A stretch of 64,000 bases of DNA from Tessaracoccus flavus (lineage in GTDB: Bacteria > Actinomycetota > Actinomycetes > Propionibacteriales > Propionibacteriaceae). The DNA lies in the NCBI RefSeq assembly GCF_001997295.1, contig NZ_CP019605.1, forward strand, positions 62,001 through 126,000. The letters are read 5' to 3'. Positions 1-64,000 of this stretch are shown here, piece after piece. Below the pieces are notes generated by a model, which saw only the letters and a program-made list of their open reading frames with translations, searched no databases and was not told the origin of the DNA. Position numbers and translations under genes: made by a program. How positions within the stretch are numbered: the first letter of the stretch is position 1; each line of letters begins with the position of its first letter.

Positions 1-715
1 GCTCGGCCGTCAGGGAGCCGGAACCGGCGCCCTCATGGAACGAGGCGATGACGACGTCGGCCTCACCGTTGGCGTCGTCGCCGTCGAGGAGCTGCGCCGT
101 GACGCGGTTGACGGCCTCGACCGGGTCACCGAAGGTGAGGTCTGCGATGCCGTCGGGCGAAACCAGGGAGGGCATGTCAGCGGTGACAGCGCCCACGACA
201 CCGATGGTGACGCCGCCCTTCTCGAACAGTTCGTATTCCTTCATGGGCGCGGCCACGGTGGTGGTGCCCTCTTCGTACACGTTGGCGCCGAGGTAGGAGA
301 AGTCGGCCAGCGGCACGACACGACCGGCCAGGTCGTCCCAGCCCTTGTCGAACTCGTGGTTGCCTACGGCGCTGGTGTCGAGGTCGGCGGCGTTGAGCAT
401 GTCGATGGTCGGCTCGTCGTCGAGGATCATCGACTCGAAGGTCGAGGCGCCGATGTTGTCGCCCGAGCTGATGAACAGCACGTTGTCTTCGCCCTCGTCG
501 ATACGTGCCTGCTCGATCGGGGTGAGGAGGCGCGGCACGGCGGAAAGGCGCCCGTGGAAGTCGTTGATGGCGAAGATGCTGACCTTCTCGTCAGCAGCAA
601 CGCATTCGCCGATTGCGGCGGTAGCAGTAGGGGTGAAGGCTGCGAAGGCAAGGCCGCTCGCTACCAAGGCCGAAGCGGCCAGGTTTGCCGTCACCCGGGT
701 GGTCAGTTTCTTCAT
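1..715 (-). CDS. Secreted 5'-nucleotidase / metallophosphatase, 5' part
   Basis: The minus-strand frame opens at an ATG at 715 and runs off the left edge, so only about 238 N-terminal residues are visible. Residues 1-34 form a signal peptide (MKKLTTR, then an Ala/Leu-rich core ending near TATAA). The mature part shows the calcineurin-like metallophosphoesterase blocks of the UshA/5'-nucleotidase family: INDFHGR (about 50-56), SSGDNIGAS and GNHEFDKG, which supply the two-metal centre. The family cleaves nucleoside monophosphates or UDP-sugars outside the membrane. The C-terminal substrate-binding domain is outside the window, so substrate and any cell-wall anchor are unknown. It is divergent from the dehydrogenase operon starting at 972. 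Confidence 0.88.
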   Translation of the reverse strand, partial: MKKLTTRVTANLAASALVASGLAFAAFTPTATAAIGECVAADEKVSIFAINDFHGRLSAVPRLLTPIEQARIDEGEDNVLFISSGDNIGASTFESMILDDEPTIDMLNAADLDTSAVGNHEFDKGWDDLAGRVVPLADFSYLGANVYEEGTTTVAAPMKEYELFEKGGVTIGVVGAVTADMPSLVSPDGIADLTFGDPVEAVNRVTAQLLDGDDANGEADVVIASFHEGAGSGSLTAE

Positions 716-925
716 GACTCTCCGTTGGATCGATGAATAGAGAAGATTCCCCCCCGAGGGGACTCAGTGGTCACTCTCTCCGCAAAACGCGGGCGGGTCA
801 AGCCGATACCGGGTTGTTAACGCTCTCTACACCTTTTAGGTGGGGTTTGGTTACTTCCCACAAGGCACGCGAGGAGGCTGGCATTCTTAGAAGGCGACGG
901 CGCCGGCCGAGAGAAATCCATAAGC

Positions 926-956
926 TACGCTGGCGTAACCTACGGAAACGTAAGTT
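926..956. promoter_or_regulatory. Candidate tandem operator upstream of the E1 operon
   Basis: Two palindromes lie side by side: TACGC-TG-GCGTA (926-937) and TACG-GAAA-CGTA (941-952), the second extending to an AACCTACG/CGTAAGTT pair with one mismatch (937-956). Their centres are 15 bp apart. The block sits just before the AAGGAGG ribosome-binding site (961-967) of the E1 alpha gene, so a bound repressor would block initiation or early elongation. TetR-type proteins often bind such sites, but the regulator is not identified here. Confidence 0.4.
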
Positions 957-971
957 GCGGAAGGAGGCCGC

Positions 972-2069
972 GTGCGCGGTCAGAGCCACGACATGGTGCA
1001 GCTGCTCACCCCAGACGGGGAGCGGCTCGAGCACGATGAGTTTGCCTTCACGGGCACCACCGACGACCTCGTCGGATTCCTACGGGACATGATCCTCGCC
1101 CGGCGGTTCGACGCGGAGGCCACGGCTCTGCAGCGCCACGGCGAGTTAGGGCTGTGGACGCCGTTGCTCGGCCAGGAGGCGGCGCAGGTCGGCTCGGCCC
1201 GCGCAGTGCGCGAGGGCGACGTCGTGTTCCCGTCGTACCGCGAGCACGCCGTCGCCATGGTGCTGGGAGTGCCCCTGACCAACCTCCTCGGGCTTTTCCG
1301 GGGGTCGAACGGCGGCGACTGGGAGAAGCTCGAGACCTTCAAGAACTACCAGATCGTCATCGGCTGCCAGACCCTCCACGCCACCGGCTACGCGATGGGG
1401 CTGCAGTTCGACGGCGCCGTCGGCAACGACGATGACGCCGACAACTCGGCGGTCATCGTGTACCACGGCGACGGCGCAGCCAGCCAGGGCGACGTCAACG
1501 AGGCCTACGTCTTCGCCGCCAGCTACAACGCGCCCGTCGTGTTCTTCTGCCAGAACAACCAGTGGGCGATCTCCGAGCCGATCGCGCTGCAGTCGCGGAT
1601 CCCGCTGTTCCAGCGCGCCCAGGGCTTCGGGTTCCCCGGCGTCCAGGTGGATGGCAACGACGTCCTCGCGGTCAAGGCCGTCACCGACTGGGCCATGCAG
1701 CGCGCGCGTGCGGGGGAGGGACCGAGCTTCATCGAGGCCTTCACCTACCGCATGGGCGCCCACACGACGTCCGACGACCCGACGAAGTACCGCCGCGCCG
1801 CTGAGGACGAGGCCTGGAAGGGGCGCGACCCCGTCGCGCGGCTCACCACGTACCTCCGCAACGAGGGGGCCATCGACGACGCGTGGCTGGCCGCCATCGA
1901 CGACGAGGGCAAGGCGCTGGGGGCCGACGCGCGGGCGTCCATCCCGCAGCTCGAGGACACCACGATGGACAAGCTCTTCGCCACCGTCTACGCCGAACCC
2001 ACCGTCGCCTTGGAGGCGCAGCGGCGCGAGTACGCCGAGTACGCGGCCAGCTTCGAGGAGAACGCATGA
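972..2069 (+). CDS. 2-oxo acid dehydrogenase E1 component, alpha subunit
   Basis: This is the thiamine-diphosphate-dependent E1 alpha subunit of a pyruvate or branched-chain 2-oxo acid dehydrogenase, 365 aa, about the family length. The ThDP-binding motif is visible as GDGAASQGD (from residue 166) followed by QNNQWAIS (NN at 195-196), with the usual spacing. The GTG at 972 is chosen because AAGGAGG lies at 961-967; the next in-frame ATG at 993 has no close site. The stop overlaps the start of the E1 beta gene (ATGA). The order alpha, beta, E2 with no E3 is typical of actinobacterial bkd/pdh-like operons; sequence alone does not say whether pyruvate or branched-chain acids are the substrate. 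Confidence 0.9.
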   Translation: MRGQSHDMVQLLTPDGERLEHDEFAFTGTTDDLVGFLRDMILARRFDAEATALQRHGELGLWTPLLGQEAAQVGSARAVREGDVVFPSYREHAVAMVLGVPLTNLLGLFRGSNGGDWEKLETFKNYQIVIGCQTLHATGYAMGLQFDGAVGNDDDADNSAVIVYHGDGAASQGDVNEAYVFAASYNAPVVFFCQNNQWAISEPIALQSRIPLFQRAQGFGFPGVQVDGNDVLAVKAVTDWAMQRARAGEGPSFIEAFTYRMGAHTTSDDPTKYRRAAEDEAWKGRDPVARLTTYLRNEGAIDDAWLAAIDDEGKALGADARASIPQLEDTTMDKLFATVYAEPTVALEAQRREYAEYAASFEENA

Positions 2070-3043
2070 GCGAGACCCTGACCATGGCCAAGGCCCTCAA
2101 CCGGGGGCTGCGGCGTGCCCTGCAGGCCGACCCGAAGGTGCTGTTGGCGGGGGAGGACATCGGCAAGCTCGGCGGTGTGTTCCGCATCACCGAGGGACTG
2201 CAGGCCGAGTTCGGCGAGAACCGCGTCATCGACTCGCCGCTGGCGGAGTCGGGCATCATCGGCACCGCGGTGGGTCTGTGCATGCGGGGCTATCGGCCCG
2301 TGGTGGAGATCCAGTTCGACGGCTTCGTCTTTCCCGGCTTCTCCCAGATCGTCACCCAGGTGGCCAAGCTGCACATGCGCACCGCCGGGCAGAACCCCAT
2401 GCCCATGGTCATCCGCATCCCGTTCGGCGGCGGCATCGGCGCGGTCGAGCACCACTCCGAGTCGCCCGAGGCGTACTTCGCGCACACCCCCGGGCTCAAG
2501 GTCGTCTCCTGCTCGAACGCCAACGATGCCTACTGGATGATCCAGCAGGCCATCCAGTCCGACGATCCGGTCGTCTTCCTGGAGCCCAAGCGGCGCTACC
2601 ACGTCAAGGACACGGTGAACTTCTCCGCGCGGCCCGCCCCCATGCACCAGGCGAACATCGCCCGCTACGGCACCGACGCCACGCTGCTGTGCTACGGACC
2701 CATGGTGAAGACGTGCCTCGACGCGGCCGCGGTTGCGGGGGAGGAGGGCACCTCGCTCGAGGTCGTCGACCTGCGCACGCTCAGCCCGATCGACTGGGTC
2801 ACGATCACGTCGTCGGTCCGTCGGACCAAGCGGGCGATCGTCGTCCACGAGGCTCCGCTCACGCTCGGTCTCGGGTCTGAGGTGGCTGCCCGGCTCGCGC
2901 AGGACCTCTTCTACGTCATGGAGGCTCCCGTCCTGCGGGTGGCCGGCTACGACATGCCGTATCCGCCCGCCCGGGTGGAGGAGGAGTATCTACCATCGGT
3001 GGATCGCATCCTCGACGCCGTCGACCGATCGCTCGCCTACTAG
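2066..3043 (+). CDS. 2-oxo acid dehydrogenase E1 component, beta subunit
   Basis: The beta subunit (325 aa) pairs with E1 alpha to form the decarboxylating tetramer. Recognisable blocks are LLAGEDIGKLGGVFR, IDSPLAESGIIGTAVG, EIQFDGFVFPGF and PFGGGIGAVEHHSESPEAYF, all standard for the transketolase-like beta subunit. The open frame extends upstream to 1883, but the homology begins at MSETLTMAKALN, and the ATG at 2066 overlaps the E1 alpha stop by 4 nt, indicating translational coupling. The C-terminal transketolase domain (VVDLRTLSPIDW onward) is complete. Confidence 0.9.
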   Translation: MSETLTMAKALNRGLRRALQADPKVLLAGEDIGKLGGVFRITEGLQAEFGENRVIDSPLAESGIIGTAVGLCMRGYRPVVEIQFDGFVFPGFSQIVTQVAKLHMRTAGQNPMPMVIRIPFGGGIGAVEHHSESPEAYFAHTPGLKVVSCSNANDAYWMIQQAIQSDDPVVFLEPKRRYHVKDTVNFSARPAPMHQANIARYGTDATLLCYGPMVKTCLDAAAVAGEEGTSLEVVDLRTLSPIDWVTITSSVRRTKRAIVVHEAPLTLGLGSEVAARLAQDLFYVMEAPVLRVAGYDMPYPPARVEEEYLPSVDRILDAVDRSLAY

Positions 3044-3052
3044 GAGGCACCT

Positions 3053-4576
3053 GTGAAGCGCGAATTTCTGCTCCCGGACCCGGGCGAAGGATTGCTCGAG
3101 GCCGAGATCGTCGCCTGGCGGGTCGCTGAGGGCGACGTGATCGAGGTCAACGACGTCCTGGTCGAGATCGAGACGGCCAAGTCGCTCGTCGAGCTCCCGT
3201 CCCCCTTCGCCGGCACCGTCACGCGGTTGATCGTGGCCGAGGGGACCACCGTCGAGGTGGGTGCCCCGATCGTCGAGATCGACGACGGCGCCGACGCGCC
3301 CGACGAGGCGGCGGGCCCCAACCTCGTCGGCTACGGAGCCTCGGACACGGGGGCCGCCCGCCGACGGCGCCGCGGCCAGCCCGATCGGGGCTCGGTCTCC
3401 GACGCCATGTCTGCCGCCTACGAGCAGCACGAGCCGGGACGTCGCGCTGACGAGGTGCATCCGGCGGGCACCGTTCACGCGCAGGCATCGGGCGATCCGT
3501 TGCCGACCCCGGGTCGCGCTCCCTCGGAATCGCAGTTGGTGCTCGCCTCCGACCCCGGCGATGCGCGCGCCAAGCCACCGGTGCGCAAGTACGCCAAGGA
3601 CCTGGGGGTCGACCTCAACTCCGTCGTCGGCACCGGGCCGGACGGCACGGTGACCCGTCGCGACGTTGAGGCGGCGGCGGCCTTCCGCATGCTCGACGAC
3701 GAGCCCAAGCAGGGGCGCATCCTCAACGACCAGGCGTCGTTCCAGGGGAGTCCATCCGGCGCGCCCGGGGGGCAGTCGCACGCCGGTACGTCGTTCAGCG
3801 GGTCGGCGTTCGGCGGAGGTTTCGGTCCGACGGAGGGCCTCGGCGGGTTCGACCCCAACCAGGGCCGGGCGGAGCGGCGCGTGCCGATCAAGGGCGTGCG
3901 CAAGGTGACGGCCGACAACATGGTGAAATCCGTCAACACCCACGTCCACGTCACCGAGTGGATCACGATCGACGTCACGGGAACGATGGAATTCGTCGAG
4001 ACGCTCAAGCAGCGTCGCGAATTCACCGGGCTGCGCGTCTCACCGCTGCTCGTCTACGCCAAGGCCATCTGCCTGGCGCTCACCCGCAACCCCGACCTCA
4101 ACACCTCGTGGGATGAGGAGCGTCAAGAGATCGTCTACTACGGCGACATCAACCTCGGCATCGCTGCGGCGACGCCACGCGGGCTCATGGTGCCCAACAT
4201 CAAGGGGGCGCAGCGCCTCAGCCTGCTGCAGCTCTGTCAGGCCATCAACCAGTTGGTGCAGGTGTCAAGGGAGGGCAAGCTCCAGCCCGGCGACTATTCG
4301 CAGGGGACGTTCACCATCACCAACGTCGGGGTCTTCGGCATCGACGCCGGCACACCGATCATCAACGGCGACGAGTCGGCGATCTTCTGCATGGGCTCGA
4401 TCGAGCGCCGTCCGTGGGTGGTGGGCGAGGGCGCTGACGAGAAGGTGGTGCCCCGCTGGGTGACGACGCTCGCGGTCGCGTTCGACCACCGGATCGTCGA
4501 CGGTGAGCAGGGGTCGCGGTTCCTGCACGATGTCGCCTCGATCCTAGCTGAGCCGGCCCTGGCGCTGCTCTACTGA
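3053..4576 (+). CDS. 2-oxo acid dehydrogenase E2, dihydrolipoyl acyltransferase
   Basis: This is the E2 core (507 aa): it takes the acyl group from E1 on a swinging lipoyl arm and passes it to CoA. One N-terminal lipoyl domain carries the modified lysine in EIETAKS (K43). The peripheral-subunit-binding domain is at about 174-210 (VRKYAKDLGVDL...GTGPDG), followed by a long Gly/Ser-rich linker (about 215-290). The C-terminal catalytic domain ends with AFDHRIVDGEQ, giving the H479/D483 pair. GTG start with AGGAGG overlapping the previous stop codon (3042-3047). It is the last gene of the operon; no dihydrolipoamide dehydrogenase is adjacent. Confidence 0.9.
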   Translation: MKREFLLPDPGEGLLEAEIVAWRVAEGDVIEVNDVLVEIETAKSLVELPSPFAGTVTRLIVAEGTTVEVGAPIVEIDDGADAPDEAAGPNLVGYGASDTGAARRRRRGQPDRGSVSDAMSAAYEQHEPGRRADEVHPAGTVHAQASGDPLPTPGRAPSESQLVLASDPGDARAKPPVRKYAKDLGVDLNSVVGTGPDGTVTRRDVEAAAAFRMLDDEPKQGRILNDQASFQGSPSGAPGGQSHAGTSFSGSAFGGGFGPTEGLGGFDPNQGRAERRVPIKGVRKVTADNMVKSVNTHVHVTEWITIDVTGTMEFVETLKQRREFTGLRVSPLLVYAKAICLALTRNPDLNTSWDEERQEIVYYGDINLGIAAATPRGLMVPNIKGAQRLSLLQLCQAINQLVQVSREGKLQPGDYSQGTFTITNVGVFGIDAGTPIINGDESAIFCMGSIERRPWVVGEGADEKVVPRWVTTLAVAFDHRIVDGEQGSRFLHDVASILAEPALALLY

Positions 4577-4800
4577 GCCTGTCGTCCGTGGTCCCTGAGC
4601 TTGTCGTCCGTGGTCCCTGAGCTTGTCGAAGGGTTACGGCCGGCACTGTGGTCGCCGCCCTTGTGGTCGGGGGCGGCGGGAGGGCGCGGGGCCGTTACCC
4701 TTCGACGGACGGGCTGCTCGCAGAGCGAGCTGGCCCTGCTCAGGGACCACCCTTCGACGGACGTTCCTCGCGCAGAGCGCTCGTCACTGCTCAGGGACCT
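4577..4800. repeat. REP-like intergenic element, copy 1
   Basis: The gap between the convergent E2 and DUF4282 genes is filled by repeats. TCCCTGAGCTTGTCG appears twice. Then GTCGAAGGGTTACGGCC and the inverse GGCCGTTACCCTTCGAC bracket a GC-rich centre, and GCTCAGGGACC recurs near 4738 and 4790. The same unit recurs near 41451-41605 and 50330-50540. The inverted structure between convergent genes could act as a two-way transcription terminator; that is inference. Confidence 0.7.
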
Positions 4801-5498
4801 GTGTTGCGGCTGATCAGCGCCACACCGATCTCGATGAGGACGCGCAGGACGAGGATCTTGAACACCGCAGCGGCCAGCCCGACGACAAGCGCCTCCACCA
4901 CGGCCATGCCTGGGGCGAACTCGCTCATCAGCAGGCCGACGACGCGAAACAGCCATTCCGCAGCGACGGCGGCGACACCGATGGTGAAGATCAGCCCAGC
5001 CGATCCTGGCAGGGCCAACTTCCTGAAGCTGAAGTCGAACAGGCCGCTGGCCTCGGCCTTCGCCGTCGATCGTGCCTGCGGTGCGGCGGGTGGTTGACCC
5101 CAGCCCTGCTGCGCCCACTCGGACTGCTGGGCCGGCCACTGACCGCCACCCTGCTGCCAGGCCGGCCCAGCCTGCTGCGCCTGCCAGTCCTGGCCGGGTG
5201 GTTGTCCCTGCCAGCCATGGGCCTGAGGTTGTTGAGCTCCACCCTGGCCCTGCCACCCTGGAGCGGAGGTGTACCAGTCCTGGGATGCGTGGACATCGCC
5301 GGACCCGGTCGTCTGTGGTCGCCACTCGTGGGTGTCCGCCTCGCCTTGGGGCTGCCACTCCTGCGAAGCAGCCTGCGGCTGCTGCCGTTCCCACTCCCGA
5401 GTGGGATCTGGTGCCTGCGGCCAGCCGGGGGCCTGTTGGGCGTCGTCCGAGCTGGGCCTCCACTCGTGCGACCCGCTGTTCCACTGTTGGTTCGACAT
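4791..5498 (-). CDS. DUF4282-type membrane protein with Gln/Trp/Pro-rich N-terminus
   Basis: The protein (235 aa) has two parts. Residues 1-150 are low complexity, rich in Q, W, P and G, with repeats such as HEWRP, SQEWQPQ and HGWQGQPPGQDWQ; this looks disordered and cytoplasmic. From GLFDFSFRKLALPG on, two hydrophobic segments match the DUF4282 family, whose FDFSF-like lead-in is characteristic. No enzymatic function is known for this family. The gene is monocistronic, ends inside the REP-like element and starts upstream of the palindromic array at 5.6 kb. Confidence 0.72.
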   Translation of the reverse strand: MSNQQWNSGSHEWRPSSDDAQQAPGWPQAPDPTREWERQQPQAASQEWQPQGEADTHEWRPQTTGSGDVHASQDWYTSAPGWQGQGGAQQPQAHGWQGQPPGQDWQAQQAGPAWQQGGGQWPAQQSEWAQQGWGQPPAAPQARSTAKAEASGLFDFSFRKLALPGSAGLIFTIGVAAVAAEWLFRVVGLLMSEFAPGMAVVEALVVGLAAAVFKILVLRVLIEIGVALISRNTGP

Positions 5499-5597
5499 GC
5501 CGAAAGTCTGCCACGGCGGCCCGACCGCTGAGCTTTGTCAGCGCGCGCCCCCTGGGCCACGAGGATCCGGACCCAGACCTGAAGCCATCTGGTCCGG

Positions 5598-5880
5598 ACG
5601 CCAACAGGGAAGCTGCAGCGCCAACAGGGACACTGCAACGCCAACGAGGAGCGGCAAACGCCATCTGGCAAGCGAGGACGCCGGCGATCCACACCGATGC
5701 CCGCGATATATCGCGGGCATCCTTGAGTTTCGGTGGTACGACCGGATGTCGGTTGGCGTTGGGTGCTGCGGGTTGGCGTCGGGTGAGTTCTCGTTGGCGT
5801 TGGGTGCTGCGGGTTGGCGTCGGTGCGTACCCGTTGGCGTCGGTGCGTCCCGTTGGCGGTCGGGGCTGCCGGTTGGCGTC
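5598..5880. repeat. 20-bp-phased mirror array with central palindrome, copy A
   Basis: Left arm: GCC(A)AC-type boxes at 5600, 5620, 5640 and a degenerate one at 5660. Centre: a perfect 26-bp palindrome (5696-5721; half-site GATGCCCGCGATA). Right arm: CGTTGGC-type boxes with GTTGGCG starting at 5752, 5772, 5793, 5813, 5833, 5852 and 5872. The innermost boxes are symmetric about the centre at 5708.5. It fills the intergenic space between the divergent DUF4282 and alr genes. The 100 bp before it (5499-5597) shows nothing I can name. Confidence 0.85.
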
Positions 5881-5923
5881 ATTGAGCTCGGGCAGCGCGC
5901 GCAACACCTGAGACACTAGGCGC

Positions 5924-7039
5924 ATGCCTACTCCCACGCAGCTCCGTGTCGACCTCGAGGCGATCCACGCCAACCTGGCGCTGGCCCGCGACCGCGCCAA
6001 CGGGCGGTCGGTGCTGGCTGCGGTGAAGGCCAACGCCTACGGGCACGGTCTCGTTCCGGTGGCGCGCTCCATCCAGGAGCGCGGGTCGGCCGACTGGCTC
6101 GGGGTCGCGCTGACGAGCGAAGCCGAGGAGCTGCGCGCCGCAGGCATCACGCTGCCCATCTTGAAGTTCACACCGACGCTCGCGGACGACCTCGACGACG
6201 CCATCACGGCCGAGCTGACCCTCTCGGTCGGCGACGCCGGCGCGATCCGCGCCGCGCAGTTGGCGGCGGCCGCTCGGGGGCGCATCGTCGAGGTCCATCT
6301 CAAGATCGACACCGGCATGCGCCGCGTTGGGGCCGAACCCGGAGACGCCGCCCTGCTGGGAGCCCAGCTGGCCGACTCGCCCAACCTGCGGGTCGGCGGC
6401 ATTTTCACCCATCTTCCGGTGAGCGACGTTCCGGAGGGGGGTGAGTTCACCCGAGCCCAGTTCCGCCTGTTCGACGATGTGGTCGCCGACGTCGAAAGAG
6501 TCGTGGGCACAGTCCCGCTCGTACACTGCGCCAACTCCGGCGCAGTCCTGGGTCACGACCTCGGCAGGTCCACGATGGTGCGGCCCGGCATCATGATCTA
6601 CGGCTCTTATCCGGATCCGCACACCCCCCGCGACCACCCGCTGAGCGATGTGGCGCGGTGGACCTCGCGCATCACCTTCGTGAAGCGGGTCCAGGCGGGG
6701 CAGACGGTGGGCTACGGACGCACGTGGACGGCGCCGGTCGACACCTGGGTGGCGACTGTCGCCGTCGGCTACGGGGACGGCTACTCCCGACTGTTGTCGT
6801 CGCGCGGCCGCATGCTGGTGGACGGGCATTCGTACCCCGTGATCGGGCGCGTGTGCATGGACCAGACGATGATCGATCTGGGCCCTGACCTGCCGACGGT
6901 CGGGGTGGGCGACGAGGTGGTCCTGCTGGGTACCAGCGGGAAGGAGCGCATCGGGGTCGAGGAGATTGCGGAGCTGATGGGCACCATCACCTACGAAGTA
7001 ACCTGCCTCATCACCGACCGGGTCCCGCGCGTCTACTGA
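5924..7039 (+). CDS. alr: Alanine racemase
   Basis: This PLP enzyme interconverts L- and D-alanine and supplies D-Ala for peptidoglycan. At 371 aa it is the usual length. The PLP lysine is K35 in AAVKANAYGHG, and the second catalytic residue is the Tyr in VAVGYGDGY (about 283). The C-terminal beta domain with VIGRVCMDQTMID is intact. The ATG at 5924 follows a short leader immediately after the mirror array at 5.6-5.9 kb, so the array lies where the promoter region would be expected. The next gene is on the opposite strand, so alr appears monocistronic. Confidence 0.95.
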   Translation: MPTPTQLRVDLEAIHANLALARDRANGRSVLAAVKANAYGHGLVPVARSIQERGSADWLGVALTSEAEELRAAGITLPILKFTPTLADDLDDAITAELTLSVGDAGAIRAAQLAAAARGRIVEVHLKIDTGMRRVGAEPGDAALLGAQLADSPNLRVGGIFTHLPVSDVPEGGEFTRAQFRLFDDVVADVERVVGTVPLVHCANSGAVLGHDLGRSTMVRPGIMIYGSYPDPHTPRDHPLSDVARWTSRITFVKRVQAGQTVGYGRTWTAPVDTWVATVAVGYGDGYSRLLSSRGRMLVDGHSYPVIGRVCMDQTMIDLGPDLPTVGVGDEVVLLGTSGKERIGVEEIAELMGTITYEVTCLITDRVPRVY

Positions 7040-7061
7040 CCGGCGTGACCGAGCGACACCG

Positions 7062-7754
7062 TCAGCTGTTCGGGGCGTCGCCCATCTCGACGCTGCCCTG
7101 CGACAACCGGGGACGTCGGCTGGGGAACTCGGCCATGGCGTGGCGGGCGATGGTGGAGGTCGACCAGCCGTCGACGGCCGCGCCGACTCCGCCGCCGACC
7201 AGCGGGATCCGCTTGGCAGCCCACACCCCCATGCGCTTTCCGCTCATCTGGTTCATGGCCCGATCGAACAGCGCCCGGGAGACCTGGCCGTCCAGCCGCG
7301 CATCGAAGACGGGGGCGGTGGCCACCACGAGGGGCGACGACGGCAGCACGCCACGGCTGACGAGATCGGCGTTGGCGCTGGGGCCGAGCATCACCATGAG
7401 GATCGCCGTGCGGACACGGGGGTCGGACAGCTCGTAGCCGCGCAGATGCGCGATGCCCGCCACCAGCCGCGCCTGGACGAACGTCGCGGCAGCCAGGTTG
7501 GCGGGGATGGTGACGAGGGAGAGCAGGAACCCGCCCCAGTTCGTCGCGAATCCCTGGCCGCCGGCCATCGCGATGTGCTGGGCGACCATCCGCGATATCG
7601 CGGCCTCCGGATCGTTGCGCTGGGTGAGCAACTGCTTGGCGGCATGCTTCGCGCCCGGCAGTTTCCCCTTGCCCTCGATGGCGATGTCGAGGATCTCGTG
7701 GAAGACGTTGGCCGTCAGCCCCTCGGCCACGGCGATGACATTCTGCTCACTCAT
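7062..7754 (-). CDS. EcsC family protein
   Basis: This 230-aa protein resembles the EcsC family: an N-terminal helical region (ANVFHEILDIAIEGKGKLPGA), a central Gly-rich hydrophobic segment (GGFLLSLVTIPANLAAATFVQARL) and a C-terminal VPLVGGGVGAAVDG block, the most characteristic family feature. EcsC relatives are membrane-associated; the Bacillus namesake is encoded with an ABC transporter, but there is none here. A purine-rich AAAGGGG precedes the ATG at 7754. Convergent with alr. Confidence 0.75.
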   Translation of the reverse strand: MSEQNVIAVAEGLTANVFHEILDIAIEGKGKLPGAKHAAKQLLTQRNDPEAAISRMVAQHIAMAGGQGFATNWGGFLLSLVTIPANLAAATFVQARLVAGIAHLRGYELSDPRVRTAILMVMLGPSANADLVSRGVLPSSPLVVATAPVFDARLDGQVSRALFDRAMNQMSGKRMGVWAAKRIPLVGGGVGAAVDGWSTSTIARHAMAEFPSRRPRLSQGSVEMGDAPNS

Positions 7755-7875
7755 GCTGGCCCCTTTCCAGTGACCCTAGGTTCGCACACCGCTCCAAGCG
7801 AGTCGACCCTTACCGACCCTGGAATCCCCCGGGTAAACACTCACGAACGTCGGAGCGTCCTGTCAGACTGGACAA

Positions 7876-8604
7876 ATGCTGGGCGTGACCTTCGGCCTGC
7901 CGTCCGAGTGGCCGAGCCAGGACCTCATCGGGTACACCGATGAGTTCAGCGCTGCCCTGGCGCTGGAGGGGTATCGCTGCGGAGTGTTCCCCATGCCGAT
8001 CAACGCCGGGGATTCCGAGATGGGCTGGTGGTCCCCGATGCAGCGCGGGCTCCTACCCGTGGACGGGCTGCACGTCACGAGGTCGATGCGACGAGCCGCG
8101 AAGCGCTACACCACGACGGTTGACGCGGCCTTCGACGACGTCGTCGCCGCCTGTGCCGACCCCGACCGTCCCCACGGCTGGATCGACACCCGCATCCGCA
8201 CCGCGTACGCCCGGCTGCACGCCACCGGCTGGGCCCATTCGGTCGAGACCTGGGACCGCGACGGACGCCTCGTCGGAGGCCTCTACGGGGTTCACGTCGG
8301 AGGACTCTTCGCCGGCGAGTCCATGTTCCACGACCCCGAGCTTGGTCGAGACGCCTCGAAGGTGGCGCTGATGAGGCTCGTCGAGGAGCTCACCGCCGCG
8401 GGGGTGATCCTCGTCGACGTGCAGTGGCTGACGGATCACCTTGGCTCGTTGGGCGCCTACGAGGTGCCGCGGCGCGTCTACCTGAGCCGTCTCAACGTAG
8501 CGCTCGGCCTCCCGCAATCGCCGTGGCCGGGCGCCCTCACGGTCCCAGGCCGGCGGGTGGGACCCCCGAACAGTCATCCACCACCACGTCCCGAGGAGGC
8601 GTAA
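7876..8604 (+). CDS. aat: Leucyl/phenylalanyl-tRNA-protein transferase
   Basis: Aat transfers Leu or Phe from its tRNA to proteins with N-terminal Lys or Arg, marking them for ClpS/ClpAP degradation. Family blocks are clear: CGVFPMP, MGWWSPMQRG, HGWIDTRIRTAYARLHATGWAHSVETW, LVGGLYGV and FAGESMFH followed by ASKVALMRL. 242 aa, normal length. The ATG at 7876 has no strong ribosome-binding site. Its TAA overlaps the ATG of the glycosylase gene by one base, so the two are probably co-transcribed. The last 20 residues are Pro-rich and poorly conserved. Confidence 0.92.
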   Translation: MLGVTFGLPSEWPSQDLIGYTDEFSAALALEGYRCGVFPMPINAGDSEMGWWSPMQRGLLPVDGLHVTRSMRRAAKRYTTTVDAAFDDVVAACADPDRPHGWIDTRIRTAYARLHATGWAHSVETWDRDGRLVGGLYGVHVGGLFAGESMFHDPELGRDASKVALMRLVEELTAAGVILVDVQWLTDHLGSLGAYEVPRRVYLSRLNVALGLPQSPWPGALTVPGRRVGPPNSHPPPRPEEA

Positions 8605-9467
8605 TGCCCGAACTCCCAGAAGTAGCAGCGCTCGCACAGGCGCTCGAAGAGAAGCTGCGGGGCCGGGTGATCGCCGCTGGCCACCTCGTGTCGTTCTCGG
8701 CGCTCAAGACCTACCGCATCGGCCTGGAGGCCCTCGCCGGACTCGAGATCGGGAGTGTCACCAGACACGGCAAGTTTCTCGACATCGAGGCGCAGGGGAT
8801 CCACCTCATCTTCCATCTCGCCCGGGCCGGTTGGGTCAAGTGGCACGACGAGGTGCCCGCTGTGCCAGCCCGGGCGGGGAAGTCCGGGCTCGCCCTGCGC
8901 GTTGTCCTCGACGACGGCTCCGGATTCAGCCTCACCGAAGCCGGCACCCAGAAGCATCTGGCCGTCTACATCGTCGAGGACCCTGCCGAGGTGCCGGGCA
9001 TCGCGGCCCTGGGTCCCGACCCGCTGGCGGAAGGCTTCACGGCAGACGACCTCGGCCGCATCCTGGCCGACGCGGGCCGAGCGCAACTCAAGGGCGTCCT
9101 GCGCGATCAGAAGACTCTGGCAGGAATCGGCAATGCGTACTCCGACGAGATCCTGCACGCAGCCAGGCTGAGCCCGTTCAAGCCGGCCAACTCCCTGGAA
9201 AAGGAGGGCGTGGACGAGCTGTACCGGCACATCCGCCAGGTCCTGGGCGACGCCGTCGTTGCGGCGAGCGGCCACCCCATCGAGGAACTCAAGGACGCGA
9301 AGCGGGCCAGCATGCGGGTCCACGGCCGGACCGGCGAGCAGTGTGACGAGTGCGGGACGACGATCGCGGAGGTGTCGTTCGTCGATTCGTCGCTCCAGTA
9401 CTGCCCGGGGTGCCAGACCGGAGGAAAGCCCTTGGCTGACCGTCGGCTTTCCAAGTTGTTGAAGTAG
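8604..9467 (+). CDS. Fpg/Nei family DNA glycosylase
   Basis: A bifunctional DNA glycosylase/AP lyase for oxidised bases, 287 aa. The N-terminus is MPELPEV, where Pro2 becomes the nucleophile after Met removal and Glu3 is the general acid. The helix-two-turn-helix region contains LKGVLRDQKTLAGIGNAYSDEIL. The C-terminal zinc finger is CDEC...CPGC (about residues 249-272). The open frame begins upstream at 8424, but the ATG at 8604 with a GAGGAGG just before it is the only start giving MPELPE. The short tail after the finger fits the actinobacterial Fpg/Nei type; base preference cannot be read from sequence. Confidence 0.93.
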   Translation: MPELPEVAALAQALEEKLRGRVIAAGHLVSFSALKTYRIGLEALAGLEIGSVTRHGKFLDIEAQGIHLIFHLARAGWVKWHDEVPAVPARAGKSGLALRVVLDDGSGFSLTEAGTQKHLAVYIVEDPAEVPGIAALGPDPLAEGFTADDLGRILADAGRAQLKGVLRDQKTLAGIGNAYSDEILHAARLSPFKPANSLEKEGVDELYRHIRQVLGDAVVAASGHPIEELKDAKRASMRVHGRTGEQCDECGTTIAEVSFVDSSLQYCPGCQTGGKPLADRRLSKLLK

Positions 9468-9505
9468 CGGCTCTGCGGCCGACAGGGTGGGCCTACGATG
9501 TCGTC

Positions 9506-10306
9506 ATGTCAGACGCGATGGGCAAGGTCGAGGACGCGGCCAAAGACGTTGAGGATCACCCGGCAGCTTCGTGGGTGGCGGCCGCCGGGCACGTCGCCAA
9601 CGGCATCGTGCACGCGGTGATCGGGTTGATCGCGATCAGCATCGCACGCGGTGCTGCCGGTGAGGCTGATCAGGGCGGAGCGATGCGCGCCATTGAATCG
9701 ACGCCGCTGGGTGAGATCTCGCTCTGGGTCGTGGGCGTGTCGATGGTCGGGCTCGGCCTCTACACCCTGGCTACCGCCATCGGACAGCTCCGGGACGACC
9801 TGTGGCAGGGGCTCAAGGACCTGGGGAGGATGGTCACCTACTTCGCCGTCGGTGTCGTGGCACTGACCTACGCCACGGGTGGCACCTCCAGCGGAGAGGG
9901 CACCACCGAATCACTCAGCGCTCGCCTCATGGCCACCGGCTGGGGCTCGATCTTGCTGGTCATCGTCGGCCTCGCCATCGTCGCGATCGGGGTGGGGATG
10001 ATCGTCAGCGGAGTGCGTCAGCGCTTCATGCGGCACGTCGACGTGTCGCCCAAATCCCAGAAGTGGTTCGTCCCGCTCGGGATCGCAGGCTACGTGGCCA
10101 AGGGGTTGGCCGTGGCTGCCGTCGGGGTGCTGTTCGTCGTCGCAGTGTGGACGAGTGACCCGTCGCAGACCGGTGGCCTGGACGGCGCCCTGAAGTCCTT
10201 CACCCAGTTGCCGTTCGGGCGGGTCGTGCTGTTCGGGATCGCCGTCGGGCTGATCACCTACGGGCTCTTCTGCCTGGCCCGCGCGAGGAAGGCGAAGCCC
10301 GCCTAG
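9506..10306 (+). CDS. DUF1206 integral membrane protein
   Basis: This 266-aa protein has six hydrophobic segments arranged as three repeats of two, each unit opening with a similar motif (AAAGHVANGIVHAVIGLIAI, LGRMVTYFAVGVVALTYA, LGIAGYVAKGLAVAAVGV). That threefold pattern with a Gly-Tyr/His entry is typical of DUF1206. The family's function is unknown. The N-terminal 25 residues are charged and soluble. It is convergent with the TetR gene 12 bp away, with no room for a separate promoter between them. Confidence 0.85.
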   Translation: MSDAMGKVEDAAKDVEDHPAASWVAAAGHVANGIVHAVIGLIAISIARGAAGEADQGGAMRAIESTPLGEISLWVVGVSMVGLGLYTLATAIGQLRDDLWQGLKDLGRMVTYFAVGVVALTYATGGTSSGEGTTESLSARLMATGWGSILLVIVGLAIVAIGVGMIVSGVRQRFMRHVDVSPKSQKWFVPLGIAGYVAKGLAVAAVGVLFVVAVWTSDPSQTGGLDGALKSFTQLPFGRVVLFGIAVGLITYGLFCLARARKAKPA

Positions 10307-10318
10307 GGCCCCGCCCTT

Positions 10319-10933
10319 CTAGACCCGCCAGTCGCCGAGCGCCCCCTCGAGCGCCCCGAGTGACGCCTCGATCACTGCCCACCGCAGGTCAGGCGAGCAT
10401 TCGGAGTTGGCCCAGCGGAGGCAGGCCTGGTCGACGAATCCGAGATAACCGTGCAGCGACATCTCGTGCCGCGCCCAGGCGTCGGGGGTGAGCCCCAGGG
10501 ATGCACGCAGGTCCGCCACGTGGCGCAACCTGCCCTCCTCGCGAACGGCCAGGGCCTCGGGCGGCTCATCGCCGGCGAGGAACGGGTTGGTCCAGGACGT
10601 CGGATCGGCCGCGACGTGGTCGAGGTACGCCTCGAGTAGCGCCCGCACCTTGTCCCGTGGTGGGGAGCCTGTGGGCAGCGACGCGACGGCGGAGCGCTGC
10701 TGAGAGGCAAGCGCATCGTCGGCCGCCTGGACCACCGCCGCGTAGAGTCCCGCCTTCGACGTGAAGTACCGGTAGACCAGTGCGGGCGAGGCGCCGACCC
10801 CTTCCGCCACGTCGGCAACGCGGACGTCGGCGTACGGTCTCGCCCGGAAGGCGGCTGCGGCGCCCGCGAGGATGTCATCGCGCCGAGCGTCCGCGGCCAT
10901 CCGGGTTCGTGGGGTTCGGTCGGTGCGGGCCAT
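10319..10933 (-). CDS. TetR family transcriptional regulator
   Basis: A one-domain repressor of 204 aa. The N-terminal helix-turn-helix reads DILAGAAAAFRARPYADVRVADVAEGVGASPALVYRYFTSKAGLY, a standard TetR_N. The C-terminal ligand domain is not specific to a known subgroup. The frame could extend to 11005, but MARTDRTPRTR at 10933 is preferred because the upstream stretch contains the operator palindromes and is not conserved-looking. The regulator faces the GH13 gene at 11023, and two matching palindromes lie between them, so it most likely represses both itself and that gene. Its ligand is unknown. Confidence 0.88.
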   Translation of the reverse strand: MARTDRTPRTRMAADARRDDILAGAAAAFRARPYADVRVADVAEGVGASPALVYRYFTSKAGLYAAVVQAADDALASQQRSAVASLPTGSPPRDKVRALLEAYLDHVAADPTSWTNPFLAGDEPPEALAVREEGRLRHVADLRASLGLTPDAWARHEMSLHGYLGFVDQACLRWANSECSPDLRWAVIEASLGALEGALGDWRV

Positions 10934-10968
10934 GGCTGCACAGTAGCGGGCCAGTTGCCGAAAAGCCA

Positions 10969-11013
10969 TTACTGAACTAGAGTCAGTAAAAGTTATTGAC
11001 TCCAACTCACTAA
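10969..11013. promoter_or_regulatory. Twin TetR operators
   Basis: Two 21-bp palindromes of the same design: TTACTGA-N7-TCAGTAA (10969-10989, perfect arms) and TTATTGA-N7-TCACTAA (10993-11013, one mismatch between arms), with centres 24 bp apart. The second overlaps the AAGGAG ribosome-binding site of the GH13 gene, and the first lies 36 bp upstream of the TetR start. Shape, duplication and position argue for direct binding by the adjacent TetR. Confidence 0.8.
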
Positions 11014-11022
11014 GGAGATCGC

Positions 11023-12198
11023 ATGCTTGAGCACGCCGTCTGGTGGCACGTCTACCCCCTGGGTGCCCTCGGCGCCCCGATTCGCGGGGAGCACGGTGCG
11101 CCCGAGCCGCGCCTGCGCCGATTGGAGGCGTGGCTGGACTACGCCGTCGAATTGGGGTGCAACGGCCTGCTCCTCAACCCCGTCTTCGCCTCGGTGGCCC
11201 ATGGGTACGAAACTCTCGACCACTACCGCATCGACCCGCGGCTGGGGGACACGGAGGACTTCGACGCTCTGGTCGCTGCGGCGGCTAGCCGTGGTCTCCA
11301 CGTGGTGCTCGACGGAGTCTTCAACCACGTCGCCCGCGAACATCCTCTGGTCGCGGCCCGGCCGGACATGATCCGCTGGCAGGGTGATCAGCCGAAGGGG
11401 TGGGAGGGCCATTCTGACCTCGTCGAGCTCAACCACGATCACCCGGAAGTGCGCGCGATGGTGGCCGACATCATGGCGCACTGGCTGCGCCGGGGCGTGG
11501 CGGGATGGCGTCTCGACGTCGCCTACGCGGTGCCCGCGGACTTCTGGCGCGACGTCCTTGGTCGGGTCCGCGCGGAGTTCCCGTCCGCGATCTTCCTCGG
11601 CGAGGTGATCCACGGGGACTACGCGGTCATCGCGCGGGATTCCACCTTCGACTCGGTGACCCAGTACGAGCTGTGGAAGGCGATCTGGAGCTCGCTGGTG
11701 GACCGCAACGGCTGGGAGCTGGCCCACGCCATCGAGCGGCACGCCGCGTTCAGCGCGGAGTTCATTCCCAACACGTTCACCGGCAACCACGACGTCAGCC
11801 GGATGGCGAGCCTCGTCGAGCCCCACCAGCTGCCGATCACCCCGTACCTGCTCACCACCCTCCCCGGCGCGCCGTCGGTGTACTACGGCGACGAGCAGGG
11901 GTTTACGGGGCTGAAGACCGACCGGCTCGGCGGCGACGACGACGTGCGGCCACCCCTGCCTGCGTCTCCCGCCGACCTCTCGGCGCTCGGTGCCGGCATG
12001 CTCCACCACTACCAGGCGGCGATCGCGCTGCGCCGTCGCAACCCCTGGCTCGCGACGGCCGATGTCGAGGTGACCAGACGCGCCAACGAAGCCATCTCCT
12101 ACCGGGTGACGGGCAGCGGGAACACGCTGGATGTCCACATCGACCTCGTCGGTGGGGGCGTCACCATCGAGGGCTCGGGCGAGCACCTCGTCGTCTAG
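11023..12198 (+). CDS. GH13 alpha-amylase family enzyme
   Basis: A 391-aa (beta/alpha)8 glycoside hydrolase acting on alpha-glucosides. All four conserved regions are visible: LDGVFNH (97-102), GWRLDVAYA (nucleophile D165), GEVIHG (acid/base E194) and FTGNHDVSR (NHD at 255-257). It is shorter than classical amylases and has no signal peptide, so a cytoplasmic role on maltodextrins, trehalose or sucrose-type substrates is likely, but specificity cannot be assigned. The ATG at 11023 has AAGGAG close by. Expression is probably controlled by the divergent TetR. Confidence 0.9.
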   Translation: MLEHAVWWHVYPLGALGAPIRGEHGAPEPRLRRLEAWLDYAVELGCNGLLLNPVFASVAHGYETLDHYRIDPRLGDTEDFDALVAAAASRGLHVVLDGVFNHVAREHPLVAARPDMIRWQGDQPKGWEGHSDLVELNHDHPEVRAMVADIMAHWLRRGVAGWRLDVAYAVPADFWRDVLGRVRAEFPSAIFLGEVIHGDYAVIARDSTFDSVTQYELWKAIWSSLVDRNGWELAHAIERHAAFSAEFIPNTFTGNHDVSRMASLVEPHQLPITPYLLTTLPGAPSVYYGDEQGFTGLKTDRLGGDDDVRPPLPASPADLSALGAGMLHHYQAAIALRRRNPWLATADVEVTRRANEAISYRVTGSGNTLDVHIDLVGGGVTIEGSGEHLVV

Positions 12199-12217
12199 CG
12201 AACCCGATCACGCCCCC

Positions 12218-12496
12218 TCAGGCCCTGGCGTGAGCGGGTATGTCCGCGACGATCTGCCGCTGCCGCGCCGTCGACGCTTCCCAGGAGCGCTGCGCCTCCA
12301 CGTAGGCCTGACGGGCGCGCTCTCCCCAGAGGGCCGAGGTGCCGTTCAGCTCCGACTGGAGGTCGGCCAGCAGCGAGGCGAGCGCATCCTGAGCGGCGGT
12401 GAGGCGGGCCAGGCCTTCCGCGAGGCCGTCGTCGGTCGGGATGGACGCGCGCCGCACCGGCTGACCCGGACGTCCGTGGCTGATGTCGACGTTCAT
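12218..12496 (-). CDS. WXG100-like small secreted protein (second of pair)
   Basis: A 92-aa, all-helical protein with the hairpin signature ALWGERARQAYVEA (W57-G58), a variant of the WXG turn in which the middle position is lost. Flanking helices carry heptad spacing (LARLTAAQDALASLLADLQSEL; ARQRQIVADI). Such proteins are usually heterodimeric type VII secretion substrates or partners. Its ATG overlaps the stop of the upstream WXG100 gene (ATGA), so the pair is made together. No EccC ATPase or other ESX component is in the window. Confidence 0.75.
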   Translation of the reverse strand: MNVDISHGRPGQPVRRASIPTDDGLAEGLARLTAAQDALASLLADLQSELNGTSALWGERARQAYVEAQRSWEASTARQRQIVADIPAHARA

Positions 12497-12783
12497 CGAC
12501 CCGGCCCGACGATGGGGGTGGCGCTGCGTCCACCCTGTTCGCGGAGGGACTCCACGAGCGAGGAATGGATGAGGTCGAGGCCCTGTTTCACCCGCTCGAA
12601 CTCGGTGTCGAAGCGGCGGTAATCGCCCTGGAACGCGGATGCCGCCCGCCCGTGCCAGCGGGAATCCAGCTCCGCCATCTGCCCCTGCAGTCTGGTCTGA
12701 AGGGCGTGGATCTGCTGGTGGCGGGATTCGACGCGCTGGGCCGCGCGCTGCATCGTTTCGCGGTTGCCCGCGGGTTCGCTCAT
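12493..12783 (-). CDS. WXG100 family protein (first of pair)
   Basis: A small helical-hairpin protein of 96 aa with the turn motif SRWHGRAASAFQGDYRRFD (W43-H44-G45) and flanking helices EIHALQTRLQGQMAEL-like and FERVKQGLDLIHSSL. I chose the ATG at 12783, which has GAGGGAG upstream, over the start at 12798. Together with the overlapping downstream gene it forms an EsxA/EsxB-like pair. The last residues (GGRSATPIVGPGR) are extended and could hold a secretion tail, but no YxxxD/E motif is visible. Confidence 0.8.
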   Translation of the reverse strand: MSEPAGNRETMQRAAQRVESRHQQIHALQTRLQGQMAELDSRWHGRAASAFQGDYRRFDTEFERVKQGLDLIHSSLVESLREQGGRSATPIVGPGR

Positions 12784-12982
12784 GATCTGCTCCCTCATCG
12801 TCGACGGTGAGCCCCCCGGCTCAGTAGCGCAACGTCACCCCCCATGCCGACTGCACCATCGACACTATGCGCCGATGGGGTCAAATATCAGCGTCGTCCA
12901 CGCACCAATAGAACCGACGTCCGTCCTTCCATCCCGCCGACTGCGGACGGGCCGGGTCACGCAGGTGGCCTAATGTAGAGCC

Positions 12983-13885
12983 GTGCTCGGATACTTCGGC
13001 CCCGCGGGGACCTTCACTCACCAGGCGCTGCGCACCATCTCGGCCGAGGACGCGGTGGCGTTCGCCAGCGTCCGCGAGGCGTTGGAGGCAGTACGCGAGG
13101 GCCAACTGCTCGGTGCCGTCGTGCCCATCGAGAACTCGGTCGAGGGAGGCGTGTCGGCCACGCTGGACGAGCTGATTGCGGGCGAACCGCTGGCCATCCG
13201 TCGTGAAATCGTGATCGCCGTCGAGTTCGGCCTCTACGTGCGTCCGGGCACGCAGTTGCACGAGGTGCGTGAGGTGCTCACCCACGGTCACGCCGCGGCC
13301 CAGTGCCGCGACTGGTTGGCGTTGATGGTGCCGCAGGCGACCGTCACGGAGGCCGGCTCGACCGCCGGCGCTGCGGCCGAGGTTGCGCGCCCCGAGTCCC
13401 GGTACGACGCCGCAGTGTGCGCGAGGGTCGCCGGCCAGCTCTACGGCCTGACGGAGCTGGCCTATCAGATCGAGGACAACCCGGGGGCCGTCACCAGGTT
13501 CGTCGAGGTGGGGCTGGCCGGGTCGGTCCCGGAGCGCACCGGCGCGGACAAGACGACGCTTGTGGCGTACATGCGCGAGGACCACGCGGGTGCCCTGCTC
13601 GAGATCCTCGAGCAGTTTGCCGTGCGTGGCGTCAACCTGAGCCGCATCGAGTCTCGGCCGACGAAGACGACGCTGGGCAGCTACTGCTTCTCCATCGACG
13701 TGGAGGGGCACCTGGACGACAAGCGTGTCGCCGAGGCGCTCGAGGGACTCCACCGCGTGTGCCCGCGCGTGCACTTCCTCGGCTCCTACCCCCGGGCGGA
13801 CGGGCGCAGGCCGGCTGTCGGCTACGGCTCCACCGACGAGGAGTTCGACGCTGCCGCGGAGTGGGTCGCGAGCCTCGGGGGCTGA
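12983..13885 (+). CDS. pheA: Prephenate dehydratase
   Basis: This enzyme converts prephenate to phenylpyruvate in phenylalanine synthesis. At 300 aa it is the stand-alone bacterial type. Catalytic-domain blocks are GYFGPAGTFTHQAL, VVPIENSVEGGV and the T-R-F motif in NPGAVTRFVEV (near residue 172). A C-terminal ACT domain begins near HAGALLEIL and contains the ESRP stretch (SRIESRPTK), the usual site of feedback inhibition by Phe. GTG start at 12983. Its last 64 bp overlap the 3' end of the convergent kinase-like gene. Confidence 0.95.
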   Translation: MLGYFGPAGTFTHQALRTISAEDAVAFASVREALEAVREGQLLGAVVPIENSVEGGVSATLDELIAGEPLAIRREIVIAVEFGLYVRPGTQLHEVREVLTHGHAAAQCRDWLALMVPQATVTEAGSTAGAAAEVARPESRYDAAVCARVAGQLYGLTELAYQIEDNPGAVTRFVEVGLAGSVPERTGADKTTLVAYMREDHAGALLEILEQFAVRGVNLSRIESRPTKTTLGSYCFSIDVEGHLDDKRVAEALEGLHRVCPRVHFLGSYPRADGRRPAVGYGSTDEEFDAAAEWVASLGG

Positions 13886-15435
13886 GCCACCGCAGTGCCC
13901 CCACCCGCGCCTGCAGCTCGCGGTGGGACCACGACACGGACTGCGCCCGGCACCACGTCGAACTGGACACGCAGCACCTCGCCGACCACGTCCCCGTCGA
14001 TCTGGAACAGGACCGGCCGTGCGGCCTCCACCACCGCGCGGTGACCACGGACCCGGTCGAGGAGCGGCTCGTAGGTGGAGTGCGTCAGCACGCCGGCCAT
14101 CATCTGCGCGACGTCGGCGACATGCCTGGGAGAGGCGATGAGGAGGTCGAGCAGCCCGTCGCTGGCGCTTGCGTGCGGCATCAGGGACACCCCGGCCTGG
14201 AGATCGCCCACATTGCCCACCTCCACGAGGGAGGCATCGCGCTCGATGGGTTCGGAGTCGTCGACTGTGACCCGTACGGGCACGGGGGTGGCCCGGATGT
14301 GCGAGAGTCCCGCCACCAGGTAAGCCACCGGTCCGAGCTGGTTCTTCAAATTCTCGTCGGCATCCTGCAGCACGGCAGCGTCGGCACCCAGCCCCGCCAT
14401 GACGGCGGCGAAGGACTGGCTGCCGTCGTCGAGATCGGTGACCCGGACAAGGTCCAGCGGGCCGGGGACGCCTGTGAGAGCGAGCTCCAGTGCGCGCTGA
14501 AGGTCGAGCGGGATGCCCAGGTTGCGGGCCAGCAGGTTCCCGGTGCCCAGGGGCAGCAGGCCGACGGTGGCGTCGGCGCCGACGAGGGCGCCACAGACGC
14601 TGCGGACTGTGCCGTCGCCCCCGGCCACCAGTACCAGATCGACGCCCGCGCCCCGCGCGGCCTCGGCCATGCCCGGGCCCGGGTCGTCGGCGCGCGTCTC
14701 CAACCAGAGCGCAGGGCGCCATCCCTCGTCGGCGAGGGTCCCGTCGACCGTGCGGCGCAGGAGGCCGAGGTCGCGCACCTTGGTGGGGTTGTAGATGACG
14801 GCGGCGCGCCCCGCGCCGGAGCCGGGGGTGAGCGGACGCAGGAGGTGCACGTCGGCGAGCAGCCCAGCCAGCGACCAGGCGAAGGCGCCCAGCAGCACGG
14901 CCCCGATCACCCCCGTGGGGCGGCTGGCGGACAGGTAGAGGCCGTTGGCGGCGACGGCCGCGACAAGGAGCGTGGAGGCGGCCGTCCAGGCGGCAACGAG
15001 ACCGCCGCGTCGTCGGGTTGCGACGACGATGGTGACCACCGTCATGCCCAGGGTGACCGCGGCCGTGACCCGCGGGGAGGGGTAGGCGTCAGCAGCCAGG
15101 GCGCGCCAGGGTGCTGAGACGGGTGCGGCGGCGATGAAGTAAGCGAAAAGCTGCGCCAGCGACGCCGCCAGCGTGACGGCCAACACGGTCGCACCGGCCA
15201 GCGCGCTGAGCCGACGCCGCGACGCCCACAGTGCGATCAGGAGAGCCATCGCGTAGAGGAAGGGTGGGAAGGTGAGTGTTGCCATCGTGTGGGCGGCCAC
15301 GCTCTCCCAACCCCTGCGCGGGGCCGTCCACCTCCAGAGCGGGTCGAGGTCCACCGGGGCGGTGAGCGTCCAGGTCAGGAGCGCTGCCCCGCTGAGTGCG
15401 GCGGCCACGATGGTGAACTCAGAGCGCCTGACCAT
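13822..15435 (-). CDS. Membrane-anchored diacylglycerol kinase-like protein
   Basis: A 537-aa two-part protein. Residues 1-200 contain about six hydrophobic segments. From residue 211 (AAVIYNPTKV) comes a diacylglycerol/sphingosine kinase-like catalytic domain: GGDGTV at 272-277 and the glycine-rich LGTGNLLARNL at 296-306 are the nucleotide-binding motifs. The family phosphorylates lipid hydroxyl groups. The membrane half resembles the phosphatidate-phosphatase-like or undefined N-termini seen in actinobacterial fusions; no PAP2 catalytic motif stands out. The 3' end overlaps pheA by 64 bp on the opposite strand. Confidence 0.85.
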   Translation of the reverse strand: MVRRSEFTIVAAALSGAALLTWTLTAPVDLDPLWRWTAPRRGWESVAAHTMATLTFPPFLYAMALLIALWASRRRLSALAGATVLAVTLAASLAQLFAYFIAAAPVSAPWRALAADAYPSPRVTAAVTLGMTVVTIVVATRRRGGLVAAWTAASTLLVAAVAANGLYLSASRPTGVIGAVLLGAFAWSLAGLLADVHLLRPLTPGSGAGRAAVIYNPTKVRDLGLLRRTVDGTLADEGWRPALWLETRADDPGPGMAEAARGAGVDLVLVAGGDGTVRSVCGALVGADATVGLLPLGTGNLLARNLGIPLDLQRALELALTGVPGPLDLVRVTDLDDGSQSFAAVMAGLGADAAVLQDADENLKNQLGPVAYLVAGLSHIRATPVPVRVTVDDSEPIERDASLVEVGNVGDLQAGVSLMPHASASDGLLDLLIASPRHVADVAQMMAGVLTHSTYEPLLDRVRGHRAVVEAARPVLFQIDGDVVGEVLRVQFDVVPGAVRVVVPPRAAGAGGGTAVAQPPRLATHSAAASNSSSVEP

Positions 15436-15462
15436 GGCGTGATTGTGGCACGGGGGCCGGGG

Positions 15463-16656
15463 TCAGGCCGGACGCAGGCGCGTGCGGGGTGGACGTCGGA
15501 CGAACAGCCAGGGCAGGACAGCCGCCGCGAGGACGAGGCCGGTGGCGGCGAAGGCCCAGCCGAAGCCGAGAACGTCGGCGATGAGGCCGGCGAGCATCGT
15601 CCCGGCGATCGACCCGAGGTCGAGTGCCATCGAATAGGTGGACAGCGCCTGGCCGCCGTTTCGTTCGGTGCCGATGAGGTCCCCCAGCAGCGCCTGCGAA
15701 GCGGGCCCCAGGAGCGCCGCGCCGACGCCGGCCAGCGCCGAGAGGCCGAGGAACCAGAACAGATTCTCACCCCACCCGAAGAACGCGGTGGCGAGCGCGG
15801 AGACGGCCAGCCCCAGGACGAGGAAGGGGCGCCGCCCGTAGCGGTCGACGAGCCTGCCGGTGACCTGCTGGGCGATGGCGCTACCGGCGGCGAAGAGGGT
15901 CAGCGCGATGCCCGCCCAGGCGGCACCGATGGCGGGCACTGAGGCTGCCATGAGCGGCAGGAGGGCGATGCGCACGCCGAAGTTGGCCCAGCCGTGGGCG
16001 AAGGCGGTGATGAGCAGGGCGCGGTAGTAGGGCATGCCCATGGCCTCTGCCAGCGACATGCGCTCACGGGTATCCGTCGACGTCGGGCGTCCCCCCGCGG
16101 CGTCCCGCAGGAAGATCAGCACGATCGCGATCGCGATGAACACAGCCCCGGAGTAGATGAAGAACGGGGCCCGCAGCCCGAGCCCGGAAAGGGCCGAGCC
16201 GAGGATCGGGCCGGCGATGCTCCCCAGCAGGAACGCGGTGCCGTACAGCGAGGCCGTGTGGCCCCGCTGCGACGGTGGGGAGAGCTTCACGAGCAGGGCC
16301 ATCGACGAGACGGTGAACATCACCGATCCGAGGCCGCCGAACCCACGAAAGACGATGAGGGTCCAGTAGTCGGGAGCGAGGCCACACAGCGCCGTCGAGA
16401 TGGCGTTGATGCTGAGCCCGAGGACGTAGATGTTGCGTTCGCCGAACTTGTTGACCAGCGCGCCGCCGGCCGGGGCGAAGATCAGGCGGATGAACGCGAA
16501 CACCGAGACGATCGCCGAGGCGGCCATCACCCCGACGTCGAAGGACGCCGCGAACTGCGGGAGGATCGGGGCGACGAAGCCGAACCCGAGCGCGATGATC
16601 ATCGCCGCCGCGATCAACACCCAGATCTCCGCCGAGATCGGCTCCCTCGTTTTCAC
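15463..16656 (-). CDS. MFS transporter
   Basis: A 12-helix major facilitator of 397 aa. The loop 2-3 signature is present as GGALVNKFGERNIYVLGL, with its second-half echo VTGRLVDRYGRRPFLVLGL. The N-terminus has a long run of hydrophobic residues after MKTREPISAEIW. The overall shape is that of the drug/proton antiporter (DHA1) group, but no substrate can be assigned. It starts 35 bp from a long inverted repeat and diverges from serS. Confidence 0.87.
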   Translation of the reverse strand: MKTREPISAEIWVLIAAAMIIALGFGFVAPILPQFAASFDVGVMAASAIVSVFAFIRLIFAPAGGALVNKFGERNIYVLGLSINAISTALCGLAPDYWTLIVFRGFGGLGSVMFTVSSMALLVKLSPPSQRGHTASLYGTAFLLGSIAGPILGSALSGLGLRAPFFIYSGAVFIAIAIVLIFLRDAAGGRPTSTDTRERMSLAEAMGMPYYRALLITAFAHGWANFGVRIALLPLMAASVPAIGAAWAGIALTLFAAGSAIAQQVTGRLVDRYGRRPFLVLGLAVSALATAFFGWGENLFWFLGLSALAGVGAALLGPASQALLGDLIGTERNGGQALSTYSMALDLGSIAGTMLAGLIADVLGFGWAFAATGLVLAAAVLPWLFVRRPPRTRLRPA

Positions 16657-16690
16657 CCACCAACCCTACGCTGGTCCGGTCGTGGGGGCT

Positions 16691-16777
16691 GAGTTGAGCA
16701 AATGAGATGGGTCGTCGAATCCGTAACGCTGTTACCCCGGCGTGTCGCGTGGTTGACCCATCTCACTTGCTCAACTC
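16691..16777. repeat. 87-bp inverted repeat between MFS and serS
   Basis: Arms of 23 bp (16691-16713 and 16755-16777; outer end GAGTTGAGCAAATGAG) match with one mismatch and enclose 41 nt that contain a smaller hairpin (GTAAC-GCT-GTTAC). It lies between two divergent genes, so a simple terminator role does not fit. It may be a small transposon-like element, a cruciform regulatory site or a leader structure for serS. No target-site duplication is obvious. Confidence 0.75.
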
Positions 16778-16839
16778 TCCCGGCCCTCGCGCACGCCGTC
16801 GGTGCGGGGGAGGGGAGCGGGCGTCGGTAAGGTGGGACC

Positions 16840-18108
16840 ATGATTGATCCGAAGTGGCTGCGCAGCGACCCCGATCGCATCCGACGCTCCCAGGCCGCCC
16901 GCGGGGCCTCGGTCGAGCTCGTCGACGAGCTGATCGCAGCCGACGAGGCCCGCCGCGCCTCCATCCTCACGTCCGAGCAGTTGCGCGCCGAGCAGAAGTC
17001 GCTCGGCAAGCAGGTGGCCCGCGCCCAGGGCGAGGAGAAGCAGGAACTGCTCTCGAGGACCAAGCAGCTCGCCGCAGACGTGAAGACCACCCAGGGCGCC
17101 ACGGTCGAGGCCGAGGCGAAGTTCGACGACCTCATGAAGCAACTCGGCAACCTCGTCCTCGACGGCGTGCCGGAGGGCGGCGAGGACGACGGCGTCGTCA
17201 TCGAGACGATCGGGACGCCGCGCGATTTCGCCGCAGAGGGCTTCGAGCCCAGGGACCACCTTGAGCTCGGCGAGAAGCTCGGCGCCATCGACATGGAGCG
17301 CGGGACGAAGATCTCGGGCTCGCGGTTCTACGTGCTCACCGGCGTCGGCGCTCAGCTGGAGATCGCCCTGCTCAACCTGGCGATGGCGAAGGCCACGGAG
17401 TGGGGCTTCACGCCCATGATCCCCCCGGCGCTCGTCAAACCGTCCGCGATGGAGGGCACCGGGTTCCTCGGGCAGGCTGCCCAGGACGTCTACCACCTGG
17501 AGGCCGACGACCTCTACCTCGTCGGCACCTCCGAGGTCGCGCTCGCCGCCTACCACGCCGGCGAGATCCTCGACGCGGGAACGCTGCCCCGGCAGTACGT
17601 CGCGTACAGCCCGTGCTTCCGGCGCGAGGCGGGCTCCTACGGCAAGGACACCCGCGGCATTTTCCGCGTCCACTGGTTCGACAAGGTGGAGATGTTCGTC
17701 CACTGCGACCCAGCCGATGCCGAGGACTGGCACCAGAAGCTGCTCGGCTTCGAGAAGGAGTTCCTGACCGCGCTCGAAGTGCCGTTCCAGGTGCTGGACG
17801 TGGCCTCGGGAGACCTCGGGCTCTCCGCCGCCCGCAAGTACGACTGCTACGCCTGGCTTCCCACGCAACAGCGGTACCGAGAGGTGACCTCCACCTCGAA
17901 CTGCACCGAGTTCCAGGCACGCCGCCTCGGTATTCGGGCTCGTTTCGACGACGGCGTACGCCCCGTCGCGACGCTCAACGGCACGCTGTGTGCCATGACC
18001 CGCATCATCATCATGCTTCTCGAGAACCACCAGCAGGCCGATGGCTCCATCCACGTGCCGGAGGCGCTGCGGCCCTACCTGGGCGGTCGGGAGAGGCTTG
18101 AGCCTTAA
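16840..18108 (+). CDS. serS: Seryl-tRNA synthetase
   Basis: A class II aminoacyl-tRNA synthetase charging tRNA-Ser, 422 aa. The N-terminal coiled-coil arm that grips the long variable arm of tRNA-Ser is seen at about 30-100 ([25 protein letters not shown]). Motif 2 is [27 protein letters not shown]; motif 3 is [26 protein letters not shown] supplies the serine-binding pocket. The ATG at 16840 is at the start of the conserved [12 protein letters not shown]. It is followed 49 bp downstream by the HAD gene, probably co-transcribed. Confidence 0.96.
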
Positions 18109-18157
18109 CCAACCGCCGCCGCGTGTGACAGCACCGCACGCGGCCAAGGAGATCGAT

Positions 18158-18958
18158 ATGACATTCACACCGAAACTCGTGGCCCTCGACATCGATGGCA
18201 CCCTCGTCGACATGGACGGCGTCATGCCGGCGCCCATCCGTCGGGCGGTGCGCCGCGTCGTCGACGCGGGCGTCCCCGTCGTGCTCGCCACCGGCCGCTC
18301 GTGGCTTGGCACCGAACCGGTCTTCGACGAGCTCGACCTGCCGTCGGGCTGGGCGGTGTCCAGTAACGGCGCAATGGTGGTGACGAACCCGCCGCTCACC
18401 ATCGTCCACGAGACGCGCTTCGACCCCGCGGAGACCATCCGTCGCGTGTCCGCGTTGGCCCCGAACGCCCTGATCGCCGTCGGTGACGGTCTGCACTGGC
18501 GCGCGTCACGGCACTTCCCCGAAGGCGAGCTGCTCGGACGGGTGAAGATCGAGTCGATCGAGGAGTTGGCGGCCCGCCCCGTCTCGCGCGTGATCGTCCG
18601 CGACCCGGAGACCACCGAGGAGGCTTTCGCCGCAATGGTGGAGGACCTGGGGTTGCATGAGGTCAGCTACTTCGTGGGGTGGTCGGCGTGGCTCGACATC
18701 GCACCCATGGGAGTCGACAAGGCGCACGGACTGGGCATCGTTTGCAGCGAGCTCGGCATCGACCCCTCCGACGTCCTCGCGATCGGCGACGGTCGCAACG
18801 ACATTGAGATGCTCGCCTGGGCTGGGCGGGGCGTCGCGATGGGGGACGCTCCAGACGAGGTCCAGGCGGTGGCAGACGACGTCACCGGCTTCTTCACCGA
18901 CCTCGGCACCGTCGACGAACTGGAGCGTTGGTTTCCGGCGCTCGCCGAGGCGAGCTGA
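18158..18958 (+). CDS. Cof-type HAD-IIB phosphatase
   Basis: A 266-aa HAD-superfamily hydrolase with a type IIB cap. Motif I is ALDIDGTLVDMDG (D11 nucleophile, D13), motif II the Thr/Ser in VLATGRSW, and motif IV IGDGRNDIEML. The family dephosphorylates small sugar phosphates, flavin or cofactor intermediates; the substrate is not predictable. The open frame extends upstream into serS, but the ATG at 18158 has AAGGAG at 18146-18151 and starts the conserved strand. A GC hairpin follows at 18974. Confidence 0.88.
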   Translation: MTFTPKLVALDIDGTLVDMDGVMPAPIRRAVRRVVDAGVPVVLATGRSWLGTEPVFDELDLPSGWAVSSNGAMVVTNPPLTIVHETRFDPAETIRRVSALAPNALIAVGDGLHWRASRHFPEGELLGRVKIESIEELAARPVSRVIVRDPETTEEAFAAMVEDLGLHEVSYFVGWSAWLDIAPMGVDKAHGLGIVCSELGIDPSDVLAIGDGRNDIEMLAWAGRGVAMGDAPDEVQAVADDVTGFFTDLGTVDELERWFPALAEAS

Positions 18959-18973
18959 CCTCCGCGGTGAACA

Positions 18974-18989
18974 ACCCCCGTAAGGGGGT
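18974..18989 (+). terminator. Possible hairpin terminator after the HAD gene
   Basis: ACCCCC-GTAA-GGGGGT forms a 6-bp stem with a tetraloop 16 nt after the HAD stop. There is no T-run afterwards, which is common in high-GC actinobacteria. The next gene starts at 19024 on the same strand, so termination here is plausible but unproven. Confidence 0.4.
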
Positions 18990-19023
18990 GTCCTTCGGCT
19001 ATCTGATCGGGTAGGCATGAGGG

Positions 19024-19566
19024 ATGAGCACACTTGACGGTAAGAAAATCGCGTTCATCTCGGTACGGGGCGTGGAGCAGCCCGAGCTGACAGAGCCCTG
19101 GCAGGCTGTGCAGGAAGCGGGCGGACAGCCGGTCCTCATCAGCGACAAGCCGGGCACGATCACGGCGCTCAAGGGCGACTGGGACCGCGGGGACGACTTC
19201 CCGGTGGACCTCACCCTCGACGACGCCGATCCCGACGACTTCGACGCCCTCGTGCTGCCGGGAGGCACCCTCAACGCGGATGAGGTGCGCCAGTCGGAGA
19301 AGGCCCAGGCCTTCGTCCGGGCGTTCATGGAGGCGGGCAAGCCGGTTGCGCCCATCTGCCACGGCGCGTGGGTGCTGGTCGAGATCGACGCGGTGCGCGG
19401 CCGCAGGATGACGTCCACCGGAGCGATCTCCACGGACCTCAAGAATGCGGGCGCGGACTGGGTCGACGAGGAGTTCGTCAGCGACGGCAACCTCCTGACC
19501 AGCCGCAACCCCGACGACCTCCCCGCGTTCAACGAGGGCATCGTCAAGGCGTTCGCCGAGGCCTAG
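19024..19566 (+). CDS. PfpI/DJ-1 family protein
   Basis: A 180-aa class I glutamine-amidotransferase-like protein of the PfpI/YhbO type. The nucleophile-elbow cysteine is in PVAPICHGAWVL, and the conserved acidic partner is in the ISVRGVEQPEL loop. LVLPGGTLNADEVR is the usual family block. Members act as deglycases, glyoxalases or chaperone/protease-like stress proteins; the literature disagrees on the true activity. ATG at 19024, preceded by GAGGGATG. The gene faces the mirror array at 19.7-19.9 kb. Confidence 0.88.
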   Translation: MSTLDGKKIAFISVRGVEQPELTEPWQAVQEAGGQPVLISDKPGTITALKGDWDRGDDFPVDLTLDDADPDDFDALVLPGGTLNADEVRQSEKAQAFVRAFMEAGKPVAPICHGAWVLVEIDAVRGRRMTSTGAISTDLKNAGADWVDEEFVSDGNLLTSRNPDDLPAFNEGIVKAFAEA

Positions 19567-19680
19567 CCCGATCCTGAGCCTGCGCGATGAGCGCCCGGCG
19601 TACGGATGGTCGTCGTTCCGTCGGCACGGCGATACACGGACGGAACTGGACCGCCCGTCAGCCACCAGGGAAAACCGAAC

Positions 19681-19880
19681 GCCAACGGGCAGCGCGCAAC
19701 GCCAACGGGCCGAACTGAACGCCAACCTTCACCCGGTATCGCCCGCGAGACTCATCGACGCCCCTGATATCTCGGGGGCGTCGATGAGTTCCGGGGGCGA
19801 ATGGGCGTGACCGTTGGCGTATTGGTGACACCGTTGGCGTTGCGGGGGAGCCATTGGCGTCCCCGTAGAACCGTTGGCGT
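19681..19880. repeat. 20-bp-phased mirror array with central palindrome, copy B
   Basis: Left boxes GCCAACGG (last one GCCAACCT) start at 19681, 19701 and 19721. The palindrome spans 19751-19788 (half CTCATCGACGCCCC), centre 19769.5, with one mismatch pair and one wobble. Right boxes CCGTTGGC start at 19811, 19831, 19851 (CCATTGGC) and 19871. Period is exactly 20 bp. Located between the convergent PfpI and GH13 genes. The rest of the gap (19567-19680, 19881-19922) shows nothing recognisable. Confidence 0.9.
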
Positions 19881-19922
19881 CAGGGACGTTGTCTGGCACT
19901 GCTAACAGGTTCCGCTCGTCGG

Positions 19923-21584
19923 TCAGTCCTGGGAGTCTGCGCTCATCCGGAACCAGCGGAAGCCGTAGCCCTCAAGATTCACCTCGAGCGAGCCGTCGTG
20001 CTCGACCACACGTTCGCCGTCGAGGAGGTCCGTGATGACGTCCTCCGGCGCGATCTCCTTGGTCAGCGACACCGTGACCGGGTCGGGGGAGAAGTTGTGG
20101 ACCGCCACGATCGCGGACTCGGGGAGCACGACGCGGTGGGCCATGACCGACGTGGCGTCGACGTCGATGACCGAGAACTCTCCCCAGCCGATCTCCGGGC
20201 GACGACGCCGCATGCCGATGAGCATCCGCATGAAGTTCCACAGCGACTCGGGATCGTGCTCCTGGTCGGCGTGATTGACGTGGTCGGGGCCGTAGCCGTC
20301 TGGGACCATGCGCTGGATCAGCTTCGACGGCGGCGCCGTGGAGAAACCTCCGTTCTTGCCGGAGCTCCACTGCATGGGGGCGCGCACCGACATCCGTCCG
20401 TGCGCCTCGAGGTCCTCGCCCATCCCGATCTCTTCGCCGTAGTAGATGGCGGGGGTGCCCGGCAGGGAGAACATCAGGCTGTAAGCCATCCGGATGCGCC
20501 GTGGTTCGCCGCCCAGCATGGGTGGCAGGCGCCTCTTGAGACCACGGTTGTACACCTGCATCTCCGGCTCGGGGCCGAAGGCGTCGAAGACCTCCTGGCG
20601 CTCCTCCTCGCTCAGTTTGTCGAGTGTCAGCTCGTCGTGGTTGCGCAGGAAGGTGGCCCACTGGCAGGTCGGGTGGATCTCCGGCCTGGACTGGATCGCC
20701 TCGACGAGTGGGGCCGGATCCTGCCGCGCCAGGGCGAGATAGGTGGCCTGCATGGAGATGAAGTCGAACATCATGTGCAGTTCGTCGCCGACGTCGCCGC
20801 CGAAGTACTTGAGCTGTTCCTCAAACGGCACATTGACCTCGCCCAGGAGCATGGCGTGGCCCTTGCGTCGCTGCAGGAACGATCGCATCTGCTTGATCAC
20901 CTGATGGGGATCGACGGGCATCGTGCTGGTGCCGGTGTTGTCGTCGTTCTGCAACAGGAACGGGACGGCGTCGACCCGGAACCCGTCGACCCCCAGCTGG
21001 AGCCAGAACCCGACGATGCGAAGCAACTCGTCCATGACCTTGGGGTTGGCGAGGTTGAGGTCGGGCTGGTGGGAGTAGAAGTGGTGCAGGTACCACTCGC
21101 CGGTGCGGTCGTCCTTGGTCCAGATCCCGTCCTCCTCTCCGGGGAAGACGGTCTCGTCCGACGTGTCGCCGGGGTCGGTGGAACGCCAGACGTAGAAGTC
21201 GCGGTAGGGGTTGGAGGTGCTCCTGCGCGAGGCGACGAACCACGGGTGCTGGTCGGAGGTGTGGTTGACGATGAGGTCGGTGATGACCCGCATGCCGCGG
21301 TCGTGAGCGGTGCGGATGACTTCGACGAGCTGACCGTGGTTGCCCAGCCGGTCGTCGACCCCGTAGAAATCCTTGACGTCGTACCCGTCGTCGCGCCCGG
21401 GGCTCGGGTAGAACGGCTGCAGCCACAGGCAGTTGACGCCGAGCTGGGCCAGGTAGTCGATGCGGTGGGCCAGGCCCGCGAGGTCGCCGGAACCGTCGCC
21501 GTCGGTGTCAAGGAAGGTGTCGATGGAGAGGCAGTAGATGACCGCGCTCTTCCACCAGAGGTCGCTCGTGTCGGTGATGCGCAT
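19923..21584 (-). CDS. GH13 trehalose synthase-like / alpha-amylase family enzyme
   Basis: A 553-aa GH13 enzyme. Conserved regions: DLIVNHTSDQHPWF (103-116), GFRVDAVPFL (nucleophile D205), LLGEVNVPFE (acid/base E249) and FLRNHDELT (H316-D317). The block DQHPWF with SRRS...YRDFYVW is typical of trehalose synthase/oligo-1,6-glucosidase-like members, and the C-terminal beta domain is short. Trehalose synthase isomerises maltose and trehalose; related enzymes only hydrolyse. No signal peptide. It lies 9 bp upstream of the LLM gene's 3' end on the same strand, so LLM and this gene form one transcript with LLM first. Confidence 0.83.
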   Translation of the reverse strand: MRITDTSDLWWKSAVIYCLSIDTFLDTDGDGSGDLAGLAHRIDYLAQLGVNCLWLQPFYPSPGRDDGYDVKDFYGVDDRLGNHGQLVEVIRTAHDRGMRVITDLIVNHTSDQHPWFVASRRSTSNPYRDFYVWRSTDPGDTSDETVFPGEEDGIWTKDDRTGEWYLHHFYSHQPDLNLANPKVMDELLRIVGFWLQLGVDGFRVDAVPFLLQNDDNTGTSTMPVDPHQVIKQMRSFLQRRKGHAMLLGEVNVPFEEQLKYFGGDVGDELHMMFDFISMQATYLALARQDPAPLVEAIQSRPEIHPTCQWATFLRNHDELTLDKLSEEERQEVFDAFGPEPEMQVYNRGLKRRLPPMLGGEPRRIRMAYSLMFSLPGTPAIYYGEEIGMGEDLEAHGRMSVRAPMQWSSGKNGGFSTAPPSKLIQRMVPDGYGPDHVNHADQEHDPESLWNFMRMLIGMRRRRPEIGWGEFSVIDVDATSVMAHRVVLPESAIVAVHNFSPDPVTVSLTKEIAPEDVITDLLDGERVVEHDGSLEVNLEGYGFRWFRMSADSQD

Positions 21585-21593
21585 CGTTCGACC

Positions 21594-22553
21594 CTACCAA
21601 TCGCACTTCGGCAGCACGTCCGAACCGAAGGTGTCGAGGAACGCCCCCTGCTCCTGGCCGACGAAGTGCAGATACACGTCGTCGAAGCCCATCTCGGCGT
21701 ATTCCCGGATCCACTCCAGGTGCTGCTCCGGTCGCTCCGAGATACGCACCGACCGTTGGACCGATTCCATCGTCACGTGCTCTGCTGCCGCGTCGAACCC
21801 GGTGACCGAATCGATGTCCCAGCTGAGGGGAGCCCCGAAGACGTTGCTGCGCCACTGCTCGAAGGCGATCGCTTCAGCCTCCTCGAGCGTCGGCGCCCAG
21901 GACAGGTGCAGTTGCAGCGCCACGCGCCCGCGTCCGCCGGCGCCGCGGTAGCTTGCGATGACCTCGCGGAGGGTGTCCGGGTCCTGGTTCACCGTGATGA
22001 GGCCGTCGGCCCATCTGGCGGACCGTTCGGCAGACTCCGGCGACACCGCGGGAGTGATGAGAAGTGGCTGTTCGTCGGGGCGGTCCCAGACCCGCGCCCG
22101 GTCGACGGTGACGAGCCCCTGATGACTCACCTCTTCACCGGCGAGGAGGCGGCGGATGATGTCGACGCATTCCTCGAGCCGAGCCACCCGCTCGTGCTTT
22201 GCGGGCCAGCGTTCCCCGGTGATGGATTCGTTCATCGCCTCTCCGCTGCCCAATGCGGTCCAGAACCGACCAGGGAACATGGCCGCCAGCGTCGCGATCT
22301 TCTGGGCCGCGACGGCAGGGTGGTAGCGCTGGCCGGGAGCGGAGACGCAGCCGAACTCGAGACCGGTGGTGGCGAGGGCCGCGCCGAGCCAGGCCCAGGC
22401 GTAACCCGAATGCCCCTGCCGCTCGGACCAGGGCGCGAAGTGATCCGAGCACATTGCCATGTCGAAGCCCATGCGCTCAGCGTGCTGGACGTCGGAGAGG
22501 AGTTGGCCGGGGGCGATCTGCTCGTGGGAGGCGTGGAAACCGATGCGCGTCAT
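21594..22553 (-). CDS. LLM-class flavin-dependent oxidoreductase
   Basis: A 319-aa luciferase-like monooxygenase-fold protein. Family blocks include MGFDMAMCSDHFAPWSERQGHSGYAW, YHPAVAAQKIATLAAMFPGRFWTALGSGEAMNE and WADGLITVNQDP. The pattern resembles the F420-dependent glucose-6-phosphate dehydrogenase group and its FMN-using relatives; which cofactor is used cannot be decided from this window. The first gene of a two-gene unit with the trehalose-synthase-like enzyme, suggesting a sugar-related redox role. A truncated relative is at 45694-46535. Confidence 0.85.
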   Translation of the reverse strand: MTRIGFHASHEQIAPGQLLSDVQHAERMGFDMAMCSDHFAPWSERQGHSGYAWAWLGAALATTGLEFGCVSAPGQRYHPAVAAQKIATLAAMFPGRFWTALGSGEAMNESITGERWPAKHERVARLEECVDIIRRLLAGEEVSHQGLVTVDRARVWDRPDEQPLLITPAVSPESAERSARWADGLITVNQDPDTLREVIASYRGAGGRGRVALQLHLSWAPTLEEAEAIAFEQWRSNVFGAPLSWDIDSVTGFDAAAEHVTMESVQRSVRISERPEQHLEWIREYAEMGFDDVYLHFVGQEQGAFLDTFGSDVLPKCDW

Positions 22554-22617
22554 GGCTCCACCTCACCCGGTCACCGCAGAGAATTCAAGGGCCGTCGGTG
22601 ACGCGGCAGCGAGTGGG

Positions 22618-23151
22618 TCAGGCCGCCGAATCCGTACGAGATCCGCAGACGGCGTCGGCCGCCGCGAGGACTGCGTCGATCGAGGGGGGCTCAGCGGCAG
22701 GTGCTGTGTGGAGACCGCCCTCCTCCTCGATCCGTCTGAGGTGGCGCTTGACCGTGGAGACCGAGCAGCCGATCTTGGCGGCGATGACGCTCAGCGGCTG
22801 GTCGGGGTTGGCGGCGCGTAGGCGGTGAATCTCGTGCTTGTTGAATTGCCGACCCGAGTTCACCCCGGCGAAGCCGTCCAGGTCCTCCGGGGACACAGAC
22901 ACCCCGAGCCGGGCCCGGATCTCGGCGCGTTGCCGCTTTGTCGTTCCCCCGACGAAACCCGCCACGTCGAACTTCGTGACCGCCTCGGTCAGGCATTGCC
23001 CCCGTCGAGGACAGGCCGCGCACATCTTCGCCGCCTGGGTTCGCAACATCGCCTGCTCGCGGCGCTCTCCCCGGTTTGTCGGGGGAGCGTCGTCGAGCAG
23101 GGGATGCAGGAAGACATTGGGGGAGACAACGCACGGTGTGGCGGCGGTCAT
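22618..23151 (-). CDS. WhiB-type regulator with C-terminal helix-turn-helix
   Basis: A 177-aa protein. Residues about 45-85 hold a WhiB-like cluster motif, KMCAACPRRGQC followed by FDVAGFVGGTTKRQRAEIR, where GFVGGTT replaces the usual GVWGGLT turn. Three cysteines are clear (MCAACPRRGQC) and a fourth is probably the one near the N-terminus (TPCVV). From about residue 108 comes a second unit, FNKHEIHRLRAANPDQPLSVIAAKIGCSVSTVKRHLRRIEEEG, a helix-turn-helix. Most WhiB proteins lack such a domain. Start at MTAATP (23151) because GAGAGGG lies upstream and the further residues look non-coding. Confidence 0.78.
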   Translation of the reverse strand: MTAATPCVVSPNVFLHPLLDDAPPTNRGERREQAMLRTQAAKMCAACPRRGQCLTEAVTKFDVAGFVGGTTKRQRAEIRARLGVSVSPEDLDGFAGVNSGRQFNKHEIHRLRAANPDQPLSVIAAKIGCSVSTVKRHLRRIEEEGGLHTAPAAEPPSIDAVLAAADAVCGSRTDSAA

Positions 23152-23417
23152 CGCGTATCCCTCTCGACAAAATCTTGAGTCCAAAATGAGTAGCCCCAGA
23201 CTGTCAAGGAAAGCATGGGTCCGAGCCACTCAGACGTGGGGCGATCTACCAGTTTTGAATGGGTACGCAGCGAAAGCAGCTCTGAGTATCGGTACTTAAG
23301 ACCGTTTCCCTGAGCAGCGTTCACCAGGGACGAGCGAAGGCGTATCAAAGGGCTGGATACCGCGGCGCCCTCCCTGGTCAGCGGGAAATCGAGCGTAGCC
23401 CTTCGATACGGTCGCTC

Positions 23418-23520
23418 GTTCCTCGCTCCCTACTCAGGGAGACGTTGGGTACGGCGGCCGTTCCTCGCTCCCTACTCAGGGAGACGTTGGGTACGGCCGT
23501 TCCTCGCTCCCTACTCGGGG
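23418..23520. repeat. Tandem repeat of about 40 bp
   Basis: Three tandem units begin at 23418, 23460 and 23499, each reading GTTCCTCGCTCCCTACTC followed by a GGGGAGACG-like half and GTACGG. CTCCCTACTCAGGGAG is itself a hairpin. Related single units are at 40004-40060. It lies in the 541-bp gap between whiB and the DJ-1 gene; 23152-23417 of that gap holds REP-like fragments (CCCTTCGATACGGTC) but no gene. Confidence 0.7.
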
Positions 23521-23640
23521 CTCTGGCCGTGCCGGCGCCGTGGGTGAGGGACGGCTCACGTCCCGAAAGGTGCAGTTCAGCGACATGTACGACCATTGTG
23601 GTCGTACATGTCACCAAAGTGACCCTTTCAGGGGGGGCGA
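23521..23640 (-). repeat. 31-bp palindrome in a conserved block, copy P1
   Basis: A palindrome at 23582-23612 has perfect 14-bp arms (GACATGTACGACCA and its complement) around TTG. Read on the minus strand, about 100 bp around it match copy P2 at 39390-39500, including GGTGACATG, GGGACGTG and CCCTCACCCACGG. It is 80 bp downstream of the DJ-1 gene's stop on the minus strand, a position suited to a terminator or a protein-binding site. Confidence 0.8.
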
Positions 23641-23692
23641 GGAACGAACCCCCGATTCGAGAGGCTCACCACGACCAGGTCTTGTACGTAGC

Positions 23693-24403
23693 TCAGCGGG
23701 ATTTGGCGAGCAGCTTCGCGACGGCCTTGCCGACGCCCTCGGCACTGGTCGGGTTCTGTCCGGTGACGAGGGTGCCGTCGCGCACGACCTTCTCGGCCAT
23801 GGGGCGCAGCGCCTTGGTGTACGTCGCGCCCTCTTCCTTGAGGGCGTGGTCGAGGCGGAACGGGACGACTTTGTCCCGCCCCGCCAGCTTCTCTTCCGGC
23901 CACGAGAAGCCGGTCACCTTCTTCCCGGCGATGAGTGGGTTGCCGTCGGATCCTGTGGCCCCGACGAAGCCAGCAGGTCCGTGGCAGACCGCCGCTACGA
24001 TGCCGCCCGCCTCGTAGGTGGTGACGAGGAGATCGGCCAGCACGGGGTTGTACGGGAAGTCGAACATCGTGCCGTGACCGCCGGTGAGGTAGACGGCGTC
24101 CCAGCCATCGCTGGCCACATCGTCGAGGGAGGCCGTGTCGTCGAGTATCGACATGAAGCCGGTGTCCTCATAGCGCTTCTTCGTGCCCCCCATGGCAAGC
24201 ACGGGGGCGCTGAGGCTCTCCGGGTCGATCGGCACCTGACCGCCGTCGACGCTGGCGATCGTGAGGTGGTGGCCGTCCTTCTCAAGGACGTCCCAGAAGT
24301 GGGTCAGCTCACCCAGCCAGAGGCCGGTGCGGTACCCGGCCCTCTCGTAGGACGGCGTGCTGGTCGTCACGATGAGCACGCGGGCGGGGGTGGTCTTCGA
24401 CAT
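23693..24403 (-). CDS. DJ-1/PfpI family protein, glyoxalase III-like
   Basis: A 236-aa type 1 glutamine amidotransferase-like protein of the longer Hsp31/glyoxalase III sort. The nucleophile cysteine is in GGIVAAVCHGPAGFVG; the upstream GGHGTMFDFPYNP loop and GYRTGLWLGELTHFWDVL (with the conserved Glu) complete the family pattern. Likely role: detoxifying methylglyoxal-type aldehydes or general stress protection. The ATG at 24403 has GGAGG at a good distance; an in-frame ATG at 24439 lacks one. Downstream lies the P1 palindrome. Confidence 0.87.
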   Translation of the reverse strand: MSKTTPARVLIVTTSTPSYERAGYRTGLWLGELTHFWDVLEKDGHHLTIASVDGGQVPIDPESLSAPVLAMGGTKKRYEDTGFMSILDDTASLDDVASDGWDAVYLTGGHGTMFDFPYNPVLADLLVTTYEAGGIVAAVCHGPAGFVGATGSDGNPLIAGKKVTGFSWPEEKLAGRDKVVPFRLDHALKEEGATYTKALRPMAEKVVRDGTLVTGQNPTSAEGVGKAVAKLLAKSR

Positions 24404-24478
24404 GGGTGCCTCCGTGGTTCGGTGCTTCCACTCTGCCATCCCCGCCGCGCGGACGGAACCCCCGCTGGGGGGGAATCG

Positions 24479-26005
<1,527 letters not shown>

Positions 26006-26428
26006 CTACGAGAGGCGCTGCTGGTTGGCGACCGCCCGAGCCTCGATCGCCGCTCGTTGAACGTCGGCGAACGATGCGCTGAGCGACGTCAACGTCGAGC
26101 GGATCGCCGCCAGTTCGGTGCGCGACCTGAGCTCCGTCGCCTCGAGCTGCTGCCCCCAGTCGGCCGGAGGCGCGGCGCGATCGACCATTTCGCTCACCAT
26201 GCGCTCGACCCGGCCGATGCGGTTGAGGGCGGCGAGCAGCGCCTTCCGGTCACTGGCGATCCGCATCCGGTTGCGCAGGTGGCCCGCGGCCTGTAATCCA
26301 AGGACGGCGACGGCGAGGCAGGCCAGCGCCCAGTTCCCCAATCCGCCGATCGCCAGCCCCGCCGCGGCGAGGGCGGCGATCGCCCCGACGACGGTGACTG
26401 CGGAATAGGCGAGGCGCGTGCGATTCAT
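26006..26428 (-). CDS. Small membrane protein with coiled coil, paralogue 1
   Basis: A 140-aa protein with two N-terminal transmembrane segments (AVTVVGAIAALAAAGLAIGG; NWALACLAVAVLGLQAAGHL) followed by a long soluble helical tail rich in charged residues. The start MNRTRLAYSAV (26428) is preferred to further upstream ones that give non-conserved sequence. The GLGNWALACL...AAGHLRNRMRI block is shared with the protein at 44132 (GLKNWALAML...AASHLRMRLV). Both lie in the glycan locus next to glycosyltransferase genes, suggesting a role as a membrane scaffold, but no function is known to me. Confidence 0.72.
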   Translation of the reverse strand: MNRTRLAYSAVTVVGAIAALAAAGLAIGGLGNWALACLAVAVLGLQAAGHLRNRMRIASDRKALLAALNRIGRVERMVSEMVDRAAPPADWGQQLEATELRSRTELAAIRSTLTSLSASFADVQRAAIEARAVANQQRLS

Positions 26429-26489
26429 GCGCCACATGCTAGCGATCCTCGGTACTGTGACTGGCTGGGCGAGAGAAGTGGGGAACTCG

Positions 26490-26885
26490 ATGACATGGCG
26501 GATTGAGGTCGAGGCCGACAGCGGCGAACCGATCGAATTGGCGTTCGCGATGACCGCTCCCGTGGAGGATCGCTCGATGCTGGTGCTGGTCGATCCGCAG
26601 CCACAGGTCATCCACGAGAAGGTGATCCCCGTCGATATGCCCTTCTCGGAGCAGCTCAACGCCCATTTCGTCTACCTCCCCGCGGGTCCGCCGGGGGTCA
26701 CACTGATCACCGTGAAGTTCAGCCGCGCCATCGCGGGGTTGTCGGTCGACCTGGTGTCCTGGCCGACGGCGGTCGCCAGCGGCGCCGACGTCTGCGCGGG
26801 GGTCATGGCAACGATCCTGCCCGACCTGGCTCACGGCCGTCCGCTGGCCACCTCCACCACCGCGCGCTGGGTGGTGGCCTCGTGA
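26490..26885 (+). CDS. Hypothetical protein coupled to glycosyltransferase
   Basis: 131 aa, unrecognised. Sequence suggests a beta-rich fold (IELAFAMTAPVEDRSMLVLVD; GVTLITVKFSRAIAGLSVDLVSW) with no signal peptide or membrane segment. ATG at 26490 chosen for the GTGGGGA upstream; an in-frame ATG at 26418 would add 24 residues overlapping the promoter of the divergent gene. Its stop overlaps the GTG of the tandem glycosyltransferase (GTGA), so the products are probably made together and may interact. Confidence 0.6.
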   Translation: MTWRIEVEADSGEPIELAFAMTAPVEDRSMLVLVDPQPQVIHEKVIPVDMPFSEQLNAHFVYLPAGPPGVTLITVKFSRAIAGLSVDLVSWPTAVASGADVCAGVMATILPDLAHGRPLATSTTARWVVAS

Positions 26886-28971
26886 GCGACCTCGAGCTGT
26901 CGTACGTCATCCCGTTCAAGGACTGGGGGCTGCGTCGGATCGGGCTGGCCGTCGAGTCGGCACGGGCCTCGCTGGGCGGTATTCCGGGGGAGGTGATCGT
27001 CTCCGACTACGGGTCTGAGTTCGAGGGTGAGGAACTCGATCACTTCCGCTCCTACCTCGAGTCCCGCGGCGCCGTCTACGTGCGCACGGAGACCGACGGC
27101 GTGTGGTCCCGATCGAGGGCGCTGAACGCCGGGATGGCCGTAGCCAGGGGGCGCGTGCTGGTCGCCGCCGACGCCGACATGGTCGTGCCGCCCGACTGTC
27201 TGCAGCGCACGGCCGAGATCATCGGGGCAGACCCCAACCTCGCATCCAGTACAGCTGCCTCGACCTTCCTGCCGACTGGGGGGACGCGGCGGTCGCGGAC
27301 AGGGGCTTCGACTGGGAGGAGATGCGTCGCGTCGCGACCCTGCGGCCCCGGTGGGGGATGGGACTGACGGCGGTCTCGCGGCAGATCGTCGAGAGGGTGC
27401 GCGGCTGGGACGAGCGGTTCGTCATCTACGGCGGGGAGGACAACGACTTCGCGCAGCGGGTGCGTCGAGCCGGTGCCCGGGTCTGCTGGCCCCACGACGA
27501 CGCCTTCCACCTGTTCCACATGTGGCATCCGCTCACCTCGGCGGCGCACGCGCTGTCGGCTGAGGCCACCCGGCAGATCCGGCGCAACAAGGACATCGTC
27601 AGAAACGACCGGACCTTCGTGCGTAACTCCATGCAGTGGCGGCACCCGCTGCGGGGTGCGGCGCCGCTGGTCAGCGTCGTCGTGTCCACCTTCAACAGGC
27701 GCCGCATGCTGCAAGACACGATCAACTCCGTCCTCATCCAGACCATGCAGGACTTCGAGATCGTCGTCGTCGACGACGGATCCACCGACGACACCGCCGA
27801 CTACGTGTCCTCCATCGCCGACCCGCGGGTCCGGTACGTGCGCCAGGACAACGCGGGCATCGCCGCGGCCCGCAACCGGGGCACCGACGAGGCGCGCGGC
27901 CAGTTCATCGCCGTCCTCGACGACGATGACCTCATGCTGCCCTGGCGGCTCGAATGCCAGCTGGCGGCGGTCGAGGACTCGCTCACCGCCGTGTTCGGCA
28001 GCTTCGTGAACTTCAACGACGCGACGGGCGAGATGGTGCTCACGTCGGTCAAGGAGATGACGGTCCTGACCGCAGCCCTCGCCGGAGGTGCCCCGGGGCA
28101 CAGCACCTGGCTTATTCCGCGGGAGTGGATGGCGAGGGTCCGCTACGACGAGAACCTCACCAGCGGGGTCGACAACGACCTCGCCCTCAGACTCCTGCGA
28201 GCGGGCGTGCGGTGGGCCTCCTGCGGCAGAGCGGTGGTGCTCCGGCGCATGCACGAGCATCAGGTGACGGTCTCCGACAACACCAATCAACTGGGGTCGG
28301 CATCCGCCGCCTACAACAGGCTCACGTTCACCGCGTCCCTCCACCAGCTCGACGCGACGCGCGAGGCCTCGGCGGGGGAGCCGAGGGTGAAGCTCCTCGA
28401 GACGGGCCGCGTGGATGAGCTGGTGGCCGCGTACCTACCCGATCACCTCGTCCGCCGCGTCCGGTTGCGTCGGATGGAACTGAACGGCATCGACGCGGTG
28501 CCCAGCATCACCATCGAGAGGTCTGACGGCGTCCGGGAGGGTTTCGTGCTGGACGCCCCGACCTGGGATCAGCTGGTCGAACTGGGTCCTGAGGCCTCCT
28601 CGTCGTACCTCTTCGCGGCCCCTGTGGGGACTGGCCGCTACAGCTTCGACCCCCAGATCCTGCACTCGCTGCAGGACGCCGAGGCCGAGCGGGTCCTCCG
28701 GGAGGCGGTGGGGGAGCGCCCCGGTGACGTCGCGATGGCCCACCGCGGGGACGAGGGTGGGTATGCCCGGATCACTCTCGACGGGCACCCCACCGTGATC
28801 ATCGAGTCGGGGACGGTCGCCGACCCGGCCCGGCCGCCCCACTGGTGGGGCGAATGGCTGGCCCGGCCGGGTGAGGCCATAGTGTCGAACGCCAGCACGC
28901 TCCCGGCGTTGCGGGACGCGTGGTACCGGGCTGTGGCAGGGGAGGAGCGACGACATGCTGATCTCGGTTGA
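26882..28971 (+). pseudogene. Tandem GT2 glycosyltransferase, frameshifted
   Basis: Two reading frames together make one protein of about 695 aa. The first (from GTG 26882) reads LELSYVIPFKDWGLRRIGLAVE...AADADMVVPPDCL, a GT2 domain with its DAD metal motif. Homology then leaves that frame near 27238-27246 and continues one frame back as IQYSCLDLPADWGD...YGGEDNDFAQRVRRAG, the galactosyltransferase-like C-terminal part, and then a second GT2 domain (PLVSVVVSTFNRRRML...VVVDDGSTDDT...AVLDDDDLML). One base appears to be missing around CTCGCATCC. It may be a real mutation or a sequencing error. Otherwise both domains look intact and would make a surface glycan. Confidence 0.8.
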
Positions 28972-29551
28972 GGAGGGGGTGCTCGACGAGTACCTGGTGG
29001 TGGCGACACCGCAGGAGTATGACGGCAGTCCCGGCGTCAATACGTTCCGCATGGACTACGCCCCGCGGTCCGTCCACCCGGACCGGTTGGCGTTGGCCGC
29101 CTACCTGCTGTTCCGACCCTGGGCGAGCGGGCCGCTCCAACTCCCCTCGCCGGTGTCGCCGGCTTTGGCGGAGGCTATCGCCGCGCTGCACGCGGTCTGC
29201 TCCGTCCAGCCGGGACCGGTGGATCTGACGCCGCGCACCGGCCCGCCGGGGAGACGGCCACTTCGTCTCGCCTGGCGAACCGACCACTCATCGGAGCCGC
29301 CGCCGGGCGGAATGACGGTCAACCTTCTCCGCAGCGATGAGGCCTCGGGCGCACTGCGCACTGCGCAGTCGGTGTGGCTCCCCAGCAACGCGTTCATGTT
29401 GGCTGAGACCGAGGCGAGGGAACTGGACGTCGCGCTGGCGATCGGGTGCCTGCTGGCAGGCGACCTGGACGTGCGCGAGCTGCACCTGCCTGTGGCGGTG
29501 CCGGAGCCCCTCAGTAGGCTCCTCCACCGCGCCGGGCTGAGCCTCGCCTGA
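28955..29551 (+). CDS. Hypothetical protein downstream of tandem GT2
   Basis: 198 aa, no family recognised. It starts (ATG 28955, GGGGAGGAG upstream) inside the last 17 bp of the glycosyltransferase, so the two are coupled. The chain has no membrane segment; it contains a Pro/Gly-rich middle (PGPVDLTPRTGPPGRRPLRL) and a C-terminal half with ELDVALAIGCLLAGDLDVRELHLPVAV, which suggests an alpha/beta fold. Position argues for a part in the same glycan pathway. It is convergent with the UDP-glucose dehydrogenase gene 25 bp away. Confidence 0.6.
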   Translation: MLISVEEGVLDEYLVVATPQEYDGSPGVNTFRMDYAPRSVHPDRLALAAYLLFRPWASGPLQLPSPVSPALAEAIAALHAVCSVQPGPVDLTPRTGPPGRRPLRLAWRTDHSSEPPPGGMTVNLLRSDEASGALRTAQSVWLPSNAFMLAETEARELDVALAIGCLLAGDLDVRELHLPVAVPEPLSRLLHRAGLSLA

Positions 29552-29576
29552 TCCGGGGCGCTGCTGAATCGCTACG

Positions 29577-30743
29577 TCAGTCGGAGCCGTAGAGGTCTCG
29601 CGTGTAGACCTTGCCCTGGACGTCGCCCAGCTCCGGGGCGCGACGGTTGGTGACGATGACATCCGAGCGGCGCTTGAACTCGGCCACGTCGTTGACGACC
29701 TCGCAGCCGACGAACTCGTCGGTGCGGAGCAGCGGCTCGTGCACGATGACGTCGACCCCTGCAGCGCGGAGCCGCGCGAGCACACCCTGGATGCTGGACT
29801 CGCGGAAGTTGTCCGACCCCGCCTTCATCGCCAGCCGGTAGACCCCGACGGTTTCCGGCCCCAGGGCCAGAATGTCGCGGGCGATGAAGTCCATGCGCGT
29901 CCGGTTGGAGTCGACGATCGCCCGGATGAGGTTCTGCGGCACGTCGCGGTAGTTGGCGAGCAACTGCTGGGTGTCCTTCGGCAGGCAGTACCCGCCGTAC
30001 CCGAACGACGGGTTGTTGTAGAAGTTGCCGATCCTCGGGTCGTGCCCCACACCTTCGATGATGTCGCGCGTGTTGAGGCCGTGGTTCGCGGCGAACGTGT
30101 CCAACTCGTTGAAGTAGGCCACGCGCATCGCGAGGTAGGTGTTGGCGAACAGCTTGATGGCCTCGGCCTCCGCGGTGCCCGTGATGAGGACCGGGACCTC
30201 GCGGTCCTCGGCGCTGTCGCGCAGCAGCTCGGCGAACTCGGAGGCTCGGGGCCCGTCCCCGGCCACCACGATCCGGCTGGGATGCAGGTTGTCGTAGAGC
30301 GCGCGCCCCTCCCGAAGGAACTCGGGGGAGAAGAGGATCGTCAGGTCGGGGTGCTCCCGCTGCATGCGGGCGGTGAACCCGACGGGGATCGTCGACTTGA
30401 TGACGACGGTCGACTCCGGCGCGAGCCGCTTCACGTCCTCGATCACGCTCTCCACGGTGGAGGTGTCGAAGAAGTCGAGCTCCGGGTCGTAGTTCGTCGG
30501 GGTGGCGACTATGACGAAGTCGCAGCCGGGCAGGGCCTCGGCCGGATCGGTCGTCGCGGTCAGAGTGAGCGGCTGGGTGTCGAGATGGTGCTGAAGCTCC
30601 GGGTCGGCGATGGGCGCGCGTCGTGCCTCGATCGCCTGCACCCGAGACGCCGAAATGTCGACGGCCCTCACCTCGTGACGCACGGCCAGCAGCACTGACA
30701 TCGCAGCACCCACGTACCCGAGCCCGACTACGCCGATCTTCAT
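29577..30743 (-). CDS. ugd: UDP-glucose 6-dehydrogenase
   Basis: Oxidises UDP-glucose to UDP-glucuronate with two NAD+. At 388 aa it is the short E. coli-like type. The NAD-binding site is MKIGVVGLGYVGAAM (1-15) and the catalytic cysteine is C253 in FGYGGYCLPKD. The C-terminal UDP-binding domain is present to YTRDLYGSD. ATG at 30743. In this locus UDP-glucuronate would be a precursor for the surface polymer; it is one of three nucleotide-sugar dehydrogenases in the window, each of a different type. Confidence 0.93.
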   Translation of the reverse strand: MKIGVVGLGYVGAAMSVLLAVRHEVRAVDISASRVQAIEARRAPIADPELQHHLDTQPLTLTATTDPAEALPGCDFVIVATPTNYDPELDFFDTSTVESVIEDVKRLAPESTVVIKSTIPVGFTARMQREHPDLTILFSPEFLREGRALYDNLHPSRIVVAGDGPRASEFAELLRDSAEDREVPVLITGTAEAEAIKLFANTYLAMRVAYFNELDTFAANHGLNTRDIIEGVGHDPRIGNFYNNPSFGYGGYCLPKDTQQLLANYRDVPQNLIRAIVDSNRTRMDFIARDILALGPETVGVYRLAMKAGSDNFRESSIQGVLARLRAAGVDVIVHEPLLRTDEFVGCEVVNDVAEFKRRSDVIVTNRRAPELGDVQGKVYTRDLYGSD

Positions 30744-30752
30744 CGCTCCCCC

Positions 30753-30920
30753 TTGCGGCCCCTGACCCTCTCAAGCGGCCCGCTCGACAATAGCGCGAAC
30801 CCGGCGCTGTACTGGAAGTTTCGTCTGGGGCTGGCCCCGCTCCTGGGCAACGCAGAGGTGGCGGGCACCGTCCAGTTCTGGGAGTGGATCGGCGACGGCG
30901 CCACGACGTTCAGCTTCTGA
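30753..30920 (+). pseudogene. Probable C-terminal remnant of an unknown gene
   Basis: A frame without a good start reads LTLSSGPLDNSANPALYWKF, continues RLGLAPLLGN...VQFWEWIGDGATTFSF and stops at 30918. The amino-acid composition, with aromatic clusters and a clean stop, looks coding rather than random, but no family is recognised. It is squeezed between the ugd start and the AraC gene, so it is probably the end of a gene lost by deletion. Confidence 0.35.
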
Positions 30921-30970
30921 CCGCACGTTTGCCTCTGGTGCCCGGTCGCGGGGGTTGCCATGATGGGCGG

Positions 30971-31840
30971 GTGCAGACTCGCACCGCTCACGCCAGCGGA
31001 GAACAGGCAACCCCCCGCCCCGAACTGGACCGCCTCCTCGGCACGGTCCGAGCCGACGATGTCGCGCCACCGACGCTCGAGGAGATGGCGGCCAGCGCGC
31101 ACTTCAGCCGGTTCCACCTCTCGCGACTGCTCCGTGAGCATCTCGGCTTTCCGCTTCGCGACTTCCTCGCCGCGCTCCGAGTCGAGCGGGGCATCGAGGC
31201 GCTGGTGGCCGGCCACGACGTCATCCGGTCGCAGGTGGAGGCGGGGCACGAGTCGGCCTCCAGTTTCAGCCGCTCGTTCGCCCGGCACACCGGGATGGCG
31301 CCGTCGCGATACCGCGATCAGCTTCGGTTCCTGGCCGCCTACCTCATCCGGCACATGGACAGCACCGACCCGCTCGTCGCCGTCCACCGGAACTTCCCGG
31401 AGGTCTCCCATCCCCAACAGGTTCAGCTGCGGATCAGCGTCGACGGCGCGCAGGCGGGCAGCGCCCTGTTCGTGGCGCTGAACTCGAGCCTGATCCTCCA
31501 AGGAGCCCCGAACCTGGGGGTGGCCCTGCTCGGGACCCGCGGGTACACCGTCTCCGAGATCCCCGACGGTACGTACTACGCGATGGTGGTGGAGGTGCCG
31601 CGCTCGGCGGGGATGCGCGCCTATTTCCAGATGGACCGCAACCGTCGACAGCTCCGCCGCGAGCCCATCACGTTTCCGCTCAGCGAGCCCACCGAGATCG
31701 TCCTGACGCTGCGGGATCTTGTGCCGACCGACCCGCCGATCACCCCCAACCTGCCCAAGCTCTTCTTCGAGGGGGCCCTCAGCAGCGTCACTGTGGAGGC
31801 CAGCAACTCAGGACAAGAATCTGTCGGTGGCCGATCCTAG
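30971..31840 (+). CDS. AraC family transcriptional regulator
   Basis: About 289 aa with an N-terminal AraC double helix-turn-helix: LEEMAASAHFSRFHLSRLLREHLGFPLRDFLAALRVERGIEALVAG, then the second half SQVEAGHESASSFSRSFARHTGMAPSRYRDQL. The rest (FPEVSHPQQVQLRISVD...DGTYYAMVVEVPRS) is an uncharacterised effector-like domain. Having the DNA-binding part at the N-terminus is the less common order. Start uncertain: the GTG at 30971 gives VQTRTAHASGE; an upstream ATG at 30884 overlaps the remnant gene. The VOC gene follows 40 bp downstream and may be its target. Confidence 0.82.
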   Translation: MQTRTAHASGEQATPRPELDRLLGTVRADDVAPPTLEEMAASAHFSRFHLSRLLREHLGFPLRDFLAALRVERGIEALVAGHDVIRSQVEAGHESASSFSRSFARHTGMAPSRYRDQLRFLAAYLIRHMDSTDPLVAVHRNFPEVSHPQQVQLRISVDGAQAGSALFVALNSSLILQGAPNLGVALLGTRGYTVSEIPDGTYYAMVVEVPRSAGMRAYFQMDRNRRQLRREPITFPLSEPTEIVLTLRDLVPTDPPITPNLPKLFFEGALSSVTVEASNSGQESVGGRS

Positions 31841-31880
31841 GCTGAGGCTGCCAGATCAATCACGTTCCAAGGAGGAACTC

Positions 31881-32321
31881 ATGGCCACTCTCGCCACCTA
31901 CATCGCCTACGAGGGCGTCGGCAGCACGAAGACCGCGTTCGAGCACTACCGAGACATCTTCGGCGGCGAGCTCAAGGTGCTCACCTACGGCGACGTGCCG
32001 CCGATGGAGGGCATGCCCTTCACCCCTGATCCCAACTCTGTGGCCCACGCCACCCTGGAGCTCCCGGGCGGAACCATCGCCGGCGGCGACGCCATGCCGG
32101 GGGAGAGCTACGTGGTGAAGGACACCGTCTACTCGATGCTCTACACCCTCGACGACGTCGAGGAGGCCCGCGGCTACATCCAGAAGATGGTCGACGGCGG
32201 GGGCTCCATCAACATGCCCTTCGAGCCCGCCCCCTGGGGCGGCCACTACGGGCAGGTCTTCGACAAGTTCGGCGTCATGTGGTCGTTCGACGTCGGCGGC
32301 ACCGACCAGCCCCAGGAGTGA
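31881..32321 (+). CDS. PhnB-like VOC family protein
   Basis: A 146-aa protein of the vicinal oxygen chelate fold, PhnB/YjdN-like. It begins with MATLATYIAYEGVGSTKTAFEHYRDIFGG, the usual strand-helix opening, and ends WGGHYGQVFDKFGVMWSFDV, a conserved PhnB block. The metal ligands of true glyoxalases are not fully evident, so catalytic activity is doubtful. ATG at 31881 with a perfect AAGGAGG (31869-31875); the frame upstream of it is part of the AraC gene's other frame. Function unknown. Confidence 0.85.
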   Translation: MATLATYIAYEGVGSTKTAFEHYRDIFGGELKVLTYGDVPPMEGMPFTPDPNSVAHATLELPGGTIAGGDAMPGESYVVKDTVYSMLYTLDDVEEARGYIQKMVDGGGSINMPFEPAPWGGHYGQVFDKFGVMWSFDVGGTDQPQE

Positions 32322-32379
32322 GTGCCTGAAGCGGGGCCGAGCCGCACACTGCGGCTCCGCCCCGCTGGCTGCCCGGGCA

Positions 32380-32787
32380 TCAGCTACCGTCGAGGGCCTC
32401 GATCCGGGTGCCGTCGTGGGTGTCGGAGAAGTTCTCCGTCGACCCCGCCCACCCCCGCCGGATGAGCTGACGAAGCACGTCGAGGTCGATGTCATCGAGC
32501 TTGTTGATGTACAGGCAGCCCTTGCCCACCCTGTGCTTGCCGAGCCGCTCGAGCAGGTCTTCGTTGCTGCCGTAGAGCGTGAGCCCGTAGAGGCTGAGGG
32601 CCGCCTTGCGCGGGCTGAACCCGACGCGCGGCATCTCCCCGGAACGGCCTGTGGCGTAGGTGTACCGGACGTGCCCGAAACCGACGATGGACGGGCCCCA
32701 CATCTGGGGGTGCGCGCCGGTCTCCGACGCGAAGAGGCTCAACAGCTCCTGCCCCTGTGCTTTGCGCCGCTCGGGCAAGGCCTCCAC
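32380..32787 (-). CDS. DUF1801 domain protein
   Basis: A 135-aa protein resembling the DUF1801/YdhG-like fold: GAHPQMWGPSIVGFGHVRYTYATGRSGEMPRVGFSPRKAALSLYG is the conserved core, and VGKGCLYINKLDDIDLDVLRQLI the C-terminal block. GTG start at 32787. Members are small soluble proteins of unknown role. It is divergent from the large glycosyltransferase gene, with only 50 bp between starts. It has no evident link to glycan synthesis. Confidence 0.82.
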   Translation of the reverse strand: MEALPERRKAQGQELLSLFASETGAHPQMWGPSIVGFGHVRYTYATGRSGEMPRVGFSPRKAALSLYGLTLYGSNEDLLERLGKHRVGKGCLYINKLDDIDLDVLRQLIRRGWAGSTENFSDTHDGTRIEALDGS

Positions 32788-32837
32788 CGTTAGGATGGCC
32801 GGGGTGGAGGAACCGCCGCCCCCACGCGAGGAGGATC

Positions 32838-35390
32838 ATGACCCAGCCGCACGCCGTGATAGCGCTGCCCAACAACATCGAGATCGATGCGCGCGCGCAC
32901 CGCAACGCGCTGGCCCTGCTCGCGGCCGGATATCGCGTCACCATGGTGGGCTACGGCACGGGTCTGCCGAACCGTGGCCAGATCGCCGGCATTCCGTACC
33001 ACCTGTGCCAGGCCAGGCCCAAGCCTGGGGCCCCGGCCGCGCCCGGCAGCAAACCGCCGCTCCTCTCGAGGGTCGTGCGCAAGGGCTTCCAGGTGGCCTT
33101 CAAGCGGCGCCCGCCGCAGCAGGTCGCGCGCGCCGTCGCCCTCGTTGAAGAGACCGCCGCGTCTGCCGCGCGGGCCGCGAACCGCCGGGTCGTGCAGCCC
33201 GCGCGCGACGTCGTCTCCAAGGCCCGTGACAAGGTCGAGGAGGTCGCCCCCGCTCCCGAGCCCGCCGACCCCAACGCGCCGTTCGACTGGCGCACCGCGC
33301 TGCCGATCGTGCCCACGATGATCGACGCGATGAGCGCCACGGTCGGCCGCCTCGACCCCGACGTCATCGTCACCGACGTCCACCTCCTGCCGCTGGGCGT
33401 GAAGATCGCCGAGCTTCAGGCGGCCAAGGGCAAGAAGATGGGTCTGGTCTACGACGCGCGCGAGTACGTCTACGGTCTGGCCAGCGACGACCCCAACATC
33501 ACGAAGGGCTTCCCGGCCCTGGAGGCCGAGTTCATGGACCGGGTGGACGCCACCGTCACCGTCTGTGAGCCGATCGCCGACTTCCTCCAGCGTCGCTATG
33601 ACCTCGCGGTGACCCCGCCGCTGGTGCCCAACGCACCCATCGGGAACCTCCCCGACGCCGGACGCCCGATGACCATCCGCGACTTCCTCGACGTCGGCGA
33701 TGCGCCGCTGCTCGTCTACGCCGGCGGGCTCAGCTACCACCGCGGTGTGCACGACGTCGTGGTGGCCCTGGCCGACCTCCCGGGAGTCCACCTCGCCATC
33801 GGCGCGCGACGAGGCAGCTCCTACACCCAGGAGCTCGAGCAACTCGCCAGGCAGCACGGCGTCAGCGACCGCATGCACTTCGTGCCGTTCGCCCCCACCC
33901 ACGAGGTGGCGGAGTACCTGGCGTCGGCGACGGCGGCGATCTTCCCCTTCCTGCCGGTCGGCAACCACGTCTGGGCTGCGCCGAACAAGTACTTCGAGTC
34001 CGTCCAGGCCCGTCTGCCCATCCTCACCTCCAACATGGAGTGGCTCTCGGAACGGGTCGCGCGGCTCGGCATCGGCGAGGTCTTCGAGCACTCCAACCCT
34101 GCGTCGATCGTCCGGCAGACGGGCAAGCTGCTCAGCAACCTGGAGCAGTACCGCGCCAGGATCACCGACGAGCTGATCGCCGAGCACACCTTCGAGCACT
34201 TCCAGGAGACGGTGCAGGACGTCGCGAAGGCCGTCACCACTCCCGAGCTTCTCGCCGGGCTGGAGCCCAGCGACCTCACCAGCCACCTCACGGAGATCCG
34301 CCGCGACATGCTGCGGCGCCGCGCCGGGCTGGCCGACTCCGACCTGTTCGCGAAGCGTCCGTGGCTGCGCATCGGCTGCACCAACACCGGCGGCCAGCCG
34401 CTGCTGTGGGCAGGTGCGCTCATGCGCCGCCACCCGGAGGCGATCGCCGAGTCCGTGTGGCTCCATCGGGAGCAGCCGTTCACGTTCCCCGTCGACGAGA
34501 CGATCACCTATCACCAGTGGATCTCTCCGGCCTGGCAGAAGCAGCTCGACGCCAAGCTCCGCGACCGCGTGACTCACGTGCTGACCGAGTCGGGGCGCCC
34601 CGTCCTTGGCGCGAAGTTCGGCAAGTTCTTCTACGACGAGGTCGACTACTTCCGCAACGCGGGCATCACGCAGGGGCTGCTGTTCCACGGCTCGGACATC
34701 CGCAACCCCCGCTGGCACGCCGCCGCGGAACCCGACTCGCCGTTCAGCGATCCGGAAGAGGAGCTGACGGCGGTCCTGCAGAAGCAGGTCGACGACCTGA
34801 CCCCGCACGTGCTGGCCTTCGAGGGGCCGAAATTCGTCACCACCAACGACCTGGTGGACTACCTGCCCGATGCCACGTGGCTGCCGGTGGTCGTCGATAC
34901 CGTCGAGTGGTCCAACGCGGAGCAGCCGATGGCGCACGCAGGGCTTCCGGTCGTGTTCCACACGCCGTCGCGCCGCTCTCTCAAGGGCTCCGACGTCGTC
35001 GATCAGATCGCCAGGGATCTCGAGGAGGAGGGGCGCATCCGCTACGTCGGCCGTTCGGCGCTCTCCCGCGACGAGATGCGCGCCGAGATGCTCGCGGCCG
35101 ACATCGTCATCGACCAGCTGAAGCTGGGCGACTACGGCATCACCGCGGTGGAAGCGATGTCGGGTGGCCGGGTCGTCATCGGTCACGTGGCCGACCGGGT
35201 GCGCGAGCGCATCGACGGCGATGTCCCGATCGTCGAGGCGTCCGCCGAGAACCTCCGCGACGTGCTGCTGGACCTCATCGGCCGACCCGACCGGGCCGCC
35301 GAGCTGGCCGACGCCGGGCGCGCCTACGTGGCCCGCTGGCACGACGGCTCGCACAGCGCGCAGGTGCTGGCCGAGTTCATGGGTCTGTAG
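32838..35390 (+). CDS. Large two-domain glycosyltransferase (GT4-like)
   Basis: An 850-aa cytoplasmic protein. The first half is a GT-B glycosyltransferase: MTQPHAVIALPNNIEIDARAHR, DVIVTDVHLLPLGVKIAEL, VYDAREYVYG, LLVYAGGLSYHRGVHDVVVAL and APNKYFESVQARLPILTSNMEWL (family 4 C-terminal pattern). The second half (from about 500; LRIGCTNTGGQPLLWAGALMRR ... GLLFHGSDIRNP ... ITAVEAMSGGRVVIGHVADRV) looks like another GT-B unit. A basic Ala/Pro linker interrupts the first N-terminal domain (about 55-130). Start at 32838 with GAGGAGG at 32828-32834. It opens a five-gene run into the exporter. Confidence 0.85.
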   Translation: MTQPHAVIALPNNIEIDARAHRNALALLAAGYRVTMVGYGTGLPNRGQIAGIPYHLCQARPKPGAPAAPGSKPPLLSRVVRKGFQVAFKRRPPQQVARAVALVEETAASAARAANRRVVQPARDVVSKARDKVEEVAPAPEPADPNAPFDWRTALPIVPTMIDAMSATVGRLDPDVIVTDVHLLPLGVKIAELQAAKGKKMGLVYDAREYVYGLASDDPNITKGFPALEAEFMDRVDATVTVCEPIADFLQRRYDLAVTPPLVPNAPIGNLPDAGRPMTIRDFLDVGDAPLLVYAGGLSYHRGVHDVVVALADLPGVHLAIGARRGSSYTQELEQLARQHGVSDRMHFVPFAPTHEVAEYLASATAAIFPFLPVGNHVWAAPNKYFESVQARLPILTSNMEWLSERVARLGIGEVFEHSNPASIVRQTGKLLSNLEQYRARITDELIAEHTFEHFQETVQDVAKAVTTPELLAGLEPSDLTSHLTEIRRDMLRRRAGLADSDLFAKRPWLRIGCTNTGGQPLLWAGALMRRHPEAIAESVWLHREQPFTFPVDETITYHQWISPAWQKQLDAKLRDRVTHVLTESGRPVLGAKFGKFFYDEVDYFRNAGITQGLLFHGSDIRNPRWHAAAEPDSPFSDPEEELTAVLQKQVDDLTPHVLAFEGPKFVTTNDLVDYLPDATWLPVVVDTVEWSNAEQPMAHAGLPVVFHTPSRRSLKGSDVVDQIARDLEEEGRIRYVGRSALSRDEMRAEMLAADIVIDQLKLGDYGITAVEAMSGGRVVIGHVADRVRERIDGDVPIVEASAENLRDVLLDLIGRPDRAAELADAGRAYVARWHDGSHSAQVLAEFMGL

Positions 35391-35393
35391 CGG

Positions 35394-36569
35394 ATGCGGA
35401 TCCTGATGCTGGTGGCCACGACGGTCGCCACGGACACCCGGGTACTGCGCGAGGCTCGGACCCTCGTCGGCGCCGGCCACGAGGTGCACATCATCGGTCG
35501 CTCGGTGCCGGACACGTTCCAGCCGGACCCCGGCATCACGGTCAGCTCGATCGGCACCTCCTCGGTGTTCCGCCCCGAGGGTGGACAGTCGCTGGCGGGC
35601 CGGAAGCTCTCGCCCCCGATGAAGCTCGCGCGCTGGGCGCTGCTGCCGCAGCACCGCCGCTCCGCGTTCGGGCGGTGGGCCGACGGCGCTCTGGCCGATT
35701 CCCGCGGCCGCCAGTTCGACGCGGTCCACGCGCACGACTTCACCGCGCTCGAGGCCGGCGCCACCCTTGCCGACGAGCGGGGCGTCCCGCTCGTCTACGA
35801 CTCCCACGAGCTCTGGACCGGCCTGCCGCGCGAGTACCGGCCGACGCCGCTGCAGGACCGCCGCGAGCGCCGCGTCGAGCAGCGGCTGGGCTCGCGGGCC
35901 GACGCCGTGATCACCGTCGGCGACGGAGTCGCGGGCGCGCTGCGCGACCAGTACGGCTGGGACCACGTCACCGTCGTGCGCAACACCTTCCCTCTCAACC
36001 CCGGCAAGCCCGACGTCCCCGACGAGCCCACCGGCTTCGTGTACGCCGGACGCGTGGCGGCCTTCCGCGAACTTGAGGCCATTGCGGCGGCCAGCCACCT
36101 CGTCGACCTGCCCGTCACCATCGTCGGACCGGCCGACGATACGTGGCTGGGCACGTTCGACCCGGGCCGCGCCACGGTGCTGCCGGCGCTGCCGCTGGAC
36201 GAGGCGTCGCGCCTCATGCAGGCCAACGGGATCTCACTGGTGACCCACTCCGACCGCTGGGCCAACCACCGGCTGGCTCAGCCCAACAAGCTGTTCCACG
36301 CCGTCGGTCTCGGTCTGCCGGTGGTTGCCACCGACACCGGCGAGCTGGCGAAGGTGGTGCGCGAGCACGACCTGGGGGCGCTGTACCCGCCCGGGGACGC
36401 GGCGGGGCTGGCCGGCGCGATGCGCAGGGTCGTTCACGATTTCCAGCGGTACGCGTGTAATGTCGAGGCCGCGCGCGAGGCACTCAGCTGGGACGCCGAC
36501 GCCGCCCGCCTCGTGGCGGTCTATGCACGTCTGTTCTCCGGCGCCGCCGGGACTCGGGGAGAAGGTTAA
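35394..36569 (+). CDS. Glycosyltransferase family 4
   Basis: A 391-aa GT-B enzyme: N-terminal MRILMLVATTVATDTRVLREARTLVGAGHEVHIIG, donor-side blocks VYDSHELWTGLPREY, VRNTFPL, FVYAGRVAAFRELEAI and the C-terminal NKLFHAVGLGLPVVATDTGELAKVVREHDLGALYPPGD. In many GT4 enzymes an E-x7-E pair sits here, but in this protein the second acidic residue is not obvious. Three bases separate it from the preceding gene, and the next gene starts immediately after its stop, so it is in an operon with the exporter. Confidence 0.87.
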   Translation: MRILMLVATTVATDTRVLREARTLVGAGHEVHIIGRSVPDTFQPDPGITVSSIGTSSVFRPEGGQSLAGRKLSPPMKLARWALLPQHRRSAFGRWADGALADSRGRQFDAVHAHDFTALEAGATLADERGVPLVYDSHELWTGLPREYRPTPLQDRRERRVEQRLGSRADAVITVGDGVAGALRDQYGWDHVTVVRNTFPLNPGKPDVPDEPTGFVYAGRVAAFRELEAIAAASHLVDLPVTIVGPADDTWLGTFDPGRATVLPALPLDEASRLMQANGISLVTHSDRWANHRLAQPNKLFHAVGLGLPVVATDTGELAKVVREHDLGALYPPGDAAGLAGAMRRVVHDFQRYACNVEAAREALSWDADAARLVAVYARLFSGAAGTRGEG

Positions 36570-37424
36570 GTGGCCAAGGTAGCTGAGAAGCCCACCCGCC
36601 GGGTGTACACCCCGCACAAGGCTGGGCTCCCGCCTCTGGGCGATTACTTCGGGGAACTGTGGCGCCGGCTGGACTTCGCCAAGGAACTGAGCGACACCAA
36701 CATGCGTGCCGCCAACACCAACACTGTGCTCGGCCAGGCCTGGCTGGTCGTCAACCCGCTCCTGCTCGCGGTGGTCTACTACCTGCTCATCGTCATCGTC
36801 GGCCGCGGCCAGGGCGCCGACTTCGGCCAGATCACCGGCGGGTTGTTCCTGTACTTCTTCATGTCGGGAGTCGTGACGGCGTGTGCGACGTCGGTGACCA
36901 ACGCCGGGTCGCTCATCCTCAACATGAACTTCCCCAAGTACCTGCTGATCCTCTCGAACCTGTACCTCGCGCTTCGCCGCTTCGTCCCGACTTTGGTGGT
37001 GTACGCGATCATCCACGTGGCGTACCAGAAGCCGATCACCTGGCACCTGCTGTGGGTGCCGGTCGTCATCATGCTGATGAGTCTCTTCGCGGCCGGCCTC
37101 GGCGCGATGACGGCGACGTGGCACGTGTACTTCCGCGACACCGCACAGTTCCTGCCGTACTTCATCCGCATCTGGATGTACATCTCCCCGGTGCTGTACT
37201 CGGCGGAGTTCTTCCTCGAGCACTTCGGTGACCGGACCATCGGGCAGGTCGCCCAGTACGTCAACCCGTTGTTCGGACTGTTCGGGGTCTGGTCCGACGC
37301 CCTGAACGGCAACCCGGTGCAGGGCAAGTTCATCGCCCTGGCGGTGGGCTGGAGCCTCGGCGTCTTCCTCATCGGGTCGATCTACTTCATCTCGAGGGAG
37401 CGTGATTTCGCTGTCCGCCTCTGA
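36570..37424 (+). CDS. ABC-2 polysaccharide exporter, permease
   Basis: A 284-aa integral membrane protein of the Wzm/TagG type with six hydrophobic segments (LLLAVVYYLLIVIVGRG; GLFLYFFMSGVVTACA; VPVVIMLMSLFAAGLGAMTA; and others). RAANTNTVLGQAWLVVNPLL is the typical entry. It would form the channel that carries an undecaprenyl-linked glycan across the membrane with the ATPase encoded next. GTG start at 36570 directly after the previous stop. The 3' end overlaps the ATPase start by 23 bp. Confidence 0.92.
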   Translation: MAKVAEKPTRRVYTPHKAGLPPLGDYFGELWRRLDFAKELSDTNMRAANTNTVLGQAWLVVNPLLLAVVYYLLIVIVGRGQGADFGQITGGLFLYFFMSGVVTACATSVTNAGSLILNMNFPKYLLILSNLYLALRRFVPTLVVYAIIHVAYQKPITWHLLWVPVVIMLMSLFAAGLGAMTATWHVYFRDTAQFLPYFIRIWMYISPVLYSAEFFLEHFGDRTIGQVAQYVNPLFGLFGVWSDALNGNPVQGKFIALAVGWSLGVFLIGSIYFISRERDFAVRL

Positions 37425-38271
37425 TCCCCACTTCCTGGAGCGCGACCCCGGTGCCGCCGAGCCTGTGGCCGACGCCTCCGTCGACCCCTCGATCACGCAC
37501 GTCGATCCGGCCATCATCGTCGACGACCTCCACATCACGTACAAGGTCAACCTCGAACGCAAGAACTCCCTGAAGAACGCCCTGGTCAAGGGCATGAAGG
37601 GCGAGAAGGTCAACTACCGCGAGGTCCGCGCCCTGCGGGGCGTGACCTTCGACGTGCCCAAGGGCCAGTGCACGGGTGTCATCGGCGCCAACGGGGCAGG
37701 CAAGTCGACGCTCATGCGCGCGGTGGCCGGCATCCTCCCGCCGACGAAGGGCCGCATCGAGATCGACGGGAAGGTCTCCACCCTCCTGGCGCTCGGCGTC
37801 GGGTTCAACACCGCCCTGACCGGCCGCGAGAACGTGGTGCTCGGCGGCCTCGCGGCCGGGCTGACGCGGGCCGAGGTGAAGGCGAAGTTCGACGAGATCG
37901 CCGCGTTCGCCGACCTCGGCGACTTCATCGACATGCCCATGCGCACCTACTCCTCGGGCATGTTCTCCCGGCTGGCCTTCTCGGTGTCGGTGCACATGGA
38001 GCCCGACATCCTCATCATCGACGAGGCCCTCTCGGCAGGTGACGCCAAGTTCAAGGAGCGCGCGGGCCAGAAGATGAGCGAGCTGATGGGTACGGCCGGC
38101 ACGATGCTGCTCGTCTCCCACGCCCTTGGCACCATCCAGGAGCTCTCCGACGAGGTGATCTGGCTGCACAAGGGCCGGCTCATCAAGCGGGGGGAGCCCA
38201 AGGAGATCTGCGACGCCTACCTCGAATTCCTCAAGGTCGGCGACGACTCGATTGTCATGGAGGACTTCTGA
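37402..38271 (+). CDS. ABC polysaccharide exporter, ATP-binding subunit
   Basis: A 289-aa Wzt/TagH-type ATPase. Walker A GANGAGKST (95-103), signature YSSGMFSRLAFSVS, Walker B DILIIDEAL and the H-loop LLVSHAL are all present. The N-terminal 40 residues precede the fold. It lacks the extra C-terminal glycan-binding domain of some Wzt proteins, suggesting export does not depend on a terminal modification. GTG start at 37402 with GAGGGAG. Its stop TGA is embedded in the proposed CTG start of the next gene. Confidence 0.93.
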   Translation: MISLSASDPHFLERDPGAAEPVADASVDPSITHVDPAIIVDDLHITYKVNLERKNSLKNALVKGMKGEKVNYREVRALRGVTFDVPKGQCTGVIGANGAGKSTLMRAVAGILPPTKGRIEIDGKVSTLLALGVGFNTALTGRENVVLGGLAAGLTRAEVKAKFDEIAAFADLGDFIDMPMRTYSSGMFSRLAFSVSVHMEPDILIIDEALSAGDAKFKERAGQKMSELMGTAGTMLLVSHALGTIQELSDEVIWLHKGRLIKRGEPKEICDAYLEFLKVGDDSIVMEDF

Positions 38272-39389
38272 GCGGCACCGTCGGCATCGTCACCACCGGG
38301 CACGACGTCGCCGACGCCCGCCTGCACCGCACCGTCGCGGCCCTTCGTCGTGCCGGCTGCGACGTCTGGGTGCGCGGCCTCGGCGATCCCGCCAAGGGCC
38401 CGGCCGGCGCGCGGATCTCGACTGCTCCGGCGGCCGGGAAGCTCCGGCGTGGCCTTCGCGCGCTCGTGTGGCCGCTTCGGGGGAAATGCGACGTGCTCAT
38501 CACGATCGATCCGGACACGTCACTGACGGCGTGGCTCAGGCCCGGACGGTGGGTGGCGGACGTCCACGAGGACTACCGCGAGCTGCTGCGCGACCGCTCG
38601 TGGGTGCCTGCACCGCTGCTGAGGGTGCTGCGGGCGGCGGTCTCGGCGCTCAACTGGATGATCTCGCGTGCCGACCTGGTGCTGGTGGCCGACGACCACG
38701 TCCCACCCATGGCTCCGCGCCGCTACGTGATGCGCAACGAGCCCGACGTCACCGTGCTCCCTGCGATGCCGGCACACACGTCGGAGCGCTCCGCGCCGTT
38801 CACCGCGATCTACATCGGCGACAACCGGGAGAGCCGCGGACTGAAGACGATGGTGGAGGCCGTCGCCGGCACCGCCGACGACGAGGGATTCTGGCGGCTT
38901 GACCTCGTTGGTCCCGTCGCAGCCGGCGACCGAGAGTGGTTCGAGGAGCGGATGTCGCGCCCCGACGCGCGCCACGTCACGTTCCACGACCGTCTCCCGC
39001 CCGGCGAGGCGTGGCGCATCGCCGAGCGCGCCGACGTCGGCCTCTGCCTGCTGGCCGACACCCCGGCCTTCCGCGACGCGATGCCGTCGAAGGTCTACGA
39101 GTACCTCGCGATGGGCCTACCGACGCTGGCCACGCCGCTCCCGCGCGTCCAGGCGCTCCTCGACGAGGTGGGCGCGGGCATGATCGTCGGCAGTGCCACC
39201 GCCGCCACGGACGCCCTGCGCCGCTTCGCCACCGACGACGCCGAGCGCGCCCGGCTGGTCGCCAACGCCCGCGCCGCCGGCCAGGCGCTCCGCGACAAGC
39301 CGAGCACCTACGACGAGGCCGCCCGCCGGATCGCCGCCCTCTGCACGTCTCCCTCGCCTGGAAGTGGACCCTCTCTTGACCCACTCTGA
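38268..39389 (+). CDS. Glycosyltransferase (GT4-like) with probable CTG start
   Basis: 373 aa if started at 38268. Homology to a GT-B N-terminus (GTVGIVTTGHDVADARLHRT) lies upstream of the first standard start codon (GTG 38370), yet no ATG, GTG or TTG precedes it in frame. A CTG at 38268 overlaps the exporter stop (CTGA) with GGAGG at 38259-38263 in front, the same 4-nt coupling seen elsewhere here. The C-terminal half has YIGDNRESRGLKTMVEAV and MPSKVYEYLAMGLPTLATPLPRVQALL. The last residues (TSPSPGSGPSLDPL) fall in repeat-like DNA and may not be original. Confidence 0.75.
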   Translation: MSGTVGIVTTGHDVADARLHRTVAALRRAGCDVWVRGLGDPAKGPAGARISTAPAAGKLRRGLRALVWPLRGKCDVLITIDPDTSLTAWLRPGRWVADVHEDYRELLRDRSWVPAPLLRVLRAAVSALNWMISRADLVLVADDHVPPMAPRRYVMRNEPDVTVLPAMPAHTSERSAPFTAIYIGDNRESRGLKTMVEAVAGTADDEGFWRLDLVGPVAAGDREWFEERMSRPDARHVTFHDRLPPGEAWRIAERADVGLCLLADTPAFRDAMPSKVYEYLAMGLPTLATPLPRVQALLDEVGAGMIVGSATAATDALRRFATDDAERARLVANARAAGQALRDKPSTYDEAARRIAALCTSPSPGSGPSLDPL

Positions 39390-39500
39390 AGGGGGCAATT
39401 TGGTGACATGTACGACCACAGTGGTCGTACATGTCGCTGAATGGCACCCCTCGGGACGTGCCCCTTCCCTCACCCACGGTGCCGGAACGGCGGCGAAGCT
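39390..39500 (+). repeat. 31-bp palindrome in a conserved block, copy P2
   Basis: Palindrome at 39405-39435 with the same 14-bp arms as P1 (GACATGTACGACCA) around CAG. The block GGTGACATG ... GGGACGTG ... CCCTCACCCACGG matches P1 in inverted orientation. It begins right after the glycosyltransferase stop. A short direct repeat (CACGTCT..CCTC.CCTGGAAGT) at 39344 and 39553 flanks it. Confidence 0.8.
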
Positions 39501-39640
39501 GACCGGGGGAGACGCAGTGGATCAGACAACGAGGAACGAGCATCCGGCCCACCACGTCTACCTCACCTGGAAGTCGGCCTTGAGCCGGGGTGAGGGTCAG
39601 GGCTCGGAACCTGGTAGCTGTGCCCGACGACATCCCTGAC

Positions 39641-39920
39641 GCCAACGGCTCCACCGCAACGCCAACGGCTCCCCCGGAACGCCAACGGTTTCACCGCAAC
39701 GCCAACGGTTTCACCGCAACGCCAACGGTTTCACCTACTCGCCCCCGGAACCCATCGACGCCCCCGAAATATCGGGGGCGTCGATGTTTATCGTCGGCGA
39801 GTTCCGATCTACGTTGGCGTTGCGGTCTCTTCGTTGGCATTGCGGTCTCTTCGTTGGCGTTCCGGTCTCTTCGTTGGCGTTCCGGTCTCTTCGTTGGCTT
39901 CCGGTCTTCTGCGTTGGCGT
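39641..39920. repeat. 20-bp-phased mirror array with central palindrome, copy C
   Basis: The most regular copy. Left boxes GCCAACGG begin at 39641, 39661, 39681, 39701 and 39721; the palindrome spans 39753-39786 (half CATCGACGCCCCCGA, 15-bp perfect arms, AATA centre; axis 39769.5); right boxes GTTGGC begin at 39813, 39833, 39853, 39873, 39893 and 39913. All periods are exactly 20 bp. The 12 bases between boxes are partly alike within an arm (TTTCACCGCAAC; GTTCCGGTCTCT). Confidence 0.92.
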
Positions 39921-39984
39921 TCGGCACCTCACACGGCGCACAGCTTCCCTCGGTCACGGTGCCGTCGCGGCCAAAAAGCTGAGT

Positions 39985-40104
39985 AGCGGCCGTGAGGGAC
40001 GAACGGCCGTTCCTCGCGCCCCACTCGGGGAGACGGAGGCGCGGTCGCTCGTTCCTCGTTCAGGGCGACGCTGGTTGGTCCTGAGCCTGTCAAGCTCAGG
40101 GACC
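39985..40104. repeat. Repeat fragments and short REP-like hairpin left of IS110
   Basis: Units CGGCCGTTCCTCG and CTCGGGGAGACG (about 40004-40060) resemble the 40-bp tandem at 23418. At 40077-40104 lies GGTCCTGAGC-CTGTCAA-GCTCAGGGACC, a hairpin built from the REP-like family. It directly abuts the IS110 end. Confidence 0.65.
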
Positions 40105-40117
40105 TAGATCGACGCTT

Positions 40118-41164
40118 CTATGTGTTGTCAAGTGGTGCGGTGAGGGTTCGGTAGATCTGTCTGGCGAGGTAGCGCTTGAGGCAGCGTCGGATTTCTTTGG
40201 GGGTTTTGCCTTCGGCTTCGCGTCTGGCGACGTAGGCCTTCGTGCGGGGGTCGTGGGACAGGCGGGTAGTGATGATTTGGTGCAGTGCCCAGTTGAGTCG
40301 TCGGTCTCCGCCGCGGTTGAGGCGGTGTCTGGTGGTGTTACCCGAGGACGCGGGGATCGGGCAGACACCGGCGAGTTTCGCGAACGCCGCCTCGGACCGT
40401 ACCCGGCCGGGGTGGGACCAGGCGGCGATGATCACCGCAGCGCTCACTGGGCCGACGCCGTAGATGTCGAGCAGCTGGGGGCTGTGACGGGCGGTCAGGT
40501 CAGCGAGTTGGCTCTTGTTGGCCGCCAGACGACGGTCGAGGTCGCCGATGTCGCGGGCGTGGGCGATGGCGATCTGGCGTTGGATGTGGAGCGGTTCCGG
40601 TTCGCGGCGGGGCCGCCAGCCGGCGATCTGGGTGATCTGGGTGGCGGTGAGAGGGCCGCGGGCGTCGATACCCAGGTCAGTGACCCGCAGCAGAGCGGTG
40701 AGCATGTTGATCAGCGCGGTGCGCTGATCGGTGTAATGCGCACGCAGCGTGCTCAACGCGGCGATCGCGTCACGTAGGTCACCGTGACGGCGGTGGTCAC
40801 GCAACGCGGTGTCCTCGAGGTCGATCACGCCGCGGGCGGCGCGCTGCGCATCGAGGGCGTCGGTTTTCCCGTCACGTCCCCGGTGGGGGGTGGGGGCCTC
40901 GACCACCCGGTAACCGTGCTCGGCCAACATGCCCGCCAGCTGCGCCCCGTAGCTGGAGGTCCCTTCGGCCGAGACCACGGTGTCACTGATCTCGCCTGCG
41001 GTGCGGCGACCGATCCAGTCGACCGCCCGTGCGAGTCCGGCTTGGTTGGTCGGGAACGTTTGCGTGTCGACCAGCCGCCCGCGGCTCAGGATCGCGAACG
41101 TGTGAGATCGCGCGTGGGTGTCGACGCCCACGACATAGGGATAGATGTCTGCAACGATGGTCAT
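40118..41164 (-). CDS. IS110 family DEDD transposase
   Basis: 348 aa, full length. The N-terminal RuvC-like DEDD domain shows VVGVDTHARSHTFAIL (D15), VVSAEGTSSYG and GRDGKTDALDAQRAARG. The C-terminal domain has IYGVGPVSAAVIIAAW and LAGVCPIPASSGNTTRHRLNRGGDRRLN, containing the serine used as nucleophile in this family. ATG at 41164. No frameshift or internal stop, so it may be active. The family is guided by a non-coding bridge RNA made from the element itself. Confidence 0.95.
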   Translation of the reverse strand: MTIVADIYPYVVGVDTHARSHTFAILSRGRLVDTQTFPTNQAGLARAVDWIGRRTAGEISDTVVSAEGTSSYGAQLAGMLAEHGYRVVEAPTPHRGRDGKTDALDAQRAARGVIDLEDTALRDHRRHGDLRDAIAALSTLRAHYTDQRTALINMLTALLRVTDLGIDARGPLTATQITQIAGWRPRREPEPLHIQRQIAIAHARDIGDLDRRLAANKSQLADLTARHSPQLLDIYGVGPVSAAVIIAAWSHPGRVRSEAAFAKLAGVCPIPASSGNTTRHRLNRGGDRRLNWALHQIITTRLSHDPRTKAYVARREAEGKTPKEIRRCLKRYLARQIYRTLTAPLDNT

Positions 41165-41450
41165 GGCGATGTGTGTCCCTTTCTCGATACCGTCGCCAGC
41201 TGGCGTCTGGTCCCGGGAAGAGTCACGACAAGGCAGACCTGTAATGGGTCACGATTGGACAAGCTTCTGATCAGGCCATTGAAGTGGGCCGGGCCAGGCG
41301 CCAGCCCCCACACCACAGCGGACAAGTCGAGAGGAAGACACACACCCAGTGAACATGTGGTCAGGTCCCTGACGGGTCACACCACGGCCCGGGTACTAAC
41401 ACCCAAACCCTGCCAGCCAGCCCCGGGCCAGCCAAGACCAACACTTACAG
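41165..41450 (-). ncRNA. Candidate IS110 bridge RNA region
   Basis: The non-coding segment upstream of an IS110 transposase is where the bridge (seek) RNA is encoded in characterised members. Here it has no plausible ORF and contains several short inverted segments. It holds CAGGTCCCTGA at 41362-41372, identical to the 11 bases across the element's right edge (41448-41458). A guide loop matching the insertion site is what bridge-RNA recognition predicts. Exact RNA ends cannot be placed by eye. Confidence 0.45.
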
Positions 41451-41605
41451 GTCCCTGAGCAGCTCGCGAGGAACGAGCGAGCGTCCGTCGAAGGGTAACG
41501 GCGTCGTGGCCTACCGCCGCCCCGACCACAAGGGCGGCGACCACAGTCACGGCCGTTACCCTTCGACAAGCTCAGGGGTCAGCAGGACAAGCTCAGGGAC
41601 CATAG
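41451..41605. repeat. REP-like intergenic element, copy right of IS110
   Basis: Begins GGTCCCTGAGCAG, then GTCCGTCGAAGGGTAACG, a GC-rich centre (CCCGACCACAAGGGCGGC) and GGCCGTTACCCTTCGACAAGC, ending GACAAGCTCAGGGACC. It is collinear with the copy at 50330 and inverted relative to that at 4577. It separates the IS element from the WecB gene. 41606-41650 carries the WecB leader and ribosome-binding site. Confidence 0.75.
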
Positions 41606-41650
41606 ACTGGGCCGGACGTCGGGCGGGAGCCCTGAGCCAGGAGGAACGCT

Positions 41651-42793
41651 TTGAAGAAGGTCATGGTCATCTACGGCACCCGTCCTGAGGCGGTGAAGAT
41701 GGCTCCGCTGATCCGGGCCCTCGAAGCGTCTGAGGTGCTGACGCCCATCGTCGTGAGCACCGGGCAGCACCGCGAGATGCTCGACCAGGTCAACAAGTGG
41801 TTCGGCATCACGCCCGACCTCGACCTGGGCGTCTTCAAGGCCGGCCAGTCGCTGACGGAGCTGGCTTCCCGCATCCTCGACAAGCTGCCGGAGGTGCTCC
41901 GCGACGCTCAGCCCGATGCGGTCGTCGTGCAGGGCGACACCACGACGGTCGCCGTCGGCGCGATCGCGTGCTTCTATCACGAGATCCCCGTGGTGCACCT
42001 CGAGGCGGGCCTGCGGTCGGGGAACCTGTTCTCTCCGTTCCCGGAGGAGGCCAACCGTCGACTCGCGGGCCAGGTGACGTCGCTGCACCTCGCGCCGACC
42101 ACCACGTCGCGCGACAACCTCCTGCGGGAGGGGATCGATCCGGCCACGATCGCAGTGGTGGGCAACACCGTCATCGACGCCCTCAACTGGTCGGCGGGGG
42201 AGTCGGTGGAGTTCGAGGACGAGCGGCTCGCCGAGGCGTCCTCCGCCGGGCGTCGGATGGTCCTGCTGACGACCCACCGCCGGGAGAACTGGGGCGAGCC
42301 GATGGGCGACATCGGCGCCGCGATCGCGGAGCTGGCCCGACGCTACCCCGAGACGCTGTTCGTGTTCCCGGCCCATAAGAACCCCGTCGTGCGCGACGTG
42401 TTGTACCCGCTGTTGGAGGGGCTGGAGAACGTGGTCATCGTCGAGCCGCTCGACTATCCCGAGTTCGTGCACGCCCAGAAGTGGGCCACCCTCATCCTGA
42501 CCGACTCGGGCGGCGTCCAGGAGGAGGCGCCGAGCTTCGGTAAGCCGGTCCTGGTGCTGCGGGAGAACACCGAGCGCCCCGAGGCTGTGGTGGCCGGCAC
42601 GGTGAAGCTCATCGGCACCGATCGGCAGCGGATCGTCGACGAGGCGGTGCGCCTACTCGACGACCGGGCGGCCTACGACGCGATGAGCCACGCGGTCAAC
42701 CCGTACGGTGACGGCAACGCCGCCGAACGCAGCGCGGCCGCGATCGCCCAGCTGCTCGAGGTCGGTGAACGGCTCCCCGACTTCGCCGGGTAG
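41651..42793 (+). CDS. wecB: UDP-N-acetylglucosamine 2-epimerase (non-hydrolysing)
   Basis: Interconverts UDP-GlcNAc and UDP-ManNAc; 380 aa. Family blocks: VMVIYGTRPEAVKMAPLI, STGQHREML, VQGDTTT, VHLEAGLRSG, FPEEANRRLAG, TTHRRENWGEPM and LTDSGGVQEEAPSFGKPVLVLRENTERPEA. TTG start at 41651 with AGGAGG at 41639-41644 (spacing 6). Convergent 3' end with the dehydrogenase gene (8 bp apart), which uses its product. A homologue of this fold, WbpI, acts on the diacetamido-uronate made by the wbp-like genes, so this enzyme could serve that step instead. Confidence 0.93.
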   Translation: MKKVMVIYGTRPEAVKMAPLIRALEASEVLTPIVVSTGQHREMLDQVNKWFGITPDLDLGVFKAGQSLTELASRILDKLPEVLRDAQPDAVVVQGDTTTVAVGAIACFYHEIPVVHLEAGLRSGNLFSPFPEEANRRLAGQVTSLHLAPTTTSRDNLLREGIDPATIAVVGNTVIDALNWSAGESVEFEDERLAEASSAGRRMVLLTTHRRENWGEPMGDIGAAIAELARRYPETLFVFPAHKNPVVRDVLYPLLEGLENVVIVEPLDYPEFVHAQKWATLILTDSGGVQEEAPSFGKPVLVLRENTERPEAVVAGTVKLIGTDRQRIVDEAVRLLDDRAAYDAMSHAVNPYGDGNAAERSAAAIAQLLEVGERLPDFAG

Positions 42794-42801
42794 AGGCGTC
42801 G

Positions 42802-44028
42802 TCAGCGGTAGAGGCCGCGGGTGTCGATGAGAGTCTTGCCCTCGAGGAGCGAGCGGTCGAGGCTCTTGAAGGCGGTGTGGTCCACGAGGACGAGCACGAC
42901 GTCCGCCTCGCGCACCGCTGCCTCCGTGGCTACCAACGACACGTTGGGGTGTCCTGCGAGCTTGGCCGGAAGCTCGTCGACGTGGGGCTCGACCGCCAGG
43001 ATCTGGGCCCCTGGCAGCTCTGCGCTCAGCCGCTCCGTGATGGCGAGCGCGGGCGACTCGCGCAGGTCGTCGATGTTCGGCTTGAACGCCAGGCCGAGCG
43101 CCGCGATCTTCGGCGAGTCGACGCCGTCGATGGCGGCCTTCACCTTGTCCATGACGAAGTCCGGCTTGGCGTCGTTGACCTCGCGGGCGGTGCGGATGAG
43201 GTTCGAGAGCGTCGGGGTGGAGGAGACGATGAACCAGGGGTCGACGGCGATGCAGTGGCCGCCGACGCCGGGGCCGGGCTGCAGGATGTTGACGCGCGGG
43301 TGGTGGTTGGCCAGCTCGATGAGCTCCCAGACGTCGATGCCGTGCTCGTCGGCGATGACCGACAGCTCGTTGGCGAAGGCGATGTTGACGTCGCGGAACG
43401 AGTTCTCCACGAGCTTTGCCATCTCGGCGGTCTTCGCGTCGGTGAGGAGGATCTCGCCCTCGCAGAACACGCGGTAGAGCTCCGCGGCAACCTGTGCGGC
43501 CTCCGGCGTCAGCCCGCCGACGATGCGGTCGTTGATGACGAGCTCGACCATCACGCGGCCGGGGAGCACCCGCTCGGGGCAGTGGGCGAACTTGAGGTCC
43601 GCGTCGGCCAGTTCGGGGCGCTCCTCGGCCACGATCGAGGCCATGAACTCGGTGGCCCCGGGCGGCGAGGTGGATTCGAGGATCAGCAGCTCGTTACCGC
43701 TCAGGTGCGGCGCCACTGCCCGCGTTGCCGACTCGATGTAGGACAGATCGGCCTCGTGCCCGTCCTTGAACGGCGTCGGCACGGCGATGATGAAGGCCTT
43801 GGCCGGCACCGGATCGCCGGAGGCGGTCAGCTTGCCGGCCGCGACGGCGCGCTGGACGTAGCCACCCAGATCGGGCTCGACGAACGGCACCTTGCCCGCG
43901 TTGATCGCGTCGACGGTGCGTGGACTCACGTCCACGCCGTGGACCCGCAGGCCCTTGTGCGCGAAGATCGCGGCGGTTGGCAGGCCGATGTAGCCGAGGC
44001 CGACTACGCAGACGTCGGGTTGGGACAC
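42802..44028 (-). CDS. wecC: UDP-N-acetyl-D-mannosamine dehydrogenase
   Basis: Oxidises UDP-ManNAc to UDP-ManNAc-uronate. 408 aa from GTG 44028. NAD motif VCVVGLGYIGLPTAAIFA, catalytic cysteine C259 in GPGVGGHCIAVDPWF, and signature VNIAFANELSVIADEHGIDVWELIELAN typical of the WecC group. The open frame continues to 44184 but those 52 residues (many Arg/Pro) look non-coding; GGTGAAG lies just before 44028. It lies tail-to-tail with wecB, an unusual arrangement, since these genes are usually in tandem. Confidence 0.92.
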   Translation of the reverse strand: MSQPDVCVVGLGYIGLPTAAIFAHKGLRVHGVDVSPRTVDAINAGKVPFVEPDLGGYVQRAVAAGKLTASGDPVPAKAFIIAVPTPFKDGHEADLSYIESATRAVAPHLSGNELLILESTSPPGATEFMASIVAEERPELADADLKFAHCPERVLPGRVMVELVINDRIVGGLTPEAAQVAAELYRVFCEGEILLTDAKTAEMAKLVENSFRDVNIAFANELSVIADEHGIDVWELIELANHHPRVNILQPGPGVGGHCIAVDPWFIVSSTPTLSNLIRTAREVNDAKPDFVMDKVKAAIDGVDSPKIAALGLAFKPNIDDLRESPALAITERLSAELPGAQILAVEPHVDELPAKLAGHPNVSLVATEAAVREADVVLVLVDHTAFKSLDRSLLEGKTLIDTRGLYR

Positions 44029-44131
44029 GTCTTCACCATCTCTGTTCGTTGGACTGCCCCATCGGGGCTGAGCGACGTGCCGGATTCTACGCCATGGGTG
44101 CAGAGCGAGCCGCGACGCACGGCGAGAGCCG

Positions 44132-44518
44132 TTAGGCCCCCTCGGAGTCATCCCGATGGGTGATGAGCTCACCGAGGATGACACCCTCAGTGCTGGCGAT
44201 CACCGCTTCGACGTCGGCCAGCCGCGCCTCGAGGTGCTCGCGAGCACTGCCGACGGACCCGTCGAGTGAGCTGCGGACCCGCTCGAGCTCGGTCACGATG
44301 GCCGACAGCCGCGCTGCCTCGGCGCGCTGGTCCCGCCGACGTTGTCCGCCCACCAGCCGCATCCTCAGATGCGAGGCGGCGACGGATCCCCCGGTGGCGA
44401 CACCCAGCATCGCGAGCGCCCAGTTCTTGAGGCCGAGCGCCGCGAGGATCGTGGCGAGGGCGCTGGCACCCAGCGAGCCGGCAAGGCTCGCGCGGTACAG
44501 GGTCTTCGTGTCATTCAT
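44132..44518 (-). CDS. Small membrane protein with coiled coil, paralogue 2
   Basis: 128 aa: two N-terminal membrane segments (ASLAGSLGASALATILAALGL; NWALAMLGVATGGSVAASHL) then a charged helical tail (RRRDQRAEAARLSAIVTELERVRSSLDGS) with heptad pattern. The junction block GLKNWALAML...ASHLRMRLV is shared with the protein at 26006. The ATG at 44518 overlaps the TGA of the glycosyltransferase remnant (ATGA) and has AGGAGA upstream, so it was translated after a glycosyltransferase gene in one operon. Confidence 0.75.
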   Translation of the reverse strand: MNDTKTLYRASLAGSLGASALATILAALGLKNWALAMLGVATGGSVAASHLRMRLVGGQRRRDQRAEAARLSAIVTELERVRSSLDGSVGSAREHLEARLADVEAVIASTEGVILGELITHRDDSEGA

Positions 44519-44860
44519 GGGTTCTCCTGGGATGAGAGGGCTGACAGGACGGAGGCGACGGATCGGGCATCGCCCAGCCGGGAACGGTAATCGACCTGCT
44601 CGCGCGACAGCATCGAGCCAGGTTCGCTGTGGGCCAAGATGGGGCGCCCTGCGCCCGGTAATCGCTCAGAGCGCCGGGCACGTAAGGGTTGAATTTCGGG
44701 CCGGTGCCGCGGGTGGCGACGTCGCTGACCAGAAGCGCGTCGTAGCCCGTGGCCAGCGACAAAGAGGTGAGGTAGGGCACGGGTGCGAAAATGCCAGAGC
44801 GGCAGGTGAGGTATGCGGCCGCCCGGCTGACTGCATACCCGCTCCTCTTCCTGACCGCCT
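44515..44860 (-). pseudogene. C-terminal remnant of a glycosyltransferase
   Basis: On the minus strand one frame reads IFAPVPYLTSLSLATGYDAL, then LLVSDVATRGTGPKFNPYVPGALSDYRAQG. After a one-base slip near 44646 the next frame gives RPILAHSEPGSML and REQVDYRSRLGD before a stop that overlaps the next gene's ATG. LSDY-x-GRPI is the donor-binding C-terminal pattern of GT-B enzymes. No N-terminal part is found upstream, where the XRE promoter begins. It is thus a truncated, frameshifted gene end. Confidence 0.7.
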
Positions 44861-44884
44861 GTCAGAGATAGTTGCCAGGGTGTC

Positions 44885-44914
44885 TTGCATACCTGTCACG
44901 ATGTCAGGTATAAA
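44885..44914 (+). promoter_or_regulatory. Promoter with overlapping operator for the XRE gene
   Basis: TTGCAT (44885-44890) and TATAAA (44909-44914) with an 18-bp spacer make a near-consensus sigma-70 promoter. A 23-bp imperfect palindrome, ATACCTG-N9-CAGGTAT (44889-44911), covers spacer and -10. Further GCATACC half-sites are at 44833-44839 and, inverted, 44810-44816. The predicted start of transcription falls at the ATG at 44921, suggesting a leaderless mRNA under self-control. Confidence 0.65.
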
Positions 44915-44920
44915 TGACAT

Positions 44921-45157
44921 ATGGTACCCGGGAAGCGAGCAGGGGAAGCGCAGGAGATCAACCTGCGCATGCGAGGGGCTCGCGCCGCGAAGGGCCTGAC
45001 CCAGGCCGACCTGGCCAAGCTGGTCGGTGCGTCACGGCAGACGATCAGCCTGATCGAGGCGGGCGCCCACAACCCCACCCTGCGCCTGTGCATCGACATC
45101 GCCCGCGCGCTGGACACCGACCTCAACACCCTCTTCTGGGAAGAAAGCGAGAACTGA
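44921..45157 (+). CDS. XRE-family helix-turn-helix regulator
   Basis: 78 aa, a single HTH_3 domain: MRGARAAKGLTQADLAKLVGASRQTISLIEAGAHNPTLRLCIDIARALDTDLNTLF. The ATG at 44921 sits seven bases after the -10 box, so translation is probably leaderless; an internal ATG at 44969 would remove 16 residues. The next gene starts one base after its stop. Small XRE repressors paired with a membrane protein are common modules in Firmicutes and actinobacteria, usually self-regulating. Confidence 0.85.
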   Translation: MVPGKRAGEAQEINLRMRGARAAKGLTQADLAKLVGASRQTISLIEAGAHNPTLRLCIDIARALDTDLNTLFWEESEN

Positions 45158-45158
45158 G

Positions 45159-45656
45159 ATGGACGAGCGACAAGAGCTCAACGCTGGCCGCGCCGCGATG
45201 ATCGTACTGGCCGTGCTGATGATCGGCTGCGTGGCGGTCCTGGGGTGGGAGTATCTCCGCACCCAGGAGGTCACCAACACGGCGGCGATCGTGGTCATGC
45301 TGGGGGCCGGGGGCCTGTTCGTGCTGATCCAGCGGATGTTCGGGGCCGAGGCGCCGCGCACCTTCCTGGGCCAGGAGCTGCCGACCGGGCCCTCGGCGCC
45401 GGAGAGGGCCGAGCGCCGCCGCGCCTACGCCGTCGACGCCGGGCTGTTCGCCGTGGCGATGACCGTGCTCACCTTCGGCGGCATCCTGCTGGGCGACGCG
45501 AGCGACCTGCTGCCGATCGAGGGTCCCCTGGGCCTGGCGCTGCTCGCCGCGCTCGAGCTGGTCGGCGGCTTCGCGATCTTCTACGCCTTCAACTGGGTCC
45601 TGGGCGAGTCCGCAGCCCGCGGGGTTGAGAAGAAGCTGGCCCGGCTGGAAGCCTGA
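45159..45656 (+). CDS. Small integral membrane protein paired with XRE
   Basis: 165 aa with four hydrophobic segments: AAMIVLAVLMIGCVAVLGW, TAAIVVMLGAGGLFVLI, YAVDAGLFAVAMTVLTFGGILLG and LGLALLAALELVGGFAIFYAFNW. The middle loop (QRMFGAEAPRTFLGQELPTG) is polar and likely cytoplasmic. No precise family is recognised; the topology and its place behind an XRE gene resemble the DUF2178/DUF3169-like partners of such regulators. Function unknown. Its 3' end is convergent with the truncated LLM gene. Confidence 0.7.
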   Translation: MDERQELNAGRAAMIVLAVLMIGCVAVLGWEYLRTQEVTNTAAIVVMLGAGGLFVLIQRMFGAEAPRTFLGQELPTGPSAPERAERRRAYAVDAGLFAVAMTVLTFGGILLGDASDLLPIEGPLGLALLAALELVGGFAIFYAFNWVLGESAARGVEKKLARLEA

Positions 45657-45693
45657 CGTCGAGCGACGAGGGGGCGCCGGTGCGACGAGGGCC

Positions 45694-46535
45694 TCAGCCG
45701 GCCGCCTTGCGGAGCTTCTCGAGCAGCGGCTCGGCGACCTCGGCGAGGAACGCCTCCTGGGTGTCGCCACCGATCTGGACGAGTGCGATGTCGGTGAAGC
45801 CGGCCTCCCAGTAGGGCCTGACGGCCTCGACGACCTTGTCGAGGTCGTGGCCGCAGACCATCTGGTCGGCGACGTCCGCCGGCCGGACGAACTGGGTCGC
45901 ACCGTCGAAGCCGGCCGTGGTCGGCAGGTCGGCGTTGACGGCCCACCCGCCGGCGAACCAGCGGAATTGCTCGTGGGCCCGCTGGATCGCGGTGTCCTCG
46001 TCGGGGTCCCAGCAGATCGGGATCTGCCCGATCGCGCGGGCCTTCGTGCCGATCTTCGGGGCGCCCTTGGTGCCGTCCCAGGCCTTCAGCAGGTCGGCGC
46101 TCGGCTCGGTGGCGACCATGTGGTCGGCCAGCGGCGCGAGCTCGTCCACGGCCTTCTCCCCGCCGACGGCGACCGCGATCTCGACGCCGTCCTCGGGCAG
46201 GTCCCAGATCCGGGCGGAGGCGACGTCGAAATGGTCGCCGTGGTGGTCGACGAGCTCACCGGTATGCAGCAGCCGGATGATCTCGATGGCCTCGGCGAGC
46301 ATGTGCTGACGGGTGTCGACGGTGGGCCAGCCCTCGCCGGTCACGTGCTCGTTGAGGTTCTCCCCGCTGCCCAGCCCGAGGGTGAAGCGGCCGTCCGCGA
46401 GCAGCTGGAGGGTGGCTGCCTTCTGCGCGACGACGGCCGGGTGGTAGCGCATCGTCGGGCAGGTCACGTAGGTCATCAGCTCGACCCGCTCGGTGGCGTG
46501 GGCCACCGCGCCCAGCACCGACCAGGCGTGCGGGC
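45694..46535 (-). pseudogene. LLM-class (F420-type) oxidoreductase, 5' truncated
   Basis: From PHAWSVLGAVAHATERVELMTYVTCPTMRYHPAVVAQKAATLQLLADGRFTLGLGSGENLNEHVTGEGW to the C-terminus this matches the G6PDH-like LLM group well. The expected N-terminal 35-40 residues (strand 1 and the DHxxPW region) are missing. The frame upstream of 46533 reads arbitrary residues from the neighbouring glycosyltransferase. The break is at 46533-46550. Probably non-functional; the join is either a recombination scar or a misassembly. Confidence 0.8.
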
Positions 46536-47440
46536 CGGGAATCGGGGTGCTCAGTGAGGTACCGCGCGATGAAGTCGGCTTGGGTGTTGATGAGGTACGT
46601 GCGGATGGCGCCCAGGTCACCGCCCCGCAGCTGCTGGCGCGTGAGTTCCTCGATGACGTCGAGTCGTTGGACCACCATGAAGTCCCACGTCATGCCCTGG
46701 CGGCCGTGGGAGTGCTCCCGCACGGCGCGCCGGTAGCGAGCACCTCTGAACGCCGGCGTCGTGTCGAAGCGCAGTCCCTCGGCCTCGAACAGGTCGGTCC
46801 ACAGCGCCACGTCCTCGCCGCTTCTCATGGCGGGGTCGAAGGGGTGCCGTCGCATGGCCGCGATGGGGACCAGCTTGAGCGTCGAGATGGACAGGGGCCG
46901 GATGAGGTCGACGGGGTCGACGATGCCCTCCCGGGCGAGGATCGTCTCGTTGATGTGTGACGACATCTCCACCCCGTCGTCCCCGACGTCGACGATCCCC
47001 GCCACTGGGACGACCGTCTCGTCGGTCGCTGAGGCGAGCATGGCCTCCAGGTAGTTCGGGGTGAGGGAGTCGTCGACGTCGAGGAGCGTCAGCCAGGGCG
47101 CGCGGGCGACGGATGCCCCTACGTTGCGGGCAGGGCTGATGCCGCGACTCGAGCGGGCCAGCTGGTGGTGCAGGCCGGATTCGGCGAGCAGGTCGCGGGC
47201 GACGTCGTAGCCGCCGTCCTCGGGGCCGTTGAAGACGAAGATGGCCTCGAAGTCGTCGCGGGGCAGCGTCTGGCTGGTCAGCGTGTCCACGCAACTCGGT
47301 AGGAACGGCAGTGCGAGGTGGCAGGGGATGACCACGGAGATCCTCAGCCCATCGGCTGGGCCGCTCGGGATCCGGTGGTCGGTGCCGTCCAGGCCCGGAT
47401 CGTCCTGCTCGGTGCCTGCTGGGGCGTGATGGTCGGCCAT
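46256..47440 (-). CDS. GT2 glycosyltransferase, 3' truncated and fused out of frame
   Basis: Residues 30-300 form a GT2 enzyme: LRISVVIPCHLALPFLPSCVDTLTSQTL, FNGPEDGGYDVAR, SSRGISPARNVGASVARAPWLTLLDVDDSLTPNYL (DVDD metal motif) and GEDVALWTDLFE. After about residue 302 (ARYLTEHPDSRP) the frame enters the LLM sequence in the wrong phase and yields Arg/Gly-rich nonsense until 46256. The catalytic domain is complete, so the product might still fold, but the natural C-terminus is lost. Start ATG 47440. It would belong to the glycan locus. Confidence 0.75.
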   Translation of the reverse strand: MADHHAPAGTEQDDPGLDGTDHRIPSGPADGLRISVVIPCHLALPFLPSCVDTLTSQTLPRDDFEAIFVFNGPEDGGYDVARDLLAESGLHHQLARSSRGISPARNVGASVARAPWLTLLDVDDSLTPNYLEAMLASATDETVVPVAGIVDVGDDGVEMSSHINETILAREGIVDPVDLIRPLSISTLKLVPIAAMRRHPFDPAMRSGEDVALWTDLFEAEGLRFDTTPAFRGARYRRAVREHSHGRQGMTWDFMVVQRLDVIEELTRQQLRGGDLGAIRTYLINTQADFIARYLTEHPDSRPARLVGAGRGGPRHRAGRADDLRDLPDDALPPGRRRAEGSHPPAARGRPLHPRAGQRGEPQRARDRRGLAHRRHPSAHARRGHRDHPAAAYR

Positions 47441-47640
47441 CCTGGGCCCTTCGAGTCGGAGTTCTTGCGGCGAGCCTACCCAGTGAGAGCGATGTCGAGG
47501 GACTGCGCTCCTCTGGGGGCCTGCTGAACAATCATCCTTCGGCTGAGGCGCACCGGATCGGGCGATCTGCTCCTAGGGCGACAACGGTCGGCAAGTGCTC
47601 AGGCGGTATGCTCGCTCTCAGCGATCGAAGGGATTGGTGA

Positions 47641-48237
47641 ATGGTTCGCATCCAGGACAGCGCCGACGTTTCTCCCGACGCAGTTATCGGCGAAGGCTCC
47701 TCCATCTGGCATCTGGCTCAGGTGCGCGAAGGGGCAGTGCTCGGCGAGAACTGCATTGTCGGACGAGGCGCGTACGTCGGCACCGGCGTGAAGATGGGCG
47801 ACAACTGCAAGCTGCAGAACTACGCACTCGTGTACGAACCCGCTGAGTTGGAGGACGGCGTCTTCGTCGGCCCCGCCGTCGTGTTCACCAACGACCACTT
47901 CCCCCGCTCGATCGACCCCGACGGGAAGCTCAAGCGCGGCGACGACTGGGAGCCCGTCGGCGTGACCTGCAAGAAGGGCTCGTCGATCGGTGCCCGCGCG
48001 GTGTGCGTGGCGCCCGTGACGATCGGCAGCTGGGCCATGGTTGCGGCCGGCGCGGTCGTGACCAAGGATGTCCCCGATTTCGCGCTGGTGGCGGGCGTTC
48101 CCGCCAAGCGCATCCGCTGGGTGGGCCGCGCTGGCGTGCCGCTCGAGCGGGGCGACGCCGAGGGGCTGTGGGTGTGCCCGCAGACCGGCGCGCAGTACCA
48201 GGAACAAGACGAAACCCTCGTGGAGGTAACACAGTGA
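47641..48237 (+). CDS. UDP-2-acetamido-3-amino-uronate N-acetyltransferase (WbpD-like)
   Basis: 198 aa, left-handed beta-helix acetyltransferase built of hexapeptide repeats (VIGEGSSIWHLAQVREGAVLGENCIVGRGAYVGTGVKMGDNCKLQN). The NDHFPRS block and the C-terminal VAGVPAKRIRWVGRAG match the WbpD/WlbB group, which acetylates the 3-amino group of UDP-GlcNAc3NA. ATG at 47641, GAAGG upstream. First gene of a tight three-gene operon with the aminotransferase and dehydrogenase of the same pathway. The 200 bp before it has no gene; a weak TATGCT -10 is at 47607. Confidence 0.88.
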   Translation: MVRIQDSADVSPDAVIGEGSSIWHLAQVREGAVLGENCIVGRGAYVGTGVKMGDNCKLQNYALVYEPAELEDGVFVGPAVVFTNDHFPRSIDPDGKLKRGDDWEPVGVTCKKGSSIGARAVCVAPVTIGSWAMVAAGAVVTKDVPDFALVAGVPAKRIRWVGRAGVPLERGDAEGLWVCPQTGAQYQEQDETLVEVTQ

Positions 48238-49322
48238 CCGAATTCATCCCCCCGGCGAAGCCGATCATCGGCGACGAGGAGCGTGAAGCCGTCGATCGCG
48301 TGCTGCGCTCCGGCATGATCGCCCAGGGCCCCGAGGTGGCCGCGTTCGAACAGGAGTTCTCCGAGCACTTCGGGCTGGGGCGCGCCTGCGTGGCAGTCAA
48401 CTCCGGCACCTCCGGCCTCCATCTCGGTCTGCTGAGCTCCGGCATCGGGGCGGGCGACGAGGTCATCGTGCCGTCTTTCACGTTCGCCGCCACCGCGAAC
48501 TCGGTAGCGCTCACCGGCGCCACCCCCGTGTTCGCCGACATCGCGCTGGACGACTTCACGCTCGATCCCGAGTCGGTCGAGGCCTCCATCACGGAGCGCA
48601 CCAAGGCCATAATGCCGGTGCACCTCTACGGACACCCGGCGAAGATGGACGCGCTCCAGGCCATCGCGGAGAAGCACGGCCTCATGCTGTTCGAGGATGC
48701 CGCACAGGCCCACGGGGCCGCGCTCAACGGCACCCCCGTCGGCGCGTTCGGCACCTTCGCGATGTTCTCGCTCTACCCCACCAAGAACATGACCTCCGGC
48801 GAGGGTGGCATGGTGTCGGCCGCGAACGACGAGGTCGAGCGCAACCTGCGGCTCTACCGCAACCAGGGAATGCTGCAGCAGTACCACAACGAGGTCGTCG
48901 GGCTGAACAACCGGATGACCGACATCCACGCCGCGATCGGCCGCGTCCAGCTCACCAAGGTGGGCGCCTGGACGAAGCAGCGCCAGGACAACGCTGCGTT
49001 CCTGACTGCGAACCTCGACGGCGTCGTGCCCCCGTCGGTCGCCGATGGCGCGGTGCACGTCTACCACCAGTACACGGTGCGCGTTGAGGGCGACCGCGAC
49101 GGCATGGCCAAGGCGCTGAAGGAGGAGTACAACGTCGGGTCCGGCATGTTCTACCCCGTGCCCAACCACCGCCTCAAGCCGTTCATGGCAGACGTCCAGC
49201 TCGACAACACCGAACAGGCCGCCCGCGAGTGCCTGTCGCTGCCTGTGCACCCGTCGCTGAGCCAGGGCGACCTGGAGCGCATCGTCGAGGCCGTCAACGC
49301 CGTCGCGAAGGCTGGTGCGTGA
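48234..49322 (+). CDS. DegT/DnrJ/EryC1 aminotransferase (WbpE-like)
   Basis: 362-aa PLP sugar aminotransferase that would transaminate the 3-keto sugar to UDP-GlcNAc3NA. PLP lysine K184 in FSLYPTKNMTSGEGGM; also VNSGTSGLHLGLL, FEDAAQAHGA and NNRMTDIHAAIGRVQL. The frame extends upstream, but the GTG at 48234 overlaps the preceding stop (GTGA) and has GGAGG in front. Operon context with WbpD- and WbpB-like genes fixes the likely substrate. Confidence 0.88.
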   Translation: MTEFIPPAKPIIGDEEREAVDRVLRSGMIAQGPEVAAFEQEFSEHFGLGRACVAVNSGTSGLHLGLLSSGIGAGDEVIVPSFTFAATANSVALTGATPVFADIALDDFTLDPESVEASITERTKAIMPVHLYGHPAKMDALQAIAEKHGLMLFEDAAQAHGAALNGTPVGAFGTFAMFSLYPTKNMTSGEGGMVSAANDEVERNLRLYRNQGMLQQYHNEVVGLNNRMTDIHAAIGRVQLTKVGAWTKQRQDNAAFLTANLDGVVPPSVADGAVHVYHQYTVRVEGDRDGMAKALKEEYNVGSGMFYPVPNHRLKPFMADVQLDNTEQAARECLSLPVHPSLSQGDLERIVEAVNAVAKAGA

Positions 49323-50314
49323 CCGTGGCGAACCTCCGTGCCGGCCTCATCGGCCTGGGCAGCATGGGCCGCCACCATGCCCGTAACCTGCGTTCCATCG
49401 ACGGCGTCGACCTGGTGGCCGTCGCCGATCCCGGCGGCGACCCGCACGGCGTCGCGGGCTCGCTCGAGGTCCTCCCCGATGTCGAGGCGCTGATCGCCCA
49501 GGGCGTCGACTACGTCGTCGTGGCCACCCCGACGGTCTACCACGAGGCCATCGGTCTCGCGTTGGCCGACGCCGGCGTGCATGCGCTGATCGAGAAGCCA
49601 CTGGCCGCCGATACCGGTGCTGCCCGCCGTCTCGCTGAGGCATTCGCGTCGAAGGGGCTGGTGGGTGCCACGGGCCACATCGAGCGCTACAACCCGTCGC
49701 TGCAGAGTCTGCGCAAGCGCCTCGAGGCCGGCGATCTGGGTGATCTCTACCAGATCACCACCCGCCGTCAGGGCCCGTTCCCTGCGCGCATCGCCGACGT
49801 CGGCGTGGTCAAGGACCTCGCCAGCCACGACGTCGACCTCACCGCGTGGGTGACCCAGCGCAAGTTTGAACTGGTGGCCGCCCGCACGATGAGCAAGGCC
49901 GGCCGCCAGTACGAGGACATGGTGTCGGCGACCTGCCAGCTCGAAGGTGGCCTGATGAGTAACCACCTCGTCAACTGGCTGACGCCCACCAAGGAGCGGC
50001 TCACGGTCGTGACGGGCGAGAAGGGCATGTTCGTCGCGGACACGCTGACGGCCGACCTGACGTTCTACGCCAACGGCCAGGTTGCCACCACCTGGGACGA
50101 CATCGCGCAGTTCCGCGGCGTCTCCGAGGGCGACGTCACCCGGTTCGCCATCTCGAAGCCGGAGCCGCTGCGCACCGAGCACGAGGCGTTCCGCGACGCG
50201 GTGCTGGGCAAGGACGCGGACATCGTCACTCTGGAGCAGGGCGCCCGCGTCGTCGAGGTCTGCGAGGCGATGATCCAGTCGGCCAAGACGGGCCAGTTCA
50301 TCTCGGTCAGCTGA
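49319..50314 (+). CDS. Gfo/Idh/MocA oxidoreductase (WbpB-like)
   Basis: 331 aa. Rossmann motif RAGLIGLGSMGRHHARNLR, catalytic-site block HALIEKPLAADT and the C-terminal domain with GHIERYNPSLQSLR. It would oxidise C3 of UDP-GlcNAc-uronate, the step before transamination. GTG at 49319 overlaps the aminotransferase stop (GTGA), the same coupling as between the first two genes. Last of the operon; the REP-like element follows immediately. Confidence 0.87.
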   Translation: MTVANLRAGLIGLGSMGRHHARNLRSIDGVDLVAVADPGGDPHGVAGSLEVLPDVEALIAQGVDYVVVATPTVYHEAIGLALADAGVHALIEKPLAADTGAARRLAEAFASKGLVGATGHIERYNPSLQSLRKRLEAGDLGDLYQITTRRQGPFPARIADVGVVKDLASHDVDLTAWVTQRKFELVAARTMSKAGRQYEDMVSATCQLEGGLMSNHLVNWLTPTKERLTVVTGEKGMFVADTLTADLTFYANGQVATTWDDIAQFRGVSEGDVTRFAISKPEPLRTEHEAFRDAVLGKDADIVTLEQGARVVEVCEAMIQSAKTGQFISVS

Positions 50315-50329
50315 CCGCTCCCTGAGCGT

Positions 50330-50542
50330 CCGTCGAAGGGTGGTCCCTGAGCAGGGCCGGCGAGCGCAGCGAGCAGCCCGTCCGTCGAAGGGTAACGACC
50401 TTGTGGTCTTCGCCGCCCCCGACCACAGGGCGGCGGCCACGGTCACGGCCGTAACCCTTCGACAAGCTCAGGGATCAAAAACCGACAAGCTCAGGGATCA
50501 AAAACCGACAAGCTCAGGGATCAAAAACCGACAAGCTCAGGG
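50330..50542. repeat. REP-like element with 23-bp tandem tail
   Basis: The element opens GTCGAAGGGTGGTCCCTGAGC, continues with GTCGAAGGGTAACG, a GC-rich middle and CGTAACCCTTCGACAAGC, and then a 23-bp unit (GACAAGCTCAGGGATC then AAAAACC) is repeated from 50461, 50484 and 50507, with a partial copy at 50530. It ends at the stop codon of kbl and lies between convergent genes. Confidence 0.78.
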
Positions 50543-51730
<1,188 letters not shown>

Positions 51731-51732
51731 GT

Positions 51733-52758
51733 CTACTCCCAGTTCAGAATGACCTTGCCGGAGCGCCCATCGGCGGCCACGGCGAAGGCTTCGGCGAAAT
51801 CGGTGTGGTCGAAGCGGTGGGTGATGACCCCGGAGATGTCCAGACCGGAGCTGAGCAGCGAACTCATGGCGTACCACGTCTCGAAGATCTGGCGTCCGGT
51901 GACGCCCTGCAGCGTCAGCATGCTGAAGATGACCTTCGCCAGATCCAACGGAACCTCCCGGGTGGGGGTGCCGAGCAGGGCGATGCGCCCGCCGTGGACC
52001 ATGTGATCGATCATCGACGTCAGCGCCGCGGGGGAACCCGACATCTCGAGCCCGATGTCGAAGCCCTCCTTCATGTCGATGCGTCGGTAGAGCTCGCTCA
52101 GGGAATCGCGGCCGGGGTTGACGGTGTGTTGGAGTCCGAGACCGCGCGCCAGTTCCAGCCTCTCGTCGGAAATGTCGGAGACGACGACGTGACGCGCGCC
52201 TTGGAACTGCGCGACGAGCGCGGCCATGATGCCGATCGGTCCGGCGCCCGTGACGAGCACGTCCTCGGCCAGCGCGGGGAACTGCAGCGCGGTGTGGACG
52301 GCGTTGCCGAACGGGTCGAAGATGGCGGCGACGTCGGGGTCGAGCCCCGGCTGGTGGACCCAGACGTTGCCCGCGGGCATCGCGAAGTACTCGGCGAATG
52401 CCCCGTCGACGTGGTACCCGATCCCTCGAGTGTTGCCGCACAGATGGCGCTTGCCGGCGAGGCACGCGCGGCAGCGACCGCAGACGTAGTGGCCCTCACC
52501 GGAGACGAACTGGCCGACCTCGAGGTCGGTCACCGATGAGCCGAGCTCGACGATCGTGCCGCAGAATTCGTGCCCGACGATCCGCGGCGTCGCGACCGTC
52601 CGCTCGGCCCAGCCGTCCCAGCGCTCGATGTGCACGTCGGTGCCACAGATGCCCGTGCGCTGGACTTTGATCAGCACCTCGTTCGGGCCGACGACGGGCT
52701 CCGGCACGTCGATCAGGTCCAGGCCGGGCCCGGGACCGGTCTTCACCAGCGCCTTCAT
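51733..52758 (-). CDS. tdh: L-threonine 3-dehydrogenase
   Basis: Zinc alcohol-dehydrogenase fold, oxidises threonine to 2-amino-3-ketobutyrate with NAD+. 341 aa from MKALVKTG, the same as E. coli Tdh. Catalytic zinc site C38 in [13 protein letters not shown] with H in IVGHEF; structural zinc lobe [18 protein letters not shown] site [16 protein letters not shown] prefer the ATG at 52758 (GAGAGG 7 nt away) over that at 52764. Operon with kbl. Unrelated to glycan synthesis. Confidence 0.95.
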
Positions 52759-52911
52759 GCGCATCCTCTCTGTGAGCTCCCGACCCGATCATTCCAGGCC
52801 CGATGCCCCAGGCGCAGCAGGGGCACCGGAACCGCCACGTCCGGGATCGGAGGCCCCGGCGCTAGACTGGCCCAGGCCCTCCGGCCGCCAGCTTCAGCCA
52901 AGGAGACACAC

Positions 52912-54204
52912 TTGAAGATCGTCGTCGTCGCCCTAGGGAAGATCGGCCTGCCGCTGGCCGTCCAGTTCGCCGACGCCGGCCACGACGTGGTGGGCACCGA
53001 CGTCAACAGCGCGCTCGTCGAGACGATCAATGCGGGCAAGGAGCCGTTCCCGGGAGAAGCCCAGCTCCAGGAGAAGCTCTCCCGCCTCGTCCCGGCCGGC
53101 AAGCTCCGCGCGTCGACCGATACCACCGCCGCCGTTCGCGAAGCCGACGCCGTCGTCGTCGTGGTGCCGCTGATGGTCGACTCGGACGGCGCCCCCGACT
53201 TCCGCTGGATGGACGACGCCACCCGCGCCATCGCGGCCGGGCTGAAGCCGGGCACTCTGGTCAGCTACGAGACGACGCTGCCGGTCGGCACCACCCGCAA
53301 CCGGTGGAAGCCCATGCTGGAGGAGGGGTCCGGGCTCACGGAGGGCGACGACTTCCACCTCGTGTTCTCGCCCGAGCGTGTGCTCACCGGTCGGGTGTTC
53401 GCCGATCTGCGCAAGTACCCCAAGCTCATCGGGGCGCTGACCGAGCAGGGCGCCGCCAGGGCCACGGCGTTCTACCAGGCGGTGCTCACGTTCGACGAGC
53501 GGCGCGACCTCGTCCGCCCCAACGGCGTGTGGGACCTGGGGTCGGCGGAGGCGGCCGAGATGGCGAAGCTCGCCGAGACCACGTACCGCGACGTCAATAT
53601 CGGCCTGGCCAACGAGTTCGCCCGCTTCGCCAGCGAGAACGGCATCGACGTCTATCAGGTGATCGAGGCGTCCAACTCCCAGCCCTACAGCCACATCCAC
53701 CGCCCTGGCATCGCGGTCGGCGGCCACTGCATCCCCGTCTACCCCAAGTTGTATCTCTGGACCGACCCTCACGCCAGCATCGTGCGCACCGCCCGGGCGT
53801 CGAACGCGGCGATGCCGGCCTACGCCGTCGAACTGGCGGACCAGGCGGCGCGCGGGCTGACCGGCAAGCGCGTCGCGGTCCTGGGCGCCTCCTACCGGGG
53901 AGGCGTGAAGGAGACCGCGCTCTCGGGAGTGTTCCCCGTCGTCGCGGCGCTGTTCGAGCGCGGCGCCCACGTCGGAGTTCACGACCCCCTCTACACCGAC
54001 GAGGAGCTCGCCCGGCTCGGGTTCAGCCCCTACCATCTGGGCGAGGAGGTGGACGTGGTCATCCTCCACACCGACCACGCCGCCTACCGTGAGCTGTCCT
54101 CGTCGGACTTCCCGGGCGCGAGGGTCGTCGTCGACGGCCGCCGCTCGCTGGACCCCGATCGCTTCACCGACGTGAACCTTGTCGTCCTTGGAAAGGGAAA
54201 ATGA
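52912..54204 (+). CDS. UDP-N-acetylglucosamine 6-dehydrogenase-like (WbpA-like)
   Basis: 430-aa nucleotide-sugar dehydrogenase. The NAD motif is KIVVVALGKIGLPLAVQFA, where GLGYVG is replaced by ALGKIG; catalytic cysteine C273 in GIAVGGHCIPVYPKL; ERVLTGRVFADLRKYPKLIG is the WbpA/WecC-type pattern. It would make UDP-GlcNAc-uronate, the substrate of the WbpB-like enzyme. TTG start at 52912 with AAGGAG at 52900-52905. The downstream glycosyltransferase overlaps by 4 nt. The window has two other dehydrogenases, so exact substrate is inferred from context. Confidence 0.85.
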   Translation: MKIVVVALGKIGLPLAVQFADAGHDVVGTDVNSALVETINAGKEPFPGEAQLQEKLSRLVPAGKLRASTDTTAAVREADAVVVVVPLMVDSDGAPDFRWMDDATRAIAAGLKPGTLVSYETTLPVGTTRNRWKPMLEEGSGLTEGDDFHLVFSPERVLTGRVFADLRKYPKLIGALTEQGAARATAFYQAVLTFDERRDLVRPNGVWDLGSAEAAEMAKLAETTYRDVNIGLANEFARFASENGIDVYQVIEASNSQPYSHIHRPGIAVGGHCIPVYPKLYLWTDPHASIVRTARASNAAMPAYAVELADQAARGLTGKRVAVLGASYRGGVKETALSGVFPVVAALFERGAHVGVHDPLYTDEELARLGFSPYHLGEEVDVVILHTDHAAYRELSSSDFPGARVVVDGRRSLDPDRFTDVNLVVLGKGK

Positions 54205-55673
54205 CTGTGAAGGCCCCCCGCATCGTCTTGTTCCGGCACGCGCCGGTCGACTTCGACTCCCGCATCAAGCGCGTTGCCCGGACGCTGCAACGCGGCGGCT
54301 TCGAGCCGATCATCATCTCCGTTGAGCCGGCCGACGGCGAGTCGGGCGAGTTCCTGCTCGGCGGGGACATCCGCGTGATCCGCGTGCCGCTCAAGGTGGC
54401 ACCCGCGGCGCCGAAGCCGGCGGCGCAGGTGGCCGCCGACGCGGACAAGCTCCGCCGCCAGCGCAAGGTCTACGCCCAGCGTGTCAGTGGCCTGGACGCC
54501 AGGTCGGCCAAGTCGGCCATCAAGTGGGGCCTGACGTCGGGACGTCTGGCCTCGATGCGGGGCAACAGGTTCGCCAAGGCTCTGCTCCGCCGCGCCAACA
54601 GCGCGAAGGTGGCGCTGGTGGAGCGGAACCATCCGTTCAACAGCCTCGATCTGGCCGCGAACCACCCCCAGGCCTACAACATCACCCACACCCTGACGGA
54701 CCTGCTCGTCTCGCTTGAGCCCGACGTGCTGCACGCCCACAACCCGGTCGCACTGCCTGCTGCGTACGAGGCGATGGTGCGGCTGAAGGCACGGGGCAAA
54801 ACGGTCAAGCTCAGCTACGACGTCCGCGAGGACTTCGCCGGGCTGCCCGACAAGGAGATCGGGTCCCGCAACGCCTTCGACGCGGTGCTGGAGATGGAGA
54901 AGCGGTTCATGCCCTTCGCCGACTACGTCTGGACGGTCACCGAATCGCACGCCGAGCTGCTCAAGAAAAAGTACAACCTGCCCGTCCTACCCGACACGTT
55001 CGTCAACATGAGCGTCTTCCAGCCCATGGTGGGCGACATTACGGTTCGTGAGGCGGCCGGGTTGTCCGAGGACACCCCGCTGCTCGTCTACGCCGGCATC
55101 ATGAGCTGGGCCCGCGGCATGGAGACGCTCATCGAAGCGATGAGCATGGTCGACGAGGCGGTGCATCTGGCCATCGTGTCGGTCCCGAACCCGCACCCGA
55201 TGAAGCCCAAGCTGGAGGCGCTGGCCGAGGAGTTCGGGGTCCTCGATCGGATCCACTTCGTCGACCCTGTGTCGCAAGCTCACCTCAGCTACTACCTCAG
55301 CGGGGCCGACATCGCCGTGCACCCGCTTCCCGGCGGGTCTCCGAATCACGACCGGACGCTGCCGAACAAGCTCTTCGAATACATGCACGCCGAGCTGCCC
55401 CTGGTGTCGTCCGACGCCAAGACCATGGCGAAGTTCGTCGTCGACAACGGCATGGGTGAGGTCTTCCGCTCCGAGGACCCCGTCGACCTGGCCCGCGCGA
55501 TCTCCCTGGAGTTGCGCAACCCAGTGAGCCAGGAGCACATGCACGCGCTGGCAGAGAAGTTCAGCTGGCAGGCGAACGAGCCGAGGATCATCGAGGCGTA
55601 CTCCCGCCTGACCGGCTTCCCCGGCACCCTGGCCGACGGCGAGTTCGGCACGACGGAGGTCACCCCCGCCTGA
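54201..55673 (+). CDS. Glycosyltransferase family 4
   Basis: 490-aa GT-B enzyme. N-terminal APRIVLFRHAPVDFDSRIKRVARTLQRGGFEPIIIS; acceptor region with LHAHNPVALPAAYEAMV and LSYDVREDFAGLPDKE; donor half LLVYAGIMSWARGMETLIEAM, LSYYLSGADIAVHPLPGGSPNHDRTLPNKLFEYMHAELPLVSS. A basic insertion (about 70-130) precedes the acceptor site, as in the 850-aa enzyme at 32838; the two share the VYDAREY/SYDVRED type of motif. ATGA overlap with the dehydrogenase indicates coupling. Last gene of the glycan locus. Confidence 0.88.
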   Translation: MTVKAPRIVLFRHAPVDFDSRIKRVARTLQRGGFEPIIISVEPADGESGEFLLGGDIRVIRVPLKVAPAAPKPAAQVAADADKLRRQRKVYAQRVSGLDARSAKSAIKWGLTSGRLASMRGNRFAKALLRRANSAKVALVERNHPFNSLDLAANHPQAYNITHTLTDLLVSLEPDVLHAHNPVALPAAYEAMVRLKARGKTVKLSYDVREDFAGLPDKEIGSRNAFDAVLEMEKRFMPFADYVWTVTESHAELLKKKYNLPVLPDTFVNMSVFQPMVGDITVREAAGLSEDTPLLVYAGIMSWARGMETLIEAMSMVDEAVHLAIVSVPNPHPMKPKLEALAEEFGVLDRIHFVDPVSQAHLSYYLSGADIAVHPLPGGSPNHDRTLPNKLFEYMHAELPLVSSDAKTMAKFVVDNGMGEVFRSEDPVDLARAISLELRNPVSQEHMHALAEKFSWQANEPRIIEAYSRLTGFPGTLADGEFGTTEVTPA

Positions 55674-55720
55674 TCCCTGAGCCGACGCCCGATCCTGCAG
55701 TTCGCCGTCGGGCGCGATTC

Positions 55721-55900
55721 GCCAACGGTCACCGGGAAACGCCAACGGTCAGCTGGAAACGCCAACAGACAGAGGGAAACGCCAACAGACAGGGCGCAAC
55801 GCCGACGAGACCAAGCGACGCCCGCGAGATCTCGCGGGCGTCTATGAGTCTCGCAGGCGTGACCTGATATCGGTTGGCCTTTCCCGCTGCCCGTTGGCGT
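55721..55900. repeat. 20-bp-phased mirror array with central palindrome, copy D
   Basis: Left boxes GCCAACGG/GCCAACAG begin at 55721, 55741, 55761 and 55781 (with a degenerate GCCGACG at 55801). The palindrome at 55817-55842 is a perfect 26 bp (half GACGCCCGCGAGA; axis 55829.5). Right boxes GTTGGC begin at 55873 and 55893. Convergent intergenic position between the last glycan gene and the quinone oxidoreductase gene; 55901-56104 shows no gene. Confidence 0.88.
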
Positions 55901-56104
55901 TCTGCGTTGCCCGCTGCCGGAGGCGCCGCTGCCCCCGACGTCCGGGAGGACTGACAGCCGGTCCTGCGCTGTGTTCGGCGCTCAGCCTGCTGCAGCCCCA
56001 CGCGCTCGACGACCGGACCTCGCCCGACGGCACGCCGATTGCGGTGCAGCTGCCCGACAGCGACCGTGTCATCGGCGCCCGCCCCTCGACGACGCCCCCC
56101 GCCG

Positions 56105-57070
56105 TCAGTGCACGAGGACGATCTTGCCGACGTTGTCGCCGCCGGTCAGCTGCTCGTGGGCACGGCGCACCTCGTCGAACGGGATGCGGGTCTCGGGGGA
56201 GAGGCGGATTCGGCCGTCCGCGAGCATCGGCCAGACCTCGGCCTCGACGGCGGCGCAGATCTCCGCCTTCTCGTCGGTTGGGCGGAACCGCAGCGAGGTG
56301 GCGGCGATCGAGGCCTGCTTGCTGAGCAGTGCCCCGAGGTTCAGCGTGCCCTTGACTCCACCCTGCAGCCCGATCACGACGATCCGTCCGCGCTTCTTCA
56401 GCGCCTTGAGGTTGAGCTCCAGGTACTTCGCGCCGATGATGTCGAGGATGACGTCGGCACCACCGGTGGCCGCCTTGAGCGCCTCGACCCAGTCCCCGTG
56501 GTAGTCGAGGGCGTGATCGGCGCCGTGCGCCAGGCAGTGCTGCAGCTTGGCGTCGCTGCCGGCGGTGGCGACGACGGTGGCGCCGAGCGCCTTGGCGTAC
56601 TGCGTGGCGAACGTGCCGATGCCTCCTGCCCCGCCGTGCACGAGGAAGGTCTCGCCGGGAGAGAGTTGACCGACCTTGAGGTTGGACACCACGGTCGCCG
56701 CCACCTCAAGGACGCCGGCCGCGGAGACGAGGTCGACCCCCGGGGGCGGGGGGATCAACTGGCCCTCGGGCGCGACGAAGAACTCCGCGTACCCGCCGCC
56801 GGAGAGCAGCGCGACAACCTCGTCGCCCTTCCTCCAGCGGGTGACCCCCTGGCCGACCTCCTCGACGACGCCGGAGGCCTCCAATCCGATGACATCGGTG
56901 ATGCCGGGGGGCGGGGGGTAGTGACCCTGGCGCTGCAGGACGTCGGCGCGGTTCACGCCGGACGCCACCGTCTTGACGAGGACCTCACCGGGTCCGGGCT
57001 CCGGGGTGGGCACATCCTGGATGGTCAGGGCGTCGACGTCGCCGGGATTCTCAACTACAACTGCACGCAT
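56105..57070 (-). CDS. NAD(P)H quinone oxidoreductase, PIG3-like
   Basis: 321 aa, zinc-free medium-chain dehydrogenase. Blocks: MRAVVVENPGDVDALTIQDVPTPEPGPGEVLVKT, ASGVNRADVLQRQGHYPPPPGITDVIGLEASG and FLVHGGAGGIGTFATQYAKALGATVVATAGS (NADPH loop). The RADxxQRxGxYPPPPG stretch is diagnostic of the PIG3/TP53I3 group. Catalytic zinc cysteines are absent, as expected. ATG at 57070 with GGTTGGAG upstream; the open frame beyond it overlaps the pgi promoter region. Divergent from pgi. Confidence 0.92.
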   Translation of the reverse strand: MRAVVVENPGDVDALTIQDVPTPEPGPGEVLVKTVASGVNRADVLQRQGHYPPPPGITDVIGLEASGVVEEVGQGVTRWRKGDEVVALLSGGGYAEFFVAPEGQLIPPPPGVDLVSAAGVLEVAATVVSNLKVGQLSPGETFLVHGGAGGIGTFATQYAKALGATVVATAGSDAKLQHCLAHGADHALDYHGDWVEALKAATGGADVILDIIGAKYLELNLKALKKRGRIVVIGLQGGVKGTLNLGALLSKQASIAATSLRFRPTDEKAEICAAVEAEVWPMLADGRIRLSPETRIPFDEVRRAHEQLTGGDNVGKIVLVH

Positions 57071-57172
57071 GCTCCAACCCTGCCACATCGCCCGCGGCTG
57101 CCCACCGAGACAGGGGGTGGGGAGGAGCGGGGTGGGAGTAGCCAGCACGGAGGTTTGGCCTAGGCTAGGCCC

Positions 57173-58838
<1,666 letters not shown>

Positions 58839-58846
<8 letters not shown>

Positions 58847-59534
58847 CGACGTCGGCTCGAGCAGCGACGGGGCGCGCCCCCGTCGCCGCAGGTTGCGCTG
58901 GGTGCTGGGCCTGGTGGTCGCGCTGGCGGTGGCTCCCATGCTGGGAGCGGCCGTCCACGTGGGCGTCGGCTCCTGGGGCGGTGCCTACGACGTCGAGGGC
59001 GTCCCGGAGCGCGCAGTCGGAATGGTCCTCGGGGCCAAGGCGGGACCCAACGGGCCGTCGGACTTCCTGGCGGCACGGCTCGAGGTGGCGCGTCGGCTCT
59101 ACCGGCAGGGCAAGATCAGCGCCATCCTCGTCAGCGGCGACGGGCGGGAGCGGCCCAGCTCAGAGACCGCTGCGATGAGGGACTATCTCGTCGAGCGGGG
59201 CATCCCGGATGAACACATCGTCGAGGACCCCGCTGGTTTCGACACCTACGACTCGTGCGTCCGCGCCCACGAGGTGTACGGCGTGCGCGAGCTGATTCTG
59301 GTCACGCAGGACTATCACCTGGGCCGGGCGCTGACGATCTGCCGGGCCGCGGGGATGGACGCCGTCGGGGTGGGCGACACGTCGATGTTCGGCCGCTACC
59401 CCCTCAACTGGATCAAGGGCTGGCTGCGCGAGTGGCCGGCCAACGTGAAGATGGAGTGGGACCTCCTGACGGCCCGGCCGCCGCAGTCCGACCCGTTCGA
59501 CGGCGCGCTGCTGGAGGCGGTCGGGGACCGGTAG
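58839..59534 (+). CDS. SanA/YdcF-like (DUF218) membrane-anchored protein
   Basis: 231 aa. An N-terminal transmembrane anchor ([20 protein letters not shown]) is followed by the ElyC/SanA/YdcF domain: [42 protein letters not shown], with [32 protein letters not shown] and [12 protein letters not shown]. SanA-type proteins affect envelope barrier function and vancomycin sensitivity in enterobacteria; the enzymatic activity is unclear. GTG start overlapping pgi by 8 bp. Confidence 0.87.
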
Positions 59535-59582
59535 CGGCGGCCGGGTGCTGCAAACGGCACTGTCAGGAGTACGGTTGCGCGA

Positions 59583-60920
59583 GTGCTCACTGCTCTGCGT
59601 AGGTTGAGCCCCCTGCGGGCCATCCTCGTCGCATTCACCACGGCCGTGTGGGTGGGCGTCGGGCTGCTGATGCTCCCGATCGCCAAGCGCGGCCCCGGCG
59701 GGGCCTCCTTCCTGGAGGCGTTCTTCACCGCCACCTCCGCCATCTGCGTGACAGGCCTCACCACCGTCGACACCGAGCACTACTGGACGCCGTTCGGGCA
59801 GGTCATCATCATGCTGCTCATCCAGGTGGGCGGCTTCGGCGTGATGACACTGGCCACCTTCATAGGGTTCGCGGTGCTCGGCAAGCTGTCGCTCCGCTCG
59901 AAGCTCACCGCCGCCACGGAGGCGCACACCGCGGGGCCGGGCGGTCTGGGTGAGGTGCTGAAGGGCATCGTCCTGGCGAGCCTGCTGATCGAGTCGGTGA
60001 CCGCGGCAACGCTGACGTTGCGATTCTGGGTCGGCTACCCCTATTCGCTGCCCGAGGCGGCCTGGCGCGGTGTCTTCCACGCGGTGTCGAGCTTCAACAA
60101 CGCCGGTTTCGCCCTCTACAGCGACAACATCATGCGGTTCGTGGGCGACCCCTGGATCTGCCTGCCGCTCGCGGCCGCCACCATTCTCGGAGGGCTTGGT
60201 TTCCCCGTGCTCCTCCAGTTGAAGCGGTGCGGTATCGACGTCATGCGGTGGTCGATGAACACCCGGCTGGTCATCGTGCTCAGCCCCATCCTGCTGCTGG
60301 GCGGCTGGCTCTTCATCGGGGTGCTCGAGTGGTCCAACCCGGGCACGCTGGGACCTCTGTCCTGGCCGGACAAGCTGCTGGCGAGTTTCTTCCACTCGGT
60401 GCAGACGCGGACGTCGGGCTTCAACTCCGTCGATATCGGCGCCATGCACGGCGCGACCCGCCTCGGCATGGACGTGCTGATGTTCATCGGCGGCGGCCCG
60501 GCCGGCACCGCCGGCGGCATCAAGGTCACCACCTTCGCCGTGCTCTTCTTCATCATCTGGACCGAACTGCGCGGCGACACCGCAGTCCACATCTTCGGCA
60601 AGCGACTGTCCCGCGCGGTCCACCGGCAGGCGATCTCGGTGGCGCTGCTCGCCGTCGCCCTCGTCGTCATGTCGACCATGGCGCTGCTGCTGCTCACCCC
60701 GTTCACCCTCGACGTCGTCTTGTTCCAGGTGGTGTCGTCGTTCGGCACGGTCGGGCTCTCGACCGGCATCACCGCCGCCCTGGACCCGGTCTCGCAGCTC
60801 GTGTTGTGCTTCCTCATGTACGTGGGCCGGCTCGGACCCATCACGTTCGCCTCCGCACTGGCGCTGACGCCGCGCAGGAGGCTGTTCGAACTACCCAAGG
60901 AAAGGCCGATCATTGGTTAA
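59583..60920 (+). CDS. TrkH/KtrB family potassium uptake protein
   Basis: 445-aa membrane translocator of the K+ transporter superfamily. Pore loops are seen as FTATSAICVTGLTTVD, VSSFNNAGFALY, SVQTRTSGFNSVD and SFGTVGLSTG; each carries the selectivity Gly. The overall length fits KtrB. It forms the channel with the KtrA-like regulatory ring encoded next, 8 bp overlapping. GTG start at 59583. A passive Na+- or nucleotide-gated K+ uptake role in osmotic and pH control is expected. Confidence 0.93.
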   Translation: MLTALRRLSPLRAILVAFTTAVWVGVGLLMLPIAKRGPGGASFLEAFFTATSAICVTGLTTVDTEHYWTPFGQVIIMLLIQVGGFGVMTLATFIGFAVLGKLSLRSKLTAATEAHTAGPGGLGEVLKGIVLASLLIESVTAATLTLRFWVGYPYSLPEAAWRGVFHAVSSFNNAGFALYSDNIMRFVGDPWICLPLAAATILGGLGFPVLLQLKRCGIDVMRWSMNTRLVIVLSPILLLGGWLFIGVLEWSNPGTLGPLSWPDKLLASFFHSVQTRTSGFNSVDIGAMHGATRLGMDVLMFIGGGPAGTAGGIKVTTFAVLFFIIWTELRGDTAVHIFGKRLSRAVHRQAISVALLAVALVVMSTMALLLLTPFTLDVVLFQVVSSFGTVGLSTGITAALDPVSQLVLCFLMYVGRLGPITFASALALTPRRRLFELPKERPIIG

Positions 60921-61602
60921 TCTGCGCTCCCTCCGCAAACCCGACTCCGCCGGGATGGCCGATCACGTGGTGGTGATCGGGCTCGGCCGATTTGGCGAGT
61001 CCGTGGCACTGGAACTCATGGCCACCGGCGCCGACGTGCTGGGAATAGACATAGGAGAAGACCCAGTCGCGCGGATGAACGCGCGGCTCACCCATGCAGT
61101 CCAGGCCGATGCCACCCGCGAGGAGGTGCTCCGCCAGCTCGGCGTGGATGAGGCCGAGTACGTGGTGGTCGCGATTGGCGATTCGATCGAGGCGAGCCTC
61201 CTGACGTCGTCGCTCGTCCTCAGCTTCGGGGTGCCCCAGCTCTGGGCGAAGGCCGTGTCTGACGCTCACGGCCGCATTCTCGAGCAGATCGGCGTCCACC
61301 ACGTGGTGCACCCCGAGCGCGAGATCGGGCGCCGCGTCGCGCACCTGCTGCGCGCCCGACTCCAGGACTACATCGAACTCGGCGGCGGGTACGCGCTGGT
61401 GCGCACAACCCCGCCGGCCGCGGTGATCGGCCGCCCGATCAGGGAGATCCACGTGCGCCGCAACTTCGGGGTGACGGTGATCGCCTCGAAGGGATCCGAC
61501 GGCGATTGGAAGGACGTCACGGGCGACACGGTGCTGGCCGACGGCGATGAGATCCTCCTGACCGGACCCATCGCGAAGGCGGAGCGCTTCCACCTGAAGT
61601 GA
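60913..61602 (+). CDS. TrkA/KtrA family potassium channel regulator
   Basis: 229 aa: RCK_N domain with HVVVIGLGRFGESVALELMATGADVLGIDIGED (nucleotide-binding glycine motif and acidic residue) and RCK_C domain (GGGYALVRTTPPAAVIGRPI...DGDEILLTGP). It binds ATP/ADP or NAD and gates the TrkH-like protein. TTG start at 60913 overlapping the previous gene by 8 bp with AAGGAAAGG in front. An internal ATG at 60955 would give MADHVVVIGLG; both are possible. Confidence 0.9.
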   Translation: MVNLRSLRKPDSAGMADHVVVIGLGRFGESVALELMATGADVLGIDIGEDPVARMNARLTHAVQADATREEVLRQLGVDEAEYVVVAIGDSIEASLLTSSLVLSFGVPQLWAKAVSDAHGRILEQIGVHHVVHPEREIGRRVAHLLRARLQDYIELGGGYALVRTTPPAAVIGRPIREIHVRRNFGVTVIASKGSDGDWKDVTGDTVLADGDEILLTGPIAKAERFHLK

Positions 61603-61725
61603 CAACTCCGTCGGCCGATCGGAAGTTCGAGACACCAGGATCCCAACGCTGCGACGAGGGTGTCGGACCGGGTACCATCACGGCGGCAATGCAAGCTCAG
61701 GGGGGCCAAACGGTTCGGAGCCGCA

Positions 61726-62499
61726 ATGGAACGTCTCGACGAAGGCGCCCGTCAACAAGCGATCGCTGATTCGGTCGAGCGGATCGGCCGCGCGCGGGTG
61801 GCCGACCTCGCCCGCGAGTTCGCCGTCTCCACGGTCACCATCCGCAAGGATCTCAACGCTCTCGAACGACGCGGCGTGCTGAGGAGGGTGCACGGCGCGG
61901 CCACACGGCTGCGGGCGTCCGACGGCAGCGCCTTCCCGAGCAGGGTGAGCCTCTGCCCGCAGGAGAAGCGCGACATCGCGCGGCGCGCTGCCCAACGGGT
62001 GCCGGACGGGGCCGTCATCGCCCTGGACTCCTCCAGCACCGTGTATTTCCTCGCCAAGGAACTGCTGCAGCGGCGCGGCCTGACCGTCGTGACCTACTCG
62101 CTCCCGACGGCCTCCCTGCTGCTCGACGGCTCGACGGCCACGGTCCACCTCCTCGGTGGGGTGCTGTCACGATCGACGAGAGCGGTGATGCCGCCGGCGG
62201 ATCTGGGGGCCCCCAGCGTCGAGATCGAGATGTTTTTCGGCGGTGCACACTCCGCCTCCCCTGAGCTCGGGTTGGGGGAACCGGATGAGGCCGAGGCAGC
62301 CACCAAGCGACACCTGGCTCTGCTCGCTCCCCAGCGCTACGCCCTGCTGACGTCGGACAAGGCCGACGAGACGGCCGCGCACACGTACCTCGGCCCCGAC
62401 GAGGTGACGGGCATCTTCACCGACCCCGGGCTGCCGGCCGACGTGGTGTCCCGCTGGCGTGCTGCAGGCGTCCGGGTTGACGCCGGACGCACCCGTTGA
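61726..62499 (+). CDS. DeoR family transcriptional regulator
   Basis: 257 aa with an N-terminal winged helix (RQQAIADSVERIGRARVADLAREFAVSTVTIRKDLNALERRGVLRRVHGAA) and a C-terminal sugar-phosphate sensor (DeoRC: VIALDSSSTVYFLAKEL...LLTSDKADETAAHTYL). The start at 61726 has CGGAG upstream; the frame extends to 61660 without support. It is followed 99 bp later by the FGGY kinase and probably represses that sugar operon, responding to its phosphorylated product. Confidence 0.9.
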   Translation: MERLDEGARQQAIADSVERIGRARVADLAREFAVSTVTIRKDLNALERRGVLRRVHGAATRLRASDGSAFPSRVSLCPQEKRDIARRAAQRVPDGAVIALDSSSTVYFLAKELLQRRGLTVVTYSLPTASLLLDGSTATVHLLGGVLSRSTRAVMPPADLGAPSVEIEMFFGGAHSASPELGLGEPDEAEAATKRHLALLAPQRYALLTSDKADETAAHTYLGPDEVTGIFTDPGLPADVVSRWRAAGVRVDAGRTR

Positions 62500-62598
62500 C
62501 CGACCCGGACGCGTAAGGTTCGAGGCGCAAGGGCACCCTGACCCTGCACCGTCAAGGCCAGCGCGCAATGATGGTGCACGACACTGCAAGGAGGCACC

Positions 62599-64000
62599 AT
62601 GGACGCAAGCACCGCCATCAGCCGAGGCGAGACCGCGCTGGGCATCGAGTTCGGATCCACCCGCATCAAGGCCGTTCTCATCGGACCGGACAACTCCCCG
62701 CTGGCAACCGGCGGACACGAGTGGAAGTCGTCGTTCGTCGACGGTGTCTGGACCTATTCCCTCGACGACGTGTGGGCCGGCGTGCAGGCCGCCTACGCCG
62801 ACCTCGCCGCGAACGTGCAGGAGCGCCACGGGGTGACGCTCCAGACCGTCGGTGCCCTGGGTGTCTCCGCGATGATGCACGGCTACCTCGCCTTCAACGC
62901 CGACGGCGAGCTTCTCGTGCCGTTCAGGACCTGGCAGAACACGATCACCGGTGAGGCCGCGGGCGTGCTCACCCAGCTGTTCCAGCACAACATTCCGCAG
63001 CGGTGGAGCGTCGCGCACCTGTATCAGGCCGTCCTCGGCGGCGAGGAGCACGTCACGGACATCGACTACCTCGTGACCCTCGCGGGATACGTGCACTGGC
63101 GCCTGACCGGCGAGCGTGCGCTCGGCGTCGGCGACGCGAGCGGCATGTTCCCGATCGATCCGGCCACCGGCACCTACGACGAGGGGATGCTCGGCCAGTT
63201 CGACGAGCTCGTGGCGGACAAGGGGTATCCGTGGCGGCTGGCGGACCTCCTGCCGCGCGTGCTGCCCGCCGGCGCCGCCGCGGGGACGCTCACCGACGAG
63301 GGCGCCCGCCTGCTCGACCCGACGGGCCAGCTCCAGCCCGGCGTCGCCGTCGCACCGCCCGAAGGCGACGCGGGCACCGGAATGGTGGCCACCAACTCGG
63401 TCGCCCGCCGCACCGCGAATGTGTCCGCCGGCACCAGCATCTTCGCCATGGTGGTGCTGGAGGGTCAGCTGAAGGCACTGCATGAGGAGATCGACCTCGT
63501 GACGACCCCGGCGGGCGACCTCGTCGCGATGGCCCACTGCAACAACGGAACGATCGATCTCTCCGCCTGGGTGTCGCTCTTCGGGGAGGTTGCCACCGCG
63601 GTCGGAGCCACGATCGGCATGAACGAGCTGTTCGAGGCGCTGTACACCGCAGCGCTCGACGGTGATCCCGACGGAGGCGGCATGCTGGCGTACAACTACC
63701 TTGCCGGCGAGCACGTGACCGGCCTGGAGGCCGGGCGGCCGCTGTTCGTGCGCACCCCGTCGAGCAGCTTCACGCTGGCCAACTTCATGCGCACCCAGCT
63801 GTTCGCCTCCCTCGGTGCGCTGCGCGTGGGCATGGACGTCCTGCTCAAGGACGAGGGCGTGCAGCTCGACTCGATGTTCGCCCACGGCGGTCTGTTCAAG
63901 ACCAAGGGCGTCGCCCAGCGGTTCCTCGCCGGCGCGATGAACACGCCGGTGTCGGTGGGCGAGGTCGCGGGTGAGGGCGGCGCCTGGGGGATGGCGCTGC
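62599..64000 (+). CDS. FGGY-family carbohydrate kinase, 5' part
   Basis: 467 residues visible, running off the right edge. N-terminal ATPase block [20 protein letters not shown], then [16 protein letters not shown], and the second-domain start ([39 protein letters not shown]). This order is that of FGGY sugar kinases such as xylulokinase or L-ribulokinase. ATG at 62599 with AAGGAGG (62588-62594). The upstream DeoR gene fits a pentose or sugar-acid operon. The substrate is not decided. Confidence 0.9.

What the first reader, a model, noticed from the sequence alone, without database searches (positions are those of the whole stretch)
39641..39920. A four-member family of 20-bp-phased mirror arrays around a palindrome
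Four intergenic elements (5598-5880, 19681-19880, 39641-39920, 55721-55900) share one plan. GCCAACGG boxes repeat at about 20 bp on the left, a 26-38 bp palindrome (core GAYGCCC...GGGCRTC around a TC/GA-type centre) sits in the middle, and CCGTTGGC boxes repeat at about 20 bp on the right. In all four the innermost left and right boxes start and end exactly 48.5 bp from the palindrome axis (axes 5708.5, 19769.5, 39769.5, 55829.5). Box numbers differ (3-5 left, 2-7 right) and the linkers differ, but the geometry does not. Exact 20-bp phasing (two helical turns) and strict symmetry suggest a protein that binds the palindrome and spreads outward, for instance a chromosome-organising, partition-like or domain-boundary protein. 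A cruciform or a mobile element is an alternative. The copies are about 14, 20 and 16 kb apart. I know of no named element like this.
Basis: seen in the sequence. Interest (0 to 1): 0.9.

Follow-up and report, generated by a model that had tools for sequence, protein, structure and literature searches.

The report
Mirror-image DNA site arrays in Tessaracoccus
The chromosome of this Tessaracoccus-like bacterium carries at least 83 copies of a mirror-symmetric DNA element built from short boxes spaced two helical turns apart, which looks like a landing pad for a still unknown DNA-binding protein that may organise the chromosome.

Summary
The four window elements belong to a family of at least 83 in the 3.22-Mb genome (one chimeric). 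Each has a 58-bp palindromic core of four boxes (GCCNNC-type, starting 9.5 and 28.5 bp from the axis on both sides) and outward arrays of GCCAAC boxes at 48.5 + 20n bp. Around 82 axes, 621 exact boxes have the expected sense and 10 the wrong one; 496 are exactly in phase.

Arm lengths are not significantly correlated, and linkers are no more complementary within an element than between elements. This points to double-stranded half-sites for a protein rather than an RNA hairpin, although the RNA would fold very stably and one core pair covaries. Elements are rare between divergent genes, favour convergent gene ends and are mildly depleted far from oriC.

Relatives carry related elements with other box sequences. 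A model search of 391 genomes of the order hit 22, all in this family (Propionibacteriaceae). No RAYT-type transposase was found in 39 genomes of the genus. The binding protein and the function were not found. Best reading: nucleation-and-spreading arrays of a chromosome-organising protein, comparable in number and placement to Noc or SlmA sites. Membership in a known family is not shown.

The parts
5600..5877 (.). Element 1, axis 5708.5. Left boxes start 5600, 5620, 5640 and 5660 (variant GCCATC); core 5680-5737; right boxes end 5757, 5777, 5798, 5818, 5838, 5857, 5877. My gene caller put it between divergent genes, but the left call is weak and 690 bp away
   Evidence: PWM score 122
19681..19878 (.). 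Element 2, axis 19769.5. Left boxes start 19681, 19701, 19721; core 19741-19798; right boxes end 19818, 19838, 19858 (variant ATTGGC), 19878. Between convergent genes (PfpI-type; TreS-like)
   Evidence: PWM score 149
39641..39918 (.). Element 3 (the finding), axis 39769.5. Left boxes start 39641, 39661, 39681, 39701, 39721; core 39741-39798; right boxes end 39818, 39838, 39858, 39878, 39898, 39918. Between convergent genes (weak glycosyltransferase match; IS110 transposase)
   Evidence: PWM score 152
55721..55898 (.). Element 4, axis 55829.5. Left boxes start 55721, 55741, 55761, 55781; core 55801-55858; right boxes end 55878, 55898. Between convergent genes (glycosyltransferase-like; PIG3-type quinone oxidoreductase)
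   Evidence: PWM score 154
39741..39798 (.). 58-bp four-box core of element 3: two inverted boxes abutting at the axis plus one box 19 bp further out on each side
   Evidence: half-site consensus; gapless alignment of 69 elements

Best explanation
The elements are dispersed binding platforms for an unidentified sequence-specific DNA-binding protein. Shown: a four-box palindromic core, and head-to-tail half-sites phased at 20 bp in mirror polarity outward from it. Inferred: the protein nucleates on the core, probably as a dimer of dimers, and extends outward along one face of the DNA in both directions over 0 to 11 further half-sites per arm. Inferred further: with at least 83 platforms at gene 3' ends, rarely between divergent genes and thinned far from oriC, the protein organises or marks the chromosome (nucleoid-occlusion or domain type) rather than regulating single genes. 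Box dialects differ between lineages, as expected if the protein's specificity and its sites change together; that co-change is also inferred.
For: Fixed geometry over 69 gapless 98-bp cores (gap-tolerant model). 621 exact boxes in the expected sense against 10, 496 in exact phase. Variable unit linkers but a constant box. Arm box counts not significantly correlated (rho 0.18, p 0.11), 34 of 82 elements differ by 3 or more boxes, and none of the 11 positions where both arms slipped had equal slips. Linker complementarity within elements equals that between elements (z -0.7 to 1.7 in four linkers); the whole 98-bp helix has 74.3% pairable cells against 73.6 +/- 0.5 shuffled, 58 of 500 shuffles as high. 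In 38 co-directional gaps both arms are kept (4.29 and 3.66 boxes, p 0.16). Gaps of 150 bp or more: 38 convergent, 37 co-directional, 5 divergent with an element, against 5, 20, 21 without. No protein family dominates beside the elements (largest similarity group 4 of 163 flanking proteins). Distance from oriC in eight bins: 16 13 9 14 12 10 6 3, KS p 0.005. The same plan with other box sequences in relatives.
Against: No binding protein was identified. The oriC bias is weak: 52 of 83 in the oriC half (p 0.028), after thinning of close pairs 42 of 71 (p 0.15). Positions are mostly not conserved: 7 of 42 relatives' elements share a gap or gene side with an element of this genome by my reading, and an element was seen after hspR in only 4 of 29 readable genomes. 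Core-only pairing exceeds shuffles (82.0% against 80.7%, 2 of 500; covariation score above all 500), and core columns 30-40 are more complementary within elements than between (z 5.56), an effect that shrinks to z 0.89 in the commoner subtype. The whole-helix covariation score was reached by only 28 of 500 shuffles. Slips fall on both arms at the same index more often than independence predicts (11 against 4.9). As RNA the window elements fold far better than shuffles.
Confidence: 0.45

Rival explanations
1. A REP-like, possibly selfish extragenic repeat family that spreads and is kept because it does little harm at gene ends; the boxes are recognised by a mobilising enzyme, and arms grow by slippage of 20-bp units.
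For: Copy number and placement between convergent and co-directional genes are typical of REPs (PMC3733652, passages). Presence differs between species. Arms differ by one 20-bp unit between a transferred pair, and two transferred tracts end inside or at the edge of an element.
Against: No Y1 (RAYT-type) transposase found in 39 genus genomes; no dominant flanking gene family; geometry kept while sequences diverge. Two elements searched against plasmids and one against phages gave no match, and none of 19 viral-contig pattern hits holds a mirror array. Other transposase families were not searched.
Confidence: 0.2
2. A bidirectional RNA structure at gene ends (terminator, RNase barrier or mRNA stabiliser): both flanking transcripts would read boxes, then the hairpin.
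For: The four window elements fold to -61 to -82 kcal/mol, z -4.6 to -11.3; placement at 3' ends; relatives' best hits are often near-perfect palindromes, though the model that found them rewards pairing; core-only pairing above shuffles and one strongly covarying pair.
Against: Little pairing beyond column make-up over the whole helix; linkers z -0.7 to 1.7; second-box columns less complementary than chance (z -2.7); arm lengths unmatched; ordinary hairpins are kept beside elements (stem of 10 or more in 16 of 93 ends with an element, 6 of 58 without); no Rfam match in the window.
Confidence: 0.15
3. A protein roadblock terminator or insulator: each gene's RNA polymerase meets the boxes in the same sense, so a polar DNA-bound protein array stops transcription from both sides (like TTF-I on Sal boxes or Tus on ter; recalled).
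For: Mirror polarity, convergent-gap preference, double-stranded half-site signature, slightly more boxes on the arm facing the upstream gene (4.29 against 3.66, p 0.16).
Against: That surplus is not significant; gene ends beside elements keep their own hairpins about as often as others; five elements lie between predicted divergent genes.
Confidence: 0.15
4. A DNA gyrase loading or wrapping site, BIME-like, that removes positive supercoils between convergent genes.
For: Core plus first arms span about gyrase's wrapped length (recalled), helical phasing, convergent gaps; an element lies upstream of gyrB here and at the same side of that gene in G009.
Against: Strict sequence boxes with lineage dialects and arms of up to 11 boxes are not expected for gyrase. 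Gyrase binding itself could not be tested.
Confidence: 0.05

Closest known systems
Noc binding sites (B. subtilis) and SlmA binding sites (E. coli), nucleoid occlusion
   Same: Tens of palindromic chromosomal sites (about 70 and 24-52), under-represented near the terminus; SlmA binds as a dimer of dimers and distorts flanking DNA, which might let more molecules bind (PMC4726725, passages)
   Different: Noc sites are 14-bp palindromes and the passages seen describe no natural arrays; here a 58-bp core carries phased arrays; no Noc or SlmA homologue was shown, and terminus depletion is mild
REP elements and BIMEs (GTAG and CGTC families)
   Same: Dispersed, extragenic, palindromic, between convergent and co-directional genes (PMC3733652, abstract and passages)
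   Different: REPs are 20-40 bp with a GTAG or CGTC tag, and GTAG REPs go with RAYT transposases; the window elements are 178-278 bp, phased mirror arrays, and no RAYT-type gene was found in the genus
Plasmid centromeres of the ParMRC type (pSK41 parC)
   Same: Direct repeats in helical phase (10 bp) on which ParR assembles as a dimer of dimers into an extended complex (PMC4911067, passages)
   Different: parC lies directly upstream of parM and parR; here at least 83 dispersed mirror arrays with no dominant neighbour gene family
Enterobacterial intergenic repeat units (RU/ERIC) and MITEs
   Same: Intergenic repeats of 103-168 bp in many places (PMC2759123, start of abstract in a search listing)
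   Different: No phased box arrays there (recalled); no transposon ends recognised here

Membership tests
REP / RAYT system | short (20-40 bp) palindrome with an unpaired GTAG or CGTC tag | tested here: not met
   58-bp core plus arrays; GACG/CGTC strings lie inside the symmetric arms (read by eye)
REP / RAYT system | RAYT (Y1_Tnp) gene in the genome | tested here: not met
   0 of 39 genus genomes at E <= 0.001; control rings in 5 of 14 genomes
REP / RAYT system | extragenic, at 3' ends, rarely between divergent genes | tested here: met
   0 of 70 inside a predicted gene; 38 convergent, 37 co-directional, 5 divergent gaps (own gene caller)
Noc/SlmA-type nucleoid-occlusion sites | tens of dispersed palindromic sites | tested here: met
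   83 elements
Noc/SlmA-type nucleoid-occlusion sites | under-represented near the terminus | tested here: inconclusive
   farthest quarter 9 of 83; KS p 0.005; thinned half-test p 0.15
Noc/SlmA-type nucleoid-occlusion sites | cognate ParB- or TetR-family protein | tested here: inconclusive
   one ParB among the 10 of 22 predicted proteins scanned in a 20-kb stretch at dnaA; rest of the genome not searched
Noc/SlmA-type nucleoid-occlusion sites | division delay when sites are added near the terminus | not testable with these tools
   needs a bench test
ParB-parS | 16-bp parS motif | tested here: not met
   two parS-like 16-mers lie between parA and gidB; the element consensus has no such motif (by eye)
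Intrinsic terminator | stable hairpin at gene 3' ends | tested here: met
Intrinsic terminator | stem kept by compensatory changes | tested here: inconclusive
   weak over the whole helix; core-only score above shuffles, mainly two subtypes
Intrinsic terminator | U-tract after the stem | tested here: not met
   the core is followed by box arrays, not a T-run (by eye)
Plasmid ParMRC centromere | parR/parM next to the repeats | tested here: inconclusive
   no dominant family among 163 flanking proteins and no ParR/ParM among the roughly 40 proteins scanned near elements; the rest not scanned
MITE / insertion element | precise empty sites and target duplications in relatives | not tested
   one genome per species; no strain-level relatives
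Known structured RNA | match to an Rfam family | tested here: not met
   0 matches at gathering threshold in the window

The most novel reading that the evidence does not exclude
A previously undescribed actinobacterial chromosome-marking system: a lineage-specific DNA-binding protein nucleates on at least 83 four-box palindromes and polymerises outward in both directions along mirror arrays phased at two helical turns, acting as a nucleoid-occlusion or domain-organising system, with protein and box dialect changing together in each Propionibacteriaceae lineage.
Probability: 0.3. Interest if true: 0.92.

Novelty: new variant of a known kind. Interest (0 to 1): 0.74.

Why it matters
Dispersed repeats are common in bacteria, but here roughly 1,000 half-sites (697 outer boxes, one mismatch allowed, plus four core boxes in each of 82 elements) obey one ruler. 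Such order is hard to explain without a protein that reads it. Box dialects in related species give natural variants for finding that protein. Actinobacteria lack the canonical FtsZ anchors and Z-ring regulators of E. coli (PMC7118173, start of abstract in a search listing), so a system that marks the nucleoid would fill a known gap.

Tried and rejected
Hairpin or cruciform as the selected feature: tested by within- versus between-element complementarity, pair counting, mutual information and arm matching; mostly negative, not fully rejected.

Replacement of intrinsic terminators by elements: a strict T-run scan had too little power; a hairpin scan showed no replacement.

Strict site conservation: the hspR site was chosen because hits had already shown it; an element was seen there in 4 of 29 readable genomes. 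The other 25 were judged from their best displayed palindrome, so an element with a poor palindrome could be missed. No chance expectation was computed for the 7 of 42 shared gaps.

Gene-cassette or regulon idea: flanking proteins are diverse.

Noc-like paralogue beside parB: not among the 10 of 22 predicted proteins scanned.

Pattern hits in other phyla and in viral contigs: 84 loci scanned by script, mirror arrays in 3, all of one Propionibacterium MAG; one locus (L144) gave the reversed-order control. They were not read one by one.

Literature: searches listed no such element in the titles and abstract starts seen (one search found no paper). The RepRanger paper (PMC12306157, word search only) gives REP counts for Acidipropionibacterium thoenii, a relative (recalled); I did not see its sequences. 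The library holds open-licence papers only.

Full report
1. Where it is. The window is G000:C1:62001-126000 of a one-contig, 3,222,890-bp genome, 68.6% G+C in the window. Among the best 120 relatives of a window protein, the rows that bear an organism name are Tessaracoccus, Arachnia, Propionibacterium or Propionibacteriaceae.

2. The observation. All four elements were read and confirmed. In the whole genome GCCAAC-N{74,104}-GTTGGC has 91 forward matches against 10 for its reversed control, and the fixed 98-bp form has 65 against 0. A weight matrix seeded with exact cases found 70 elements in the stretches first fetched. A covariance model of 69 of them led to further places, and 83 elements resulted, one of them chimeric (axis 2578870.5). 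The model search scored 150 of 6,378 candidates, so 83 is a lower bound.

3. Anatomy. Reading outward, boxes end at 10, 29, 49, 69, 89 ... bp from the axis. The first two on each side form a 58-bp core with left-half consensus GCCGACGAGACTCAGCGACGCCCGCGAnA; the outer ones have unit consensus GCCAACgGnnagnncgnAAC. 69 cores align over 98 bp without gaps. Within 260 bp of 82 axes there are 621 exact boxes in the expected sense and 10 in the wrong sense; 496 are exactly in phase, 86 off by one. Arms carry 0-11 outer boxes, mean about 4.2.

4. Double strand or hairpin. The window elements fold very stably as RNA. If pairing were what is kept, arms should match. Four linkers outside the core are no more complementary within elements than between them (z -0.7, -0.3, 1.7, 0.0). 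Over the whole helix pairable cells are 74.3% against 73.6% shuffled (58 of 500 as high), though the covariation score is reached by only 28 of 500. Arm box numbers correlate weakly at most (rho 0.18, p 0.11), and 34 of 82 elements differ by three or more. At 255 shared positions 11 are slipped on both arms (4.9 expected if independent), none by the same amount. Against this, the core alone gives 82.0% against 80.7% (2 of 500) and a covariation score above all 500 shuffles. Columns 30-40 carry it (z 5.56), chiefly pair 35-64, which separates two subtypes; in the commoner subtype (38 elements) z falls to 0.89. The second-box columns are less complementary than chance in both sets (z -2.7 and -2.9). 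I read this as protein half-sites on duplex DNA, with a hairpin not excluded.

5. Placement. With my own codon-usage gene caller 0 of 70 elements lie inside a gene. Gaps of 150 bp or more with an element are 38 convergent, 37 co-directional and 5 divergent; those without, in the same stretches, 5, 20 and 21. In 38 co-directional cases both arms are kept (4.29 boxes toward the upstream gene, 3.66 toward the downstream gene, p 0.16). Gene ends beside elements keep ordinary hairpins (16 of 93 against 6 of 58). Among 163 flanking proteins the largest similarity group has 4 members. With dnaA at 2,946,103, 52 of 83 elements lie in the oriC half (p 0.028), the farthest quarter has 9, KS p 0.005; thinned to 71, the half-test gives p 0.15. 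The largest gap (256 kb) is not unusual (p 0.094).

6. Relatives. The model at E <= 0.01 matches 16 of 39 genus genomes, and at E <= 1e-4 26 of 198 family genomes in 8 of 29 genera. In a sample of the order 22 of 391 genomes (7 of 40 genera) match, all of this family; how many of the 391 lie outside the family the answer does not say, and both large searches used stricter filters and scored few candidates per genome. The model rewards pairing, so its best hits lean to perfect palindromes. Read directly (19 loci of 15 genomes), the better relatives keep the ruler (boxes about 10, 29 and 49 bp from the axis, or 15, 34, 54 in G009, G014 and G007) but change the box: GCCAACG, GCCAGCG (G030, G037), GCCCG-type (G001, G033), ACCAGCG (G003). 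The weak hits (G002, G010, G036, one of G003) show it only in part. In other genera boxes such as GCCCCCGAAA or GCTCGCG occur. Of 42 relatives' elements compared, 7 sit in the same gap or at the same gene side as an element of this genome by my reading. After hspR, elements of different dialect are seen in G000, G009, G012 and G033 and not in the other 25 of 29 readable genomes (30 loci were returned for 38 genomes with the gene). Sites therefore turn over.

7. Mobility. No Y1 transposase match in 39 genomes. Two elements searched against plasmids and one against phages gave no match. A tract shared at 99% with G037 ends inside an element, and one shared at 93% with G008 ends at an element's edge, with one 20-bp unit more in G008. 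Recombination at elements is likely; mobilisation of the element itself is not shown.

8. Reading. The simplest model is a protein that nucleates on the four-box core and extends outward along phased half-sites. Number, palindromic core and mild terminus depletion resemble Noc and SlmA sites (passages of PMC4726725); phased repeats resemble plasmid centromeres (passages of PMC4911067); placement resembles REPs (abstract and passages of PMC3733652). Membership in none of these is shown. Function is inferred, and I put the organising-platform model at 0.45.

Noticed in passing
window 40118-41164 (-): An IS110-family transposase gene (NCBIfam NF033542) ends 200 bp beyond the last right box of element 3; IS110-type elements that insert in REPs are known (recalled).
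   Followed up: no
L080 1-1956 and L106 3192-5147: 1,956 bp at 99% identity between the window's genome and another species (G037), with glycosidase and glycosyltransferase-like genes, ends in the middle of an element: a recent transfer with its border at an element.
   Followed up: partly
L197 1499-3098 and L247 1950-3552: A 93% identical tract shared with G008 begins at an element whose left arm differs by one 20-bp unit.
   Followed up: partly
L092 about 3908 and L222 about 2009: An element lies upstream of gyrB in the window's genome and at the same side of that gene in G009.
   Followed up: no
L079 1983-4982 and L103 about 2999: Two elements flank three predicted genes here (one not annotated, a lactate/malate dehydrogenase, an AbiEi-like protein); in G012 a single element lies between the two outer neighbour genes, as if recombination between elements had removed them or they had been inserted here.
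   Followed up: partly
G025 contigs C98, C131, C153 and others: A second, different palindromic repeat family (GCCAGCCCTGCAGGGCTGGC type) appears among the G025 matches.
   Followed up: no
G006:C1:2158076: A match that looks like a CRISPR repeat array (recalled resemblance) rather than an element.
   Followed up: no
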